This document shows, piece after piece, positions 1 through 64,000 of a DNA stretch of 64,000 nucleotides. Each line of letters starts with the position of its first letter. The stretch's first letter is position 1. Source of the stretch: Siphonodentalium dalli (lineage: Eukaryota; Mollusca; Scaphopoda; Gadilida; Siphonodentaliidae). Location of the stretch: contig CP136069.1 of NCBI GenBank assembly GCA_032622095.1, positions 156,415,043-156,479,042 on the forward strand, written 5' to 3'. The position numbers and the translations under genes were made by a program. Below the pieces are notes generated by a model. It saw only the letters and a list, made by a program, of their open reading frames with translations. It had not been told where the DNA came from and searched no databases.

Positions 1-751
1 TACATGATGCACATCTTCAATATATGGGCAACAATATTCTGAAGTTTCAAATCTCTAGGATGAAAACTGTAGGAGTTGATTACACCATGAAGGTACTCAA
101 AAGTGTGACGGACGAACGGACGGAACCCGTTTCTATAGTCCCCCAAAAAAAAAAAATTCGGGGTACAAAATATAAGAATTAAAATGTTAACTTAGAATTA
201 AAATGTGAAGTTAGGATTGTGACCATAATAACCCTCCATAGGAACCCACCCATCGAAGCTCAGATTGATCAGATATTGATTTTTTTTTTCACCACCGATA
301 ATTTTTAGTGGGCCAGTAAAAAGACGACGAGAAGACGGTCTCGGACCAAATTGCGGATGATGGATAACTCTAAAATCAAGTGGCTTTTTTGTGTCAGATA
401 TTTGACAAACCGGCAAAAATTCGTTGAACAAAATGTTGATAAATAACAGGTTTTGGGCAATTTTATACTATAGTTGACTGTCGTTAGCATTATTTTTGAG
501 CAATTAACTGAATCGGCATTTCAACAAATGTTCTTGTTGGAATCTGATATGGGAACCATCGAATCGGATTGAGTACCGTAAGTGTATCAAACATTTAAAA
601 ACATATATCTTGCGAATTATTTTAATACTGGTTGTATGTGATTTGTTGCAAAATGACTGAACACCAGCACAGCCATTATTAACTTGTTTCAAAAATGTAA
701 ATGTTCTTGAATGTCTCACACAGACACTGGCTTTTTATCAAATTGCTCGGA
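1..751. other. Non-coding stretch, no recognised gene
   Basis: The only structure seen is a GACGGACGAACGGACGG tract at about 108-124, like the tail of pearl/Helitron-type elements. The region is AT-rich with short ORFs only. Confidence 0.5.
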
Positions 752-1132
752 TTAACTCTTTAACCAACAGAACGGCCCTGTGCCAATGCATTCTCTTATA
801 TATGCGAGTCGACCATAGGTCGCCTCGCATATATAAGAGAATGCATTGGCTTAACACATTATAAATTATAAAATTGTTAAAGAATGTAAGAAAAAATGGT
901 AAAAAAAGATTTTTTTTAGGCCAATGCATTCTCTTATATATGCGAGGCGACCTATGGTCGACTCGCATATATAAGAGAATGCATTGGCACAGGGCATAAC
1001 TGTAACCATCACAATGTTGTCAATGAGCCGGTTCCAATGATATCCATATTTGTATGGTTTTATTGAGACAGACCCAAGATAATTTAGGCTGTTGCAGCTT
1101 TATTTGGCCGTTTTTGTTGGGTAAAGGGTTAA
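752..1132 (+). mobile_element. A1 piggyBac-like MITE, copy 1 (two internal hairpins)
   Basis: Bounded by TTAA, with inverted ends TTAACTCTTTAACCAACA and TGTTGGGTAAAGGGTTAA. It contains two palindromic hairpins built on AATGCATTCTCTTATATATG and its complement, centred on GTCGACCATAGGTCGCC. TTAA targets with CCCTTT termini fit the piggyBac superfamily. No transposase. Confidence 0.85.
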
Positions 1133-2919
1133 CCAAACACCGCAACAACTTTTGAAAAAATAACGGTACTTTTTTTAACGGCATCAGTTTGCCCTACCAG
1201 CGTCATATCAGATATAAGCGGGACGACTTGACCAGGGTGAAGTTTCGCACTCTCATGTGCAATCTATTGTCAATATGTTTGCTGAAGTAATTATAACAAC
1301 TTCCACATAATAAAGACCGAGGAACGAGTCTCAAGTTCACACCATTTGTTATTTGGTAAGAAAGTAATAAAAAATTGATAAATTGGCACTATAATAATCT
1401 GCGAATATCAACATTGTGCATCCCGAGCACCGATAATAATTTAGGGGTATCAATTATGCGTAGGGAGGTGACGACAAGGTGTGGTCTACCCCACCCCCCC
1501 CCCCCCCCGCAAAAAATGGAGATTTTCAAGGGTTTGAAATTCTACACCAAATTGTTCTCATTATTTGATTTTCCAACCAGTAATTGGTGTGGAATATGTT
1601 GTTTTAGATCAACAGCAGCATGTTTTTCAACTTTCGGTCTGAAATGGCCATCAGTAGGACATTTCCCAACCTTAGGTGTGTCAGGTTGGTCATTTCGAAC
1701 TACCATGCAGATTAGATGGAAAGTTCTGGGTGGGTGGGGGCGTTAGCATACTACTTATCGTGTGGGCGTTCAGCTATCTATACCGTTGGCGACCCGGTGT
1801 ACGTAATGGGACTGCAAAGAATCGTGTAAAATTGAGTTTTCAAACCGGATTTCGGTAGTACTTTAGTCCAGTCTCCGTCATTCATGGTGAGCCTACAAAA
1901 ATCTATCTTCACTAAATGAATTCTCCCACCCAGTTGTTCAGATAATAAATTCAACACTGGATAGCAACAAGTCCTTGAAACTCTTAAAATGTTACAACAG
2001 AGTTCTTGCAATTTGCTAGTCCGGGGGGGTGGGGGGACTAATGGATTACGTTGAAAGTTAGAATGCTTATCTTGGTGCCAGGTTCAACAAACGGCCTATG
2101 GACATTTTGTTGAACCTCTTATCTGAACATTTCAGACGGGAACTACTCGTCAATGAGTATTAGTACAGAACGTTAACGGAAAGGTTAGTCCGAGCGTACC
2201 TTTAAATTGTGCCATTAGAATTTTCTCATTTGATACAAACGCACACGCTAAATCGGAGATCAAAGAAATGAAATTAACATCACCAATACATTACAGCACG
2301 TTGCATAACATGTTCAATTTGCGCTGACGTTAATTTTATCATGGACTAATTTACGAGGCATTTCGTATGTCAAATTAGCATGCGGTGCGGACCGGTCTGC
2401 CATATAACACACCTGTCCCACACCTTAATTACGCATTGTGACACAGACCAAAGCACAGGCTGGTGTTTGACAAAAGGAGAGTGACTAAGGAAGTAACGAG
2501 CCTGTAGAAATTCCACCCAGTCCAGACAGTCTGTTCCGGTATCCACTTGTTGTCTTGTTACATAAATGGAATTCAGATCTCATGCAAATTCGGTCAACCT
2601 TGACGATCTATAACCTAGCTCGCCTATCCACCCACATCACATATTAAACGAAATTCCATTATGTAAAAGCCAAAAATATATAATGTTCTTTATAATATGA
2701 AGGTAAACACCAAGTAGAAGTGTACTCAATTCTTCGTGTGCCATATCACACTGTGTAAAGAAGAAAATGTAGGATTGTTGATGTGGTCAACTGAGAAAAT
2801 TTTTGGCGGCTAAATTAACCCATTCTTCCCTAAATAATGTTGGCGATGTGTTTCCTCAGGAAACGTTCAGAATATAAGTTCAACAAACGACCAAAGGCAT
2901 ATTATCTGAACATTCCCCA
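1133..2919. other. Non-coding, no recognised gene
   Basis: A C run at 1492-1508 and T-type TTAA-element fragments at 1900-2190. Apparent ORFs of up to 123 codons have no recognisable domain. Confidence 0.5.
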
Positions 2920-3440
2920 GATCATGTCATGAATCTCTACTCTGGCTAACGCCCGTAGAGATCATATTCCACCAGTACAAAACCTGGGAACTTTTTGAAG
3001 TTTTGACAGGGAACCTTATAAAGTGGAAAAATAACGCGAGGAATATATTTCTTTGTTATTATCTGTTCCTTAATAATTTACGTCACTGTAGGTGAAGGTC
3101 CCAACTTGAAATTGCATGCTTTTCTTTGACTTTTGTGAGCCAATATCACAATAAACATTGAATTAATTAACAAGAACAAAATTCCATAATTGTAAGCGAA
3201 GCAAAGAAAAATCAGTCACTTAAAACATGAAATTTCGAGTTGGGACCTTCACCTACAGTGACGTAAATTATTAAGGAACAGATAATAACAAAGAAATATA
3301 TTCCTCGCGTTATTTTTCCACTTTATAAGGTTCCCTGTCAAAACTTCAAAAAAGCTCCCAGTTTTTTTACTGGTGGAATATGATCTCTACAGGTTTTGTT
3401 CAGAGTAGAGGTTCATGGCATGATCTGATCATTTCCCAAT
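2920..3440. mobile_element. Large foldback element (H), ~190-bp arms
   Basis: The left arm (about 2920-3115) and right arm (about 3230-3435) are inverted copies, including TACGTCACTGTAGGTGAAGG, CCACTTTATAAGGTTCCCTG and ACGCGAGGAATATATTTC. The loop is about 115 nt. Single-arm relatives occur at 43610-43740 and 46500-46860. Confidence 0.75.
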
Positions 3441-4259
3441 GAATAGGAATCCTTCTACACTTGTATTACCTGTTCTTTTTGTCATCTGCTTATATTTCCT
3501 GAACATACCCAACCTGCCATATCAGTAAACAAAATTGACCACAAGTCAGGGAGGGGGGCTTCTGCCAAAAATTCCATACACAGCACAGGGGAGCCAGGAA
3601 AAAACTAAAACTCCAGGATGCAATGTCCGGGGTGGGTGTGTGTTTGGGTTCTGAGCCCCGATAGCAGATTTTTCCAATACCATGTAAAAAAAACAATTTC
3701 CAAATCCATGTTAAAGATAAATTATGTCAACTAAAATTATTAATAAACGTACAGGCTTATAAACTGGGCCAATATAGAACATTAAGCAAGAGAAGGGCAG
3801 TCCTAGTTTCAATATTGACTCAATAATTGTTTTTTAAATAACACAATATCATGGGATGGGTCCCACTTCTTACTTGGAAAAAATTATTCCATCATTTATT
3901 ATTGTTGTTTTTGACATTCAGTTATCGCTGCGATGCCAACATCAGCTCATTTAATTCTTCTGGTGCTTTAAATGGTATGAATATTGAAAGATAAGCAGAT
4001 GTCCTGTATTATTGTATGATGTTCATCATTGTGTAGATGGGACCTTGGATTACTGGGACCTACTGATATAATGAAAAGCTTGAGTAATTGAAAATAACAT
4101 GCTAATTATAATACAAAACAAGTATTCATCTTTGAGATGATAACATTTTATTTTAGGATTACTGTTTCTGCCATATGGGCTTGTACTGTGCTCCCCTCCC
4201 GAATCCAAACCCACACTGACCTTATTTGTATTATACTGAATAATGGTATGCATCCACTT

Positions 4260-4733
4260 TTAAAGGCCCACTTAATTTTTGAACCCGCAGATTACTTTAT
4301 ATAAAATATATGCCATATTATATACCATTTAAAAGAGGAAGCTCCAAAACATTGTATTATCAACTTATCCGGTGTAATAAACTGTAGACATGTTGTTTTT
4401 GTTGAGCTGCCAATGCGTTTTGTCATCAAGATTGAAGTAAAAATCAGTATTATTTTCAATGCAGGGGGAATAACTCTATATAGTAAAGATAAGAGTTCTT
4501 CCCATTTCATTGAAAAAGTTTGAATTCTGTTGCATTCTGGGTGCCAGAGGGGGGGGGGGGAAGTCTTCAGCAGTTTCTATTTATCTGTGGGCATCTTCTG
4601 AGACACAGATGTTTCAAATAGTGATGAATTATAGTGTTTTAATCATATTTATGGCATAGATTGTTATTAAAACCGTATATCAAGTCACCATAAAAAAAAT
4701 AATCGGAGACTCAAAATTTAAGTGGGCCTTTAA
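4260..4733. mobile_element. TTAA-flanked element with AAAGGCCCACTTAA ends
   Basis: Terminal inverted repeats TTAAAGGCCCACTTAATTTT and AATTTAAGTGGGCCTTTAA. A partial relative lies at 32292-32430, sharing AGAGGAAGCTCCAAAACATT. Confidence 0.65.
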
Positions 4734-5323
4734 GATATAATTTTAGATCTTCTACACCACGATATTGCATATTGGTAATCACAAATGACGTAATTTTCAT
4801 GGAAGTTCATAGTGCGTAAATGTCCATAAACCATTTCCGGAATCTTCAGTCTGAGCGGTGAATATTACCGTAAATATCGCCCGGTAATATCAACTGCCAT
4901 GCACACATGTAAAAATATCCCACGGTACTTAATGGGAATTTATTATAGGGTATTTGAATGAGGTACAATAATAAATAGCATTATTAGCATACTGTTTTAA
5001 AAGATGTGAAAAATGACAGCTTTATTCAGTGCATTATTTATAAATTTACAATAATAAATATATACAATCACATAAACAAGATTCTGTTCAGGAATACCAC
5101 AATTCCTGTCAACAAACAAAACAGGACAGGAACCAGCCCAGAGTTGACTTCTCTCTCAATAACAGTACGCATATGTCCTGACAGCATATACAAGTATATT
5201 TATTGATTATTATTGTGTTCTTACCCACTATAATGGTTTTATAAATGGGCTCTTGTGTTGCATAATACTTATTTGATCATAGAAGGATGATGTTGTAGCG
5301 TAAATTGAACTTCAGCCATTATG

Positions 5324-5448
5324 ACTTCTCCCTGATAACTGTCCACAGACTCCACTTCTCTCTAATAATCTAATGGGGAGCAGTGACTTCTCCCTGACAA
5401 CTGTCCACTTCTCTCTAATAATCTAATGGGGAGCAGTGACTTCTCCCA
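5324..5448 (+). repeat. Two-copy tandem duplication, ~62-75 bp
   Basis: GACTTCTCCCTGA(T/C)AACTG and CTCTAATAATCTAATGGGGA occur twice in succession, and the first motif starts a third time. Confidence 0.75.
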
Positions 5449-5675
5449 ATTATAAACATCTGGACTGGTCCCTGCAGGATGGCATCATTCAAAAATAGAA
5501 GGTCCATTGTAACTATGAGACATAATTACGCTTGCCATTCGAACCTACACCTCTATGGCAGGACACATCTATCTCATGGCTGGCTCATTCGCCTCTGTGG
5601 CAAAACAACAGTTTTTATTCAACATGTTCCAATGTTTATGTAGAAAAAATGGAAATGGATAGGGATATATACTAA

Positions 5676-5938
5676 TTAACCGTTCCATGTCGGGAGCTTC
5701 CTGAAATTTTGCAAAAACCCTGTGCCAATTCATTCTCTTACATTTTTAAGTTTCCCATAGGGAGCCTTGCATAAAAAAGAGAATGCATTGGCCTAACAAT
5801 ATTTTCCTTGGCCTCGTAAGCCAGTGCATTCTCTTATATATGCAATGCTCCCTATGGGAGACTCACAAATATAAGAGAATGCGCTGGCACATGATCTTTA
5901 ATGCTGCACCAGCGCAGCTCCCATCATGAAAGTGTTAA
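5676..5938 (-). mobile_element. A2 piggyBac-like MITE, copy a
   Basis: Bounded by TTAA. The ends read TTAACCGTTCCATGTCGGGA and, inverted, CATGAAAGTGTTAA, a terminal family different from A1. Inside are two hairpins of the same AATGCATTCTC type. Confidence 0.85.
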
Positions 5939-6171
5939 TGCATTCACTCTGCTCTCTTGTGTATAATCCTGTGAACCTTGTGAAATTTGGCCAGAGAGGC
6001 AGACAAACATAACATGAGGTGGATGTGTGCTGGCCAGCGATGCGTAGGTTCAAATGGTAGGTGTGAAAATATGTCCATTGTAACTATCAGAGACATTCTC
6101 CTATTATTGGGCAATTATTCTGATGAAGTCTCATTTTCAATGAAAGCTTGATATTTGTCATTTGTTATGTA

Positions 6172-6382
6172 CAGTAATGCCCTAAATAATCGACTCCTTA
6201 ACCACAGAAGAATTATGGGTAACTTTTCAGGATTGAGATGGAAATATTGCTTGTTGCCATTCATCAGAAAGCTCTGTGAGAGCTTTCCGATGAATGGCAA
6301 CAAGCCATATTTCCGACTAAATCCTGAAAAGTTACTCATAATTCTGCTGTGGTTAAGAAGTTGATTATTTAGGGCATTACTG
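6172..6382. mobile_element. Family C TA-flanked palindromic MITE, copy 1
   Basis: Starts CAGTAATGCCCTAAATAATC and ends with the complement, TA on both sides. ~100-bp arms fold completely. TA target and CAGT ends fit Tc1/mariner/pogo-type elements. Confidence 0.85.
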
Positions 6383-6644
6383 TAACTATATTTTCTCTTA
6401 TCCAGATAGCACTATAGTACAGAGTTCATTTCTGACAATCATATCAGCTACAGTTTGATCAGATGTTATACCACCAACCTCTATCTTAGGGATCGTGGTT
6501 CAGCAATTTATGACATTTTTGTGGGTTCTAATCCAACTAATAGAAGTGCAGCCACCTCGGCATGTCGTCCTGAATTGTGCGCCCGAGCTGTAGGCGTAAT
6601 TAACATGTCGCATGTCCAAGCTTTTTTGCCAATTATCGAGGATG

Positions 6645-7044
6645 TTAACCCTTTACCCAACAGAAGGGCCCTGTGCCAATGCATTCTCTTATATATGCGA
6701 GTCGACCATAGGTCGCCTCGCATATATAAGAGAATGCATTGGCTTAACACATTAAAAATTAAAAAATTGTTAAAGAATGTAAGAAAAAATGGTAAAAAGT
6801 GTTAAAAAAAGTTTTTTTTTAGGCCAATGCATTCTCTTATATATGCGAGGCAACCTATGGTCGACTCGCATATATAAGAGAATGCATTGGCACAGGGCAT
6901 AACTGTAACTATCACAATGTGGTCAAGGAGCCGGTTCCAATGATATCTATATTTGTATGGTTCTATTGAGACAGACCGAAGATATTTTAGGCTGTTGAAG
7001 CTTTATTTGGCCGGTTTTGGCCGTTTTGTTGGGTAAAGGGTTAA
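6645..7044 (+). mobile_element. A1 piggyBac-like MITE, copy 2
   Basis: TTAACCCTTTACCCAACA at the left and TGTTGGGTAAAGGGTTAA at the right. It has the same two hairpins and the same right segment with CGGTTCCAATGATAT as copy 1; orientation +. Confidence 0.9.
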
Positions 7045-7715
7045 CAATGGGATTTTATTATATAGACCTACATAAGCTAGGTCACTTCTCAAAACAATAA
7101 ATATGAGAATGGTGATTATTCACCGAGCCAACATCTAAATAAATCTGCATCATATAAATATACACCCTAAATCGGTCAACTACATAATGCAAATTGGTCT
7201 GTTAAAACCTCGTGACAAAAGTAGACTTAATTGTGTCTGGTTTCACAAAAGCTGGACTGTGATATGTGACTGTTAATAGTTAATAATTCAGACTATGTCA
7301 GACTATGTTATTTATTTTTATGAAGTAAGATCGATTAAACATTGTAATTAGACCGTAGCTACTTTTCCATTAATCTACCCCCAGATCAATAGTTACCTTC
7401 CTAGACTTTGAATATACATCGGGTCAATAGAGTTACGAGCCTCATGACATTTATCAAAATGGCGACTGCGACAGTTTCGAAGATTTTATTTTTCATGGGG
7501 ATTTTAGTTTCGTGGTTATCAAGAACCACGAAAATTGGCCCACCATGAATAAACATACTTTTACAGTATCCGATAAGATGATTCGGTTTCAACATTGATC
7601 ATTAAATGGCATTGCTGATATAACAAGAAAGTGAAAAAGTGTGTCAAAAAATATGATTATGACAAAGTGTTGATTCATATCATATCGGTGTGCCCCATGA
7701 TCTCTCAATATAAAC

Positions 7716-7860
7716 TTAACCCTTTCAGTGCCACGTCCGATTTTTGTATCAACCCATATTTCCTTGATAATGTATCACATTATTATAATCAATAAATTTG
7801 AAAAATGATCAAGGAGATATGGGTTGATACAAAAATCGGACTTGGCACTGAAAGGGTTAA
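7716..7860. mobile_element. S-type piggyBac-like MITE, copy 1 (near-perfect palindrome)
   Basis: TTAACCCTTTCAGTGCCACG at one end and its complement at the other. Arms of about 60 bp (GATTTTTGTATCAACCCATA) fold on each other. TTAA target. Confidence 0.88.
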
Positions 7861-8070
7861 TCCAGATAACGTTAAACAGATATCTGGATAGCTAAATGAG
7901 TTATATCTTCATAAACTTAAAGACCCACAAGGTGTTCACAATGTCAATATCAAGTTATTTGAAATTCAGAGCTCAACTAACAAATAACTTTTACGAACGA
8001 TATCATTTAAGTATATCACCGAAAACCATACCTACATGTATCTCTTGAGGTGTAAATTTTACTAAAATGT

Positions 8071-8132
8071 CACTAAATTCACCCTCTAGGGACTTCATTC
8101 TGCATATGACAGACACACTATTTGCAGGCTTA
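8071..8132. mobile_element. Family B MITE, right half
   Basis: TCACTAAATTCACCCTCTAG to TTTGCAGGCTT: one hairpin arm plus the terminus. Confidence 0.7.
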
Positions 8133-8163
8133 AAAGTACCTTATATCAATCATGTCCTTGGTA

Positions 8164-8565
8164 TTAACCCTTTACCCAACAAACCGGCCAAAACCGGCCA
8201 AATAAAGCTTCAACAGCCTAAAATATCTTCGGTCTGTCTCAATAGAACCATACAAATATGGATATCATTGGAACCGGTTCATTGACCCCATTGTGATGGT
8301 TACAGTTATGCCCTGTGCCAATGCATTCTCTTATATATGCGAGTCGACCATAGGTCGCCTCGCATATATAAGAGAATGCATTGGCCTAAAAAAAATCTGT
8401 TTTTAACACTTTTTACCATTTTTTCTTACATTCTTTAACAATTTTATAATTTTTAATGTGTTAAGCCAATGCATTCTCTTATATATGCGAGGCGACCTAT
8501 GGTCGACTCACATATATAAGAGAATGCATTGGCACAGGGCCCTTCTGTTGGGTAAAGGGTTAAAA
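8164..8565 (-). mobile_element. A1 piggyBac-like MITE, copy 3 (inverted)
   Basis: TTAA-bounded, with the same termini and hairpins as the copy at 6645-7044 but in opposite orientation. Lies just downstream of the PPP6C stop codon and may fall in its 3' UTR. Confidence 0.9.
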
Positions 8566-8765
8566 ACAACAGAAAACACAAGATGAAGCAGTGGCACTTT
8601 GCATTAATGTGCTGGCAATCATGAATAAAATTTTGACACCCCGAAAAGCAGATATGTTTATAGGTGATACATGTATACCGATACGGTATTATTCGCACAA
8701 GTTGTCATTTGTTATTAAATTGGCAAAGTTTAAATAACTTTCTATCCACATTGCGAACACCTTGA

Positions 8766-8802
8766 CATTCTGCAAATGACAGACACACTATTTCAAGGCT
8801 TG
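8766..8802. mobile_element. Family B terminus only
   Basis: ATTCTGCAAATGACAGACAC through TTTCAAGGCTTG; solo end 41 bp beyond the PPP6C stop codon. Confidence 0.65.
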
Positions 8803-8842
8803 TTGTCACATATACAGACTTAGTCTGCAGTAGATGAGTGGG

Positions 8843-9033
8843 TTAGAGAAAATATGGAGTTGTTGTCCTTGGGGGTATAATTCTGTCACTGTCCGGAACA
8901 GCACGGAAAAGTTTGGCTTCTCTTTTCTCCGAGTCCGTAAATGTTAAAACTGCTGCGATATTTCCACATCTATAACAATAGTTCGGAGCAGACCAGATTG
9001 TCACTAGCTTCTCATCAAACATGTACTTGTAAC
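8843..9033 (-). CDS. PPP6C: PPP6C distal terminal exon (10b, aa 241-303), canonical C-terminus
   Basis: Encodes (G)[20 protein letters not shown] then RCGN and ends [18 protein letters not shown] with a TAA stop. NYCYRCGN and the PYFL tail fit PP6. The acceptor is TTTGTTTTCAG|GT. Because it keeps all family positions it is the likely main terminal exon, although intron 9 to this copy is about 16.7 kb. I see no AATAAA on the minus strand close downstream, only weak variants. Confidence 0.95.
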
Positions 9034-12000
9034 CTGAAAACAAATAAAACAGACATGTCAGAACTTAACCCTTTCAAGACTGGAGCTTCCTGAAATTTTG
9101 CGAAAACCCTGTGCCAATGCATTTTCTTATATATGTGAGTCGCCAATAAGGCGCCTATTATAAATTGGACTACTAAATTTTATATTATTTTTTATAATTG
9201 TTAAAAAATGTAAGAAAAAATGAAAAAAAATTGTTAAAGATGTAAGAAAAAATAGATAAAAAATGATAAAATTGCTCTAAAGAATATAAGAAAAAATGAT
9301 AAAAATTGTTATAGAATGTAAGAAAAAATTATAAAACAGGATAAAATTGTTAAAAGAAAAATGATAAAAATTGTTATAGAATGTAAGAAAAAAAGAAAAT
9401 ATAAAAAAAAAAAATGATAAAAATTGTTAAAGAATGTAAGGAAAAATGAGAAAAATTGTTAAGAATGTAAGAAAACTTGATAAAAAATTAAAAAAAATTG
9501 TTAGGCCAATGCATTCTCTTTCATATGCGAGGCGACTCACATAGATAATAGAATGCATTGGCACAGGGTTTTTATTGTTGAGCCAGTGCAGCTCCCATCG
9601 TGAAAGGGTTTTATATATGCGAGGCGACCTATGAAAGGGTTAAAGACATATTATGCACATATAATGTTCTTATTTCAGTGAATCCAACTGATAAGTGAGC
9701 AGCCAGAAACTTAGTCCACTGAAAGAATGTAGCATTCAACTAATATTAAAGAAAATTCCAGCCACGCCGATCGTACCATTTCTGAAAACATATCTGACCT
9801 CTGCACAAATGTAAATACATGTATTTGCTCTTTAACTTGGGATGAATTTTCGCCGATAAAATGAGAGTCAATGAGAATTAAAGAAGGTGTACAATATCAA
9901 GCTTGTTTATATAATTGATTTTATGACTAGAAAATTATCATTGCATATAAATTCTACTTATTACAGCTAATAAATGAAAAAAATAGTTATGACGACGAGA
10001 AGTGTTTACTCAGAATTCAGCTTAAATTGAAATGTCTTTGTAGCTTTCAATGAATGCACAGAAACATTTATAAACACACAAGAAAGACTTCACTTTCTTA
10101 ACATAGATTTGAACATTAGTAATTTTATGCGCTCTGCAGGAATGACTGTTCTACACTTAAGACAATAGGAATCAGGGAGCTAAATGTGTTCTAGAGTCGG
10201 GGAGCGAATACACCATGGAATGCTAAAGGTGAAGGTAACTGAAGAATGACCTTCACCTGATACATGCGACATGTTATTAAAGGATGACATCGCGTTTATT
10301 TGATTTGTACATAATATCTAAATAATTTAAACTGGTGAATGAATGGGGGAATGGATTTTTGTGAGCGGGAAATTTATTTAACTAGCTGCTGTAGTTCTGG
10401 GTTTTTCCAGATCAAATTTGGCTGTGGGATAGCCCTGTCGTACACTTGGGGATTTATTTTTAAAAGTAAACACATGACCTATGATTTTTCTTACATTTTC
10501 GTGATTAACTGGTGTCAATCTAGCTGGGTAAACATCACTGGTATGGCCTGCAGGCTTCAATTCAGTGAATTTTGCCGAAACATTAACACTGTCGCCTATG
10601 GGAAACCATTTAGTTCAGTGATTCCTATAGGTGCTTCTATTTGAGTAAAGTGTGCAACAAGGGATGCAAGGGAGGGAACTCTATCTTTCAGTACCAAGAC
10701 TGATGTCAATGGCTGGCAAAGACTAGGGATACTTCTACATTAGATGAAGTATGGAGCTGTTGTTCTTTGAAGACAGTGTCAAAATTTTACAGTATTTTTC
10801 TAGAAAATATATGCAAAGTGTTACAAGTAACCCTTTCATGACGGGAGCAGTGCTGGTGCAGAATTAAAGATGTTGTGTCCGTGCATTCTCTTTATATATA
10901 TATGTGAATCTCCCATAGGGAGCCTCGCATATAGAAGAGAATGCACTGACTTACAAGGTCAAGGTAAATATTGTTAGGCCAATGTATTCTCTTATATATG
11001 TGAGACATTGAGAATGCATTGGCACAGCGTTTTCTCAAAGTTTCAGGAAGCTCCAATCATGGAAGAGTTAATACCAAAAAAATATTGTTGAGCGACTTGG
11101 ATGCAGAAATTATGGCTTCAAATAAGTTAATGAGGAAATACGAAGTGGTCTCTATCTGATCATAATCATCATGAAAGCATAATACTGATTGTTCTGTTAC
11201 AGTATATGTTTACAAACAATGGTTTCAATATGTGGAAGCTCGTCACTGGAGGATTATTGATAACCAGCTGAAACAGGCTCCCTTCTGGAGTCTTTATTCA
11301 GCATCAGAGGCGCTTGTGGCCAATTTGTTAGGCCAATGTATACTCATATAGGCGAGGCTCCCCATGGGAGACTCACATATATAAGAGAATGCATTGGCAC
11401 AGTGTCAGGAAGCTCCAGTCATGAAAGGGTTAAGATCAAAACAAAAAAGATTTGTATTTCCTGTAAACTTACCCTACCTATTTCGGGGGGATGGCATTGC
11501 CATTCTAACTTTTTCATTGTATGTACTTGGAACAGATCGATCAATTCAAATCAGACCGTAAGACATTTTTATTTACAGAAGCTTACATCGCCAAATGCCT
11601 TATTCTACCATACACATCTTAAGTGTTATATTCATGTGCAGTGACTTACTTGACTGTTGCCTTGATCCCTGTGTGAGCTTTCGCGTGCATGACAGACAGA
11701 TCCTACTCGTTTATATATATTGATCATATTATTATGCTACTTCAAATTTTCATCGGGCAAATAGGTTAATATTGGACCTAAATATTGACATTGGTTCATA
11801 TCGGACTTATTTGGTTCTGACATAAGCCCAAAATGGACTTATACCCGTTATTTTGTTGGATGGCGAGGGCCATATTGAAAACACATCTATAAAGAGTGTA
11901 CAGCTGGTGCTGATATAGGCCCATAGTGGGCGTATTTTATTTTTTATGTTATTTATTTAATTAAATTTAAAGATTTAAACAACATGTGGCTCTACAACAC

Positions 12001-15000
12001 ACACATCACTTAATCCGACCAAGCCACTGTTGTGGAGACGATAGTCCACAGGCGGGCTCGAACTCATGCTGGTGCGTTAACACCATTACAAGTCCAAAAC
12101 AGTAACCACTGGGCTACCGAAGTGCAAAGAAAGACTTATGTATACTGTGTGCAAAATACAAATAACCCTTTATAGAGAGCACCATAGATATACATGAAGT
12201 CGTGCAATACAGAATGTAGTACAGTTAATATTCAAAACGTTTTCACACCTGAATGAGTGTGTGTGTATATTATAAGTAACCGTGATTGATTAACTTTTTT
12301 GATGCCACCCAACACCAGTAGACAGACCCCCTTGGGTATATTTTGTTAAAACTTTACAGGTGGGTGGACATAAAGTTGGGCTATATGTAACACCTTTGCC
12401 CACTCTGTAGAGCATGGTTGGTGATTTTTTTTTTTTTTTATAATTTAAATTTTGTTTTTTGTTTTAAATAGAAATGGAAATTACTCTTGTTCAAAGTAGT
12501 TAATTTGACAAATATTATATCTTAATTGACAACACACACTGTCATTCTTATATATTAATTAAATGCAGTGATTGCTGATGGCGAAAAAGTTTTCGTTAGT
12601 TTATCGCCGATGGAAGCGTCCCGATTCGAGTAGTAAATATTTACAATTTAGCGTGGTTCAGACAATATTTTCTATGGAGTGGTACGGTCGATTTGCTTGA
12701 GATTTTCGGTGATGTTAGTAGAATTATTATATCCAAGGCTGAATCAATCAGAATTCTATGATTGTATACCAACCAAACACACAAATATAGCAGTACAGCA
12801 ATAGCGACCATGTTCTTTATGCATGCACTTAGGTCCATGTGGGTTCCAATGTTGTGAAATCTGGATAGGTCGACCTGTGCTTAAACTTGTACAACTAAAT
12901 TTAGTCAATTTTAGCTGAAAACTGAATATATTATCAATAACATATGCTCTTCGGTGACCTCAGGATATAATCACCTCATATATATATATATATATATATA
13001 GTACAGACACCTACAGTAGAGTAGTTTAGATGGCAGAGTATATGGTAGAGTTACTCAATTATTATTTACATGTACAGCATTCAGAAAAGGAAAGGAAATT
13101 CAACAGTGTAGTGAGTAGCGCTGAATCTATTACAACAATATTGTCAGCTTTCATCAGGTCCAGACAATAGACAACCAGACACGTCTGTCTTCATAGAGTT
13201 ACACATCCTAGACCAGGGACACCCAATATTTTCGCAAATTTGCAGTGGCCAATCAAATGGTCAATATGCATAAAGGTATGTTTGGCATCAAAAGGGTTAA
13301 ATCAGCACTGCTATGACCTATTTCTCCACCTTCTTTAACCTTCTCTATACAAAATACTGACTGATGAGTAGCAAGCCTGGAGATAGTGTGTGTCATTTGC
13401 AGAATGAGGTCCCCAGAGGTTGAAATTAGTGATGCTATCCAGCACAGCGAGCTATCATCATTAAATTCACTCTCTGGGGACCTCATTCTGCTTAGACCTC
13501 GTCTTCTGGGAAGTATCTATAGTCTCAAATTGACATTGTTTTTAGTTAATTTTTCCCTTCTCTTTGGTTTCTATATCCCCTAATTTGCAGAAGATAAAAT
13601 GCATACCGGTAATCGAGGCGACTTCAATCTGATCCTAGGTCTCCCATAGCAGTTGATGCTTGAGCAGAATGAGGTCCCCAGAGGGTGAATTTGGTGATGC
13701 TAGCATGGCAAGAGGGATGGGAGAATCCATTTAGGATAGAATGGGTTAAAGACTTGATACGACTAACTTGCAATCGTAATAATGAGGATAACTTTTTCTG
13801 AGCTGATATTTTTGTATTTGAAAGAGAGATTACTCACAAGTCAAAATTAGATTACTAGTATATGTTTTAAACCAAACAAACAAAGAAACGAGCAAACAAT
13901 CATTCTAGAAACTAAATTGAATCGATATCGTTATATATTGTTATTATTAAGAAAATATAAATACTCAAAGCAAATATAGTGATCTAATGCACACATATGT
14001 TAATTAGTTGAAGTCGATTTATGAAGTCATTTATGATAGCAAGAACTATTATTGTTATTTAGAAAACCAGGAAGTTTTGATTTTTTAGTGTGAAAAATGA
14101 TTCTAACAGTATATTTTCCAAGAAAGTAAATCAATGCTTGTGGCTGTCAAGTGATCTAGATTTTAATATTGTGTCTTCATTTCTCAAAGAATAAGTTTTT
14201 TTCTAAATTGCCACATATATCAATGTTGAAATAGACCATATATACAGATATATACGTCATTTGAAAGGGACGGGCGGCCTTCGTTGTAGGTTATAATTTA
14301 GAAATAACATATCAAATTATGATAATTTCCTCACAAATATACTAATAATATAGCATGATGATGATATGAATGCGATATTATTCACAAAACACGCTTTGCG
14401 TCAGAGAAAATGCAGGTCGAGTGTTTAGTTTCTCGCAAAAAGCGCAGTGAATTGTTTATTAGCAAAGTCACGATATTGCATCCTTTCCTTGTTTAGATTC
14501 CTGCACATTATAAGTCAGTTGTAAAACCCCTAATTTGGTGTGTCTACAACTTACAACTCACAATACTATCATAGTAAATTTCTTATTTTGTGTGTACATT
14601 GTATTACCATATATAGGTTAGGAGAAAATACCAACTGGATTAAAATATATTCATCTCTTTGCAAGAACAATTATATTATGTACACATTTTCTGTCTGATC
14701 ATTTCAAAATCACGAATAACGTGGATTAGCTGGATTTTCAACTGACAGTGGGTAGAATGGGTCGATTAAAATATAATTTGGTGTGATTTCAATGTGATTG
14801 TTGATAGCTACAATAATTTTATCTTAACCTTCCACAGTGCGATGGAACATTTTGATTGGACGATCGGGCAGTTCCGAGTGTTTGTCTATAAACAAATGGT
14901 TCTGTAACATTTTTGATGTTTGTTTACATAACAATGCATACAAACATGACAATAACATGGAATTTATGCGATATTTATGATTGATATAAGAACAATATTT

Positions 15001-15487
15001 GTCTATTATATAATATTCTTTCTGTTTATGGCGATTTTAGTGGATGTGACTATTTTAACAGCTACACCCACAATGAAGGCCGCCTGTATCTTTAACCCTT
15101 TCTACTAAATGAATTCTCCCATCAGTTATAAAAGTAAACAGAATGGTCTATTTTTCATCTGCAGGTGTGTTCAGGAAATACAAGCAGATGACAAACAGAA
15201 GAACAGTTAATTATGGGTTTAGTCGGAAATATGGCTTGTTGCCATTAATCAGAAAGCTCTCAGTGAGACTAAATCCTGAAAAATTACCCATAATTCTGCT
15301 GTGGTTAAGGAGTCGATTATTTAGGGCATTAATGTATCATTATCTGAACATTTCCTACTAATGGGAACATGATGTCATTGATGTGTGCTCATTTTCCCAG
15401 AACACCCATCCAAATGAATAATAGACCAGTCCAATATATACTTCCATAACTGGGTAGGATAATCTATTTAGCAAACAAAGAATTAAC

Positions 15488-15519
<32 letters not shown>

Positions 15520-18500
15520 GGGGATTGACTAATAATTATGTCTGGTTAGAAAAAAGAAGCTCTGTTTCTAAGTCTACATATCTCGAGGCTTGGCAAACCT
15601 GCACAACCCAAAATGCTGTATAAACAGGGAATAGTCTAGAGTTTAGTTTGCCTGTCATTTGCAGTATGAGGTCCCCAGAGAGTGAATTTGGTGACGATAT
15701 CCTGCACAGTGGGCTAGCATCACCAAATTCACCCTCTGGAGACCTCATTCTGCATGTCCTCATCTGCTATGGGAGACATACTCAGATTATGCAATGTGTC
15801 GTCTGCCAATTTGGGGATATAGAGAAAATAAACTAAAAAAAAATAGAATCTATGTGAAGAAGTTTCTATAGAATTTTGATAATAAAGAAACTTTCCAGAG
15901 AAGATGAGGCCTAAGCAGAATGAAGTCCCCAGAGGTTGAATTTTGTGATTCTAGCCCACTATGCGGGATAGGATCACTAAATTCACCTTCTGGGGACCTC
16001 AATCTGCAAATGACAGACACACTAAACTCAGGTTTGCCAGGGACCAGCCTGGAGTATTCAAATTGGGAGGAGTCAACTCTCCGTTAGTTTATAAGGGATC
16101 AAGCCTTGAAATAGGGTGTCTGTCATTTGCAGAATGAGGTCCCCAGAGGGTGAATTTAGTGATGCTACCCCCGCATAGCGGGCTAGCATCACCAAATTCA
16201 CCCTCTGGGAACCTCATTCTGCTGAGGTGTAAGCCCACTATGCGGGTAGCATCACTAAATTCACCCTCTGGGGACCTCATTCTGCAAATGACAGACACCC
16301 TATTTCACGGCTTGGATAAATGGACTGTTATGAGGTTGAATTCATAAAGGCTGAAGTTCGTTTTTAATCTCAAACATCACCTTTCTGTGATCCAAAATGT
16401 TTATACATCACAAGAGCCCATTTCTTATAGAATTATGCTGAGTAAATACACCATTATAATCATAAAATACACTTCAAATATGCTGTTTTGAAATATTCAT
16501 ACTGGTATATGAGAGAGAAGTCACTTCTCCCTGGGACAAAAATAGGGATAAGTGGCACATTTAGGGAGATTGATTGATTGGGGTTTAACCCTTTACCCGA
16601 CAAACCGGCCAAAACCGGCCAAATAAAGCTTCAACAGCCTAAAATATCTTCGGTCTGTCTCAATAGAACCATACAAATATGGATATCATTGGAACCGGTT
16701 CCTTGACCACACTGTGATAGTTACAGTTATGCCCTGTGCCAATGCATTCTCTTATATATGCGAGTCGACCATAGGTCGCCTCGCATATATAAGAGAATGC
16801 ATTGGCCTAAAAAAAATCTTTTTTTAACACTTTTTCTTACATTCTTTAACAATTTTATAATTTTTAATGTGTTCTCTTATATATGCGAGGCGACCTATGG
16901 TCGACTCGCATATATAAGAGAATGCATTGGCACAGGGCCGTTCTGTTGGGTAAAGGGTTAACGTCATTTTAGAAACAAAGTCATATCACGAGGTTTTTTT
17001 TGGGGTTTTTTTTTAAGGGGGAAGATGTCTCCCAAGTCTCCTATGCTGGTCCCTGTGTATATTAATGTATATAAAGTTTAGATAATTTGTTAATTTCTTA
17101 TATTAACACAATCCCTTTCCTATGTTTTTTTTATAACCTTGGTTGTTGCAAAAATGTGCCAGACGACCGGAAAGTAGCTATTTATAGATGTATTCAGGTT
17201 TCCAGACTAATATTTTCAAAAACGTATTTTGTCTTAATTTATAGCAGTGTATGTAATAAAATGTTAGAATTGAGAAGAACCACCATTAACCATTTCATGA
17301 CAGGAGCTTCCTGAATTTTTTTCGAAAACCCTGTGCCACTCTATTCTCTTGAAAATGTGAGTCGCCCATAGGGCACCTTGCATATATAAGAGAATGCATT
17401 GGCCTAATGCTATTTACCTTGACTTGTAAGCCAGTACATTCTCTTATATATGCTAGGCTTCCTATGAGAGACTCACATATATGATAGTGCACTGGCACTG
17501 GGTATTTATGCTGCATCAGTGGAGATCCGGTCATGAAATGGTTAAGAGACTATCATGTTAGATGTAAAATGGTTATGTTCTGCTCACATATTTTTTATAA
17601 TTTCGATATAATTTACAGGAACATGTATAGCATTAATTTTTTTTTTAAATAAAATAATCATATTTTGTTTTTTTTTAAGCTCACTGAACTGTCTAACAAA
17701 TTTTGAGTAAGACAAAGATATTTTAAATAAGTTGTCGTTATAAGTAGAGGTCTCAAACTCAAATACATCTTTATATATTAAGATGAGAAAGGATGAATGA
17801 GTGGATATCTTTTCTGATGATGTCACAGTATGTCACAGTACAGCACAGGTCAATGAAATATACATGTATATCTGCAGATAACAGGCTATTATAAAACAAA
17901 AAAATATACACGCCTGTATCTTCAGACCATCAAAGGTCCATATTGTTGTTCCTGGGACCAGTTGTACTGTTCTAGGGTCCTGCGAATATTTGAATATGAT
18001 CGAATCGAACAGCGAATCGAATACTGCATATTTTATTTTGAAATAAATGTGAATCTATTAATTAACCCTTTGAGTGCCAGGGGCCGATCTCATCAGCCCT
18101 AAACCTACAAAATAAGTCTATAAGAATATTTTATTAAAATTGTAAAAAAAAAAAAAAATTGTTAGGCCAATGCATTCTCTTATATATGCGAGGCGACCTA
18201 TGGTCGACTCGCATATATAAGAGAATGCATTGGCACAGGGTATATGGGTTGATACAAAAATCGGACCTGGCACTCAAAGGGTTAAAGAGGTATCCAATTC
18301 ACTCTGTTTCCATTATTAAGACTTGTTAACAGATAATTATTTCACTGCATAACATGGTTATAATTAGAAACACATGTATTTCCCAATTTGGAAACAGGCT
18401 AAACTTTTTAATTTTTAATATTTCATGTTTACATCTTTGTTGAATTTCATATTGGCAGCTCAGTCGTTAGCACAATTTAAAGTCTCCAAGTCTGCTCATC

Positions 18501-21500
18501 AAGCTAAAAAAGGATCCATGTTGAAGTTGCTATACTGGTGATTCTTTATGTTTGTTTTTTAGTGTAGTTCGTTAAAGGGACGGTCGGCTTTGTTGTAGGT
18601 TATAATTTAGAAATAACATTTATCAAATTATGATAATTTCCACATGAATATACTAATAGTAATAATGATTCACAAAACATGTTTTGTGTCCAAGAAAATA
18701 CAGGTTGAGTGTTGTTCAGTTTCTCGCAAAAAAGCGCAGTGGATTGTTTATAAGCAGTCACGATATTGCATCATTTCCTTATTTAGATTCGCGCGCATTA
18801 TACGTCGGTTATAAAACACCTAATTTGGTGCGTCTACAACTTACAATGCTACTGATAGCAAATCCTTATTTGGTATGTATTACCATATACAGGTTAGGAG
18901 AAAATTCTCCAGCTCAACGGAACATTTCCATTGGACAATCCGGTAGTTCCAAGTGTTTGTATATAAACATACGGTTCTGTAATGTTTTTGATGTTTGTTT
19001 ACATAACAAAGCATACAAATGTGACAATAACATGCAATGTACGCGATAATTATGGTTGGTATAAGAACAACATATGTCTATTATATAAGCAGATGTGACT
19101 ATTTTAACAGCTATACCCACGCGAAGGCCGCCCGTATCTTTAAATGTGATCTAAATGTGCCCGAAGTCACTACGTTCCAACATGGAGGTTGGTTAGCAAG
19201 CTGAAAATGGTCCCCAAGATGAACTATACTCATAATGTGGAAATGCTTGCATCTGTTGATGATGTACACACCTCTTACCGGATATTCGCAGAGCCCTACC
19301 CTGTTCACATCTCTGATATACCATGACATTTATCAGAAAAGAATACCTCTAGTCGCGAGGCAAAGAAGAAGCAGAACACTAACTTTATCCCAAGGTCAGA
19401 GAAAATATGGAACTGTTGTCCTCGCAGGGATAACTCGGTCACAGTCCGGAACGGCATTGAAAAGTTTGGCTTCTCTATTCTCAGAGTCCGTAAAACATAA
19501 AACTGAGGCAATATTGCCACATCTATAATAATAGTTTGGAGCAGACCAAATTGTCACTAACTTCCCGTCAAACATGTACTTATAACCTGAAAACACACAA
19601 AACATACAAAATATAGGCAAATTTGAATTTTCGACAAAATCAGTTATAAATTTGCAGATGTGGCCCTTAAAGGGGTACTGTACACTAAATCTGGTCATTT
19701 ATGGGGCCATCTACTGTTATACTCAACAGTATAAATGCAACAAATGAATGAATTTGAGCCATGGATTAGTGCCAAATACACTCACATACTCTATGAATGA
19801 TGCAAACCACATGGTAATTATAATGAAAATTATTTTATGACTGGAGTCATAAAATCATTTTCATTATCATTATCAGGTTGTTTGCATTGTTTATAGAACA
19901 CATGAGTGTAATCCATGCCTCAAATTGATTCATTTGTTGCATATATTCTGTTGAGTATAAAAGTAGATGGTCCCATAAATGATATTTTTAAAAATATAAT
20001 ATATATTTCCTTAAAGAAAGCCGAACACTGAACTATATGGATATATGTCCTGCGTTTGTAAACCATAGTAGAAAAGGGGTTAACTTTTTTGTGGTCGCCT
20101 ACGATCCCTCGCAGTCTTCAGTGGCTTGCTCGGATTAGTCACGCATGCGCAGTCCCAATATAACCGACTGAATTCGCCAGTTTATTTTCAACTCAATCAG
20201 GAGATTGGCGAGTTGCGGGGTTGGGAATGGCACCGCCATGGGAGGGCCCTATGATAGTTCAGTGTTCAGGCTTTCTTTAAGGAAATATATATTATATTTT
20301 TTAAAATATCATATTTCCGCTAAAGGAAGCCGTTCACACTGAACTATATGGATTAGAATGCAAGCCCAGGAGGAGGCACGAGCAATAAAGTTAATAGCCA
20401 AATTTTGGAGGGAATGCACTCTTCTAAAACAGATTGTACCTAAATATGAACTCTCTAATGAATCTGTTATGATTAGGTACGTGAAATAACTCATATAATT
20501 AGAGTGCTATATTGCCCAAACATGTACCTCCCCCCCTTGTTTTTGGAAGCAACATCCCAGGTGGTGCCATTCAATTCAGAATTGCGAGCGAACCGAGCAA
20601 TTCTCTGTTCTTCATCCGTCAGTTCTAAGAATTGGTTGAACCGTCGAGACGTAACCGGAGGAGCGTAAACTGGTCCTGCCCTTAGAACAGTTATCACACA
20701 TTCACATGTCCCTGAGGTACCTATGTATCACAATATACACATTGCGTATATATATATATATATATATAAAATGATATAATATATATATCCGGGGGATATA
20801 CATATTAAGTTTTCCTCATGAGACCATGTCAGAAGGCCCTTCCAAAGCTGCGCCCATCAATCTAATGGGCGGAGCCAGATCACAGCTCCCTGTCATGATC
20901 CAACGTATCACTAAATATAGATATACAACCCCACAGAGAACATGTCTCATGTCTCTGAGGTACCTATGTATCACTGTTTCACAAGATATCATTGCAGAAA
21001 CCCGGTGACACAAATCTTTCGCATATATAGATATATAAAATGATATAATAGATATATCATGGTGATATATAAGTCATCATGAGATCATGTCAGAAGACCC
21101 TACTAAAGCTGCGCCCAACAATCCAATGGTCGGAGCCAGAGCAGAGATCCCTAGCACAATCCAATGTATCATTAAAGATATATATATAGCCCCTCAGAGA
21201 ACATGGCCGAACACCGCAGGTGACCAGAGCATCCAATGAGAAAGCAAACCGCTACTCTCAGGTGCCAAAACAATAGTGTCGGTACGAGTATTAATTTTGG
21301 AGAAATTTCCCAACGAGCACCATCCTTTGGAATGGAGACAGACAGCAAAATGTGCAATCACAAGTATTATGTTCAGCCTAAATCCACACACATTACTATT
21401 ATTAGGCCATCACGACCACTAGGCACCTGAGAGCAGTCCGCGTTCCCAGCGGAATACCTACCGCGATCCGATTCTAAGAAATGAAGGTGCGCCTTCTACA

Positions 21501-24500
21501 ACCGAAATCAGTTCAAATGATGTACAATGTAGTCAGATGATGAACACAGGTAAATTTTCACGGTCACCATACGGAATATTCAGGTCTGAGCCTCTGCCCC
21601 CCCAAACATGCAGCAGAACGACCTAGGTGTGTGATAGGTCAGTTAGTGTGAAGCATGCAGCAAACTAGGGGAAGACCCGCTCTAAAAATGGCTCCCCTAG
21701 GAAGGAAACGAATGAAATTATCATCCTCCTAGTAAAGGATACACATCCCTTTATAATGTTGTTTTATTTTAATATTAAGAGCCAAGATAGAGAGGAACTC
21801 CCCCCACCCAAGTGGTCCTGCTTATGGCATGTTTAAGGAAGAGAGGACAAACCCAGCATAGACCGAAATGCACAGTTGGCAGCATGGTTTCAGGCCCTTA
21901 CGATCGGGCATCTGGTGCCATGGGGATGGGATCCCACTTGTACGGGGTGGTCCCCTGTCTGCGTCTTAGGAAAGGTCGGTAATGCTGGTCAATGAGCTTC
22001 CTCGAAAGCTTAGCTGGACAGCGCAAACGTCTTTGCCTGTTTTATTGTCTATGTGCCAGATAATCAAATTGATATGGGCAATAGAAGTATGAAGAGCCAT
22101 GCTGATGGCCTCTTGTCGGAAAGGCTATTGGCAGTGGTCGTGGGACACGTGACAATATAAATGCTTTCCATGTAAATATGCTTCATTCGTGTGTGAAGTA
22201 TATTCGCCATATCAACGGTATGAAAGTTCGGGACACGTATATATTTGAACATTCATTGAGACTCCAGCTAGTCCATGAATACCTTCAAAACACCTACCAT
22301 GCCCTTTATGAACAATGCATGCTGTATTGGATGTACAGCCTGTTCTTGTACCCAGCTCACATTTGATATGGTTACTTGCCATAAATAATGTCTCCCCCCA
22401 CCTTCCTCGTCTTGGAATACCACTGCTATTATATCGTTATTCATTGGGGAACGTCATCCAGGCCACGGTCACCAGTTATTGCCAGTGGGCCAGTTACCTG
22501 GAGGGGTCAAGTCACCACGATTCTAAATACCTGTCAGGCTGGAATCATTCTCATAATTGAATCAAGAAGGGGAAAGGTTTTTCAAACCAAAGTATCTTCA
22601 AATATATTTGTAGATAGTGAAACCATGATTAAACACCGTCAGAGTGACGATAAGCTTCTTGCCTTACTCTAGAGAATGCAAACCGGAGCACCCATGATTT
22701 GTAATTTTGTGTCCCAATTAGAGCCATATCCAGAATTGTAGTAACCCAGCCCCCCCCCCCCCCCCCCCCCCCCCCGCTTCTTTTCGGTAAACCTACACAG
22801 GAAGGAAAGCAATTATGTTTGTATTCCGGAAGGAGACACCATTTAGTCGAGAAACAACCCAGCAATTTTGAAAGGATGGGTTAATTTTGGATACAATTCA
22901 GAATAATAACTAAAATCTGGAATTGAGACAATAGTGAAACTGTCATCACGATTAATTTTAGTGTCATGCTTGCAATCATTAAATGCTAGCAGTTCAAAAT
23001 TTTTGACAGTGAAGTTGAAGCACTGTACGAGAATCGAATCATGTACTCAACAGAATTCTGACTCCTGTCAGATGTCAATCCCTGTCTGAAATTAATGACA
23101 CTAACGAATCTTAGTACGACGACAGTCATTATTTTTCTGATATTGATAAACTGTAGTCTGATAACTTCAAGCGTCGACCAACACATCTAAATCATAGGAG
23201 ACATGTGTGACAGTATTAAAACAGAACACACAAAGTATTTTGTGAAAGCATGTTGTTTTGATGAGATCTAGTGACTCCAGTAGTGTTCTGTAACATGCAC
23301 ACACCTAGGTGTGTACATGGGTCAGCCATTAAGTTTTTATTGTCCACACCCGATTGCACAGCGTAGTGCACCCACGACAACATACCTGAACAAGTGTTGT
23401 AATGGGGAAAGTCAGCATTTGCATTCGGATTTTATTCAGTAATCTCGAATGGGACTTGTTAGCCTGACAAACTTGGTATCGGACCGAGTTCAGAATACCC
23501 TGACCAGGGTGCGATCCCCGGTCCGCTAGCACATGGCTGAGATTGTTACATTGAAGGTGATGCTCCGTTACGAGAATCAAACCATGAACAGAATTATAAC
23601 ACTTGTCCAATATCAATCTCTGTCAATTTATTAAAGTAATAATGACACTACTGTTTTTACATTCACATTGATAAACCCAGATGTAAATTGTAATCAACTT
23701 TTAAGTTCAAATGTGACCAACACATCTGGATCAGTTGTATTGAACAATAAAACAACAAAGTATTACGAGAAAGAATGTTGTTCATAACATTATGATAGAT
23801 AGCGTCAGTAGCGATGGTAATTATTGCTAAATAAATGTCCACGCGTAAATAAATTCCCACGAAATTAGGAGACTTCCGGTAGCGAATCACGTGGCATTTA
23901 TATCTGACAAATTATATCATACCTTATAGGTGCTATAATAATTACATAGATGTATTGCTCACAATAATCTATGCGCCTCGTAAGGCCTTGAAATGGCCGC
24001 TGATTATGGCGAAATGTCGATTTTCAGATTCGAATTTTTTTTAAATCCGCCGCCTATTCGAAAACACGGAACAATTGTATGTTTGAAGCGAAACGGTACG
24101 TGAATTCGAAACAATAATTCTAAAAACTAATGGGTAGGCGACCAGTAATTATTGTATCGATAAATTGAATTTGTTGTCTAGTTGTTAAACGACAAATTCG
24201 GAACAATACTCCCTTTAGACTTCCGTTCGGTTTGGTAGCAGAAAATAAACTGGCGAATTCAGTCGGTTATATTGGGACTGCGCATGCGTGACTAATCCGA
24301 GCAAGCCACTGAAGACCGCGAGGGATTGTAGGCGACCACAAAAAAGTTAACCCCTTTTCTACTATGGTTTACAAACGCAGGACATATATCCATATAGTTC
24401 AGTGTGAACGGCTTCCTTTAGCGGAAATATGGCCATATTTAGTGTACAGTACCCCTTCATCTAGGAGTGAAACATTTTTGGTCAAAAAGTTTGGACACAT

Positions 24501-27500
24501 CAATTTTTTTTAACCATATTTCAAGACTTTGAATATTGCCAACAGCAGAGTGAACACTGGTTTTTATATTAGAGTTAGGTCTGGAACATTTGTTAGCCAT
24601 GCTTCTCATGCCACAGTGATCAAGTTTGTTTATTTGTAATTCATGCTGCTAAAGCACATGCTCTATCGACTGGAACCAACTCACACAATCAATCAATTCA
24701 TTGTCTCCCAGTGTAAATAGAGGGTGTATTTGAGCACCACAGGCTACAGCCGGCCACGGCTACAGCCAGCTAGGCATGCGCAGTAGAAAGCTACAGAAAG
24801 CTGCAGCCAGCCACAGCTGGTGGTCACTAAATATCGTACCGGTACTCCGAACATGGAATGTGGATGATAGATAATATTACATCGCACAATGTTGATATAT
24901 CTATTCACCAATGGTCTCGCTCACCAAGCAAGCATATTTGATAAAATTAACACTCGTTCTGAGTCCATGCCTCCATAAATCTGATATTTAAAAGAGTAGG
25001 ATATGTGATCATATATATATCTAAATAGGCATATATAAACAAGATATAATTATATGTATTTTTATGAAATAAGTTTAATTATTCACCAAACAAGAAATAT
25101 ATCATAGATATAAAATATCTAGTTTGATGCCAACAAAATGGGAATGACAATTATGGGTCCCCAGGGAGCAGTATTAAAAAAATATCTCCCTGGTAAGAAA
25201 TTCTCCTATCAGATTACAATGATTAGTGATAGTCGTCATTCATTTCCCTGGCTGCTTTAGCTTTCTACTGCGCATGTCTTATAAGTCACAGCCGGCTACA
25301 GCTGGCTACAGCCTTTTTGCTCAAATACACTCATTGGCCTTTCAGCATTCTACATAAGCCTGTCAGTGATATTTGACTTTTTTGACGAAAATAAACATCA
25401 ATACTGGCATGTCCAAGCCAGATTATAATTTTCCAAATAGTTTAGGTCAAAATGACCTACACAATTACGGTTTGGTCGGGCATTCTTAAATTGAGAAGGT
25501 CAAGATAGTCAGGAAAATCTCCGACGCTTAAATCATTTCTAATTTTGTTTAGGAGAATATCCTTGACCAAACGTTATAATCAGGCTTGGGTATGTCCACA
25601 CTTTTTTTCAATAAAATAATCATTAGAGGGCTTATGTAGAACACTGAGGTCTCTATTTGCATAAGAGGCCATGAACTGGTCGGGCAGTGTGAAATTATTT
25701 ATATGAACAATCAATAACTCACCCTCGTGAACCAACTGGTGTGCTCGACATATCAACTTCAAATTATTTATATGAACAAACTGTAAAAAAAAAAGAAGAT
25801 ATTAATTTATATTAAATTGAAAGGAATTTTATGAAATTGAAAAATGAAAGATGTCTCATTGCAATGAGAGCTAACTGAGATTTCACTCTACCAAAAATAT
25901 TCTGGATTGAGTTTTAACCCTTTGGAGAGTATCTATAACGTCATATACATGACGTCATGTGTGAGTTTAACGTCAACATCAAAGCAATAATTATTAACAA
26001 ATTCAGGTCAAAAGGGTCCAATAATTCATTATAATTGATGTGTATTTTCTGTTTACGTGTGCTATCATAATCTATTGCACTTATACAGTGGGACATTATA
26101 TTAATCAAAATATCTCCTATACAATTCATTTATAAATCAGATGATTAATTGACGTTATGTCTGCATAAAAATGACACTTCCTGAAACGACATATATGTCA
26201 TTCCACTTGCGACCGTACGGCGACATATATGTCATTCCACTTGCGACAGTACGGCGACATATATGTCGTTTTACTCGCCAAAGGGTTAAGGCTGATTTCA
26301 TCATGAGGGATGTAAATAACGTCCAAAAAGGGCCGGACTCAATCAAATGGGTGAAAATTGATACTTGGCCTCTAATCAGGCCTGAGAATATGGTGCTGGA
26401 CATTTGCAGAAGGAGGTCCCCAGACGGTGAATTTACACACCACAGCGGGCTAGTATCAATAAATTCATCCTCTGGGGACCTCATTCTGCTATGGGAGACC
26501 TGTACTCAGATTTAAGTTCCCTGATGTTGAATATTGTGATGTGCACCCATTGGGCACCTCGATTATGCAATGTGTCGTCTGCCAATTTGGGGATATAGAG
26601 AAACTAAAGCAAAAAAGAAAAAGAATCTATGTGAAGAAGTTTCTAAAGAAACTAAAACACTGGCTAATTTGATAATAAAAATACTTTCCAGATAAGATCA
26701 AGCCTAAGCAGAATGAGGTCCCCAGAGGGTGAATTTAGAGATGCTAGCCATCTCGTTGATAATTGGATAAATAGCATGTAACACTTACCTCATTGGTAAC
26801 CTTGGCTCCAAACAGCCAGCCTGCACCTCTCGGACTGATAGCCCAGGTGTCCACCTCCTCAGGATCAGACCACACCAAATGTGCACAGAAGTCAAGGATG
26901 TCAGTGTTACATGGGTGAGTTAAAATACTGAACTACGCAGGGGAAGGATTCAATTCATTATGCTAGGCTACAATGGGTAATGAAATTTGAGAGGGCAATG
27001 AATGGAATGATCAGGCGTAAATATGCTGGGCTACACTCCCTACAACTATGGCCGAGGTGGTGTAACTGCGGGCATATTGTAATGTGACATCACTTTCCCT
27101 GTGAAAATTGGTTGTCAACTGAGAAAGCACATGAAAATATTTATGTAATGGATTAAATGAATTCAATTTGTTTTATAATTTGTCATAATTTCAGAAATAT
27201 ATAATTCAATTGGATGACAGTTAAAATTATTTATCCAAAGTTTAGTGTCAAGGTTATTCTAAAATTAGGTATATTTGCTTGTTCAATAAAAGTCAAAATT
27301 CTCATTCAGATATTTTTGCTAATTTGCCTAAATCTTCATCTGTTCGACATGCCAAATGCAGGTTTTGTCAAATTTCCTCAATAAAAAAATATGTTTTATT
27401 TGCAGTTGTAACTATGCTATTTTTAGATTTCTCTAGTCACCAAAGTCATTCCATTAATTTTAGCCCAGGGCAAATTACCCATTCTACAATAGCGTAATGA

Positions 27501-30500
27501 ATGGAATCAGCCCCAGGAACCAGCCAAGAGTATTTAGAACATAACAACTAAGTAAATGACCCCCTGGATTTCTCTATGGACACACTGTCACCAACCATGC
27601 GCAGAAAATACTCAAAGTGGGATGAGATCCAGAACCTCTAACTGGGATAAACATTAACCCTTTCTATACTAAATGGATTCTTCCACTCAGTAATAAAAGT
27701 ATACATTGGAATGGTCAAGTATTCATCAGGAGAGGTTTTCAGGGGAAAAAAAAAGCAGACAACAGGTAATGCAACAGCCTTTGTTGAACTTATTATCTGA
27801 ACATTTTCTAAGCAAACTACACAACAATGAGTATTTTGTAAAGATAGGGGTTAATATAATATAGTTTTTATAAACAGTATGAAGAAAAAAATGTAGGAAT
27901 TATGATACTAACCCTTTCATGATGGGAGCTGCACTGGTGAAACATTAAAGACCCTGTGCCAGTGCATTCAGCCTCGCACATATAAGAGTATGCACTGTCT
28001 TACAAGATCAAGGTAAATATTGTTAGGCCAATGCATTCTCTGGGCAACTCGCATTTATAAGAGTGCATTGGCACAGGGTTTTCACAAAAAGTCAGGAAGC
28101 TCCAGTCATTAAAGGGTTAATATTAACATTTGTTGGTGTCTGACTACTCAAGTTTGGATTATTTGATCGCAACCAATGGTGGCACATTTGATGTTTTTTA
28201 TTTTAGTAAAAAATACAGGTAAAATTAGAATATGATTTCTGACCAATAACTCCAGTTTGGGTTCCGTTATTTGAATCACAACTGAAGTACATGGTATTCA
28301 AGCCTTGAAATAGTGTGTCTGTCATTTGCAGAATGAGGTCCCCCAGAGGGTGAATTTAGTAATGCTACACCGCACTGTGGGCTAGCATCACCAATTTCAC
28401 CCTCTGGGACCTCATTCTGCTTAGGCCTCAACTGCTATGGGAAACCTAGGATCAGAAGTTTCCCAGTTGAAGTTGGTGATGTTAACCCATTAGTCACCTC
28501 AATTATGAATTTTATCTCCTGCAAATTAGGGGATATAGAAAGTTCAAACATCTCAAAAGGGAAAAAGTAACTAAAATCAATGTTAATTTCAGACTATAGA
28601 TATTACTTTGGACTTTCCCGGCTACTTTAATTAAAGCATGGTTTAAAAGGATATCACAGAAGGCGCCTTTGTGAGGGATTTCCTGATTCCGTTCTATTGT
28701 CCTTATTTGGTCGATTGTTTTGATATCTGGTGACAATCCTCCATGAACACACAGGATACATTCATCTACAATCTGTAATGGGATTTAATGTCATTTCATT
28801 AAAGGGGGACTGTACGCTAAATCCGACCATTTATGGGACCATCTCATATTATACTCAACAGAAAATATGCAACAAATGAATGAATCTGAGGCAGTGAGCC
28901 ATGGATGAGTGCAAAATACATTTGTGTGCTCCATGAACGATGTAAACAACATGGTAATGTTAATGAAAATGAGTTAATGATTTGGGCCATAAACTCATGT
29001 TGAGTATAATAGGAGGTGGTCCCATAAATGGCCGACTTAGTGCACAGTACCCCCCCTTAATTATTTAAGGATGAGTGAGTTCACATGTAAAATAGCACAG
29101 CAAATGATAAATATGCACAATGAAGAAAAATAGTTATCAAAGAAAAGCAGGTAGATCGTATTAACTGAATGGATGAGCGATGTATATCATTAGGGCTGTA
29201 ACGATAAGTTTCACGATTCAATACATATCACGATACGGTGAACGTAATGGAAATGTGATAAATATTAGTTTGTTTTTTTCGGAAGACATTTAAACTAAAA
29301 TATCTGCAATTTTGTTCTTGTCTGTGTTGTCGTTCTACTAAGCAGTAGACATGCGAATTCAATAGAGTGCATTCAATTGGCTAGAGAAATCTAGAGTATC
29401 CAATCAGAATATTGCATTAGTATAATATGGTTAATGTCATAGTTTCAAAGGTCACTTCATGGGTAATTTTAATGTGTCAAAAGGTGATTGCACACTTTAT
29501 TTGAATAAGTGTAAAGATAAAAATTAAGCCGATTCAACTTCAAAAAATTTGCGCAGTTCATAAAGATGCACATAGTTAAGGAAACATACTGAATGACAAT
29601 GAAATTGATAATACCAGAATCAAATTTATCAATGTATAAAAATAGGGAACGGGAGATGAATCGTATACCGTAGTGTATCAAATATGTGACGTTACAGATT
29701 GTGAATAGAATCGTGAAGAATGAATAGCGATGCATTGAAATTTCAATGAATCGTTACAGGCCTATATATAATCCATTATCACTGTAACTTAATTTGATAT
29801 TTGATTTCTGAATTTAAACTTCTTGACCTACTTCAAAATTAAACAGAAAAGTTTGGAACTCCGGTGATTTTACAACCTGGAATGTCAGTTTGAATTATTT
29901 TACAGATATTATATTTTGTGTACAAAAAATCATTTAAAATCATCAACACATCACAACATTTACCCATACAAATAATTGACATAAAAAAGGAGTTAACCTG
30001 TTTTGTGATTTTCTCTATCTTTTAGCTTGTTTGCGCCTGTAAACATTTAACCCTTTCTTGGTGGAAGCTGCGCTCGTGCAGCATTAAAGATCATGTGCCA
30101 GTGAATTCTCTTATATATACGAGTCTCTCATAGGCAGCCTCGCATATATAAGAGAATGCACTGGCTTACAAGGTTAAGGTAAATATTGTTAGGCCAATGC
30201 ATTCTCTATATGAGAAGCTCCCTTTGGGAGACTATCATATATAAGAGAATGCATTGGCACAGGGTTTTCGCAAAATTTCAGGAAGCTCCAGTCATGAAAA
30301 GGTTAAAGGAGAGATTTAGATTGAAAATTTCTAACTTTGCCCATCAAGAACCCAGGGACCATACCAATCTATGACTGTAATGGGAAACTATTATCCAGTG
30401 GAGAGACAGCTATGTTCTATTTCCAAACATAGTCTTTATCTTTAGCTTTCGTTGAGGCAGGACATGTGTTCAAATACATTATGGAATACTATAGTCTGTT

Positions 30501-33500
30501 GTGGTTGAAAGGTGAAGTTGGTAATTTTTCATTCTAAACCCTCTCAATACGTGAACTCATACTTACAGCTGCTATCGTGAGGAGATCGAACACTTTGCAG
30601 CAGTACCGCCATGCATTAGCGTTCCCATATTTATTCTGGCATTCATCTGGAAAGGATAATGCTGTTTAGCAAATAGATTCTCACATCCAGTTATAATTTA
30701 TACTGTATACAATAGAATGACTTATTATTCATTTGGAGGGATGTTCAGGATATATCAGCAGACGACAGACAAACAAACATGCAATACAAGTGCCAAAGTA
30801 ATCCCATTAATTTGTGGGAAATGTTCAGATAATAATTTCCTGAGGGAACTACGTGTCAATGAGTATTTAGTATAGAAAGGATTCATCCAGAAGGATTACA
30901 ACAACCACAATTTTTTATATTTCTCAAGGTTGTAGTAAAATATCCTTTGGTTCCCTTCATCCTCCACACAAAAAACCTCCCTACTCAATATATTTTATTA
31001 GAATCCCAGAGAAATGTTTTTTTTTATATTATGGTTATGATGATAGCAAACGTGCAAATAGTATGTCTGTCATTTGCAGAATGAGGTCTCCAGAGAGTGA
31101 ATACAATGACGCTATCCCGCAAGGTGGGCTATCATGACCAAATTCACCCTCTGGGAACCTCATTCTGCTGAAGCCTCAACTGCTATGGGAGACCTAGGAA
31201 CAGATTGAAGTTCCCAAGTTGAAGTTGGTGATGTTCAGCCATTAGTCATCTCAACTATGCATTTATCTTCTGAAAATTAGGGGATATAGAAACTTCCCAG
31301 AAGGGAAAAAGAAACTAAAAACAATGTTAATTTGAGACTATAGATATTTCAAAGAAGATGATCTACCTAAGCAGAATGAGGTCCCCAGAGGGTGAATTCG
31401 CTGTTCAGGATAGCATCACTAAATTCACCCTCTACTTTTAGCAAGATTATTCTCCATTTCTTTTTGATCACCCTACCGGAGTATTTCACATCACTTTCAG
31501 GGTAGCCATAATAACATACTTGAATTCCAAAAAATGAATGCTGAAATGATCACATCCCGCCTCCCCAAAAACTGAATACCTCACCACACAACAAATCAAC
31601 ATGAAGATATTATTTTATTATGTTATTTGACCTTACCATAGAAGCCATATATCTGTGTAATTTGCCGACTTTCATGATTGCCTCGCAGCAATGTTATTTT
31701 ATCTGGCCACCTATTAAAAGGAAAATAATAGTATTTAATATAGTTGACACAAAGACAGTCATGGTCTAATGATGTTAGCACATCAACTGTTCAATGTCAG
31801 TACTTCTGTTTTATAAATACAGTAATGCTCTAATTAATCGACCTCTTAACCACAGCAGAATTATGGGTAACTTTTCAGGATTTAGTCGGAAATATGGCTT
31901 GTTGCCATTCATTGGAAAGCTCTCGCCGAGAGCTTTCCGATGAATGGCAACAAGCCATATTTCCGACTAAATCCTGAAAAGTTACCCATAATTCTGCTGT
32001 GGTTAAGAGGTCGATTAATTAGAGCATTACTGTATGCTAATCTTTTTTTATTATTATTATTAGAAATCCTCCACATTGGATCCCTTTGAGAAAACTTGAA
32101 ATATGCCAAAATCTGAGTCCCCGATATTAGTGATGACAAAAGGCAATGCCATAGAAAAATCTGTTGAAGCTAATATAGCATTTCATGTAATTCCAAAGAA
32201 ATGCCATATAAGAAATTAAAGCCAGTGTGTTCAATCCTTCATTATACTAATTTACAGGATACAAAATTCCAGTGGATCTGAGATCTGCCAATTAAAGGCC
32301 AACTTAGTTTTTGAATGCCCAGATCACAATATATACAACATATTCCATATATACCAGTTGAAAGAGGAAGCTCCAAAACATTGTAATATCAAATTAACCG
32401 GTCGAATAAACTATGATGCATTCTGAGTAAATAACGGGGTAAGTCTTGGTATGAATCTGAGAATCTCTGTCACGTGGTGGACACTCCTATGGATAACAGC
32501 TGTTCCGTATAACCGGTAGAATATACATATTTTCGGTTCCTCTTCCAAATAGTATATAATATGGAATGTGTTGTATATAATTTCATTTGGGTATTCGAGA
32601 ATTAAGTGGTACATTAAAATAGTCATGAAACTTCATATTGAATCAATCACACTTTACATGTATACAGGAATACATCTAGGGAACATTCATTGATAAAAGA
32701 AAAATCTTAGGTAGAGTAATCTCTCAAAGAAATGGTTCAATTGTTTTCAAGATACAGAAAATACAGTGCTGGTAATTACCTGACCACCAATAAAATGAAA
32801 GTGTCAATGACAATGATACTGTATCTAAACTTGGAAAGGGGATAATGTCATACATTCGAGTCAATGGAATGATAAGGAATACGGAAAGTTGAAATGTTTA
32901 AATAATTCTAGACGTCAACCCGAAGAGCTATACATGTATGCAGTTAGTATGGGATCAATTGGATGAAATATGTTGGTTGTATAGCATGCCGAGGTATCTA
33001 GTCATGCAGGGGCGCCGGAAGAGGGTGGGCAGAGGGGTCAGCTGACCCCCTAGTCCCAGTCTTCTTGTACTAAAACCAGCTAAGATATTGGGATGGCGAT
33101 TTGCTGTTTTTAGTCCCAGCCCGCTTGCATACCAATCCTATCACACGAGTTACGCCCACGATCTGTGGCGGGAATCTGTGGTGTATTTTACTCGATTTAC
33201 CTAATGAATCAATACATGATGCTATATACATCGGAAAGAGAGACATATTATGGTCATAATGGTGTATAATAATCTAACTTTCATGTTAAATTACGCATAG
33301 AATATTCCGGTTGATTGTCACCAACATCGCTGTTTTTTCTGTTTGTTTACTTAACTGAAAGCCGAACTCAGGTTCCGAAGAACTTCGGCATTGTCCGGTG
33401 TTTGTTTTGGCCGAGACGAATTTCGATACAAACAAAATGGCGGCCCCCATGATATTCTAATGGTCATTGTGTTTACACAGTTTTAAACTGTGAGATGGTT

Positions 33501-36500
33501 ATAATTCCCGTAATTTATTTAATGTATTACATTTATATCTTCAATATGTATTTAATCTATGTAATAATTTATTTATTGTCACGTATAATTACGATTACAA
33601 TGGAGAATTCATCGTGCGTGGTTGATTGAAAATCTACGGAATATTTTCACCGGAAAATGCCGAACGCAGTTCGCAAGGTCAACTGAGTTCGCATACTTTA
33701 AAAAATATGTAAACACTGCGGCAAAAGTTTCTTTTCACATTAAATTACCGCTTTCAATTCACAACCGATGTGGGTTTCAGATCAAATAGCATGTCTTCTG
33801 CGGAAACGATCCGTTTATTGTAGCAATTGTGATATTTTATTTCATATAATTGTGGTTTTATTTGAGCGGGTCACTAACGATTAACTCGTGTCAAAGGAGA
33901 CCATGGGCCTGGAACTCGGACTAAAGACCGGCACCTCCATCCCAATATCTTAGCCGGTTTTAGTACGAGAAGACTTGGACTACTGACCCCCCTGCCCTTG
34001 ACCAAGGGGGGGGGGGGGGGGCGAGCGGGGGCAGGACTTGCCCTTTTTCTGGAGACAGAAAATGCTTTTTGTGTGTTTAATCTCGTGTTTTTATAGCAAA
34101 ATGTGACATTTTTGGTCCAAATACCACCAATTTCACAAGGAATATTAATTTTTTGTCAATTTTATCACAAAACGGCCATTAAAACCGACAAATACCTTTA
34201 AAATAGGGATTTTTGCCACAATGAATATTTATGGTTATTTTCCCGAGTTTGCGGAGAAAATGCCCTTTTTTGCGGATAAGTGCCCTTTTTGTAGGCTCTG
34301 CCCCCCCCCTGCCCTTGGATGCTTCCGGCGCCCCTGTAGTAATGCGAAGAGTAATGTTTTTCATTGAAAATCATTCAAATTCGATAGCTCCCATCTAGAG
34401 GTGATCCTAAACATGGCTGTAACATTCAAAACAATTTTGCAATATATGCGGGCTGCAGGGTGTGCCAATTGAATTCAAATTTGAAAACCAAGATGGCTGC
34501 TGGTTGTCATGTTCTTTAAATAATTTCGGAAAGAATCTGTGACTCCCATCTAGATGTCACCTCAAAGATCTCCATGAAGTTTGGTGAGAGATGTGGCCTG
34601 TAGGGTGAGCTGAAGGATTTAGTCATGCAAAGATTAAAATCCAAGAAGGCCACTGGGGGCCATTTTTTTCATCGAAAATCGTTCAAATTTGGCTGTTGGC
34701 AGCCATGTTTTTGGACCAATTTCAGATAAATGATTAGCTCACATCTCAGGGTCACCCCAGATGAGGGGTGTGGTTTGCAGGGAGTATCACAGAATTTAGT
34801 CATGCTAAGAGTAAAATTCAATGTTTTTCAACGAAATTTCAGAAAATTTATGTATATCTTCCAGCGAGAGGTCAACATGAAGATCCATATGAAGTTTTGA
34901 AACGATCGGAGGAGGGATGTGGCCTGTAGGGTGTGCCAAATGATTTAGTAAAAGTAAATTCAAATATTTTGAATGTTTTCATCAAAAATCGTTCCAATGT
35001 TATAGCCGCAAAAAATGTGGGCTGCAGGGTGAGTCGATGGATTCAAATGTGAAATCTAGGCGGCTGGTGGCCATGTTTTTTTTAAACAAAATTCGGAGAA
35101 AAAAAATGGTATGCTCCCATTTAGAGGTCACCCCGAAGATCCATACGAAGTTTGGTAATGATCAGATGAGGGATGTGGCCTGTAGGGTGTGCTAATAGAA
35201 ATTTTTGACGGATGCATACATGGACGGACAAACGGATGGATGGATGACAACCCATGGCAATAGCTTAATTTGACGAGAGACCAATTTGAAGAGCTGATAA
35301 CTAATTTTCCACTAAAATAAACATTAGACATTATAGCAATCAGGCGACATTTTGTGAACTAATGTGAGAAAAATAATTACTTCATGGAAGCTTCAGTGTA
35401 GTCAGAAGTTTCAGCTCTCTGTCAAATACTGGTATATTGTTTCGTGATGATCCAAGGAAAGTACTACATGTACAAGCAAGATTAAACATTAAATTTTGCT
35501 TTACAGAAGAGGATATGTTTATTTTACTAACTTAGCTTTGAGCCCTAGGAGAACGGTTAACGTCTCTAAACTGAAATATCCCCTGTCGACGAAATCACCC
35601 TGAAATAGAAAATGTACATGTTAATATGTCTAATCACTAGAAGTCAATGGTTTGTTGGTATTGCAGACCAGTTTCGGTTTAGAATCAATGTGCATACATT
35701 TTCAGTTCAAATGATTATTCATCAAAGATAACGTCAAAGATAAAATCCATGCCACTCCTACCACCATACTGGTGAAGAAATTTATCTTATTGGTATATAA
35801 GGCCAAAGAAAATTAAATGTCTGGTGTGGGTTACAATCCCAAAAAACTAGGGTCGGTAGGTAGGCTTGAAATTTTTATTTTATTTTTTATTTTGACATAT
35901 CCTTATGACTTTTCATGTGCGTATTTTACTCTGCAAGATTGACATAAAACTACTTTTGATTATTTTTGTACAAATTTTAATATTACACAATACTTTTACT
36001 TAGAAATCAACCTATGCTTAAATGTGTTTTTTTGTGATTTATGAAATTTTTTGAGAACAAATTTAATAGATTTTCTTGAAAACCATGAAAAAAAACTTTA
36101 GGGTATGGGGTTTAAAATAGGGTCAATAGGGAAAGCCAAATCATAAATATCTTTGGCCTAAACAGTTCAATGAAAATGTCTATGATAGTGACACTTACAT
36201 GTAGCAGTTTTTTCCTGAAGTGGTCATAATCAAATATCACTCACCATAAAAATGTAATTTGTATCAGGCATCTGACCTCCTGTCTTGAACAGTTCCATCA
36301 AGTCGTAAAACTGAAAATAAATACAGGCACTGTCTCAATCACTTTGCTATGAAATTCACACAGGGAATGTACAGATAGTGGAGAACAAATAGGACTTAAA
36401 TACAGTAATGCACTAAATAATCGACTCCTTAACCACAGCAGAATTATGGGTAATTTTTCAGGATTTATTCGGAAATATGGCTTGTTGCCATTCATCGGAA

Positions 36501-39500
36501 AGCTCTGTGAGAGCTTTCCGTTGAATGACAACAAGCCATATTTCCGACTAAATCCTGAAAAATTACCCATAATTCTGCTGTGGTTAAGGAGTCGATTATT
36601 TAGGACATTACTGTAGCTTGCCATGGAGTGAAAGCCACATAGTATTCAACCCTTCATTATACTAATTTACAGCTTACAAATTTCCTGTTCTAATATCTGC
36701 CAATTAAAGTGAAGCCTTCGAAATTTGGAAAAATATCCAATGGCAAATTTAATGCTGTGTCATTATAGATTCCACATGTTGTCATATTGCCATGGCCAAT
36801 TTCAAGGACGGAAAAGAGAAATAAAACTTCATTTTTCATTAATCACATTTTATACAAGAATACATTTAGGGAACATTCATTGCAACAAGAATGAAAGTGT
36901 CAATGACACTGTAGCTCAACTTGGAAAGGGAATAATTTAATATATTACAGTCAATGGAGCGATTAGGAATGTGGAAAGTTGAATGTCTAATACTAGTTTA
37001 TAGACATGAAGAGAAAAGTAAAATCCAAGATGGCTGCTGGCGGCCATGTTTTCGGCCGAATGACCCCAAAATGAGTCGTTCCCATCTACATGTCATCGTT
37101 AACATCAATGACAAATTTTATGACGATCAGACTAAAGGTACGACCTGTAGCCCATGCTAAAGAATTTAGTCATACAAAGAGTAAAATCCAAGATGGCTGC
37201 TGGCGGCCATGTTTTTTGGCCGATTGACCCCAAAATGACTCGTTCCCATCTACATGTCATTATTAACATTCATGACAAATTTTATGATGATCAGACTAAA
37301 GGTACGACATGTAGCCCGTGCCAAAGAATTTAGTCATACAAAGAGTAAAATCCAAGATGGCTGCTGGCGGCCATGTTTTCGGCCGAATGACCCCAAAATG
37401 AGTCGTTCCCATCTACATGTCATCGTTAACATCCATGAAAATTTTTATGATGATCAGAATAAAGGTACGACCTGTAGCCCGTGCTAAAGGATTTAGTCAT
37501 ACAAAGAGTAAAAACCAAGATGGCTGCTGGCGGCCATGTTTTTGGGCCGAATGACCCCAAAATGACTCGTTTCCCATCTACATGTCAATATTAACATCCA
37601 TGACAAATTTCATGATGATCAGACGAACAGTGCGACCTGTGGCCTGTGCTAATGGATTTAATTTTGAAAACAAAGATGGCCACTGGCAGCCATGTTTTTT
37701 GTCTGAATGACCCCAAAATGACTCGTTCCCATTTATATTCCAATTTCAACAGCCATGAAAATTTTTATGATGATCAGACTAAAGGTACGACCTGTAGCCC
37801 GTGCTAAAGAATTTAGTCATACAAAGAGTAAAATCCAAGATGGCTGCTGGTGGCCATGTTTTTCGGCCAAATGACCCCAAAAGTACTCGTTCCCATCTAC
37901 ATGTCAATATTAACATCCATGACAAATTTCATGATGATCAGACGAACAGTACTAACTGTGGCCCGTGCTAATGGATTAAATTTTTAAATGCAAGATGGCT
38001 GCTGGCAGCCATGTTTTTTGTCCGAATGACCCCAAAATGACTCGTTCCCATCTACATTTCAATTTCAACAGCCATGACAAATTTTATGATGATCAGACTA
38101 AATGTACGACCTGTAGCCCGTGCTAAAGGATTTAGTCATACAAAGAGTAAAATCCAAGATGGCTGCTGGCGACCATGTTTTTTAGCCGAATGAACCCAAA
38201 ATTACTCGTTCCCATCTACATGTCAATATTATCATCCATGACAAATTTCATGATGATCAGACAATCAGTACGACCTGTGGCCCGTGCTAATGGATTAAAT
38301 TTTGAAATCCAAGATGGCCACTGGCAGCCATGTTTTTTGTCCGAATGACCCCAAAATGACTCGTTCCCATCTACATGTCAATATTATCATCCATGCCAAA
38401 TTTCATGATGATCAGACAATCAGTACGACCTGTGGCCCGTGCTAATGGATTAAATTTTGAAATCCAAGATGGCCACTGGCAGCCATGTTTTTTGTCCGAA
38501 TGACCCCAAAATGACTCGTTCCCATCTACATTCCAATATCAACAGCCATGACAAATTTTATGATGATCAGACTAAAGGTACGACCTGTAGCCCGTGCTAA
38601 AGGATTTAGTCATACAAAGAGTAAAATCCAAGATGGCTGCTGACGGCCATGTTTTTTGGCCGAATGACCCCAAAATGACTCATTCCCATCTACATGTGAT
38701 TATTAACATTCTTGACAAATTTTATGATGATCAGACTAAAAGTAGGACCTGTAGCCCGTGCTAAAGGATTTAGTCATACAAAGAGTAAAATCCAAGACGG
38801 CTGCTGGCGGCCATGTTTTTTGGCCGAATGACCCCAAAATGACTCGTTCCAATCTACATGTCATTGTTAACATCCATGACAAATTTTATGATGATCAGAC
38901 TAAAGGTACGACCTGTAGCCCGTGCTAAAAGATTTAGTCATACAAAGAGTAAAATCCAAGATGGCTGCTGTTTTTGGGCCGAATGACCCCAAAATGACTC
39001 GTTCCCATCTACATGTCAATATTAACATCCATGACAAATTTCATGATGATCAGACGAACAGTGCGACCTGTGGCCCGTGCTAATGGATTGAATTTTGAAA
39101 ACAGATGGCCACTGGCAGCCATGTTTTTTGTCCGAATGACCCCAAAATGACTCGTTCCCATCTACATTCCAATTTCAACAGCCATGACAAATTTCATGAT
39201 TATCAGACTAAAGGTACGACCTGTAGCCCGTGCTAAAGGATTTAGTCATACAAAGAGTAAAATCCAAGATGGCTGCTGGCGGCCATGTTTTTTGGCCGAA
39301 TGACCCCAAAATTACTCGTTCCCATCTACATGTCAATATTAACATCCATGACAAATTTCATGACGATCAGACGAACAGTACGGCCTGTTGCTAATGGATT
39401 GAATTTTGAAATCTAAGATGGACGCTGGCGGCCATGTTTTTTTTTCGTATGACCCTAAAATGAATCATTCCGGTACAAATATTGAAGTCAACAGCTATGA

Positions 39501-42500
39501 CAAATTTCATAATGATCCGATCAAAGGTACGACCTGTAGCCTCTATTGTTGATGCCTTACGCACACACACACGCACACACGGACGACGGACGACAAAGCC
39601 ATGGCAATAGCTCAAACTTTACAAAGTAAAGTTGAGCTAACAAGGGTTGGGCATCAAAGATGGATCTGGTCGAGTTTTTTTGCCTGTAAGAGTGAAACTA
39701 AAGAACCATAACTCAGAACTAAGGGCCATAACTCATGTAAAAACAATTGGACAAACCTGCTTTTCGAACTCAATCAAGTTATTTTTGTGAAAGATCGATA
39801 TACCAAATATAAATTAAATTGGTTGACATTTGTTCAAGTTATCGCGTTAACGGACATAACATTGCTATAAATAGAAACAAGTGGCATGACTCTGGTTAGA
39901 AAGTCGGGGTGGGTCTGATTTTCTGTGTGCAGCTGTCGCATGTGACAATAAACTCACAAACCACACAATGTCAGAATCCATCAATAAATGGCTATGTTAT
40001 ATAGGATTTGGGTCACATGCCTGCCAACCTCCCTCACAAGTTGAGTACTGATAAAAAAAAACTTGACTAAACATCTTAGGTAGAGTAATATCTCATAGAA
40101 ATGGTTCAGTTGTTTTTTCAAGATACATGTACATGAAATATAGTATACCGGATCAAGCCTGCACATAGTGTGTCTGTTATTTGCAGAATGAGGTCCACAG
40201 AGGGTGAATTTAGTGACTATCTCGCACGGTGGGCTAACATCACCAAATTCACCCTCTGGGAACCTTATTTTGGCTGTATATTGATATCACTCACCTGTCC
40301 ATGGATATCCCCACAAATAGTGACTGGTGTGGATACTGGCTGTATATTGTTATACATGTAACTCACCTGTCCATGGATATCCCCACATATAGTGACTGGT
40401 GTGGATACTGGCTGTACATTGTTATTCATGTTACTCACCTGTCCATGGATATCCCCACATACTGTGACTGGCGTGGATACTGGCTTAGTCTGGCTGTATG
40501 ATATCACTCACCTGTCCATGGATATCCCCACATACTGTGACTGACGTGGATATTGGCTCAGTCTGGCTGTATAGAGTTATCACTCACCTGTCCATGGATA
40601 TCCCCACATATTGTGACTGGTGTGGATACTGGCTGTACATTAGACTCTTCCAGCAGAAGCTCACAAACCATATCACATAATTTCTGTAATAGGGAAATAT
40701 AGAAGAACTTTACAGGTAGCAGCTTGATTGGTTTGTATGTAAATGTCACCAAGTCTATAGCTCAGTCCTTCAATTTTGAAAAATGTAGATGAACAGTAAA
40801 TTTTGCTTCTGATTTTGGACCCAGACACAATATTTTGTTTGTTGCAACTAGAGGAAATAACCCCTGGTATATACACATACACAGCCCTCATAGTTGGCTA
40901 TGAAAATCAGCCCTTGCCAAAGCCATTTTCTAAAGCAAACTGGGCGCCGGCAAATGGTTGCCATAGCAGATTGCCATTAAAGCCAAACAACCTGGATTAA
41001 AACGGCTGCGTACAGGTATATAATGCACAAAAAGAACATTGTTTTGAGATAATTTTAATAACTAGAACTTAATTAAACAAATTAAAGTCTACGTTATAAA
41101 ACCAGAACAGTTATCGGGCATCAGGTCAGACTCACAAAACGCACAAACATAAGAGCCTTGTGTTGGAATCATTGATGGGGGACAGTCCGAGGAATCGATT
41201 GTCTGAGAATTCAATAGTCGGATAACTGGAACAAGCAAGGCTGCAAATAGTGTGTCCGTCATTTACAGAATGAGGTCCCCCAGAGGGTGAATTTAGTGAT
41301 GCTATTGTGCACAGCAGGTTAGCTTCACCAAATTCACACTATGGGGACTTCATTCTGCTTAACCCTTTGAAAACGTTCATACACCCGACTGGCCGCAAAA
41401 GCGGCCAGCAGCATTCAGTGACATCATAAACCTATGTAGCATGTGTATACATGTTATAACCATTGGTATATCCACTTACATCTATGTAAATGATCCCAAG
41501 GAACTTCAGCAGTGCCATTTTTGCCGACTAGTTGGGGTACAAAAACATGCGCATGCGCACAGCGCAGAATTCAACAAACGTACATTATTTGAAGCGATTC
41601 GGGTAAAGCTCTACATTGTTGCGCGGTCCACAGGATTGTAGAAAGACACCATTTCGATCACTCTTTTGGTTTAAATTAGTATTGCATACATACTCAGTGT
41701 TCTGCCATATGTGAGGAAGGCGCACGCAGTTTCTTATTTGAGTCGATTTGTTTCGCGCATGCGCATAGGATAAAATGATAAATGTATGGGTTTTTGTGAA
41801 ATGATACAATCACATCAAGGATCTCCATAGTACATCAATTTGCGTTATACAGCTGCACGTTTTGACATTGCACCAGAGTAGTACTGTGGAAATGGGTTGC
41901 ATGGTCACAATACCATCTAGTCCGATCTACTTGCGCGTGCACATTACAAACACGTGGTCAAATCGTGCATTATTGAGCAATTATGTAAAGTTTAAGACTC
42001 GTGGCACCATTTGAACATGACCATCACCGTGCCCTATAGGCGATGTCTAAAACGGGACGTAATGCCATTGAATGCACAGGGAAGTGGTGTCATTCGATTA
42101 CTTGGGCTATATGCTTAGCAACCATTGATACCGTTAAATACAAACTACTTGTAGGTTCAATCTTCTGACCTGATGTATCTCCAGTTTCACAATAGGGTAT
42201 TGAATGCATAGAAAATGCCGTTTCTTAGCGCGGAATTATACGACGCTATAAGCTATAATTGCATTATACTTTCAGTTCCGGATAGTTGCTTAGAAACCGT
42301 TACCAGAGAGTGATCGTGTGTCAAAGTATACCGTTCTAAAAAATATACACAGTGGCCCATGGGAACATACCTGTACAATTTCAGACCTGTAGCACCATTT
42401 GAACATAACCATCAGCATGTGCATGCCAAGAATGTCTAAATTGGGACATAATACAATTGGATTCACAGGGCAATGGTGTCATTCGATCATTTGGGGTATT

Positions 42501-45500
42501 TGCTTAGCAACCGTTGCTACCCTTAAATACAAGTTAGGATCATACTTCTGGCCAGATACATCTCAAATTTCACAATAGGGTGTTGACTGCATCAAAAACG
42601 CCATTTCCTTGGGCTGAATTACGACCGTAAAAGCTATAATTGTATATTACTTTCAATATCGGGTAGATGCCTAGCAACCGTTACCAGGGAATGACCACGT
42701 GGCAATGTAACCAGATCGTAAAATAATCAGTGGTCCAAGGGAACATACATCTAAAGTTTCAGAAATGTGACACAACTTGAACATAAACAACACCATACAT
42801 CTAAATACTGGCCACAATATAAAAAATAACACTGGGAGCCCAGGGTCAGGGTGTTGATCGTTGTGGGGAGCCAGGGTTCAAAGGGTTAAGCTGTGCAGGG
42901 TATCATCACTAAATTCATACTCTGGGAACCTCATTCTGCAAATGACAGACACACTATTTGCAGGTTTGTTTGGATAACTGTTTGCAGTACCCGAATGATT
43001 TACAATCCAATGTGGAGCTATCAATCTGCCAATGCAGCAGGGAGACCAAGACGGGACCAAGACGAAGCTTCAAAATGGTGAAGGATCAGGCACCTGAAAC
43101 ACGACTACAACAATGGCACAAGAATGCTTGTGGCATATTGGAATATGGTCGCTCATTGTATATAATCTGATTTCCAATAGGGTTAAAATGTAGGGTCAAT
43201 AAAACCTAGGATAGAAAGGGCCAACCAAGGTTTTGGCCTGCCGTAAGCAAAATTTGAAATTCCAAGTTAAAAAAACAAACTGTTTCCTTGCACCAGAGAA
43301 TTGTGGGGGCGGTTCTATTGGGCTATAAAATTATCGGCGTAATTTGAAAGCACACCATGTAACACCTGAATTTATTTTCTTTGGGAAGTAAATCACTTGA
43401 GTGCCATGAACTACTTTAAAAAAATCAATATAAAATTAAAAAATATATACACCAACATTATAATGGAACAAGTTCCAAGCAGACCCGCCAGATAAATACC
43501 TATTGTTTTCAATACATATCAATTTTATATCACACTCAGAAGTATTTGCAACTCAGACTTTTCTCAGTAACTTTTGCTCTGCAAATTTGCATGGAAATCC
43601 CTCTGATGTACCAGACATTCATGTCATGAATCTCTTCTCGATCTAAGCGGCATAAGCCCGTAGAGATCATACTCCACCAGTTCAAACCTGGAGACTTATT
43701 GATGTTCTGACAGGAAACTTTATAACATTGAACAAACAAGGTAGGGAATAGAGCTGTATGGTATTCCGAACTACTCCAAATTAAAAATATCGTGCTAGTT
43801 TGAAACTGTCACTGTGATATCCCAGTATTTCATCCACAGGACTGTTTGTAAATAATCTGAGTTATTCTAAACTGAAGTTTGCTATATTAGTGTATAACCA
43901 GGTAACCTGTGTGTTGACAATGATAGTGTTGAAACGATTTGTCAATTGTTCACAAAAAACTAAATTTGTATCCACTCAGCTAATTAATACCGGATGTCTT
44001 GGCTAAGTTGGTTTGCATTTCATTGTGTGTATTTATCATTCCGTATCTGGACACATTAGTCCATACTCATGCTTAATTATTTACACACATACTGACAGAA
44101 TATGCAATAAATCTATAGGTATAATTATTGTATTCAAATAAACGTGGCGTGACACAAATTGAATGAACACCAAAGGCTTCAAAGTGCGGCTGCCGATACC
44201 GTTATCTTTGATATTAATTAGCGAAATTGTCCTAAAATTCTGGTTTTGTGTAAGTAATTCTACTAAATAGCACGGCTTTTGTTTTAACTTTTAACACTGT
44301 CCTTGCAGTTGTTGGTACTGGTATATACTATATTGTATTGTACTATTGTCCTGTTAAAACATAGTGCGAGCACGGCTTACTCAATTGAATGCAACTAATC
44401 AAAGTTCTTGGGATTCTGAAGAAATTTTTTCGTGAACAATTCTTCGATGTCAACTAAACCAGAGTTTCCGCTACTACGGCAGCGGCCGCATTCCCCTCCC
44501 CAACCTTGACTTAATATTGGTCACAAACTAGCCACAGACCTAGCTCAGTCCGCTTTTTACACAGGATGAGCGAACACCGATGCTGACGATTAACAGATTG
44601 CAAGGAATACTACACTTGGTGCCTGAATAAGACATGATCAGTAGCGCGGACCTGCACGTGCACAGTTGTCTACACAATCATGGGTAACGCTTTGTATGTC
44701 GGGCGAATATTTAGTAGTAATCAGCCTATCTGTCAGATTTCTGTCAATAAGTTTCTAACCCACTATTTCCGCTCAAAATGTGCAATATACATCGTATGTC
44801 ATTGGGGTTGGGGTTCTGAGCTACAACAATGAACACAGGTGAGTTTTGGCAGTTGCTGCGACGAACAGTGCATAACTTTTCCCCCAAATTAAGATCTGTA
44901 TCAAGGGAATGTTTAATTAAAAATAAAACAATTAATTTACTTATTACTAATAGTTATTATCAGTGTATTTATTCCCTATCCAATTATTACAAAATTATCC
45001 ATTTTTAAATTTTTACGATTCCAGCATGAGGTCATCTTCATCTGAGGAATGGCTTTTGATTTTACAACAACTAGTTTTGATCGGTACTGTGAACAAAATA
45101 CAAAGAAAGCACCGACGCAGAACGTGGTATAGCACATGCTCATCTCCTTACGTAACACCTGTTACTGCTGGACTGTGTGACAATACAATGTGTCTTTTGC
45201 CAACCCGGGCAGTCTTTGATGTTGGTAGTCTTTGATGTTGGCTTTTAATATTGCTACTGTTTAAATAAAAGGTGTATCCACTTTCAAAAGAAACTCCCCA
45301 AATCGCTGTCTTCAATATTTACTAATATACATGATATCCATAACCACAATACCCGGTTCAAAGCAAATTCAAATCTGTATTGTGAATTCAGAAGAACAAA
45401 AAAAGCAAGAAGTGTCATATCAACCAGAGCCAGATGTCTATGGAATGAACTCCCATGTGATTGTAAGCTTCGCGTAGAAATTAGTGACAAATATCATAAG

Positions 45501-47355
45501 TACCTAAAATCACATTTCATTAATAAATACACCCCAAATATCAAATAACAATCCAGTTTGTATGTATTCTCTCCCCTATTATATATACTAAGGCAATACC
45601 AGCCAGCAGTCCCTTACGGCAGAGACTGTCCAGAAGAGGGGGCAGAAATTAATGAACTTCTCTTTATTCTCATAGTATAATCCTCCCTCTCCTGGCCAGC
45701 TCTCCCGGTGAGGAACAGGCCAAACAAATTTATGCCACTTTTCCTCCATGTGTTACTATTTGTCACTCATCTGAACAACAGTGCAAAAATAATCAACTTG
45801 TCTATAACCTTAACCAATTCCTCAACCAAATCAAGCAGTATTCACACCCATATTTCATTGATCACCTTAAATACTGGTATTCCCCACATTATTGAAAATT
45901 GCAAGACGATCGCGCAGGTCTCAGCATAAAGACATCACGATAATCATATTGGCTACCAGATAAAGCATAACAACTAAAAAAAATGACTATAATCACCATC
46001 TCACAACCCGACCCCCCCCCCCCCCCCCCACCCCATGCCCCCACCCCTTCTTGCCCATCTCTATACAATAATACACACATTGTAAATACGCACCCGCACT
46101 ATATTCACCCAAATACGTACACATAACACTGTATCATTATACAAGCATAAGGGCCCTGCCCTTACAAGTTATACTTTTTGTGGGGTCCTGTTGATATATA
46201 TGTATTATAATTATATTGAATACGAAATAAATCTTATTGAATCTTGAATCTTATGCTGTTGTGCTTACATGCTTTTAGTTCATTGACTTGAGAACTAAGC
46301 AAGACGATCTGTTTTAATTTGGAACTATACAAAGCTTCAATGTTCCTGCCTGTTGTCTCAAGTGCAAGGAAATGGCTACTTTCAGTGATAAACATCCTGG
46401 TATGTACTTCCCAAATACGGCCACATTCCCCCAACCCCTAGCGGAAACCCTGACTAAACGTTTCAACACTAATGGTTGTAAATGACGCAAAATTCCCCAC
46501 AAAGTCACTAAAGTTAAATCATGAAATTTGGTGTTGGGATCTTCACCTATCTGTATCTGTAGTTGTTACGTCCTAGTGACCAAAGCTGGCTTTTACAGGA
46601 CAGTGGACAGTGAAGTTAAAATTAGTGAAATACTTTTTAATGGATTTCACTGTAGGTGAAGGACCAAACTCGAAATTTCACGATTTAACTTAAGAAGTTA
46701 AATGACTTTGTGGGAAATTTTGAATTGCGTCACATTGCTTTTTCAAACAAACTTCCCTGCCACAACAAAAAATTCCCAGGCTTTGAACTGTTGGAGTATG
46801 ATCTCGACTGGCATAGATAGAGCAATTTTAGATATTCATGGCATCTAGGAAATGCCCATTCAAAATGGGCCAATTGAACTCTCTCTAAATTTTCATCTTT
46901 TCCTTGAAACTTTATTCAATGAATTATAAAATTCCCAAATAATCCTCGATCAGCATCCAACGAATTCATCCATGAAATTTGAATGAATATCGTGAAAATC
47001 AAAAAGGAGAATTTGACAACGTATCGAACCACATACATCCCATGAAATATTTTTTAAAAGGTAATTTGAAAGAAGGATTTTATTGTTAAAAAAATAATAC
47101 TAAGATGAACAATTTTACCATTTCAAGCCAGAAAATAGAGTTGTCTGAAATTTCGGAAACAAACATTGGGCGATATCTCGTCTTCTGCCATTCATTACCA
47201 TTGCACACAATTTATATATTATTCAAGGAAAATGGGAACAAAATGATTATGAACAAGCTGGCTTTAGGTTTTCCAAGCTGCCGTACCTTTAAATCATTTT
47301 CAGGGAGGTAATTACACCCCGTCGCAATGTCTATCCATTTGTCGATTTCCGCCAT
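8843..47355 (-). CDS. PPP6C: Protein phosphatase 6 catalytic subunit, complete gene, 10 coding exons, 303 aa
   Basis: PPP-family serine/threonine phosphatase. In animals PP6 works with SAPS and ankyrin subunits in mitotic, DNA-damage and inflammatory signalling, in cytosol and nucleus. Exons in gene order: 47287-47355, 40588-40683, 36245-36310, 35532-35599, 31637-31710, 30567-30646, 28655-28772, 26789-26880, 25723-25780, then 8843-9033 (or 19396-19586). Lengths sum to 912 nt and all phases match, giving 303 aa against about 305 for vertebrate PP6. Visible motifs: GDIHGQ (50-55), GDFVDRG (78-84), RGNHES (109-114), VHGG (160-163), SPRGAG (206-211), CRAHQ with the metal-binding His235, NYCYRCG, and C-terminal TTTPYFL. 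PP6 rather than PP4 or PP2A is shown by [20 protein letters not shown] and [11 protein letters not shown]. The start is the first Met in frame and matches the family N-terminus. Oddities: repeated exon 2 segment, duplicated last exon, one AT-AC intron. Confidence 0.96.
9065..9643 (-). mobile_element. A2 MITE, copy b, with expanded AT-rich minisatellite
   Basis: TTAACCCTTTCAAGACTGGA at the left and ATGAAAGGGTTAA at the right. The spacer between hairpins (about 9160-9500) has expanded into degenerate ~28-30-bp repeats of GAATGTAAGAAAAAATGATA type. Inserted 31 bp upstream (gene sense) of PPP6C exon 10b. Confidence 0.85.
9644..10826. other. PPP6C intron 9, unclassified part
   Basis: No exon-like splice pair. 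A 101-codon ORF at 10339 crosses low-complexity sequence and shows no known domain. Confidence 0.5.
10827..11071 (+). mobile_element. A2 MITE, copy c
   Basis: Left end GTAACCCTTTCATGACGGGA (one base off TTAA), right end TTAA. Two hairpins, the second shortened. Confidence 0.8.
11326..11433 (+). mobile_element. A2 MITE, copy d, left half missing
   Basis: Only the second hairpin and the right terminus (CAGTCATGAAAGGGTTAA) remain. Confidence 0.75.
11938..12125 (-). mobile_element. tRNA-derived SINE
   Basis: On the minus strand it begins near GGTAGCCCAGTGGTTACTG (A box TAGCCCAGTGG) and has B box GAGTTCGAGCCCGCC about 45 nt later, then a non-tRNA body and an AT-rich tail (AATTTAATTAAATAAATAA). 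The pol III boxes are in correct order and spacing. Confidence 0.75.
12126..13371. other. PPP6C intron 9, unclassified part
   Basis: A T-rich tract at 12426, the TA microsatellite, and otherwise unique AT-rich sequence. Block ACACACTGTCATTCTTATAT to TTGCTTGAGATTTTCGGTG (about 12530-12710) has a diverged relative at 53120-53310, so an older repeat is likely. Confidence 0.45.
12977..13001. repeat. (TA)n microsatellite
   Basis: About 12 uninterrupted TA units. Confidence 0.9.
13372..13710. mobile_element. Family B MITE, nearly complete
   Basis: Left hairpin (CAGAATGAGGTCCCCAGAGG), ~170-bp spacer with GGTTTCTATATCCCCTAATT, and part of the right hairpin. Confidence 0.8.
14263..15095. mobile_element. 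G-family inverted-repeat element, ~830 bp
   Basis: Ends AAAGGGACGGGCGGCCTTCG and GAAGGCCGCCTGTATCTTTA. The interior shares TAGGTTATAATTTAGAAATA and TTTCTCGCAAAAAGCGCAGT with 18572-19144. Non-coding. Confidence 0.75.
15190..15334. mobile_element. Family C MITE, copy 2, truncated
   Basis: The right arm is complete to GGGCATTAATGTA, the left arm partial. It interrupts a T-type element beginning at 15092. Confidence 0.75.
15489..15523. repeat. (GT)7 followed by a 21-G run
   Basis: A GT tract passes directly into a long G homopolymer. Confidence 0.9.
15640..16036. mobile_element. Family B MITE, full-length (reference copy)
   Basis: Two hairpins (15652-15755 and 15909-16013) separated by a spacer with GGGGATATAGAGAAAATAAA. 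Inverted ends carry the ...TGTCATTTGCAGAATGAGG type sequence. This copy defines the family: hairpin, spacer, hairpin, about 400 bp. Confidence 0.85.
16100..16314. mobile_element. Family B MITE, short form
   Basis: CAAGCCTTGAAATAGGGTGT to the inverse CACGGCTTG, with a duplicated hairpin arm and no spacer. Confidence 0.85.
16585..16961 (-). mobile_element. A1 piggyBac-like MITE, copy 4 (inverted)
   Basis: TTAACCCTTTACCCGACA to TGTTGGGTAAAGGGTTAA; the second hairpin has lost part of one arm near 16870. In PPP6C intron 9. Confidence 0.9.
17286..17545 (-). mobile_element. A2 MITE, copy e
   Basis: TTAACCATTTCATGACAGGA to TCATGAAATGGTTAA, with two hairpins; arms have diverged more than in A1 copies. 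Confidence 0.85.
18062..18285. mobile_element. S-type MITE, copy 2, carrying an A-type hairpin
   Basis: S termini (TTAACCCTTTGAGTGCCAGG and the complement) enclose a complete AATGCATTCTC hairpin with GTCGAC centre, otherwise found in A1/A2 elements. A chimera of two MITE families. Confidence 0.85.
18572..19144. mobile_element. G-family element, ~570-bp deletion form
   Basis: TTAAAGGGACGGTCGGCTTT to GCCGCCCGTATCTTTAA; interior collinear with 14263-15095 but shorter. Confidence 0.75.
19396..19586 (-). CDS. PPP6C: PPP6C proximal terminal exon copy (10a), possible alternative last exon
   Basis: Same length (191 nt) and phase as exon 10b, with an intact TTTTCAG acceptor and no stop or frameshift. 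It encodes [14 protein letters not shown] and so on, ending [11 protein letters not shown]. Differences from 10b include DEK to DGK, NYCYRCG to [15 protein letters not shown] to NAVPDCDR, and [10 protein letters not shown] to [10 protein letters not shown]. The C-terminal Leu, the methylation site in PP2A-like enzymes, is kept. Several changes hit near-invariant positions, so it is either a diverging isoform or an early, still open pseudo-exon. It comes first in transcription order after exon 9. Confidence 0.9.
19981..20310. mobile_element. 330-bp inverted-repeat element (E1)
   Basis: The ends GATATTTTTAAAAATATAAT and the inverse at 20270-20310 form ~55-bp terminal inverted repeats running into TTCCTTAAAGAAAGCC and ACACTGAACTA. 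No coding capacity. Confidence 0.7.
20747..20768. repeat. (TA)n microsatellite inside the E2 element
   Basis: Eleven TA units; the second copy of the internal duplication has a shorter tract. Confidence 0.9.
22750..22775. repeat. 26-C homopolymer
   Basis: Uninterrupted C run. Shorter C/G runs occur at 1492-1508, 4551-4560, 34006-34021 and 46012-46029. Confidence 0.9.
24724..25330. mobile_element. 600-bp inverted-repeat element (GTGTATTTGAGCA)
   Basis: Left end GTGTATTTGAGCACCACAGG, right end inverse. Subterminal blocks CTACAGCCGGC and TGCGCAGTAGAAAGCTA recur inverted. Non-coding. Confidence 0.65.
25723..25780 (-). CDS. PPP6C: PPP6C coding exon 9 (aa 222-241), carries CRAHQ
   Basis: Encodes [19 protein letters not shown] plus a split Gly codon. 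The acceptor is a long T tract then ACAG; the donor is GAGG|GTGAGT. His235 is the last metal ligand. The exon is followed in transcription order by two alternative terminal exons. Confidence 0.95.
25914..26289. mobile_element. TTAA-flanked MITE with GACATATATGTC repeats
   Basis: Ends TTAACCCTTTGGAGAGTATC and CTCGCCAAAGGGTTAA. The right part has three ~37-bp repeats, each with the palindrome GACATATATGTC and a TGCGAC(C/A)GTACGG block. In PPP6C intron 8, 134 bp upstream of exon 9. Confidence 0.75.
26398..26752. mobile_element. Family B MITE, in the intron after PPP6C exon 8
   Basis: Left hairpin 26400-26495, spacer with TTGGGGATATAGAGAAAC, partial right hairpin. Stops 37 bp from the exon 8 donor. 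Confidence 0.8.
26789..26880 (-). CDS. PPP6C: PPP6C coding exon 8 (aa 191-221), carries SPRGAG
   Basis: Encodes (D)[20 protein letters not shown] then [10 protein letters not shown]. Arg208 corresponds to the second phosphate-binding Arg of PPP enzymes. The donor is GAG|GTAAGT, phase 0; the acceptor is the U12 AC. A family B MITE ends about 37 bp from the donor. Confidence 0.95.
27654..27854. mobile_element. T-type TTAA element (CTATACTAAATG family)
   Basis: TTAACCCTTTCTATACTAAA to GATAGGGGTTAA. Related fragments with the same motifs (AATGAATTCTCCCA, TTATTATCTGAACATTT) occur at about 1900-2190, 15092-15190, 30650-30890 and 53890-54200. Confidence 0.6.
27908..28120 (+). mobile_element. A2 MITE, copy f
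   Basis: Left end CTAACCCTTTCATGATGGGA, right end AAAGGGTTAA; both hairpins have deletions in one arm. Lies in the U12 intron of PPP6C. Confidence 0.8.
28299..28606. mobile_element. Family B MITE, in the U12 intron
   Basis: CAAGCCTTGAAATAGTGTGT, left hairpin and spacer; the right hairpin is missing. The spacer ends about 49 bp from the ATATCC donor of exon 7. Confidence 0.8.
28655..28772 (-). CDS. PPP6C: PPP6C coding exon 7 (aa 152-191), carries VHGG; U12 donor
   Basis: Starts [20 protein letters not shown] and continues [19 protein letters not shown], with the first base of an Asp codon. His161 of VHGG is a metal ligand. The acceptor is CCATTACAG. The 3' end has no GT; it reads TGTG|ATATCCTTT, a textbook U12 AT-AC donor. 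Confidence 0.95.
28799..29060. mobile_element. F-type TTAA foldback MITE, intact copy
   Basis: TTAAAGGGGGACTGTACGCT with ~60-bp inverted ends through CATTTATGGGACCATCTC; TTAA on both sides, 262 bp. Located 27 bp upstream (gene sense) of PPP6C exon 7. Confidence 0.8.
29061..30046. other. PPP6C intron 6, unclassified part
   Basis: AT-rich, with a diffuse inverted resemblance between 29205-29260 and 29640-29750 (cacgattcaatacatatcac / gattgtgaatagaatcgtga), probably an old foldback element. No gene seen. Confidence 0.4.
30047..30306 (+). mobile_element. A2 MITE, copy g
   Basis: TTAACCCTTTCTTGGTGGAA to CATGAAAAGGTTAA with two hairpins. In PPP6C intron 6. Confidence 0.85.
30567..30646 (-). CDS. 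PPP6C: PPP6C coding exon 6 (aa 125-151)
   Basis: Encodes (D)[20 protein letters not shown] then LLTIAA. The acceptor is CCTTTCCAG and the donor [17 protein letters not shown] is typical of PP6 and differs from the PP4 and PP2A equivalents. Confidence 0.95.
31058..31433. mobile_element. Family B MITE, PPP6C intron 5
   Basis: Both hairpins and spacer are present; the extreme right terminus is lost. Confidence 0.8.
31637..31710 (-). CDS. PPP6C: PPP6C coding exon 5 (aa 100-125), carries RGNHES
   Basis: Encodes [20 protein letters not shown] then YGFY, with split codons at both ends. The acceptor is CTTTTAATAG and the donor TATG|GTAAGG. RGNHES supplies a metal-binding Asn, the catalytic His and a phosphate-binding Arg. 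Confidence 0.95.
31820..32032. mobile_element. Family C MITE, copy 3
   Basis: CAGTAATGCTCTAATTAATC to the inverse, TA duplications, near-perfect palindrome. In PPP6C intron 4, 110 bp upstream of exon 5. Confidence 0.88.
32292..32430. mobile_element. Partial copy of the AAAGGCC-ended element
   Basis: Shares AATTAAAGGCCAACTTAG and AGAGGAAGCTCCAAAACATT with 4260-4430; the right half is missing. Confidence 0.5.
33007..34336. mobile_element. 1.3-kb non-autonomous hAT element with 8-bp target duplication
   Basis: Terminal inverted repeats CAGGGGCGCCGGAAG and CTTCCGGCGCCCCTG. Flanks TAGTCATG (32999-33006) and TAGTAATG (34337-34344) match at 7 of 8 bases. CAGGGG ends and 8-bp duplications define hAT. 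The interior also holds subterminal inverted blocks (CCCAATATCTTAGCCGGTTT). No ORF. In PPP6C intron 4. Confidence 0.85.
34400..35335 (+). mobile_element. Diverged pearl-like element
   Basis: Units with CATGTTTTT, GGCCTGTAGGGTGTGC, GAAGTTTGGTGATGAT-like blocks (about four), then GACGGATGCATACATGGACG and CCATGGCAATAGCTTAAT as at the 39.6-kb end. Lies between PPP6C exons 4 and 5. Confidence 0.65.
35532..35599 (-). CDS. PPP6C: PPP6C coding exon 4 (aa 78-100), carries GDFVDRG
   Basis: Encodes [20 protein letters not shown] then KA plus a split Lys codon. The acceptor is CTATTTCAG; the donor is CTAA|GTTAGT. Asp79 and Asp82 of GDFVDRG are active-site residues. The donor was fixed by phase: AA plus the G that starts exon 5 gives Lys, then WPD as in the family. 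Confidence 0.94.
36245..36310 (-). CDS. PPP6C: PPP6C coding exon 3 (aa 56-77)
   Basis: Encodes [20 protein letters not shown] then FM. The acceptor is TTTTCAG and the donor ATG|GTGAGTG; phase 0 on both sides, 66 nt. It continues directly from GDIHGQ of exon 2 and leads into GDFVDRG. Confidence 0.95.
36403..36613. mobile_element. Family C MITE, copy 4
   Basis: CAGTAATGCACTAAATAATC to the inverse, TA duplications. In PPP6C intron 2, 93 bp upstream of exon 3. Flanking sequence at 36640-36720 resembles 32222-32310 beside copy 3, so the two loci share a larger unit. Confidence 0.88.
36640..39640 (+). mobile_element. Pearl/Helitron-like non-autonomous element with tandem core
   Basis: Order: 5' flank (AATGAAAGTGTCAATGACAC, AAGTTGGAAAGGG type), tandem core of ~160-bp units, CA/ACGG-type microsatellite (39558-39590), GCCATGGCAATAGCTC, hairpin CTCAAACTTTAC / GTAAAGTTGAG at 39611-39636, and terminal CTAA at 39640. 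Hairpin plus CTRR end is the Helitron 3' signature; flank-core-microsatellite-end order is that of bivalve pearl elements. The base after CTAA is C rather than the expected T. No Rep/helicase ORF. Confidence 0.7.
36998..39545 (+). repeat. Tandem array, 16 units of ~146-166 bp
   Basis: Each unit has AAGATGGCTGCTGGCGGCCA, a CGAATGACCCCAAAATGACT block, CGTTCCCATCTACATGTC and ATGATGATCAGAC. Two unit types alternate irregularly: AAAGAGTAAAATCCAAG and AATGGATT(A/G)AATTTTGAAA. Unit starts (ATGGCTGCTGG or equivalent) fall at about 37030, 37193, 37355, 37520 and so on to 39416. Short ORFs across it are repeat artefacts. Confidence 0.92.
39655..39870. repeat. Single inverted unit of the 60.7-kb repeat
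   Basis: GGGCCATAACTCATG, CAATTGGACAAACCTGC and TTGGTTGACATTTGTTCAAG are complements of the 60.7-61.4 kb blocks. Confidence 0.65.
40154..40270. mobile_element. Family B MITE beside the exon 2 repeat array
   Basis: CAAGCCTGCACATAGTGTGT, then one hairpin ending at CTGGGAACCTTATTTTGGC, where the first exon 2-like repeat begins. Confidence 0.8.
40273..40587 (-). repeat. Tandem array: four extra copies of the 3' half of PPP6C exon 2 plus donor
   Basis: Downstream of exon 2 (donor at 40588) the segment encoding roughly QPVSTPVT(I/V)CGDIHGQ, with its GTGAGT donor and about 25 bp of intron, recurs with exon ends at 40512, 40439, 40367 and 40295 (steps 76, 73, 72, 72 bp). Each copy keeps CGDIHGQ and GTGAGT. 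The 40512 copy has P-to-S and V-to-I changes ([15 protein letters not shown]). The last three units are 72 bp apart, in one open frame without stops. None has an acceptor at a usable distance, so they look like competing donors or an expanding exon-derived minisatellite. A family B MITE abuts the distal end. Confidence 0.93.
40588..40683 (-). CDS. PPP6C: PPP6C coding exon 2 (aa 24-55), carries GDIHGQ
   Basis: The acceptor is CCTATTACAG and the donor CAG|GTGAGTG; 96 nt, phase 0 at both ends. It encodes [16 protein letters not shown] followed by [16 protein letters not shown]. Asp51 and His53 are the first metal ligands of the PPP active site. This is the only copy of the segment with a proper acceptor and the upstream [12 protein letters not shown] part; four further copies of its 3' half lie just downstream. 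Confidence 0.95.
41233..42968. mobile_element. Family B MITE interrupted by the 1.5-kb piggyBac-like element
   Basis: Left hairpin 41233-41358; right hairpin half and terminus 42890-42968. The TTAA-bounded element lies between. Confidence 0.75.
41359..42889. mobile_element. 1.5-kb piggyBac-like non-autonomous element
   Basis: TTAACCCTTTGAAAACGTTC at the left and GGGTTCAAAGGGTTAA at the right, TTAA on both sides. Next to the left end is a GC hairpin TGGCCGCAAAAGCGGCCA. The interior has two to three diverged tandem copies of ~375-400 bp (e.g. CACCATTTGAACAT at 42003 and 42402). No transposase ORF. Inserted in a family B copy in PPP6C intron 1. Confidence 0.75.
43610..43740. mobile_element. Partial H-family arm
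   Basis: Matches the outer left arm of 2920-3440 (CATGTCATGAATCTCT, GCCCGTAGAGATCATA, CTGACAGGAAACTTTATAA). Confidence 0.55.
45249..46254 (+). mobile_element. 5'-truncated LINE: reverse-transcriptase ORF C-terminus plus 3' UTR
   Basis: From 45249 a frame reads [20 protein letters not shown], then [21 protein letters not shown] and [10 protein letters not shown], with a stop at about 45544. The NTR-x-LWN-LP-x-YLK pattern is the C-terminal region of CR1/jockey-type ORF2 proteins. The 3' end has AATAAATCTTATTGAATC and a short TTGAATC repeat. No 5' part; in PPP6C intron 1, sense opposite to PPP6C. Confidence 0.75.
46500..46860. mobile_element. Diverged H-family foldback
   Basis: Two inverted blocks around GTTAAATCATGAAATTTGG and CGAAATTTCACGATTTAAC with GTAGGTGAAGGACC. 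In PPP6C intron 1. Confidence 0.55.
47287..47355 (-). CDS. PPP6C: PPP6C coding exon 1 (aa 1-23)
   Basis: Encodes [20 protein letters not shown] then DLK; the YLPENDLK block is the PP6 family N-terminus. The donor reads AAG|GTACGG in phase 0, matching exon 2. The initiator ATG lies 9 nt from a perfect TGACGTCA. Intron 1 is about 6.6 kb. Confidence 0.93.
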
Positions 47356-47363
47356 GTTTGAAA

Positions 47364-47371
47364 TGACGTCA
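47364..47371. promoter_or_regulatory. Palindromic CRE (TGACGTCA) next to PPP6C start codon
   Basis: A full 8-bp CREB/ATF consensus lies 9 nt upstream of the PPP6C ATG. Full CREs near transcription starts are common in housekeeping promoters. No TATA box is obvious. A function is inferred from sequence and position only. Confidence 0.4.
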
Positions 47372-48203
47372 TTACAGTAGACTAAAAGTGTGGACAAAAT
47401 GTCATTCACATGATTATTTCCCCGTTATCTTCTTTTATTGAGGCTATATGTAATATATGGATGATTGTCAATGAAGATATGATATGCAATAGCTGGTTTG
47501 AGCAAGAAATTGTGACAGTATTAGTGTTAATGTTGCTGGAATTTGATTTAAATAAAAGGTTCGTTTCGTTTTCTTTTCAAGGAAATGACAAATGAGCAAA
47601 ATGGGATTCTGCCACGACAAATGATTTTCTGGAACAAATGTAAACGATTATTAATCGAATGAAAACACAACGAACGCAGAATTGTTGTTGTCTGTAACGT
47701 ATTGTTCGATTAATCTGTTCGGATAACATTTTGATGAGTACAAGTTGCCGAAAAACTCAAGAGATCAACTCGGCAAATTTCTAAATCGAAATAACGAAAA
47801 ACCAAAATCGGCCATCCTGTTCAGATTCTATTCTAACGTTCTAAGTTTTACTTCTGCGAAGGCGTTATCTTTATATATTTGGCCGAGTTATCAATCATAA
47901 AAATGTTAACCTTCAAGATTGCCATGTGCCTTTCTGCACATTTTATTTATAAGCCCGAGGGAAAAAAAGGTTTTATTCAGGGAACCCGACGACCCTATTA
48001 TTTTTCTCTGTTGACCATAAAAACATAAATAACTAACAGAAAGCACCTATAATCAGATGCAATGCCCGCCGATCACACACGGTTTATGCGAGTATCTTGG
48101 GCCAGTGTATGAAATCACCCCAAAGGAATTTGAAGGGTCCACAAAAGGGTGTTTCCAATGTGACAAATCCAAAAGTTTTAGTTTTGGTTTTTATCTCACT
48201 TTA
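47372..48203. promoter_or_regulatory. Probable promoter region between PPP6C and the golgin
   Basis: Unique sequence directly upstream of PPP6C exon 1, with no TE recognised up to the 48204 MITE. The golgin needs an upstream non-coding exon (its ATG exon has a splice acceptor), which most simply lies here or in the next 3 kb. Position-based inference only. Confidence 0.35.
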
Positions 48204-48511
48204 GTGAACGTTCAGACGACCACGATTCAATCGTAAGTCAAAATCTCAAATCAAAAACAATATCAAGCTCTGTTTGATTTCAGATTCAAAATCGTGGCGT
48301 ATCCTTGGATACCTCCACTAGCGACGTAATCTCAGTCGTGTGTACATAAAAAGCGTGGCTGGAAAGATCGCAGGGTAGTCAATCACATGCTTTATGAACA
48401 ACCTACGATATCATCATGTACGACGACATCGCAATTGTGTGAACAAACTATCTATGATTTTGTCGGCCCCGATCCCTCCACTTACAATTGAATCGTCGTC
48501 TGAACGTTCAC
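48204..48511. mobile_element. 308-bp MITE with TTA duplication in the PPP6C/golgin intergenic region
   Basis: Inverted ends GTGAACGTTCAGACGAC and GTCGTCTGAACGTTCAC, TTA on both sides, fitting a PIF/Harbinger-type MITE. Interior non-coding. Confidence 0.8.
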
Positions 48512-49317
48512 TTAATCCACATTGAACGTGCATGTTTATCGGTCATGATTTGGTTTCAATATGTCATTCAATGCAATTCAATATAGGGGCGTATAAAGTT
48601 TTGACGTAGATTTAAAAATCAAGAAAAACTTATAACTGTGTTAAAGAGAGTTCCTGGTGTTGGTTTTATCTCACATGTGTTAAGAGTTGAAACAACATTT
48701 AAAATGAAGGTCAGGGTTGTCTGATAAGTAAAACACAAGTAGATTTATAAAATCATTTGTCATAAGAAAGCGTTCGATTTTTGTACCCTTAGAGATGTCC
48801 GAAGTCACCCCATTTTACGGTATTTGATAAGTTATTGTGGTGGATTGACAGTAACATAGTGTAACATTGATGGCTTGGAGCTTGTGTTTAACTGAGTTGC
48901 TTGAACATAGGCTCGGGCCAGGCCATAAATGTCACACCATGTTAACATCAGTCCTTGTTATTCTTAAAAATTATGACATTTATTCCAAACAATGATCAGC
49001 AGAAGATGTCAAAATCTCATATCGCTCTCACTATAATGTTGTTCAACATAAATGACGTCATGAAAAAAGCAGGCCAGCGAGAGATGATGGAACGGTTGTC
49101 TTGGTTTCCCCTTATGTTGACAGCTCGAGATGTAAACATGGGATATGTTGCACGGCTCTATGAACAATCAATGACGCGGTTTCTTACTGGAGGCATTGGC
49201 TCATGTTCTTTGATCACCAAATATCCGGAAACATGGACCAACCATTTGAATGCCATAGATAGCACTCATTCACAGTGTATGTTAATATGGTCTGACTCAT
49301 ATTGTGCCATTATTGTC
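48512..49317 (+). other. Intergenic stretch with an unassigned 127-codon ORF (48955-49338)
   Basis: The ORF starts MLFLKIMTFIPNNDQQKMSK, has no recognised domain and runs into a G-family transposon end. Treated as chance or TE-derived. The rest is unique AT-rich DNA. Confidence 0.35.
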
Positions 49318-49394
49318 ACCTGTTTATGCGGGTTTTAATGGATGTGACTATTTTAACAACAATACCCATCGCGAAGGCCATCCAAATCTTTAAA
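49318..49394. mobile_element. G-family right end only
   Basis: GGATGTGACTATTTTAACAA and CGCGAAGGCCATCCAAATC; matches the last ~75 bp of the other copies. Confidence 0.6.
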
Positions 49395-49419
49395 CTCCTC
49401 AAAAGATGTTTGTAATATA

Positions 49420-50090
49420 ATCATTTCGGGCTTGACCGAAAAATCTTCTGGCCAAAAAAAGTGGCCAAATAAAAAAAAAAGTGGCCAAAATGTTTTTTGG
49501 CCGAGTTAAAAAAAACTTTGGCCAAATTAAATCCTCATTGTTTGGGCTCACAATTGATGACTAAATTACATTTTTTAAATATATAACTCTCTGACTATGT
49601 CACGTCGCTCACACCATGTTCGCCAACTAGTAACGGGGTGTGTTAGTTGTCATCGCTATTTTCGCTGAAATAAAACAACAGTTATGTTGCTTGTTATCGT
49701 GAAGTGTTGAATTAATAACCTTTATGGTGTGAAACCCGGTTGTTATTATAAGACGGGAGGCAGTTTATGACACATTGCTTAACAGACATGCCAACCAGTG
49801 CAGAGATTAAGGTTGTTGATGATTAGTAATCACCTTTGTACAACCATCACCATTCAATCAATGCTCCCATTACAAAATAAATTTGTGTTGTTATCATATG
49901 ATGTATCCGAAGTACGAAACCCGCGTGTCAAAAAAACGGCGATATTTCGTTGCCTAACTTCGTCAATCTATTCAGCGCGTTTTGAATTAAAATTCTGTCT
50001 CCATTTGTGGTGAAAAAAAGTAAGGCCAGATGAAATTTTTTGTGGCCTCTTTCGAAAAAAAGTGGCCATTGGCCACCGACAGCATGAACA
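49420..50090. mobile_element. 'GTGGCCAAA' repeat element, copy 1
   Basis: TGGCCAAA-rich ends flank a middle shared with 62650-63420 (AAATTAAATCCTCATT, CACAATTGATGACTAAA, GTTAGTTGTCATCGCTAT). Superfamily not determined; the TGGCC-rich edge recalls the hAT remnant edge at 56680. Confidence 0.6.
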
Positions 50091-50149
50091 CTGCTCCAAG
50101 ACCACTCCCATTGGCATCCTATAGTGGACTCTACGCCATCAGTTGGTAG

Positions 50150-50985
50150 CAGGATTGGTCGCCTCTTTTACTCGATGTTACCCAACAAATCATTACATGA
50201 TGCTATATATTTCGGAAAGAGTGACATATTATGGTCATAATGATGTATACTAATCAAAATTTCATGTTAAATTACTCATAGAATATTCCGGTTTATTAGG
50301 ACACACATCGATTTGTTTACGTTTTAACTGAGAGCCGAAGTGTTCCGAAGTTTAATCGGCAATGTTTGGCTTCTATGCCAACAATCCAGTACACCCAAAA
50401 TCATCCATAAACAAATCGAGTATGTCCATTAACAACAGACGCTGACAACATGCGTGAATATCCTATCACTATTATGTATTTGTTTTAATTGTAAGTGGTC
50501 CTACACTTACCGGTATTAGTTAAACATTTCTTTCACGGAACGGCTAGTGATATATATTTAATTTCCAATTTCCAAATTACCGGGTATTCGTGATGGAATT
50601 AATAAAATTAAATTTATGACCATGTGTCCATGTTTATATTTACCTTACGAGTGCCGGAATATGCCGATGTCACTTTGTGAGGTCTATTGAGTTTACATAC
50701 TTTTAAAAATATGTAAACACTGCGATAATATAATTTTTTCGCATTAAATTACCGCTTTCAATTGACAATTGATGTGGTGTTCAGAACAAATATTATGTCT
50801 TGTACGGAATAAACCTGTTTATTGTTGCAATTGTGATATTTGATTACATCTACTTGTGGTTTTATATGAGCTGGTGACCAGCACATAAACGCTGTCATAG
50901 AAAGGCTATTGGGGCATTCTGGGACGTAAACACAGCATCTGTATATCCCAATATCTTAGCTGGTTTAAGTACCAGCAGACTGGGA
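50150..50985. mobile_element. Relative of the 33-kb hAT element
   Basis: Collinear with 33180-33960 (TTACATGATGCTATATA, GACATATTATGGTCATAATG, CCCAATATCTTAGCTGGTTT); termini not clearly preserved. Confidence 0.65.
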
Positions 50986-50991
50986 CTACGT

Positions 50992-51872
50992 ACAAGTCTG
51001 TAAATAGTGTGTCTGTCATTTGCAGAATGAGGTCCCCAGAGTGTGAATTTGGTGATGCTAGCCCACTGCGGGATAGCATAACTAAATCACCTTCTGGGGA
51101 CCTCAGTAGCGTGCGGGATAGCATCACTAAATTCACCCTCTGGGGACCTCATTCTGCTTAGGCCTCATCTTCTGGTATTAAGTATCTGTTCTCAAATTAA
51201 CATCTAGCAGATCCGGGAGGAATATATAGGAGAGAATAAAACAGACACTAGGCCCTGATTGGTCAATAGCCTTGTGTGTTTTTTGCATAAAAAATCATCA
51301 CACCTCTTCCCTGTGATTTCCCATAGGTAAATACAGGTATATCCATTGGCACAGAAATTAAAACCTTTGTAGTGAAGTTTGAATTTTGTGGTGTGGTCTA
51401 AAATATGACATTATTTTGTTAGTGCGGTTTTGACACTAGTTACGAAAACACAAGATTTAAAGGCGAATTCCCTGCTAGACGGACATGATTTTTTGTTTTG
51501 CATAAAAAGTTTCCGCAAATGTTAATCTTTCAGATTTAAAGAAAATTTTGGACCTAGGATTTATATTGTAAACAGTATATGCTAAAACATTTGCACTGAG
51601 GCCTATGGAAAACATTTACACCAGTGTAACCTATATCCCCTAATTTGCAGAAGATAAAATGCATAATCGAAGTGACTAATGAGTGAATATCACCAACTTC
51701 AACTGCGGAAATTCAATCTGATCATATGTCTTTCATAGCAGTTGAGGCCTCAGCAGAATGAGGTTCCCTGAGGGTGAATTTGGTAATGTTAGCCCACTGT
51801 GTGGGATAGCATCACTAAATTCACCCTCTGGGGACCTCATTCTGCAAGTGACACACACTATTTACAGGCTTG
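50992..51872. mobile_element. Family B MITE with a ~420-bp insertion, ends 46 bp before the golgin start exon
   Basis: Left hairpins and first spacer part 50992-51206; spacer remainder, right hairpin and terminus 51628-51872. The segment between is unlike any other B copy and I could not classify it. Confidence 0.75.
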
Positions 51873-51918
51873 GCTCTGTATGGCCTTGGTTTGACAACAA
51901 TTTATTTTCTCATTACAG

Positions 51919-52065
51919 ACTGAAAAATGTTTAAGAGTTTAAAGCAGAAAATCACCAAAGAAGGTGGTCATTTGGAGGAAAACAAAAAACCTTTTCCGGA
52001 TATTTCAACGCCTGTAACACCTGGACATGCCAGTCCTGTGCGACGGGGCTCAAATTCGAGTACTG
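51919..52065 (+). CDS. GOLGA1: Golgin exon with start codon
   Basis: The acceptor TTTTCTCATTACAG precedes 8 nt of 5' UTR and ATG, so at least one non-coding exon must lie upstream in 47.4-51.9 kb. The donor is ACTG|GTAGGTG, phase 1. It codes for 46 residues beginning MFKSLKQKITKEGG, then a Pro/Ser-rich stretch (TPVTPGHASPVRRGSNSST). A family B MITE ends 46 bp upstream. Confidence 0.8.
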
Positions 52066-55000
52066 GTAGGTGTAAGAACTTATTAACCCTTTCTTGGTGG
52101 GAGCTGCGCTGGTGCAACATTAAAGATCCTGTGCCAGTGCATTCTCTTATACATGTATATGCGAGTCTCCTATATGGAGTCTCGCATAGATACAGTATAT
52201 AAAGAATGCACTGGCTTACAAGGTCATGGTAATATTGTTAGGCCAATGTATTCTCTTATATATGGGAGACTCGCATACTAGTATATAAGAAAATACATTG
52301 GCAGAGGTTTTTCGCAAAATTTCAGGAAGCTCCAATCATGGAAGGGTTAACCCTTTCAGTGCCAAGTCCGATTTTTGTATCAACCCATATTTCCTTGATC
52401 ATTTTTCAAATTTATTGATTATAATAATATATCATATTATTATAATCAATTAATTTGAAAAATGATCAAGGAAATATGGGTTGATACAAAAATCGGACTT
52501 GGCACTGAAAGGGTTAATCATGATAGTGTTATACACTACACTTTCATACCAAATGAAATGTTTTGTTTCTTTGAGTAATTATCTTAATTATCATTCTTTC
52601 ATCGAATGGAACTAACACTAACCCAAACTGGAAATAATTTATAATTTAACCCTTTCATGACAAGAGCTGTGCTGGTGTAGCATTAAAGATACTGTGCCAG
52701 TGCATTCTCTTACATATGCAAGTCTCCCATAGGTATTCTTGCATATATAAGAGAATGCACTGGCTTACAAGGTCAAGGTATATATTGTTACGATAATGCT
52801 TTTTCTTATATATGCGAGGTGCCCTATGGGAGACTTGCATATATAAGAGAATGTATTGACACAGGGTTTGCGCAAAATTTCAGGAAGCTCCAGTAATGGA
52901 AGGGTTAAATAGGTCTTCAAATCTGGCATGCTCAATTGAAAAGGTTGAAGACATCTCAGAACTTTTAAGCAGTGTGAAACACTGCACTGGGGTGATCCAT
53001 TGGGAATATAGAATAAAGTATTTAACACGTTGACTGCCGACTCCCATTCAATTATATGCAAAAAGTACGAGATAACTCGTAGTCGGCAGTCAAAGTGTTA
53101 ATTTCATAAATGTTGTATCCACATTGACAAGCACACAATATCATTCTTATGCTAAATTTTAATTAGCAACTCTCCCTGAAGGAATCGTTACTGTTCGTTT
53201 GTCGGCGAAAATTAGTCCCAAACTGAGGAGTATTTGTTCACAATTGTGCGTAGTTCAGACATTGTTTTTCCAAATTAGTATGCTCGGTGTGGCTGGAATT
53301 CTCAGTAATATTAGTTAAGGCTACAGTAATGCTCTAAGTAACTGACTTCTTAACCACAGCAGAATTATGGGTAACTTTTCAGGATTTAGTCGGAAATATG
53401 GCTTGTTGCCATTCATCGGAAAGATCTCGGGGAGAGCTTTCCGATGAATGGCAACAAGCCATATTTCTGACTAAATCCTGAAAAGTTACCCATAATTCTG
53501 CTGTGGTTAAGAAGTCGATTACTTAGAGCATTACTGTACATTCTTTCAGTGGCAAAAGTGCTTGGGTACTCACTGATCAGTTTCTGTAACTGAAATAAGT
53601 GTATAATACGTCTTTACAACATGTGGTTGGATGGATTATTTATTGGCAACTAATCATTGTTGATAAATAAGAGGAATCTGATTAAAATGAAATCCGCAAT
53701 GTTTCTCTTCAACAAAGAGTTTGCATTCCAATCATAATATTTTTTAAATTATGAACACATATCAATATAAGATTGTCTAGATATTATGTTCAGTTTCTGC
53801 TGAAAAACTTTGATAACGCTTTTCGATTTTTGTTGTTTTAGTTTACATGTAAATGCAAGTGTGACTCCCAGAGCAATGTTGTGCCTAACCCTTTATAAAC
53901 TAAATACTCATTGAAGGGTAGGACCCTTATTAACTCTTTCTATACTAAATTCTCATTAGGTCCCTTTGGAAATTTTCAGATAATAAGTTTAACAAATGAC
54001 AATACTGGCAGGTTTTTTATTGAACTTATTATCTGAACATTGCCTCCATTGAATAGGATTCCTTCTGCACTTTTATTATCTGTCTTCTGCTAATATGTTA
54101 TTATCCAAATATTTCCCACCAATGAATATGAATCATTCTCTTCTTGTATTATCTGTTTTACTCTCTGTCATCTGCTTTTATTACCCCTCCAAATGAATAA
54201 TAGACAGTTCCAATGTATATGCATTGAGATATTTGTTCTTTACTCTCCGCAGTATTTATATGGGTGTCACATCTGTGACCATGGTTAGCCTACTATTAAG
54301 TGATATGATCTTTACTCTGAGCTCTCTTGACATACATAGTATGTACCACATCCGCGACCATGGTTGGCATATTTTTGTAAGCCTGTTTTTTTTAAAAAGG
54401 GACATCTTATGTTATTGGTGTGTCCATTTGCTTTTTCCTTTCTAAATGATAGTAAGTCTAAACTGAATGGAATGTAATTTGGAATGTGGGTTTACTAGCA
54501 CAAAATACAGGTCAAGTTCAAATTCAGGTTCCACTTGCCAATTTTCACCAGAGTTAAGGCCCTTTATGTTGGAATTTAAATCAATTTTCGTATCCGTTTC
54601 TTATCAAGCTATGTATTCTTTACTTGCAGCATCGAGTCCACGGCTTGACAACAGAAAGCTGAAACCTGGTAACACTGACACAGCTGATAATTCTGATGTC
54701 GAACAGGGATCTCAGGTGATTATCTTACTTAGTAAATACAATACAAACTTAAATAACACTCAAGCACCTTATAAATAATACTAATGATATTATTTTGGTT
54801 TCTTGAAATTGATAGCGAAAACAACAGTTTATATTCATAGTTTTAATGATTGACTGATCATTGCATAGTATAGGCCTAAAAATATGGTGCCGGATATTTG
54901 CAGACAGCGGCCTAGCATCACTAAATTCACCCTCTGGGAACTTCATTCTGCTTATCAAATTAACAAGTTTTTATGGCCATGGGTTGGCATCCGTTGTTCA

Positions 55001-58000
55001 TGCATCGTACTGTGCGTCTGTCCATCAACAATTTCTTCATATGGTTCCTCTGGGTGGCCTCTAGATGGCGCTTACCATTTTTTTCTGAATTTAAAAAAAA
55101 ACATGACTGCCAGTGGCCATCTTGGATTTCACATTTGAATTCATCGGCACACACAGCCTACAATTATTGACAAAATGTTTTTAAAAATACAAAGTTGTGT
55201 TTGGGATCACTTCTAGATGGGAGCTATTGAATTTGAACTATTTTTGACGAAAAACATGGCCACCAGCAGCCATCTTGGATTTTACTCTTTGCATGACAAT
55301 ATTATACTTTGGCACACCATACAGGCCACATCCCTGATCCAATCGTCACCAAACTTCATATGGATCTTTGGGTGACCATCAACTTTTTTCAAATTTTATT
55401 TAATAAATATGGTCACCAACAATCATCTTGTTCTGAATTTGTTTTCAAACATTGCAGCTGGCAGCCAACTTCGATTTTACTCTTATACTCTTTGCACAGC
55501 TAAATCCTTTGGCATGCCCTACATCCAATATTTTTTATCTGATTGATCCCAAACTTCTTAATTGCTCGGGTTGACCTATAGTTTACTTAAACATTTAAAC
55601 TTTCCTCATTCATTATTGCTCCATTGACTGTAATATACGACATTATTCCCTCTCCAAGTTGAGCTACAGTTTCATTGACACTTTCATTTAGTGTCTTTAG
55701 AAAATTTCATTTCTTTTTTAGTTCAATTTCTCTATATCCCCAAATTGGCAGATGACACAATGCATAATTGAGGTGCCCAATGGGTGCACATCACCATCTG
55801 GGAACTTAAATCATAGTTCAGGTCTCCAATAGCGTGAGGCCATGCAGAATGAGGTCCCCAGCAGATGAATTTGGAAATTCACCCTCTGGGGACCTCATTC
55901 TGCAAATGTCTGTCTCCATATTTTTAGGCACGGATACATAAGCTTCTGGGCTAAATGAAAAACCCATGAATATCTCCAAAGATCACTATTATTTGGCATT
56001 GGGAGTGTAAATGCCATCACTATTGTTAATTTCAGCCTAAATTCCTATCCATCACTATTATTAAGCCATCGTGACTAAAAGGCACCGGAGAGTACAGTAA
56101 TGCTCTAAGTAATCTACTTCTTAACCACAGCAGAATTATGGGTAACTTTTCAGGATTTAGTCGGAAATATGGCTTGTTGCCATTCATCGGAAAGCTCTCG
56201 GGGCATTAGTAATCAATATTGTTAATCGGAACTTCTCGGGTTTACTCGGATCGTCCGAAAATCTTCGATATTAATTTTGACAAAGTGACACATATAGTGT
56301 AGTGGCAGGTTTCGTGGAAACACTTTATTGTGTTCCGGTCTCCACAGTTGATTGTGAGAGGGCGTTCTCATATCAGAACATGATTAAGACGAGATTGAGA
56401 AATAGACTGTCAGTGCCTCACTTAAATGTTCTTATGAAAATTGCCATTGAAGGACCTTTAATGTCAGAATTTGACTTTGGCAAGGCATTTCATAAATGGT
56501 CAGAAATGAAATCACGAAGAATTTTCAACAATTGATATATATATATATATTACTATTAGTGTTGTAATGTTGTTTCTCTGAACTGTTATGATTACTTTGT
56601 ATTTCTTGTTAATTGTTGCACATCATTGATAAAATAAATATATACATATAATAGGTAATTTGCTTGTTTGTGTTTTTTTTCAAAAGTGGCTCCAAAAAAT
56701 ATTGGTCGGAAAGAAAGTGGCAACAGAAAGTATAAAGTGGCTCTAAAAATAATGCAAATGGCAACATTGTTGGCACCTGGAAATTTTGGGCCAGCGCGAA
56801 CCCTGGGCATTACTGTACACGTCAATATTAAAAGTACATGTATTTAGTCAAGAAATGGCTGACCTAGGTACCTTCCCTTTCAAGCCTGCAAATAGTGTGT
56901 CTGTTCCCAGAGGGTTAATTTAGTGAGACTATCCCGCAGAGTGGGTTAGCATCACAAATTTCACCCTCTGGGGGCCTCATTCTGTTTATAGTGTGGTCGT
57001 GGAGAGTTGAACCCGGAATAAATTGGATACAAGCTGATTTTTGTGATATTCGACGCGGAAAAACACCAGGAACAACATATCAAAAATTCGCTCATGGGAA
57101 AATTCAGGATCCAAGATGGCGTCCATAATGTCTGTTGTTATCGCAAAATACTGAATTTCTGCGGTAGGTGCTCCAATTAATGCCAAATTCGTAATAAATT
57201 GAAATATATACAAACAATGCTTTGTCGTAAACCATATCTGTAGAATGTATTTCCCAAAATGGCCGCAAAATGGACAAAATCGAATGAAATTTACATGTTG
57301 TGCAAAATTGAAGAGCTAGTCCTATACGAGTGAACGAACTCTCGAATTATGCGAGGAAGAATGATTGCAGAGTATAAGAGAAACTTTGATTAGAGATGTA
57401 CGAATTATCTCTGATGTATCTCACGAGAGAGCAAGCGAAACCAGGGTCTTATGAAATGGTTAAATCTTGACTTTTGTACGCCCAGTAACGGAAACATAAC
57501 GCAGTTTTTTCTGTACTGCTTATCTTGAATCGTGTGATATATGTCTAATTAAACAGCTAAATTGGATTTAGTTGAGATGTATTGACTATGAGACCTTTTT
57601 CTAGAAGCAGAAAAATGTGTACTCCGAGCAGTCTCACGAATGTGACCGATCATTTATTTTGATATCTACAGCATGAAACCTTTAAAAATTACCTGATATA
57701 AAACGGTATGAAAGATATTCATATAGTACTGGGTAAAATGCGTATATTCTATTGTCTGTGTGTCTCAAAATAGTAGTCATAGTTGCCTCAGATCAAGTGA
57801 TAAAACACGAATATTTCGCTTTTATCACAAGAATGCATGGTGGTATACCCATGAACTAAATTTATTAAAACACGAAGGAGTACCATAGACTATCGTCAAT
57901 AAATTCTAAACTTGACCAAAATTGCCTACATACTCTGTGACAAAGACTGTTTATACCTGGAAATTATATTTGGTTGAATTCACCAAGGCCACATCTACGC

Positions 58001-61000
58001 GAAACTTACTACTTTTTCTTCAACCGCATCACCACATTTACTCCTTCTCCCTAATGTTACACATAGCTGCTGCACACAGAACCATAATTAATACTATTGC
58101 GTGAATGTTCAACGTTGAAATAACATCTTAAACGGTGATCACTCGATATTTAGCATGATTATGTGGGTGGTAATGGTAATATATTTTCAAACAAAAATAT
58201 ACTGAAAACTAATAGAGTGCATTGCGTAGCTGCATATTCCAGTTGTAAAGTTGTGATTGAAGTAATTTGAACAAAATTGTCTACTAAGAACACGGTTTGT
58301 TAGCAGCATGAAAATTAGTCTTACATACAATGTGTGTTGTACCGTCTCTTTGATCTGGTGAGACGCGGTGCTAATCTATTGAAGATATGAGTGTTTCTTT
58401 ACAGTATAATAAGCATTGCTACAAATATGTATTGTTTAATATCACCGGGAGTGTTGACAATTCCGGAAATATAACTAACATTTAGACCGCTAGAGTGTGC
58501 ACTTAAATTTCGGCATTACATTCAATAATTAATCATCATGCCAAATGAAACTACCAATAACTGTGAGGCGAAACATTAGTTCGTGTGTTGCATGTCCGAT
58601 ATTATTATTTTTGGCCGACAATTGGATGTTGGATAAGCAGAACACCCAAACTTTAAAGACGCAAATAATTGGGGTTTGACTTGCGGTGCAGTGGCCGATA
58701 AATCCTTCAGATGGATCTGTTTAATGATGTGTGTACCTTTAAAGATATTCAACAACCGACTTGTATATTATCAATACATATTTTCACTCCTATGTGGTTA
58801 TCCAATATGTTGCTTTCTTTGTTGTATTGCTTGCAGTTGTGGCCATTTTGACAGCCATTTCATGGCCACGATTGTATGATTTTCTGTGCGTGTCACTCTA
58901 TTCGCTCCCGTACTATAATTTAACACAAACTGGTATAACGGCGTAATTCCGATGCCACAATATATCGTATAATGACTTGTTTCGAGAACTGATGTAGTAT
59001 AGACAACCATGTTGGACGCCATCTTGGATAACAAAGTTTCCCCACAGCGGATTTTGGATATGTTGTTCCTGGGGATTTTCCGCGTCGAATGACACCAAAA
59101 TCAGCTTGTATCCAATTTATTCCGGGTTGATCCCCAAATTCTGCTTCAACGACCACACTATTAGGCCTCATCTTCTGGGAAGTATCTATAGTCTCAAATT
59201 AACATTGTTTTTAGTTACTGGTACTTTTTCCCTTCTGTTCAGTTTCCTTATCCCCTAATTTGCAGAAGATAAAATGTATAATGGGTGAACATCACAACTT
59301 CAACTGGGGAACTTCAATCTGATCCTAGGTCTCCCATAGCTGTTGAAGCCTCAGCAGAATGAGGTTCCCAGCGGGTGAATTTGGTGATGCTGTGCAGGAT
59401 AGCATCACAAAATTCACCCTATGAGAACCTCATTCTGCAAATGTCAGACAAATAAATTCAGACTTGCCTCCCTGTTCCAGAAAACACCGGACACGTCATT
59501 AATCAGCGTGGAGCACCGAGACTCTCACTCTGATATCCTGTCCGAGATAGAAGCGGCTTTAGAAAATGATGATGACGACTCACAGGTGCAGATCAGAAGC
59601 CTTGTATGTATACACTACACTGATATTTCAAGTATATTTCTCAAAAGGCAGTCCTACTATATAACTACCTTGCATTATCTGTTCTGAAATATATTGTCGC
59701 CTTACAGACGTAAGTCAATTTTGTTAAATTTTTAGGACAGACAAAAAACTTATTTTTTATTATAATTTGGCTGTTGTTTATAAAGTGTAAAACATGTTCT
59801 GTCTGAAGACAGGCAAAAACACACCCTTTGAGAATATATAACTTTATCCCTAGTAGGGCTGGCCGGTATTTCAATATATTGACTATAGTCATTTGGAAAT
59901 GAAAAACCATATTGAAACCGTGCATAAAATCAATCAATATATCGCAACCACGATTTTATCATCTGATAAGACGGTTACAGTAGAAAGTAGCCTTTCTTGG
60001 TCGCTCCGATTTCTTCTCGTAGCATTCTCTTACCTTATTGTTACCAATGACAGACACATTGACACCGACGGTTGTATTTTGGGCTGTATTTTGACAAATA
60101 AACTCACAAACTGTTACAAGGACCACCGTACCTATATGCGTTACATAAATATTTATGTGCACAGCCATGCAATAACTCAAAGACGAAATTCTATTTGCAG
60201 AAGTGACGCTATGGGCGATTGTTGAATGACTGGTCCTGGTAAATAATTTTCAACAATTAATAATGATAAAATCTTGTTCCTGTGTTCAATAGTTCATTAA
60301 AAATGTACCATAATTGTTTGTATGCGCGTGCTGATGTCCACATGCTGGGGGTCTCCATAAGCAAACAAGGAAGTAATCAGGACACCGTAAGGCTGTAATT
60401 CGCTCAATGTTGTTGCAAACTTAGGAAGGAAGGAACTTAATAGAATGGGTGCATGCCAATGATGTCATTCCAAGAATAGTTTACTCACTTACTGCCTGGT
60501 TATATCTCTTGTTTAAAATGTGATTTCACGTTGTATTTTTCAAAAGAAAAATATCTTCAATAAAACCATATATTGCAATGTTATTTTGGAAAAATCGCGG
60601 TTTTTAAAAACATCAATACCGTCCAGCCATAATCCCTAGCCAACCTAATATGCTGCGAGTAATCACTGAAAAAATTGTTATACAAAGTTTTGAAAGAATT
60701 TGTTGTCAAGATACGACATTTTGGTGTCAAGACATCTCGCTGTTTTTAGTTGAGTTTTTTCAAAAACTTGACTTATGCTTTGGCGAGGCTGGTGCGAGAC
60801 CTCCAGCGCGATAATTCAAACAAACGTCAACAGATTTAATTGATATTTGGTATATGGTTCTGGTGCAACAATATCTAGCTCGAGTTAAAAAACCAAGTTT
60901 GTCCAATCTTTTATACGAGAGTTATGGGCCTTAGTTTCTCTATTTTTAGTGATTTTGATCATTCGCAATGTGATGTCTGTTAGCATGAAAACATTGAACA

Positions 61001-63636
61001 AACGTCAACCAATTTCATTCATATTTGGTAGTTGGATCTCTCACAACAATAAGTTCGAAAAACAAGTTTATCCAATTATTTTTAACTGAGTTAAGGCCCT
61101 TAGTATGTTAGTACATTTATTTTTAGCAATTTTATGTCCATTAGCATGATAACTTAAACAAACGTCAACCAATTTCATATTTGGTATATGGATCTGTTAC
61201 AACAATGTCTTGAATGAGTTCGAAAACCAGATTTGTCCAATTCGTTTTACCTGAGTTACAGCCCTTAGTTTGTCTATTTTTAGCAATTTTAGGAGAAAAA
61301 AAATTCCGTAGTACAATAACTTGAACAAACGTCAACCAATTTAATTCACATCTGGTGGTACTAGCCGTGATACCTGGTGTTGCCCAGGTTAAAGTGATTT
61401 GAAACCCTCTGCTGTCGACAATTGGTTTGAGTAGAGAATACTCTTTGGCATAAAACGTCCACGACAACAATATATTTATTAAATTAAAAGCTTAATAACT
61501 TTATTCATAACTGTAATGCTTACATTATTATATTTACACCTTAGCCCAGCCCTATGTTCACCACATACAAGACTTAATTTCAATGCTGCCATAGTTATTC
61601 TATTATACACACTGTCAATTTTGTGCTGTTAACATCATTGCTCATCATCCGTGATTATATAATATTGGTGACAACATATAGGCAGACACAACTAACTCCA
61701 ACTCCGATTTCATCAACTCATATGACATATTTTATTACGCGATAGTTGTGGGACTTTGGTCACTGTGTTCATAATAGGATGGGCTTTCTAAAAGGGTTTT
61801 GTTGTATTCATCAGGATAGCAATCCTTTAAATTTACCGACCCATCAGGGACATTTCAGTTAGGGCCTTGTTATTACTATATTGTGCAAGCCTTGAAATAG
61901 TGTGTCTGTCGGCATAGCGGGCTAGCATCACCAAATTCACCCTCTGGGGACCTCATTCTGCTTACACCTCAGCAGAATGAGGTTCCAAGAGGGTGAATTT
62001 GGTGATGCTAACCCGCATAGTGGGCTAGCATCACCAAATTCACCCTCTGGGGACCTCATTCTGCTGAGGTGTAAGGCTTGATGTTGTGTCATATCTTTTA
62101 AAACAGAGGCGAGACATAGAGACGCATAGGATAGCGTTAAGCAGGAAGAACTCTAAGCTGAGCTTGTTAGAAGTTCGAGATGCTGAAAAAGACAGGAAAA
62201 TTCAAAGTCTGAAAATTCAGGTTGAAAAATTACAAGCTGAAAGGTATGTTGTCATTCAAAACATGGTTCAAGACAAGCATGAACTGTAAATATGTATGTC
62301 ATCAGGTTGGGGTAATATAAATGCAGGCAGAACACTTGAATAAGATATATGTATCTGTATCGAAAATTTAGGCAGCAAAGAAGATTGTCAAAATGGTTGA
62401 AAAATTGTAGAAAAAATCTTATTTACGTCAAACTTTGGAGTCTTCTGTTGTTTTTGTGTTATTTCCTACCTGCTGTGGTAATGTCAGTCTCTGTTAGTTG
62501 TAAATGATAGAAATTACTGAGTAACCGCACAATACACAATGATAAATATGCACTATACTCACTCTAACACTTGAAACCCAATGTATACAGCACTTATGAG
62601 GTGCAACATGTCAATATTGTGAATATAGCGATGATTTAGTTTGTTGTCAGATGCAGGATTCGCTTATCAAAAGTTTGGCCAAATGAATTTTTTTTTGGCC
62701 AAATTAAATCCTCATTTTCTGGGGTCACAATTAATGACTAAACTTGTTTTTAATTTCAAACTTTATTTATTACCTGAAATGTGCAAACATGCGACTAACA
62801 CTCTACTAAAATTATAATAACATAACTCCACTTAAACAGTGCAATAACTCTCACTGACACCGTGTTGCCAACTAATGAGCTGTGTTAATTGTCACCGCTA
62901 TCTTCGCCAAGATAAAACAAAAACTATCAGTGTTGCTTATTATAGTGAGGTGATAACTGTTTACGGGTAATATATATTGTTGGATTAATACCTTTACGAG
63001 GGGAAGCCAGTTTGCTGTGATTATAAGCCCCAGACTGGAGATAGTTTATTACACCTTACGTAACTTAACATGCCATTGAGTGGTGCGGCACACTGGTACA
63101 TCCAATTTCTTTCTACCGCCCAATTGTGGGACAATGCATTCACATATTTTATCATTCAATCAACAAACAAATTACATAACTGGTGCACAGATTGAAGCTT
63201 TGCTATAGTTTGCTATACGCCTGTAATGGTATGATGTTTCCAAAGTAGGAATCCCAGGTGCTCAAGACCGGCGAATTGGCGACAGTGTTTTGTCACCTCA
63301 GTTTGGCACTGTCAATCGATTCAACAATTTTGAATTAGATTTAAAAGCCAAATGAATTTTTTTTGCCCATTTTCAAATTAAAATTGGCCATTGGAATTTG
63401 GCCTATGGCATCATTAACCCTTCTTATCATGCAACCTCATCTATAAGTATCTCCAGCAAATTGCAGCAGAAAGATTGAGTAACTTAATACTGATATTATT
63501 TGAATATTTGTTCAATTCTTCTAGGGATGTATTAAATGAGGATGTGAGACGGAAAGCGAATGAAATCGAGAAGCTGCTGAAGGAAACTATAGACATAGAA
63601 AAGAAGGTGTCGAACTTCCAACTCGAAGTCCACGAG
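51927..63636 (+). CDS. GOLGA1: Golgin, probably golgin-97 (GOLGA1) type; first five coding exons, gene runs off the right edge
   Basis: Golgins are long coiled-coil tethers anchored on the trans-Golgi by a C-terminal GRIP domain bound to Arl1. Exons: 51919-52065 (ATG at 51927), 54630-54715, 59481-59585, 62107-62243, 63525-63636. All phases agree, giving 193 aa so far. The protein starts MFKSLKQKITKEGG, matching the N-terminal amphipathic motif shared by golgin-97 (MFAKLKKKI) and golgin-245 (MFKKLKQKI), which captures endosome-derived vesicles. A Ser/Pro-rich linker and an acidic stretch (ENDDDDSQ) follow, then a Lys/Glu/Leu coiled coil (exons 4-5) typical of golgins. Linkage to PPP6C favours GOLGA1; golgin-245 (GOLGA4) is the alternative. 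The GRIP domain is not in the window. Confidence 0.7.
52083..52350 (+). mobile_element. A2 MITE, copy h
   Basis: TTAACCCTTTCTTGGTGGGA to ATGGAAGGGTTAA. Starts 18 bp after the donor of the first golgin coding exon and shares its right TTAA with the adjacent S element. Confidence 0.88.
52347..52517. mobile_element. S-type MITE, copy 3
   Basis: TTAACCCTTTCAGTGCCAAG and complement; almost perfect palindrome. Its left TTAA is also the right TTAA of the A2 copy before it. Confidence 0.88.
52646..52908 (+). mobile_element. A2 MITE, copy i
   Basis: TTAACCCTTTCATGACAAGA to AATGGAAGGGTTAA with two hairpins. In golgin intron 1. Confidence 0.85.
53324..53536. mobile_element. Family C MITE, copy 5
   Basis: CAGTAATGCTCTAAGTAACT to the inverse, TA duplications, near-perfect palindrome; golgin intron 1. 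Confidence 0.88.
54630..54715 (+). CDS. GOLGA1: Golgin coding exon 2
   Basis: The acceptor TTCTTTACTTGCAG and donor CAG|GTGATT flank 86 nt. Phase 1 joins ACTG to CA, giving Ala. It encodes ASSPRLDNRKLKPGNTDTAD then NSDVEQGSQ, a polar, probably disordered linker like that after the N-terminal motif of golgin-97 and golgin-245. Confidence 0.75.
54880..55928. mobile_element. Family B MITE interrupted by a pearl-like element
   Basis: Left half 54880-54964 stops inside spacer motif TCAAATTAACA; the spacer resumes at about 55709 with TTTTTTAGTTCAATTTC, then right hairpin and terminus. Confidence 0.7.
54965..55708 (-). mobile_element. Pearl/Helitron-like element, inverted, few repeat units
   Basis: Contains GGCCATCTTGGATTT units (three or more), a tail-like GGCCATGGGTTGGCATCCG side, and the opposite flank AAGTTGAGCTACAGTTTCAT seen inverted at 36895-36925. 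Diverged copy of the 36640-39640 element. Confidence 0.6.
56095..56815. mobile_element. Family C MITE, copy 6, with a hAT fragment in place of its right arm
   Basis: The left arm is normal to GGAAAGCTCTCGG (56201). The right arm is missing except the last ~11 bp before the TA. Between them is a hAT remnant. Confidence 0.7.
56284..56536 (+). pseudogene. hAT transposase C-terminal fragment
   Basis: Encodes AGFVETLYCVPVSTVDCERA then FSYQNMIKTRLRNRLSVPHL and so on, ending in a stop. STVDCERAFS-x-MIKTRLRNRL is the hAT C-terminal dimerisation motif, as in ZNF862-like proteins. The N-terminal and DDE parts are absent. A hAT-like end CAGGGTTCGCGCTGG lies at 56791-56805 (inverted) next to GGCATTAC. 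Confidence 0.8.
56989..59160. mobile_element. 2.17-kb DNA transposon with long terminal inverted repeats, TTA duplication (PIF/Harbinger-like)
   Basis: Ends TAGTGTGGTCG and CGACCACACTA, with ~170-bp imperfect inverted repeats (CGGAATAAATTGGATACAAG in both; both include a CCAAGATGGCGTCCA type block). A 3-bp TTA duplication fits PIF/Harbinger. No transposase domain recognised inside. Confidence 0.75.
57170..58980. other. Interior of the 2.17-kb TTA-flanked transposon, no gene recognised
   Basis: Short ORFs only (largest about 67 codons at 58676, hydrophobic Cys-rich). Nothing like a DDE transposase could be read. Confidence 0.5.
59481..59585 (+). CDS. GOLGA1: Golgin coding exon 3
   Basis: The acceptor is CCTCCCTGTTCCAG. 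It encodes KTPDTSLISVEHRDSHSDIL then SEIEAALENDDDDSQ, phase 0. Two in-frame donors are possible: CAG|GTGCAG at 59585, or CTT|GTATGT at 59603, which would add VQIRSL. The end of a family B MITE lies only 14 bp before the exon, so the polypyrimidine tract is squeezed between TE and exon. Confidence 0.75.
59604..60729. other. Golgin intron between coding exons 3 and 4, unclassified
   Basis: Inverted blocks GGCTGGCCGGTATTTCAATA (59868) and ATCAATACCGTCCAGCC (60613-60630) suggest a ~760-bp foldback element with CGGTATT...AATACCG ends. A 110-codon ORF inside has no domain. Confidence 0.4.
60730..61400. repeat. Tandem repeat, four or more diverged ~125-bp units
   Basis: Units share AACAAACGTCAACCAATTT, TATTTGGTATATGGATC and GAGTTAAGGCCCTTAG-like blocks. 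One inverted unit occurs at 39655-39870. Possibly the core of another pearl-like element. Confidence 0.75.
61886..62080. mobile_element. Family B MITE, ends 26 bp before golgin exon 4
   Basis: CAAGCCTTGAAATAGTGTGT to GTGTAAGGCTTG, with one and a half hairpins and no spacer. Confidence 0.85.
62107..62243 (+). CDS. GOLGA1: Golgin coding exon 4 (coiled coil)
   Basis: The acceptor CTTTTAAAACAG and donor GAAAG|GTATGT flank 137 nt. It encodes RRDIETHRIALSRKNSKLSL and onward to KIQVEKLQAE, with heptad-like Leu/Ile spacing. It starts in phase 0 and ends in phase 2, matching exon 5. A family B MITE ends 26 bp upstream. Confidence 0.8.
62650..63420. mobile_element. 'GTGGCCAAA' repeat element, copy 2
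   Basis: Same edges and middle as 49420-50090, diverged; in the golgin intron between coding exons 4 and 5. Confidence 0.6.
63525..63636 (+). CDS. GOLGA1: Golgin coding exon 5 (coiled coil)
   Basis: The acceptor TTCAATTCTTCTAG and donor GAG|GTGAGG flank 112 nt. It encodes (R)DVLNEDVRRKANEIEKLLK, then ETIDIEKKVSNFQLEVHE, a clear coiled coil. It is the last exon seen before the window ends. Confidence 0.8.
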
Positions 63637-63705
63637 GTGAGGCTACCAGCCCAGTGGGAGATTTCTTCTCTACCATTTACCCAGGGAAAGGTGTCTTTGT
63701 TATAT

Positions 63706-63882
63706 ACCTTTAATGATAGGAGTTGCGCTCATGCAGCATAAAAGATCCTCTGCCAGTGCATTCTCTGATATATGCGAGTCTACCATAGGGAGCCTCACAT
63801 ATATAAGAGAATGCATTGTCTTACAAGGTCAAAGTAAATATTGTTAGGCCAATGTATTCTCTTATATATGCAAGGGTTCTCG
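63706..63882 (+). mobile_element. A2 MITE, copy j, right end replaced by family B
   Basis: Starts CCTTTAATGATAGGAGTTGC, with hairpin 1 and the left arm of hairpin 2; it is then cut off where a family B element begins. Confidence 0.75.
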
Positions 63883-63885
63883 ATG

Positions 63886-64000
63886 TCTTTAAATTGTGTG
63901 TCTGTCATTTCCAGAATAAGGTCCCCAGAAGGTGAATTTAGTGATGCTACCCTGCATAGCAGGCTAGCATCACTAAATTCACCCTCTGGGTACCTCATTC
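63886..64000. mobile_element. Family B MITE, cut by the window edge
   Basis: GTGTGTCTGTCATTTCCAGA, then the left hairpin to the end of the window. Replaces the right end of an A2 MITE. Confidence 0.8.

Follow-up and report, generated by a model that had tools for sequence, protein, structure and literature searches.

The PPP6C gene and the exon 2 array

The window, that is, the whole 64,000-nucleotide stretch of Siphonodentalium dalli DNA that was analysed, carries on its minus strand a PPP6C gene. A tblastn search with a sequence taken to be human PPP6C, which also served as the reference for comparison, located ten exons, and these were joined at their splice sites. The resulting model of 303 aa has an open frame, shares 86% identity with this human reference over 301 residues, and contains a Metallophos domain (Pfam, E=7e-43), as a complete catalytic subunit. 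The best PDB matches of the model are to the PP2A catalytic subunit, and a PP6 chain is absent among the best 60 of its 83 PDB matches; because the best solved structures are those of PP2A, the assignment to PP6 rather than to PP2A rests on the human reference sequence. Elsewhere in the assembly, matches to the protein lie on other contigs at 35-72% identity and were taken for other phosphatases of the family. Outside the array described below, the gene reads intact.

The array lies at the end of exon 2 (Table 1), where the codons for CGDIHGQ are followed by CAG/GTGAGT; the intron position after this motif is presumably old. A Pfam search with exon 2 alone gave no match, and short exons of such kind are easily missed. 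The repeat begins 54 bp within the exon and spans the exon-intron boundary, so that the last 45 nt of exon 2 are followed by four extra copies at steps of 76, 73, 72 and 72 bp. The donor is perfect in 5/5 copies, and the first intron bases after the five donors are, on the minus strand, 40587, 40511, 40438, 40366 and 40294. The TRF score of 466, with a period of ~72, excludes a chance origin; a stricter TRF run places the bounds at 40284-40641. In the window, CAGGTGAGT has five minus-strand sites, all inside the array, and one plus-strand site. Likewise, in the 2.23-Gb assembly the 21-mer TGTGGGGATATCCATGGACAG is matched exactly at five places, all of them in the array, and with 2 mismatches at one more. 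A search of the assembly with the whole 423-bp stretch returned no second array or parent copy, the single match being the stretch itself. The 8-letter TACAGCCA at the exon end recurs at the other array end (40278-40271), and it may be either the microhomology from which the array arose or a sixth copy truncated by the adjoining hairpin repeat.

Table 1. Positions of the exon 2 array and associated features within the window
Feature	Position	Strand	Remarks
Exon 2 acceptor	40684..40701	-	Pyrimidine-rich; AG ends at 40684
Exon 2	40683-40588	-	Real exon; 96 nt, 32 residues, phase 0 at both ends
Whole tandem array	40275..40641	-	~5 copies of a 72-73 bp unit; TRF, looser scoring
TACAGCCA at exon end of array	40630..40637	-	Putative role
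Donor 1	40582..40590	-	CAG/GTGAGT; sole donor joining exon 3 in frame
Copy 2 with donor 2	40506..40556	-	45-nt exon part (15 residues); +76 nt if used
Copy 3 with donor 3	40433..40483	-	Exon part (15 residues); +149 nt if used
Copy 4 with donor 4	40361..40411	-	Exon part (15 residues); +221 nt if used
Copy 5 with donor 5	40289..40339	-	Exon part (15 residues); +293 nt if used
Hairpin repeat copy	40152..40272	-	Dispersed, ~120 bp; adjoins intron end of array
Exon 3	36245..36310	-	Phase 0 junction via donor 1

A second copy of the hairpin repeat is found at ~41236-41357; oriented alike, the two copies lie on either side of exon 2 and its array. The possibility that this repeat had captured the exon was rejected: among 3921 candidates in the assembly, the 40 best copies, which were those scored, match the query from ~position 29, over the hairpin only. 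One match extends slightly further than the rest, and the family is ~120 bp long, without the exon. Intron 2 also holds a satellite of ~164-bp units (14.8 copies followed by a further pair, window positions 37017-39537), 0.7 kb beyond the array.

Two features lie further along the gene. PPP6C has two terminal exons on the minus strand, at 19586-19396 and 9033-8843, both with a TTTTCAG acceptor and in the same phase, and each closing intact with PYFL and a stop. Their comparison over 62 codons gives a dN/dS of 0.20 at a dS of 0.49, a low ratio which suggests that both are under selection, and they probably encode alternative C-termini. In exon 10a, Tyr stands in place of the Cys of NYCYRCGN. 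Intron 7 (28654-26881, minus strand) starts with ATATCCTTTT and ends with AC, with TCCTTGAC just upstream of the end; by the U12 consensus, it is presumably an AT-AC intron of the U12 type.

Consequences of the later donors and divergence among the copies

Use of donors 2-5 would lengthen exon 2 to 172, 245, 317 or 389 nt, with 0/4 of these lengths in frame, and the frame of exon 2 meets a TGA at the tenth codon past donor 1, inside the first spacer. The candidate AGs within the array copies are preceded by 7-9 pyrimidines in 18 positions, compared with 14/18 at the real acceptor, acceptor strength being expressed here as a crude pyrimidine count with no splice-site model. Copies 2-5 do not qualify as tandem exons, since each is only part of an exon and lacks a good acceptor. 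The five CAGGTGAGT sites could in principle pair as intron ends, and no unit has a good acceptor. Given that the frame is open and conserved across all ten exons and that only donor 1 is in frame, donor 1 must presumably yield enough correct PPP6C mRNA.

A sequence-only reading of this DNA had named the gene as PPP6C and the exon as its second, had described the exon end as present in five copies at 72-76 bp steps, each with a perfect donor, and had assigned an acceptor to the first copy only; the identity to the human protein, the coordinates and the pyrimidine counts, respectively, bear this out. Its prediction that all four additions listed in Table 1 would be out of frame and that a stop lies in the first spacer proved equally correct.

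In the five-copy alignment, 6/51 columns are variable in the exon part plus donor and 16/21 in the spacer (Fisher p=2e-7). The last 27 nt through GTGAGT (20 nt of exon plus the donor) are invariant in 5/5 copies, a run that was matched or exceeded in 4 of 100,000 column shuffles. Taken alone, this pattern looks like constraint. However, the coding changes include residue replacements (in copy 2, V to I, P to S and I to V), and part of the spacer divergence is a length difference. The better preservation of the exon part and donor is not predicted by neutrality alone; a recent origin and the small numbers involved may account for it.

Donor-spanning arrays across the assembly

The whole assembly was searched with the words CAGGTGAGT and AAGGTAAGT for runs of three perfect donors spaced 64-89 bp apart. 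Triple-tandem matches numbered 402 for CAGGTGAGT, compared with 136 for the reversed word, and 245 for AAGGTAAGT, compared with 43. The matches listed, which reach into the middle of C4 for CAGGTGAGT and into C7 for AAGGTAAGT, comprise at least 16 arrays for CAGGTGAGT and at least 18 for AAGGTAAGT; these 34 were all fetched, the AAGGTAAGT arrays on the exon side. The first copy was judged to be the 3' end of an exon in 8/16 and 11/18 arrays, respectively (19/34 among the matches listed), by eye and not blind, from the sequence preceding the first donor, where an open frame and, in most cases, an acceptor could be recognised.

For 13 of the 19 exon calls (6 for CAGGTGAGT, 7 for AAGGTAAGT), Pfam or PDB provides support at E<0.01. 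The CAGGTGAGT exons match EGF_CA (2e-9), TSP_1 (5e-7), MFS_1 (9e-12), MBOAT (3e-6) and Ank (2e-9) in Pfam, and a further one is fucolectin-like, resembling the FBP32-like lectin (6e-7). The AAGGTAAGT exons comprise AA_permease twice (2e-5, 3e-5), EMP70 (0.002), dynein lid (3e-4), DONSON (3e-17), cytochrome-b5 reductase (9e-11) and STRAD (3e-6). The other six calls rest on reading by eye: L022 matches EMP70 weakly (0.063 in Pfam, no PDB match), L034 and L035 match zf-met weakly (~0.07), L038 reaches 0.076 to an unlikely Pfam family with no further database match, L023 has no Pfam or PDB support, and L046 has no Pfam support. L026 and L027 were regarded as doubtful and L051 as non-exon. Among the 19, L035 is a near copy of L034 and L041 of L040; these two near copies and the two doubtful arrays were left out of the divergence and frame tables. 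A home-made coding score was discarded, having given no value for the supported L020, L040, L043 and L050 and a fair value for the plain repeat L039; the exons were then called by eye, with Pfam and PDB as checks. L043 and L022 (C3:22.222-22.227 Mb) are donor-spanning arrays at two different exons of a single TM9SF-like gene, and their first donors are ~3.7 kb apart.

In 18/18 arrays, that of PPP6C among them, the repeat begins 16-63 bp within the exon and continues past the boundary into the intron. The unit length is a multiple of 3 in 5/17 arrays (p=1.0 against one third), and in 13/17 no later perfect donor can be reached in frame without a stop, the sequence compared covering the first copies only at several loci; at least one in-frame, stop-free extension is possible in L030, L032, L046 and L050. 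L046 and L050, the latter STRAD-like, have units of 36 and 42 nt, and their copies contain no stop in the frame of the exon; length-variable proteins would be possible there if later donors were used.

Exon parts are better kept than spacers in 8 of the 13 arrays that have a spacer (p=0.30), which shows no better preservation of exon parts in the class as a whole. The earlier proposal that unequal divergence of exon part and spacer would indicate constraint gives a positive answer in PPP6C but not in the class. Preservation of the donors slightly exceeds that of spacers (11/13, p=0.009) and of exon parts (8/13, p=0.010), in arrays that were themselves found by their donors. Donor decay is evident in some arrays, perfect donors persisting in 3/17 later copies of L023, 14/23 of L024 and 10/14 of L022.

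A mirror form exists at the acceptor. The acceptor test used one 9-mer in tandem and gave 30 matches, most of them in one dispersed ~85-bp family. L106 is a doubtful candidate. The clear case is L105 (C4:15738900-15740700), in which an exon start with TTTTGCAG/G is present in 11 copies and the last copy opens the exon, which is dynein heavy chain 2-like, of an axonemal dynein (PDB 3.6e-30, Pfam 8e-18).

As a control, the reversed-word tandem search gave 13 arrays among the matches listed, one of which overlaps L031; the other 12 were fetched. None of these 12 looked like an exon edge, as judged by eye, in a set that amounts to ~8 families and by design cannot contain the donor word. Single CAGGTGAGT sites number 11,860 in the assembly, compared with 10,234 for the reversed word. 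Among 40 isolated CAGGTGAGT sites, which are the first on C1 after omission of sites with close neighbours and hence not a random sample, ~12 (range 11-13) resemble donors of host exons and ~6 lie in apparent mobile-element coding sequence. Relative to these sites, the proportion of arrays on exon ends gives p=0.22 for 8/16 and p=0.035 for 10/16, when the two doubtful arrays are included. Real donors may thus be somewhat over-represented in arrays, perhaps two-fold.

Origin and persistence of the arrays

We consider it likely that the PPP6C array is a donor-spanning minisatellite, one example of the class, and that its extra copies are largely neutral intron. A unit made up of the final ~54 bp of exon 2 with ~18 bp of the intron would have been duplicated in tandem and would then have expanded by slippage or unequal exchange. 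The copy adjoining the exon body would retain the acceptor, the coding sequence and the donor whole, with each added copy landing on the intron side. Because the unit contains the exon-intron boundary, the exon and its first donor would stay whole and the additions would be intronic; since the boundary is rebuilt at the exon side, such a duplication would pass selection, and one within the exon would not. With the first donor in use, the extra copies would be spliced out with intron 2, and they would drift and homogenise like any intronic minisatellite. An identical filter would operate at other exon edges, on the donor side and, at least once, on the acceptor side, which would account for a layout that recurs in unrelated genes, at both edges and regardless of frame. 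The suggestion in the sequence-only reading that an exon is becoming a minisatellite through recent tandem duplication was thus the better of its two alternatives with regard to the duplication; the exon itself is not converted, as it keeps both splice sites.

The other alternative was that the copies could act as decoy donors and yield non-productive mRNA. In a regulatory form of this idea, donors 2-5 would sometimes be used, the resulting stop-containing mRNA would be destroyed, and PPP6C output would be tuned in this way. This appears unlikely. The four later donors are perfect and all frame-shifting, a TGA lies in the first spacer, and the run of donor plus 20 nt of exon is rarely equalled in shuffles, all of which would suit a decoy. 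However, the layout is shared by many unrelated genes (it was judged present in 19 of 34 other arrays among the matches listed, which gives no support to a decoy special to PPP6C) and is seen in mirror form at an acceptor, exon parts over the class are kept no better than spacers, donors decay in some arrays, and unit lengths are patternless. A regulated decoy in PPP6C is possible but unsupported.

It seems improbable that active 5' splice sites are hot spots of tandem duplication, through U1 binding, RNA-DNA hybrids or transcription-linked breaks, for example. The excess of triple-donor matches over the reversed control, the 8-10/16 arrays on exon ends versus the isolated sites, and the 0/12 control arrays that looked like exon edges are consistent with such targeting. 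Nevertheless, the enrichment is at most about two-fold and carries no significance under the stricter count, the match counts are inflated by long arrays, the controls have the limits of number, judgement and design given above, and an array exists on the acceptor side too.

A far less credible account is an extra coding exon, in which donor 1 would be joined to an AG in a later copy, adding 15 in-frame residues. The stretch CCAGTATCC...GGACAG measures 45 nt with phase 0 at both ends, and ACAG precedes the unit in copies 1, 4 and 5, but the candidate acceptors are pyrimidine-poor compared with the real one and copy 2 bears replacements. An assembly artefact behind the five copies is just as remote, as these differ by substitutions and by one length difference, and the same anatomy is present at many independent loci with diverged copies.

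Returning to the donor-spanning minisatellite, the notion may tentatively be widened. Exon-edge minisatellites could persist genome-wide through a first-donor rule of the spliceosome of this animal, touching perhaps hundreds of exons, those of single essential genes included; the figure is extrapolated from searches with two 9-mer donor words over a single range of unit lengths. A first-donor rule, such as first-come commitment or strict exon definition, would here hide 2 to 23 further donors, many of them perfect, a short way downstream. In mammals, the choice between proximal and distal competing 5' splice sites is described as regulated (PMC5585400). We know of no rule from the mammalian work on competing 5' splice sites by which the first of five identical donors wins.

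The closest precedent is the human IFI6 minisatellite, in which two downstream units are reported to serve as donors, with three mRNA species as the result (PMC4526556). In both cases a tandem repeat at an exon end has units that carry splice donors; the downstream donors of IFI6 are reportedly used, whereas the extra donors of PPP6C would break the frame. The IFI6 unit is ~12 bp long, compared with ~72 bp, including active-site codons, in PPP6C. Furthermore, the layout recurs in many genes here. Intron gain by tandem duplication (the Rogers model and duplication-born introns; PMC4974935, PMC2891723) is similar in that duplication copies splice signals, one copy becomes an intron and the protein can stay the same; it differs from PPP6C, where the duplication crosses an existing boundary and lengthens the 5' end of the intron, with no new intron. 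Tandem exon duplication and mutually exclusive exons (PMC9013439) likewise involve tandem exon copies in one gene, whereas copies 2-5 of the array are neither whole exons nor provided with a good acceptor; the two terminal exons of PPP6C fit this scheme better than the array does. No genome-wide report of exon-edge minisatellites was found among the matches listed in searches of open-access papers.

It is striking that such genes remain functional in spite of several consecutive perfect donors. A minisatellite can evidently start from coding sequence and leave the protein unharmed, provided that its unit includes a splice boundary, and the exon-derived repeats are a trap for annotation, as they resemble extra exons. 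If later donors are used, the arrays would be many unstable switches, in which changes in copy number alter gene output. If the first donor is used, each array would constitute a natural test of 5' splice-site choice among identical competitors at fixed spacing, a competition that is usually built by hand in minigenes.
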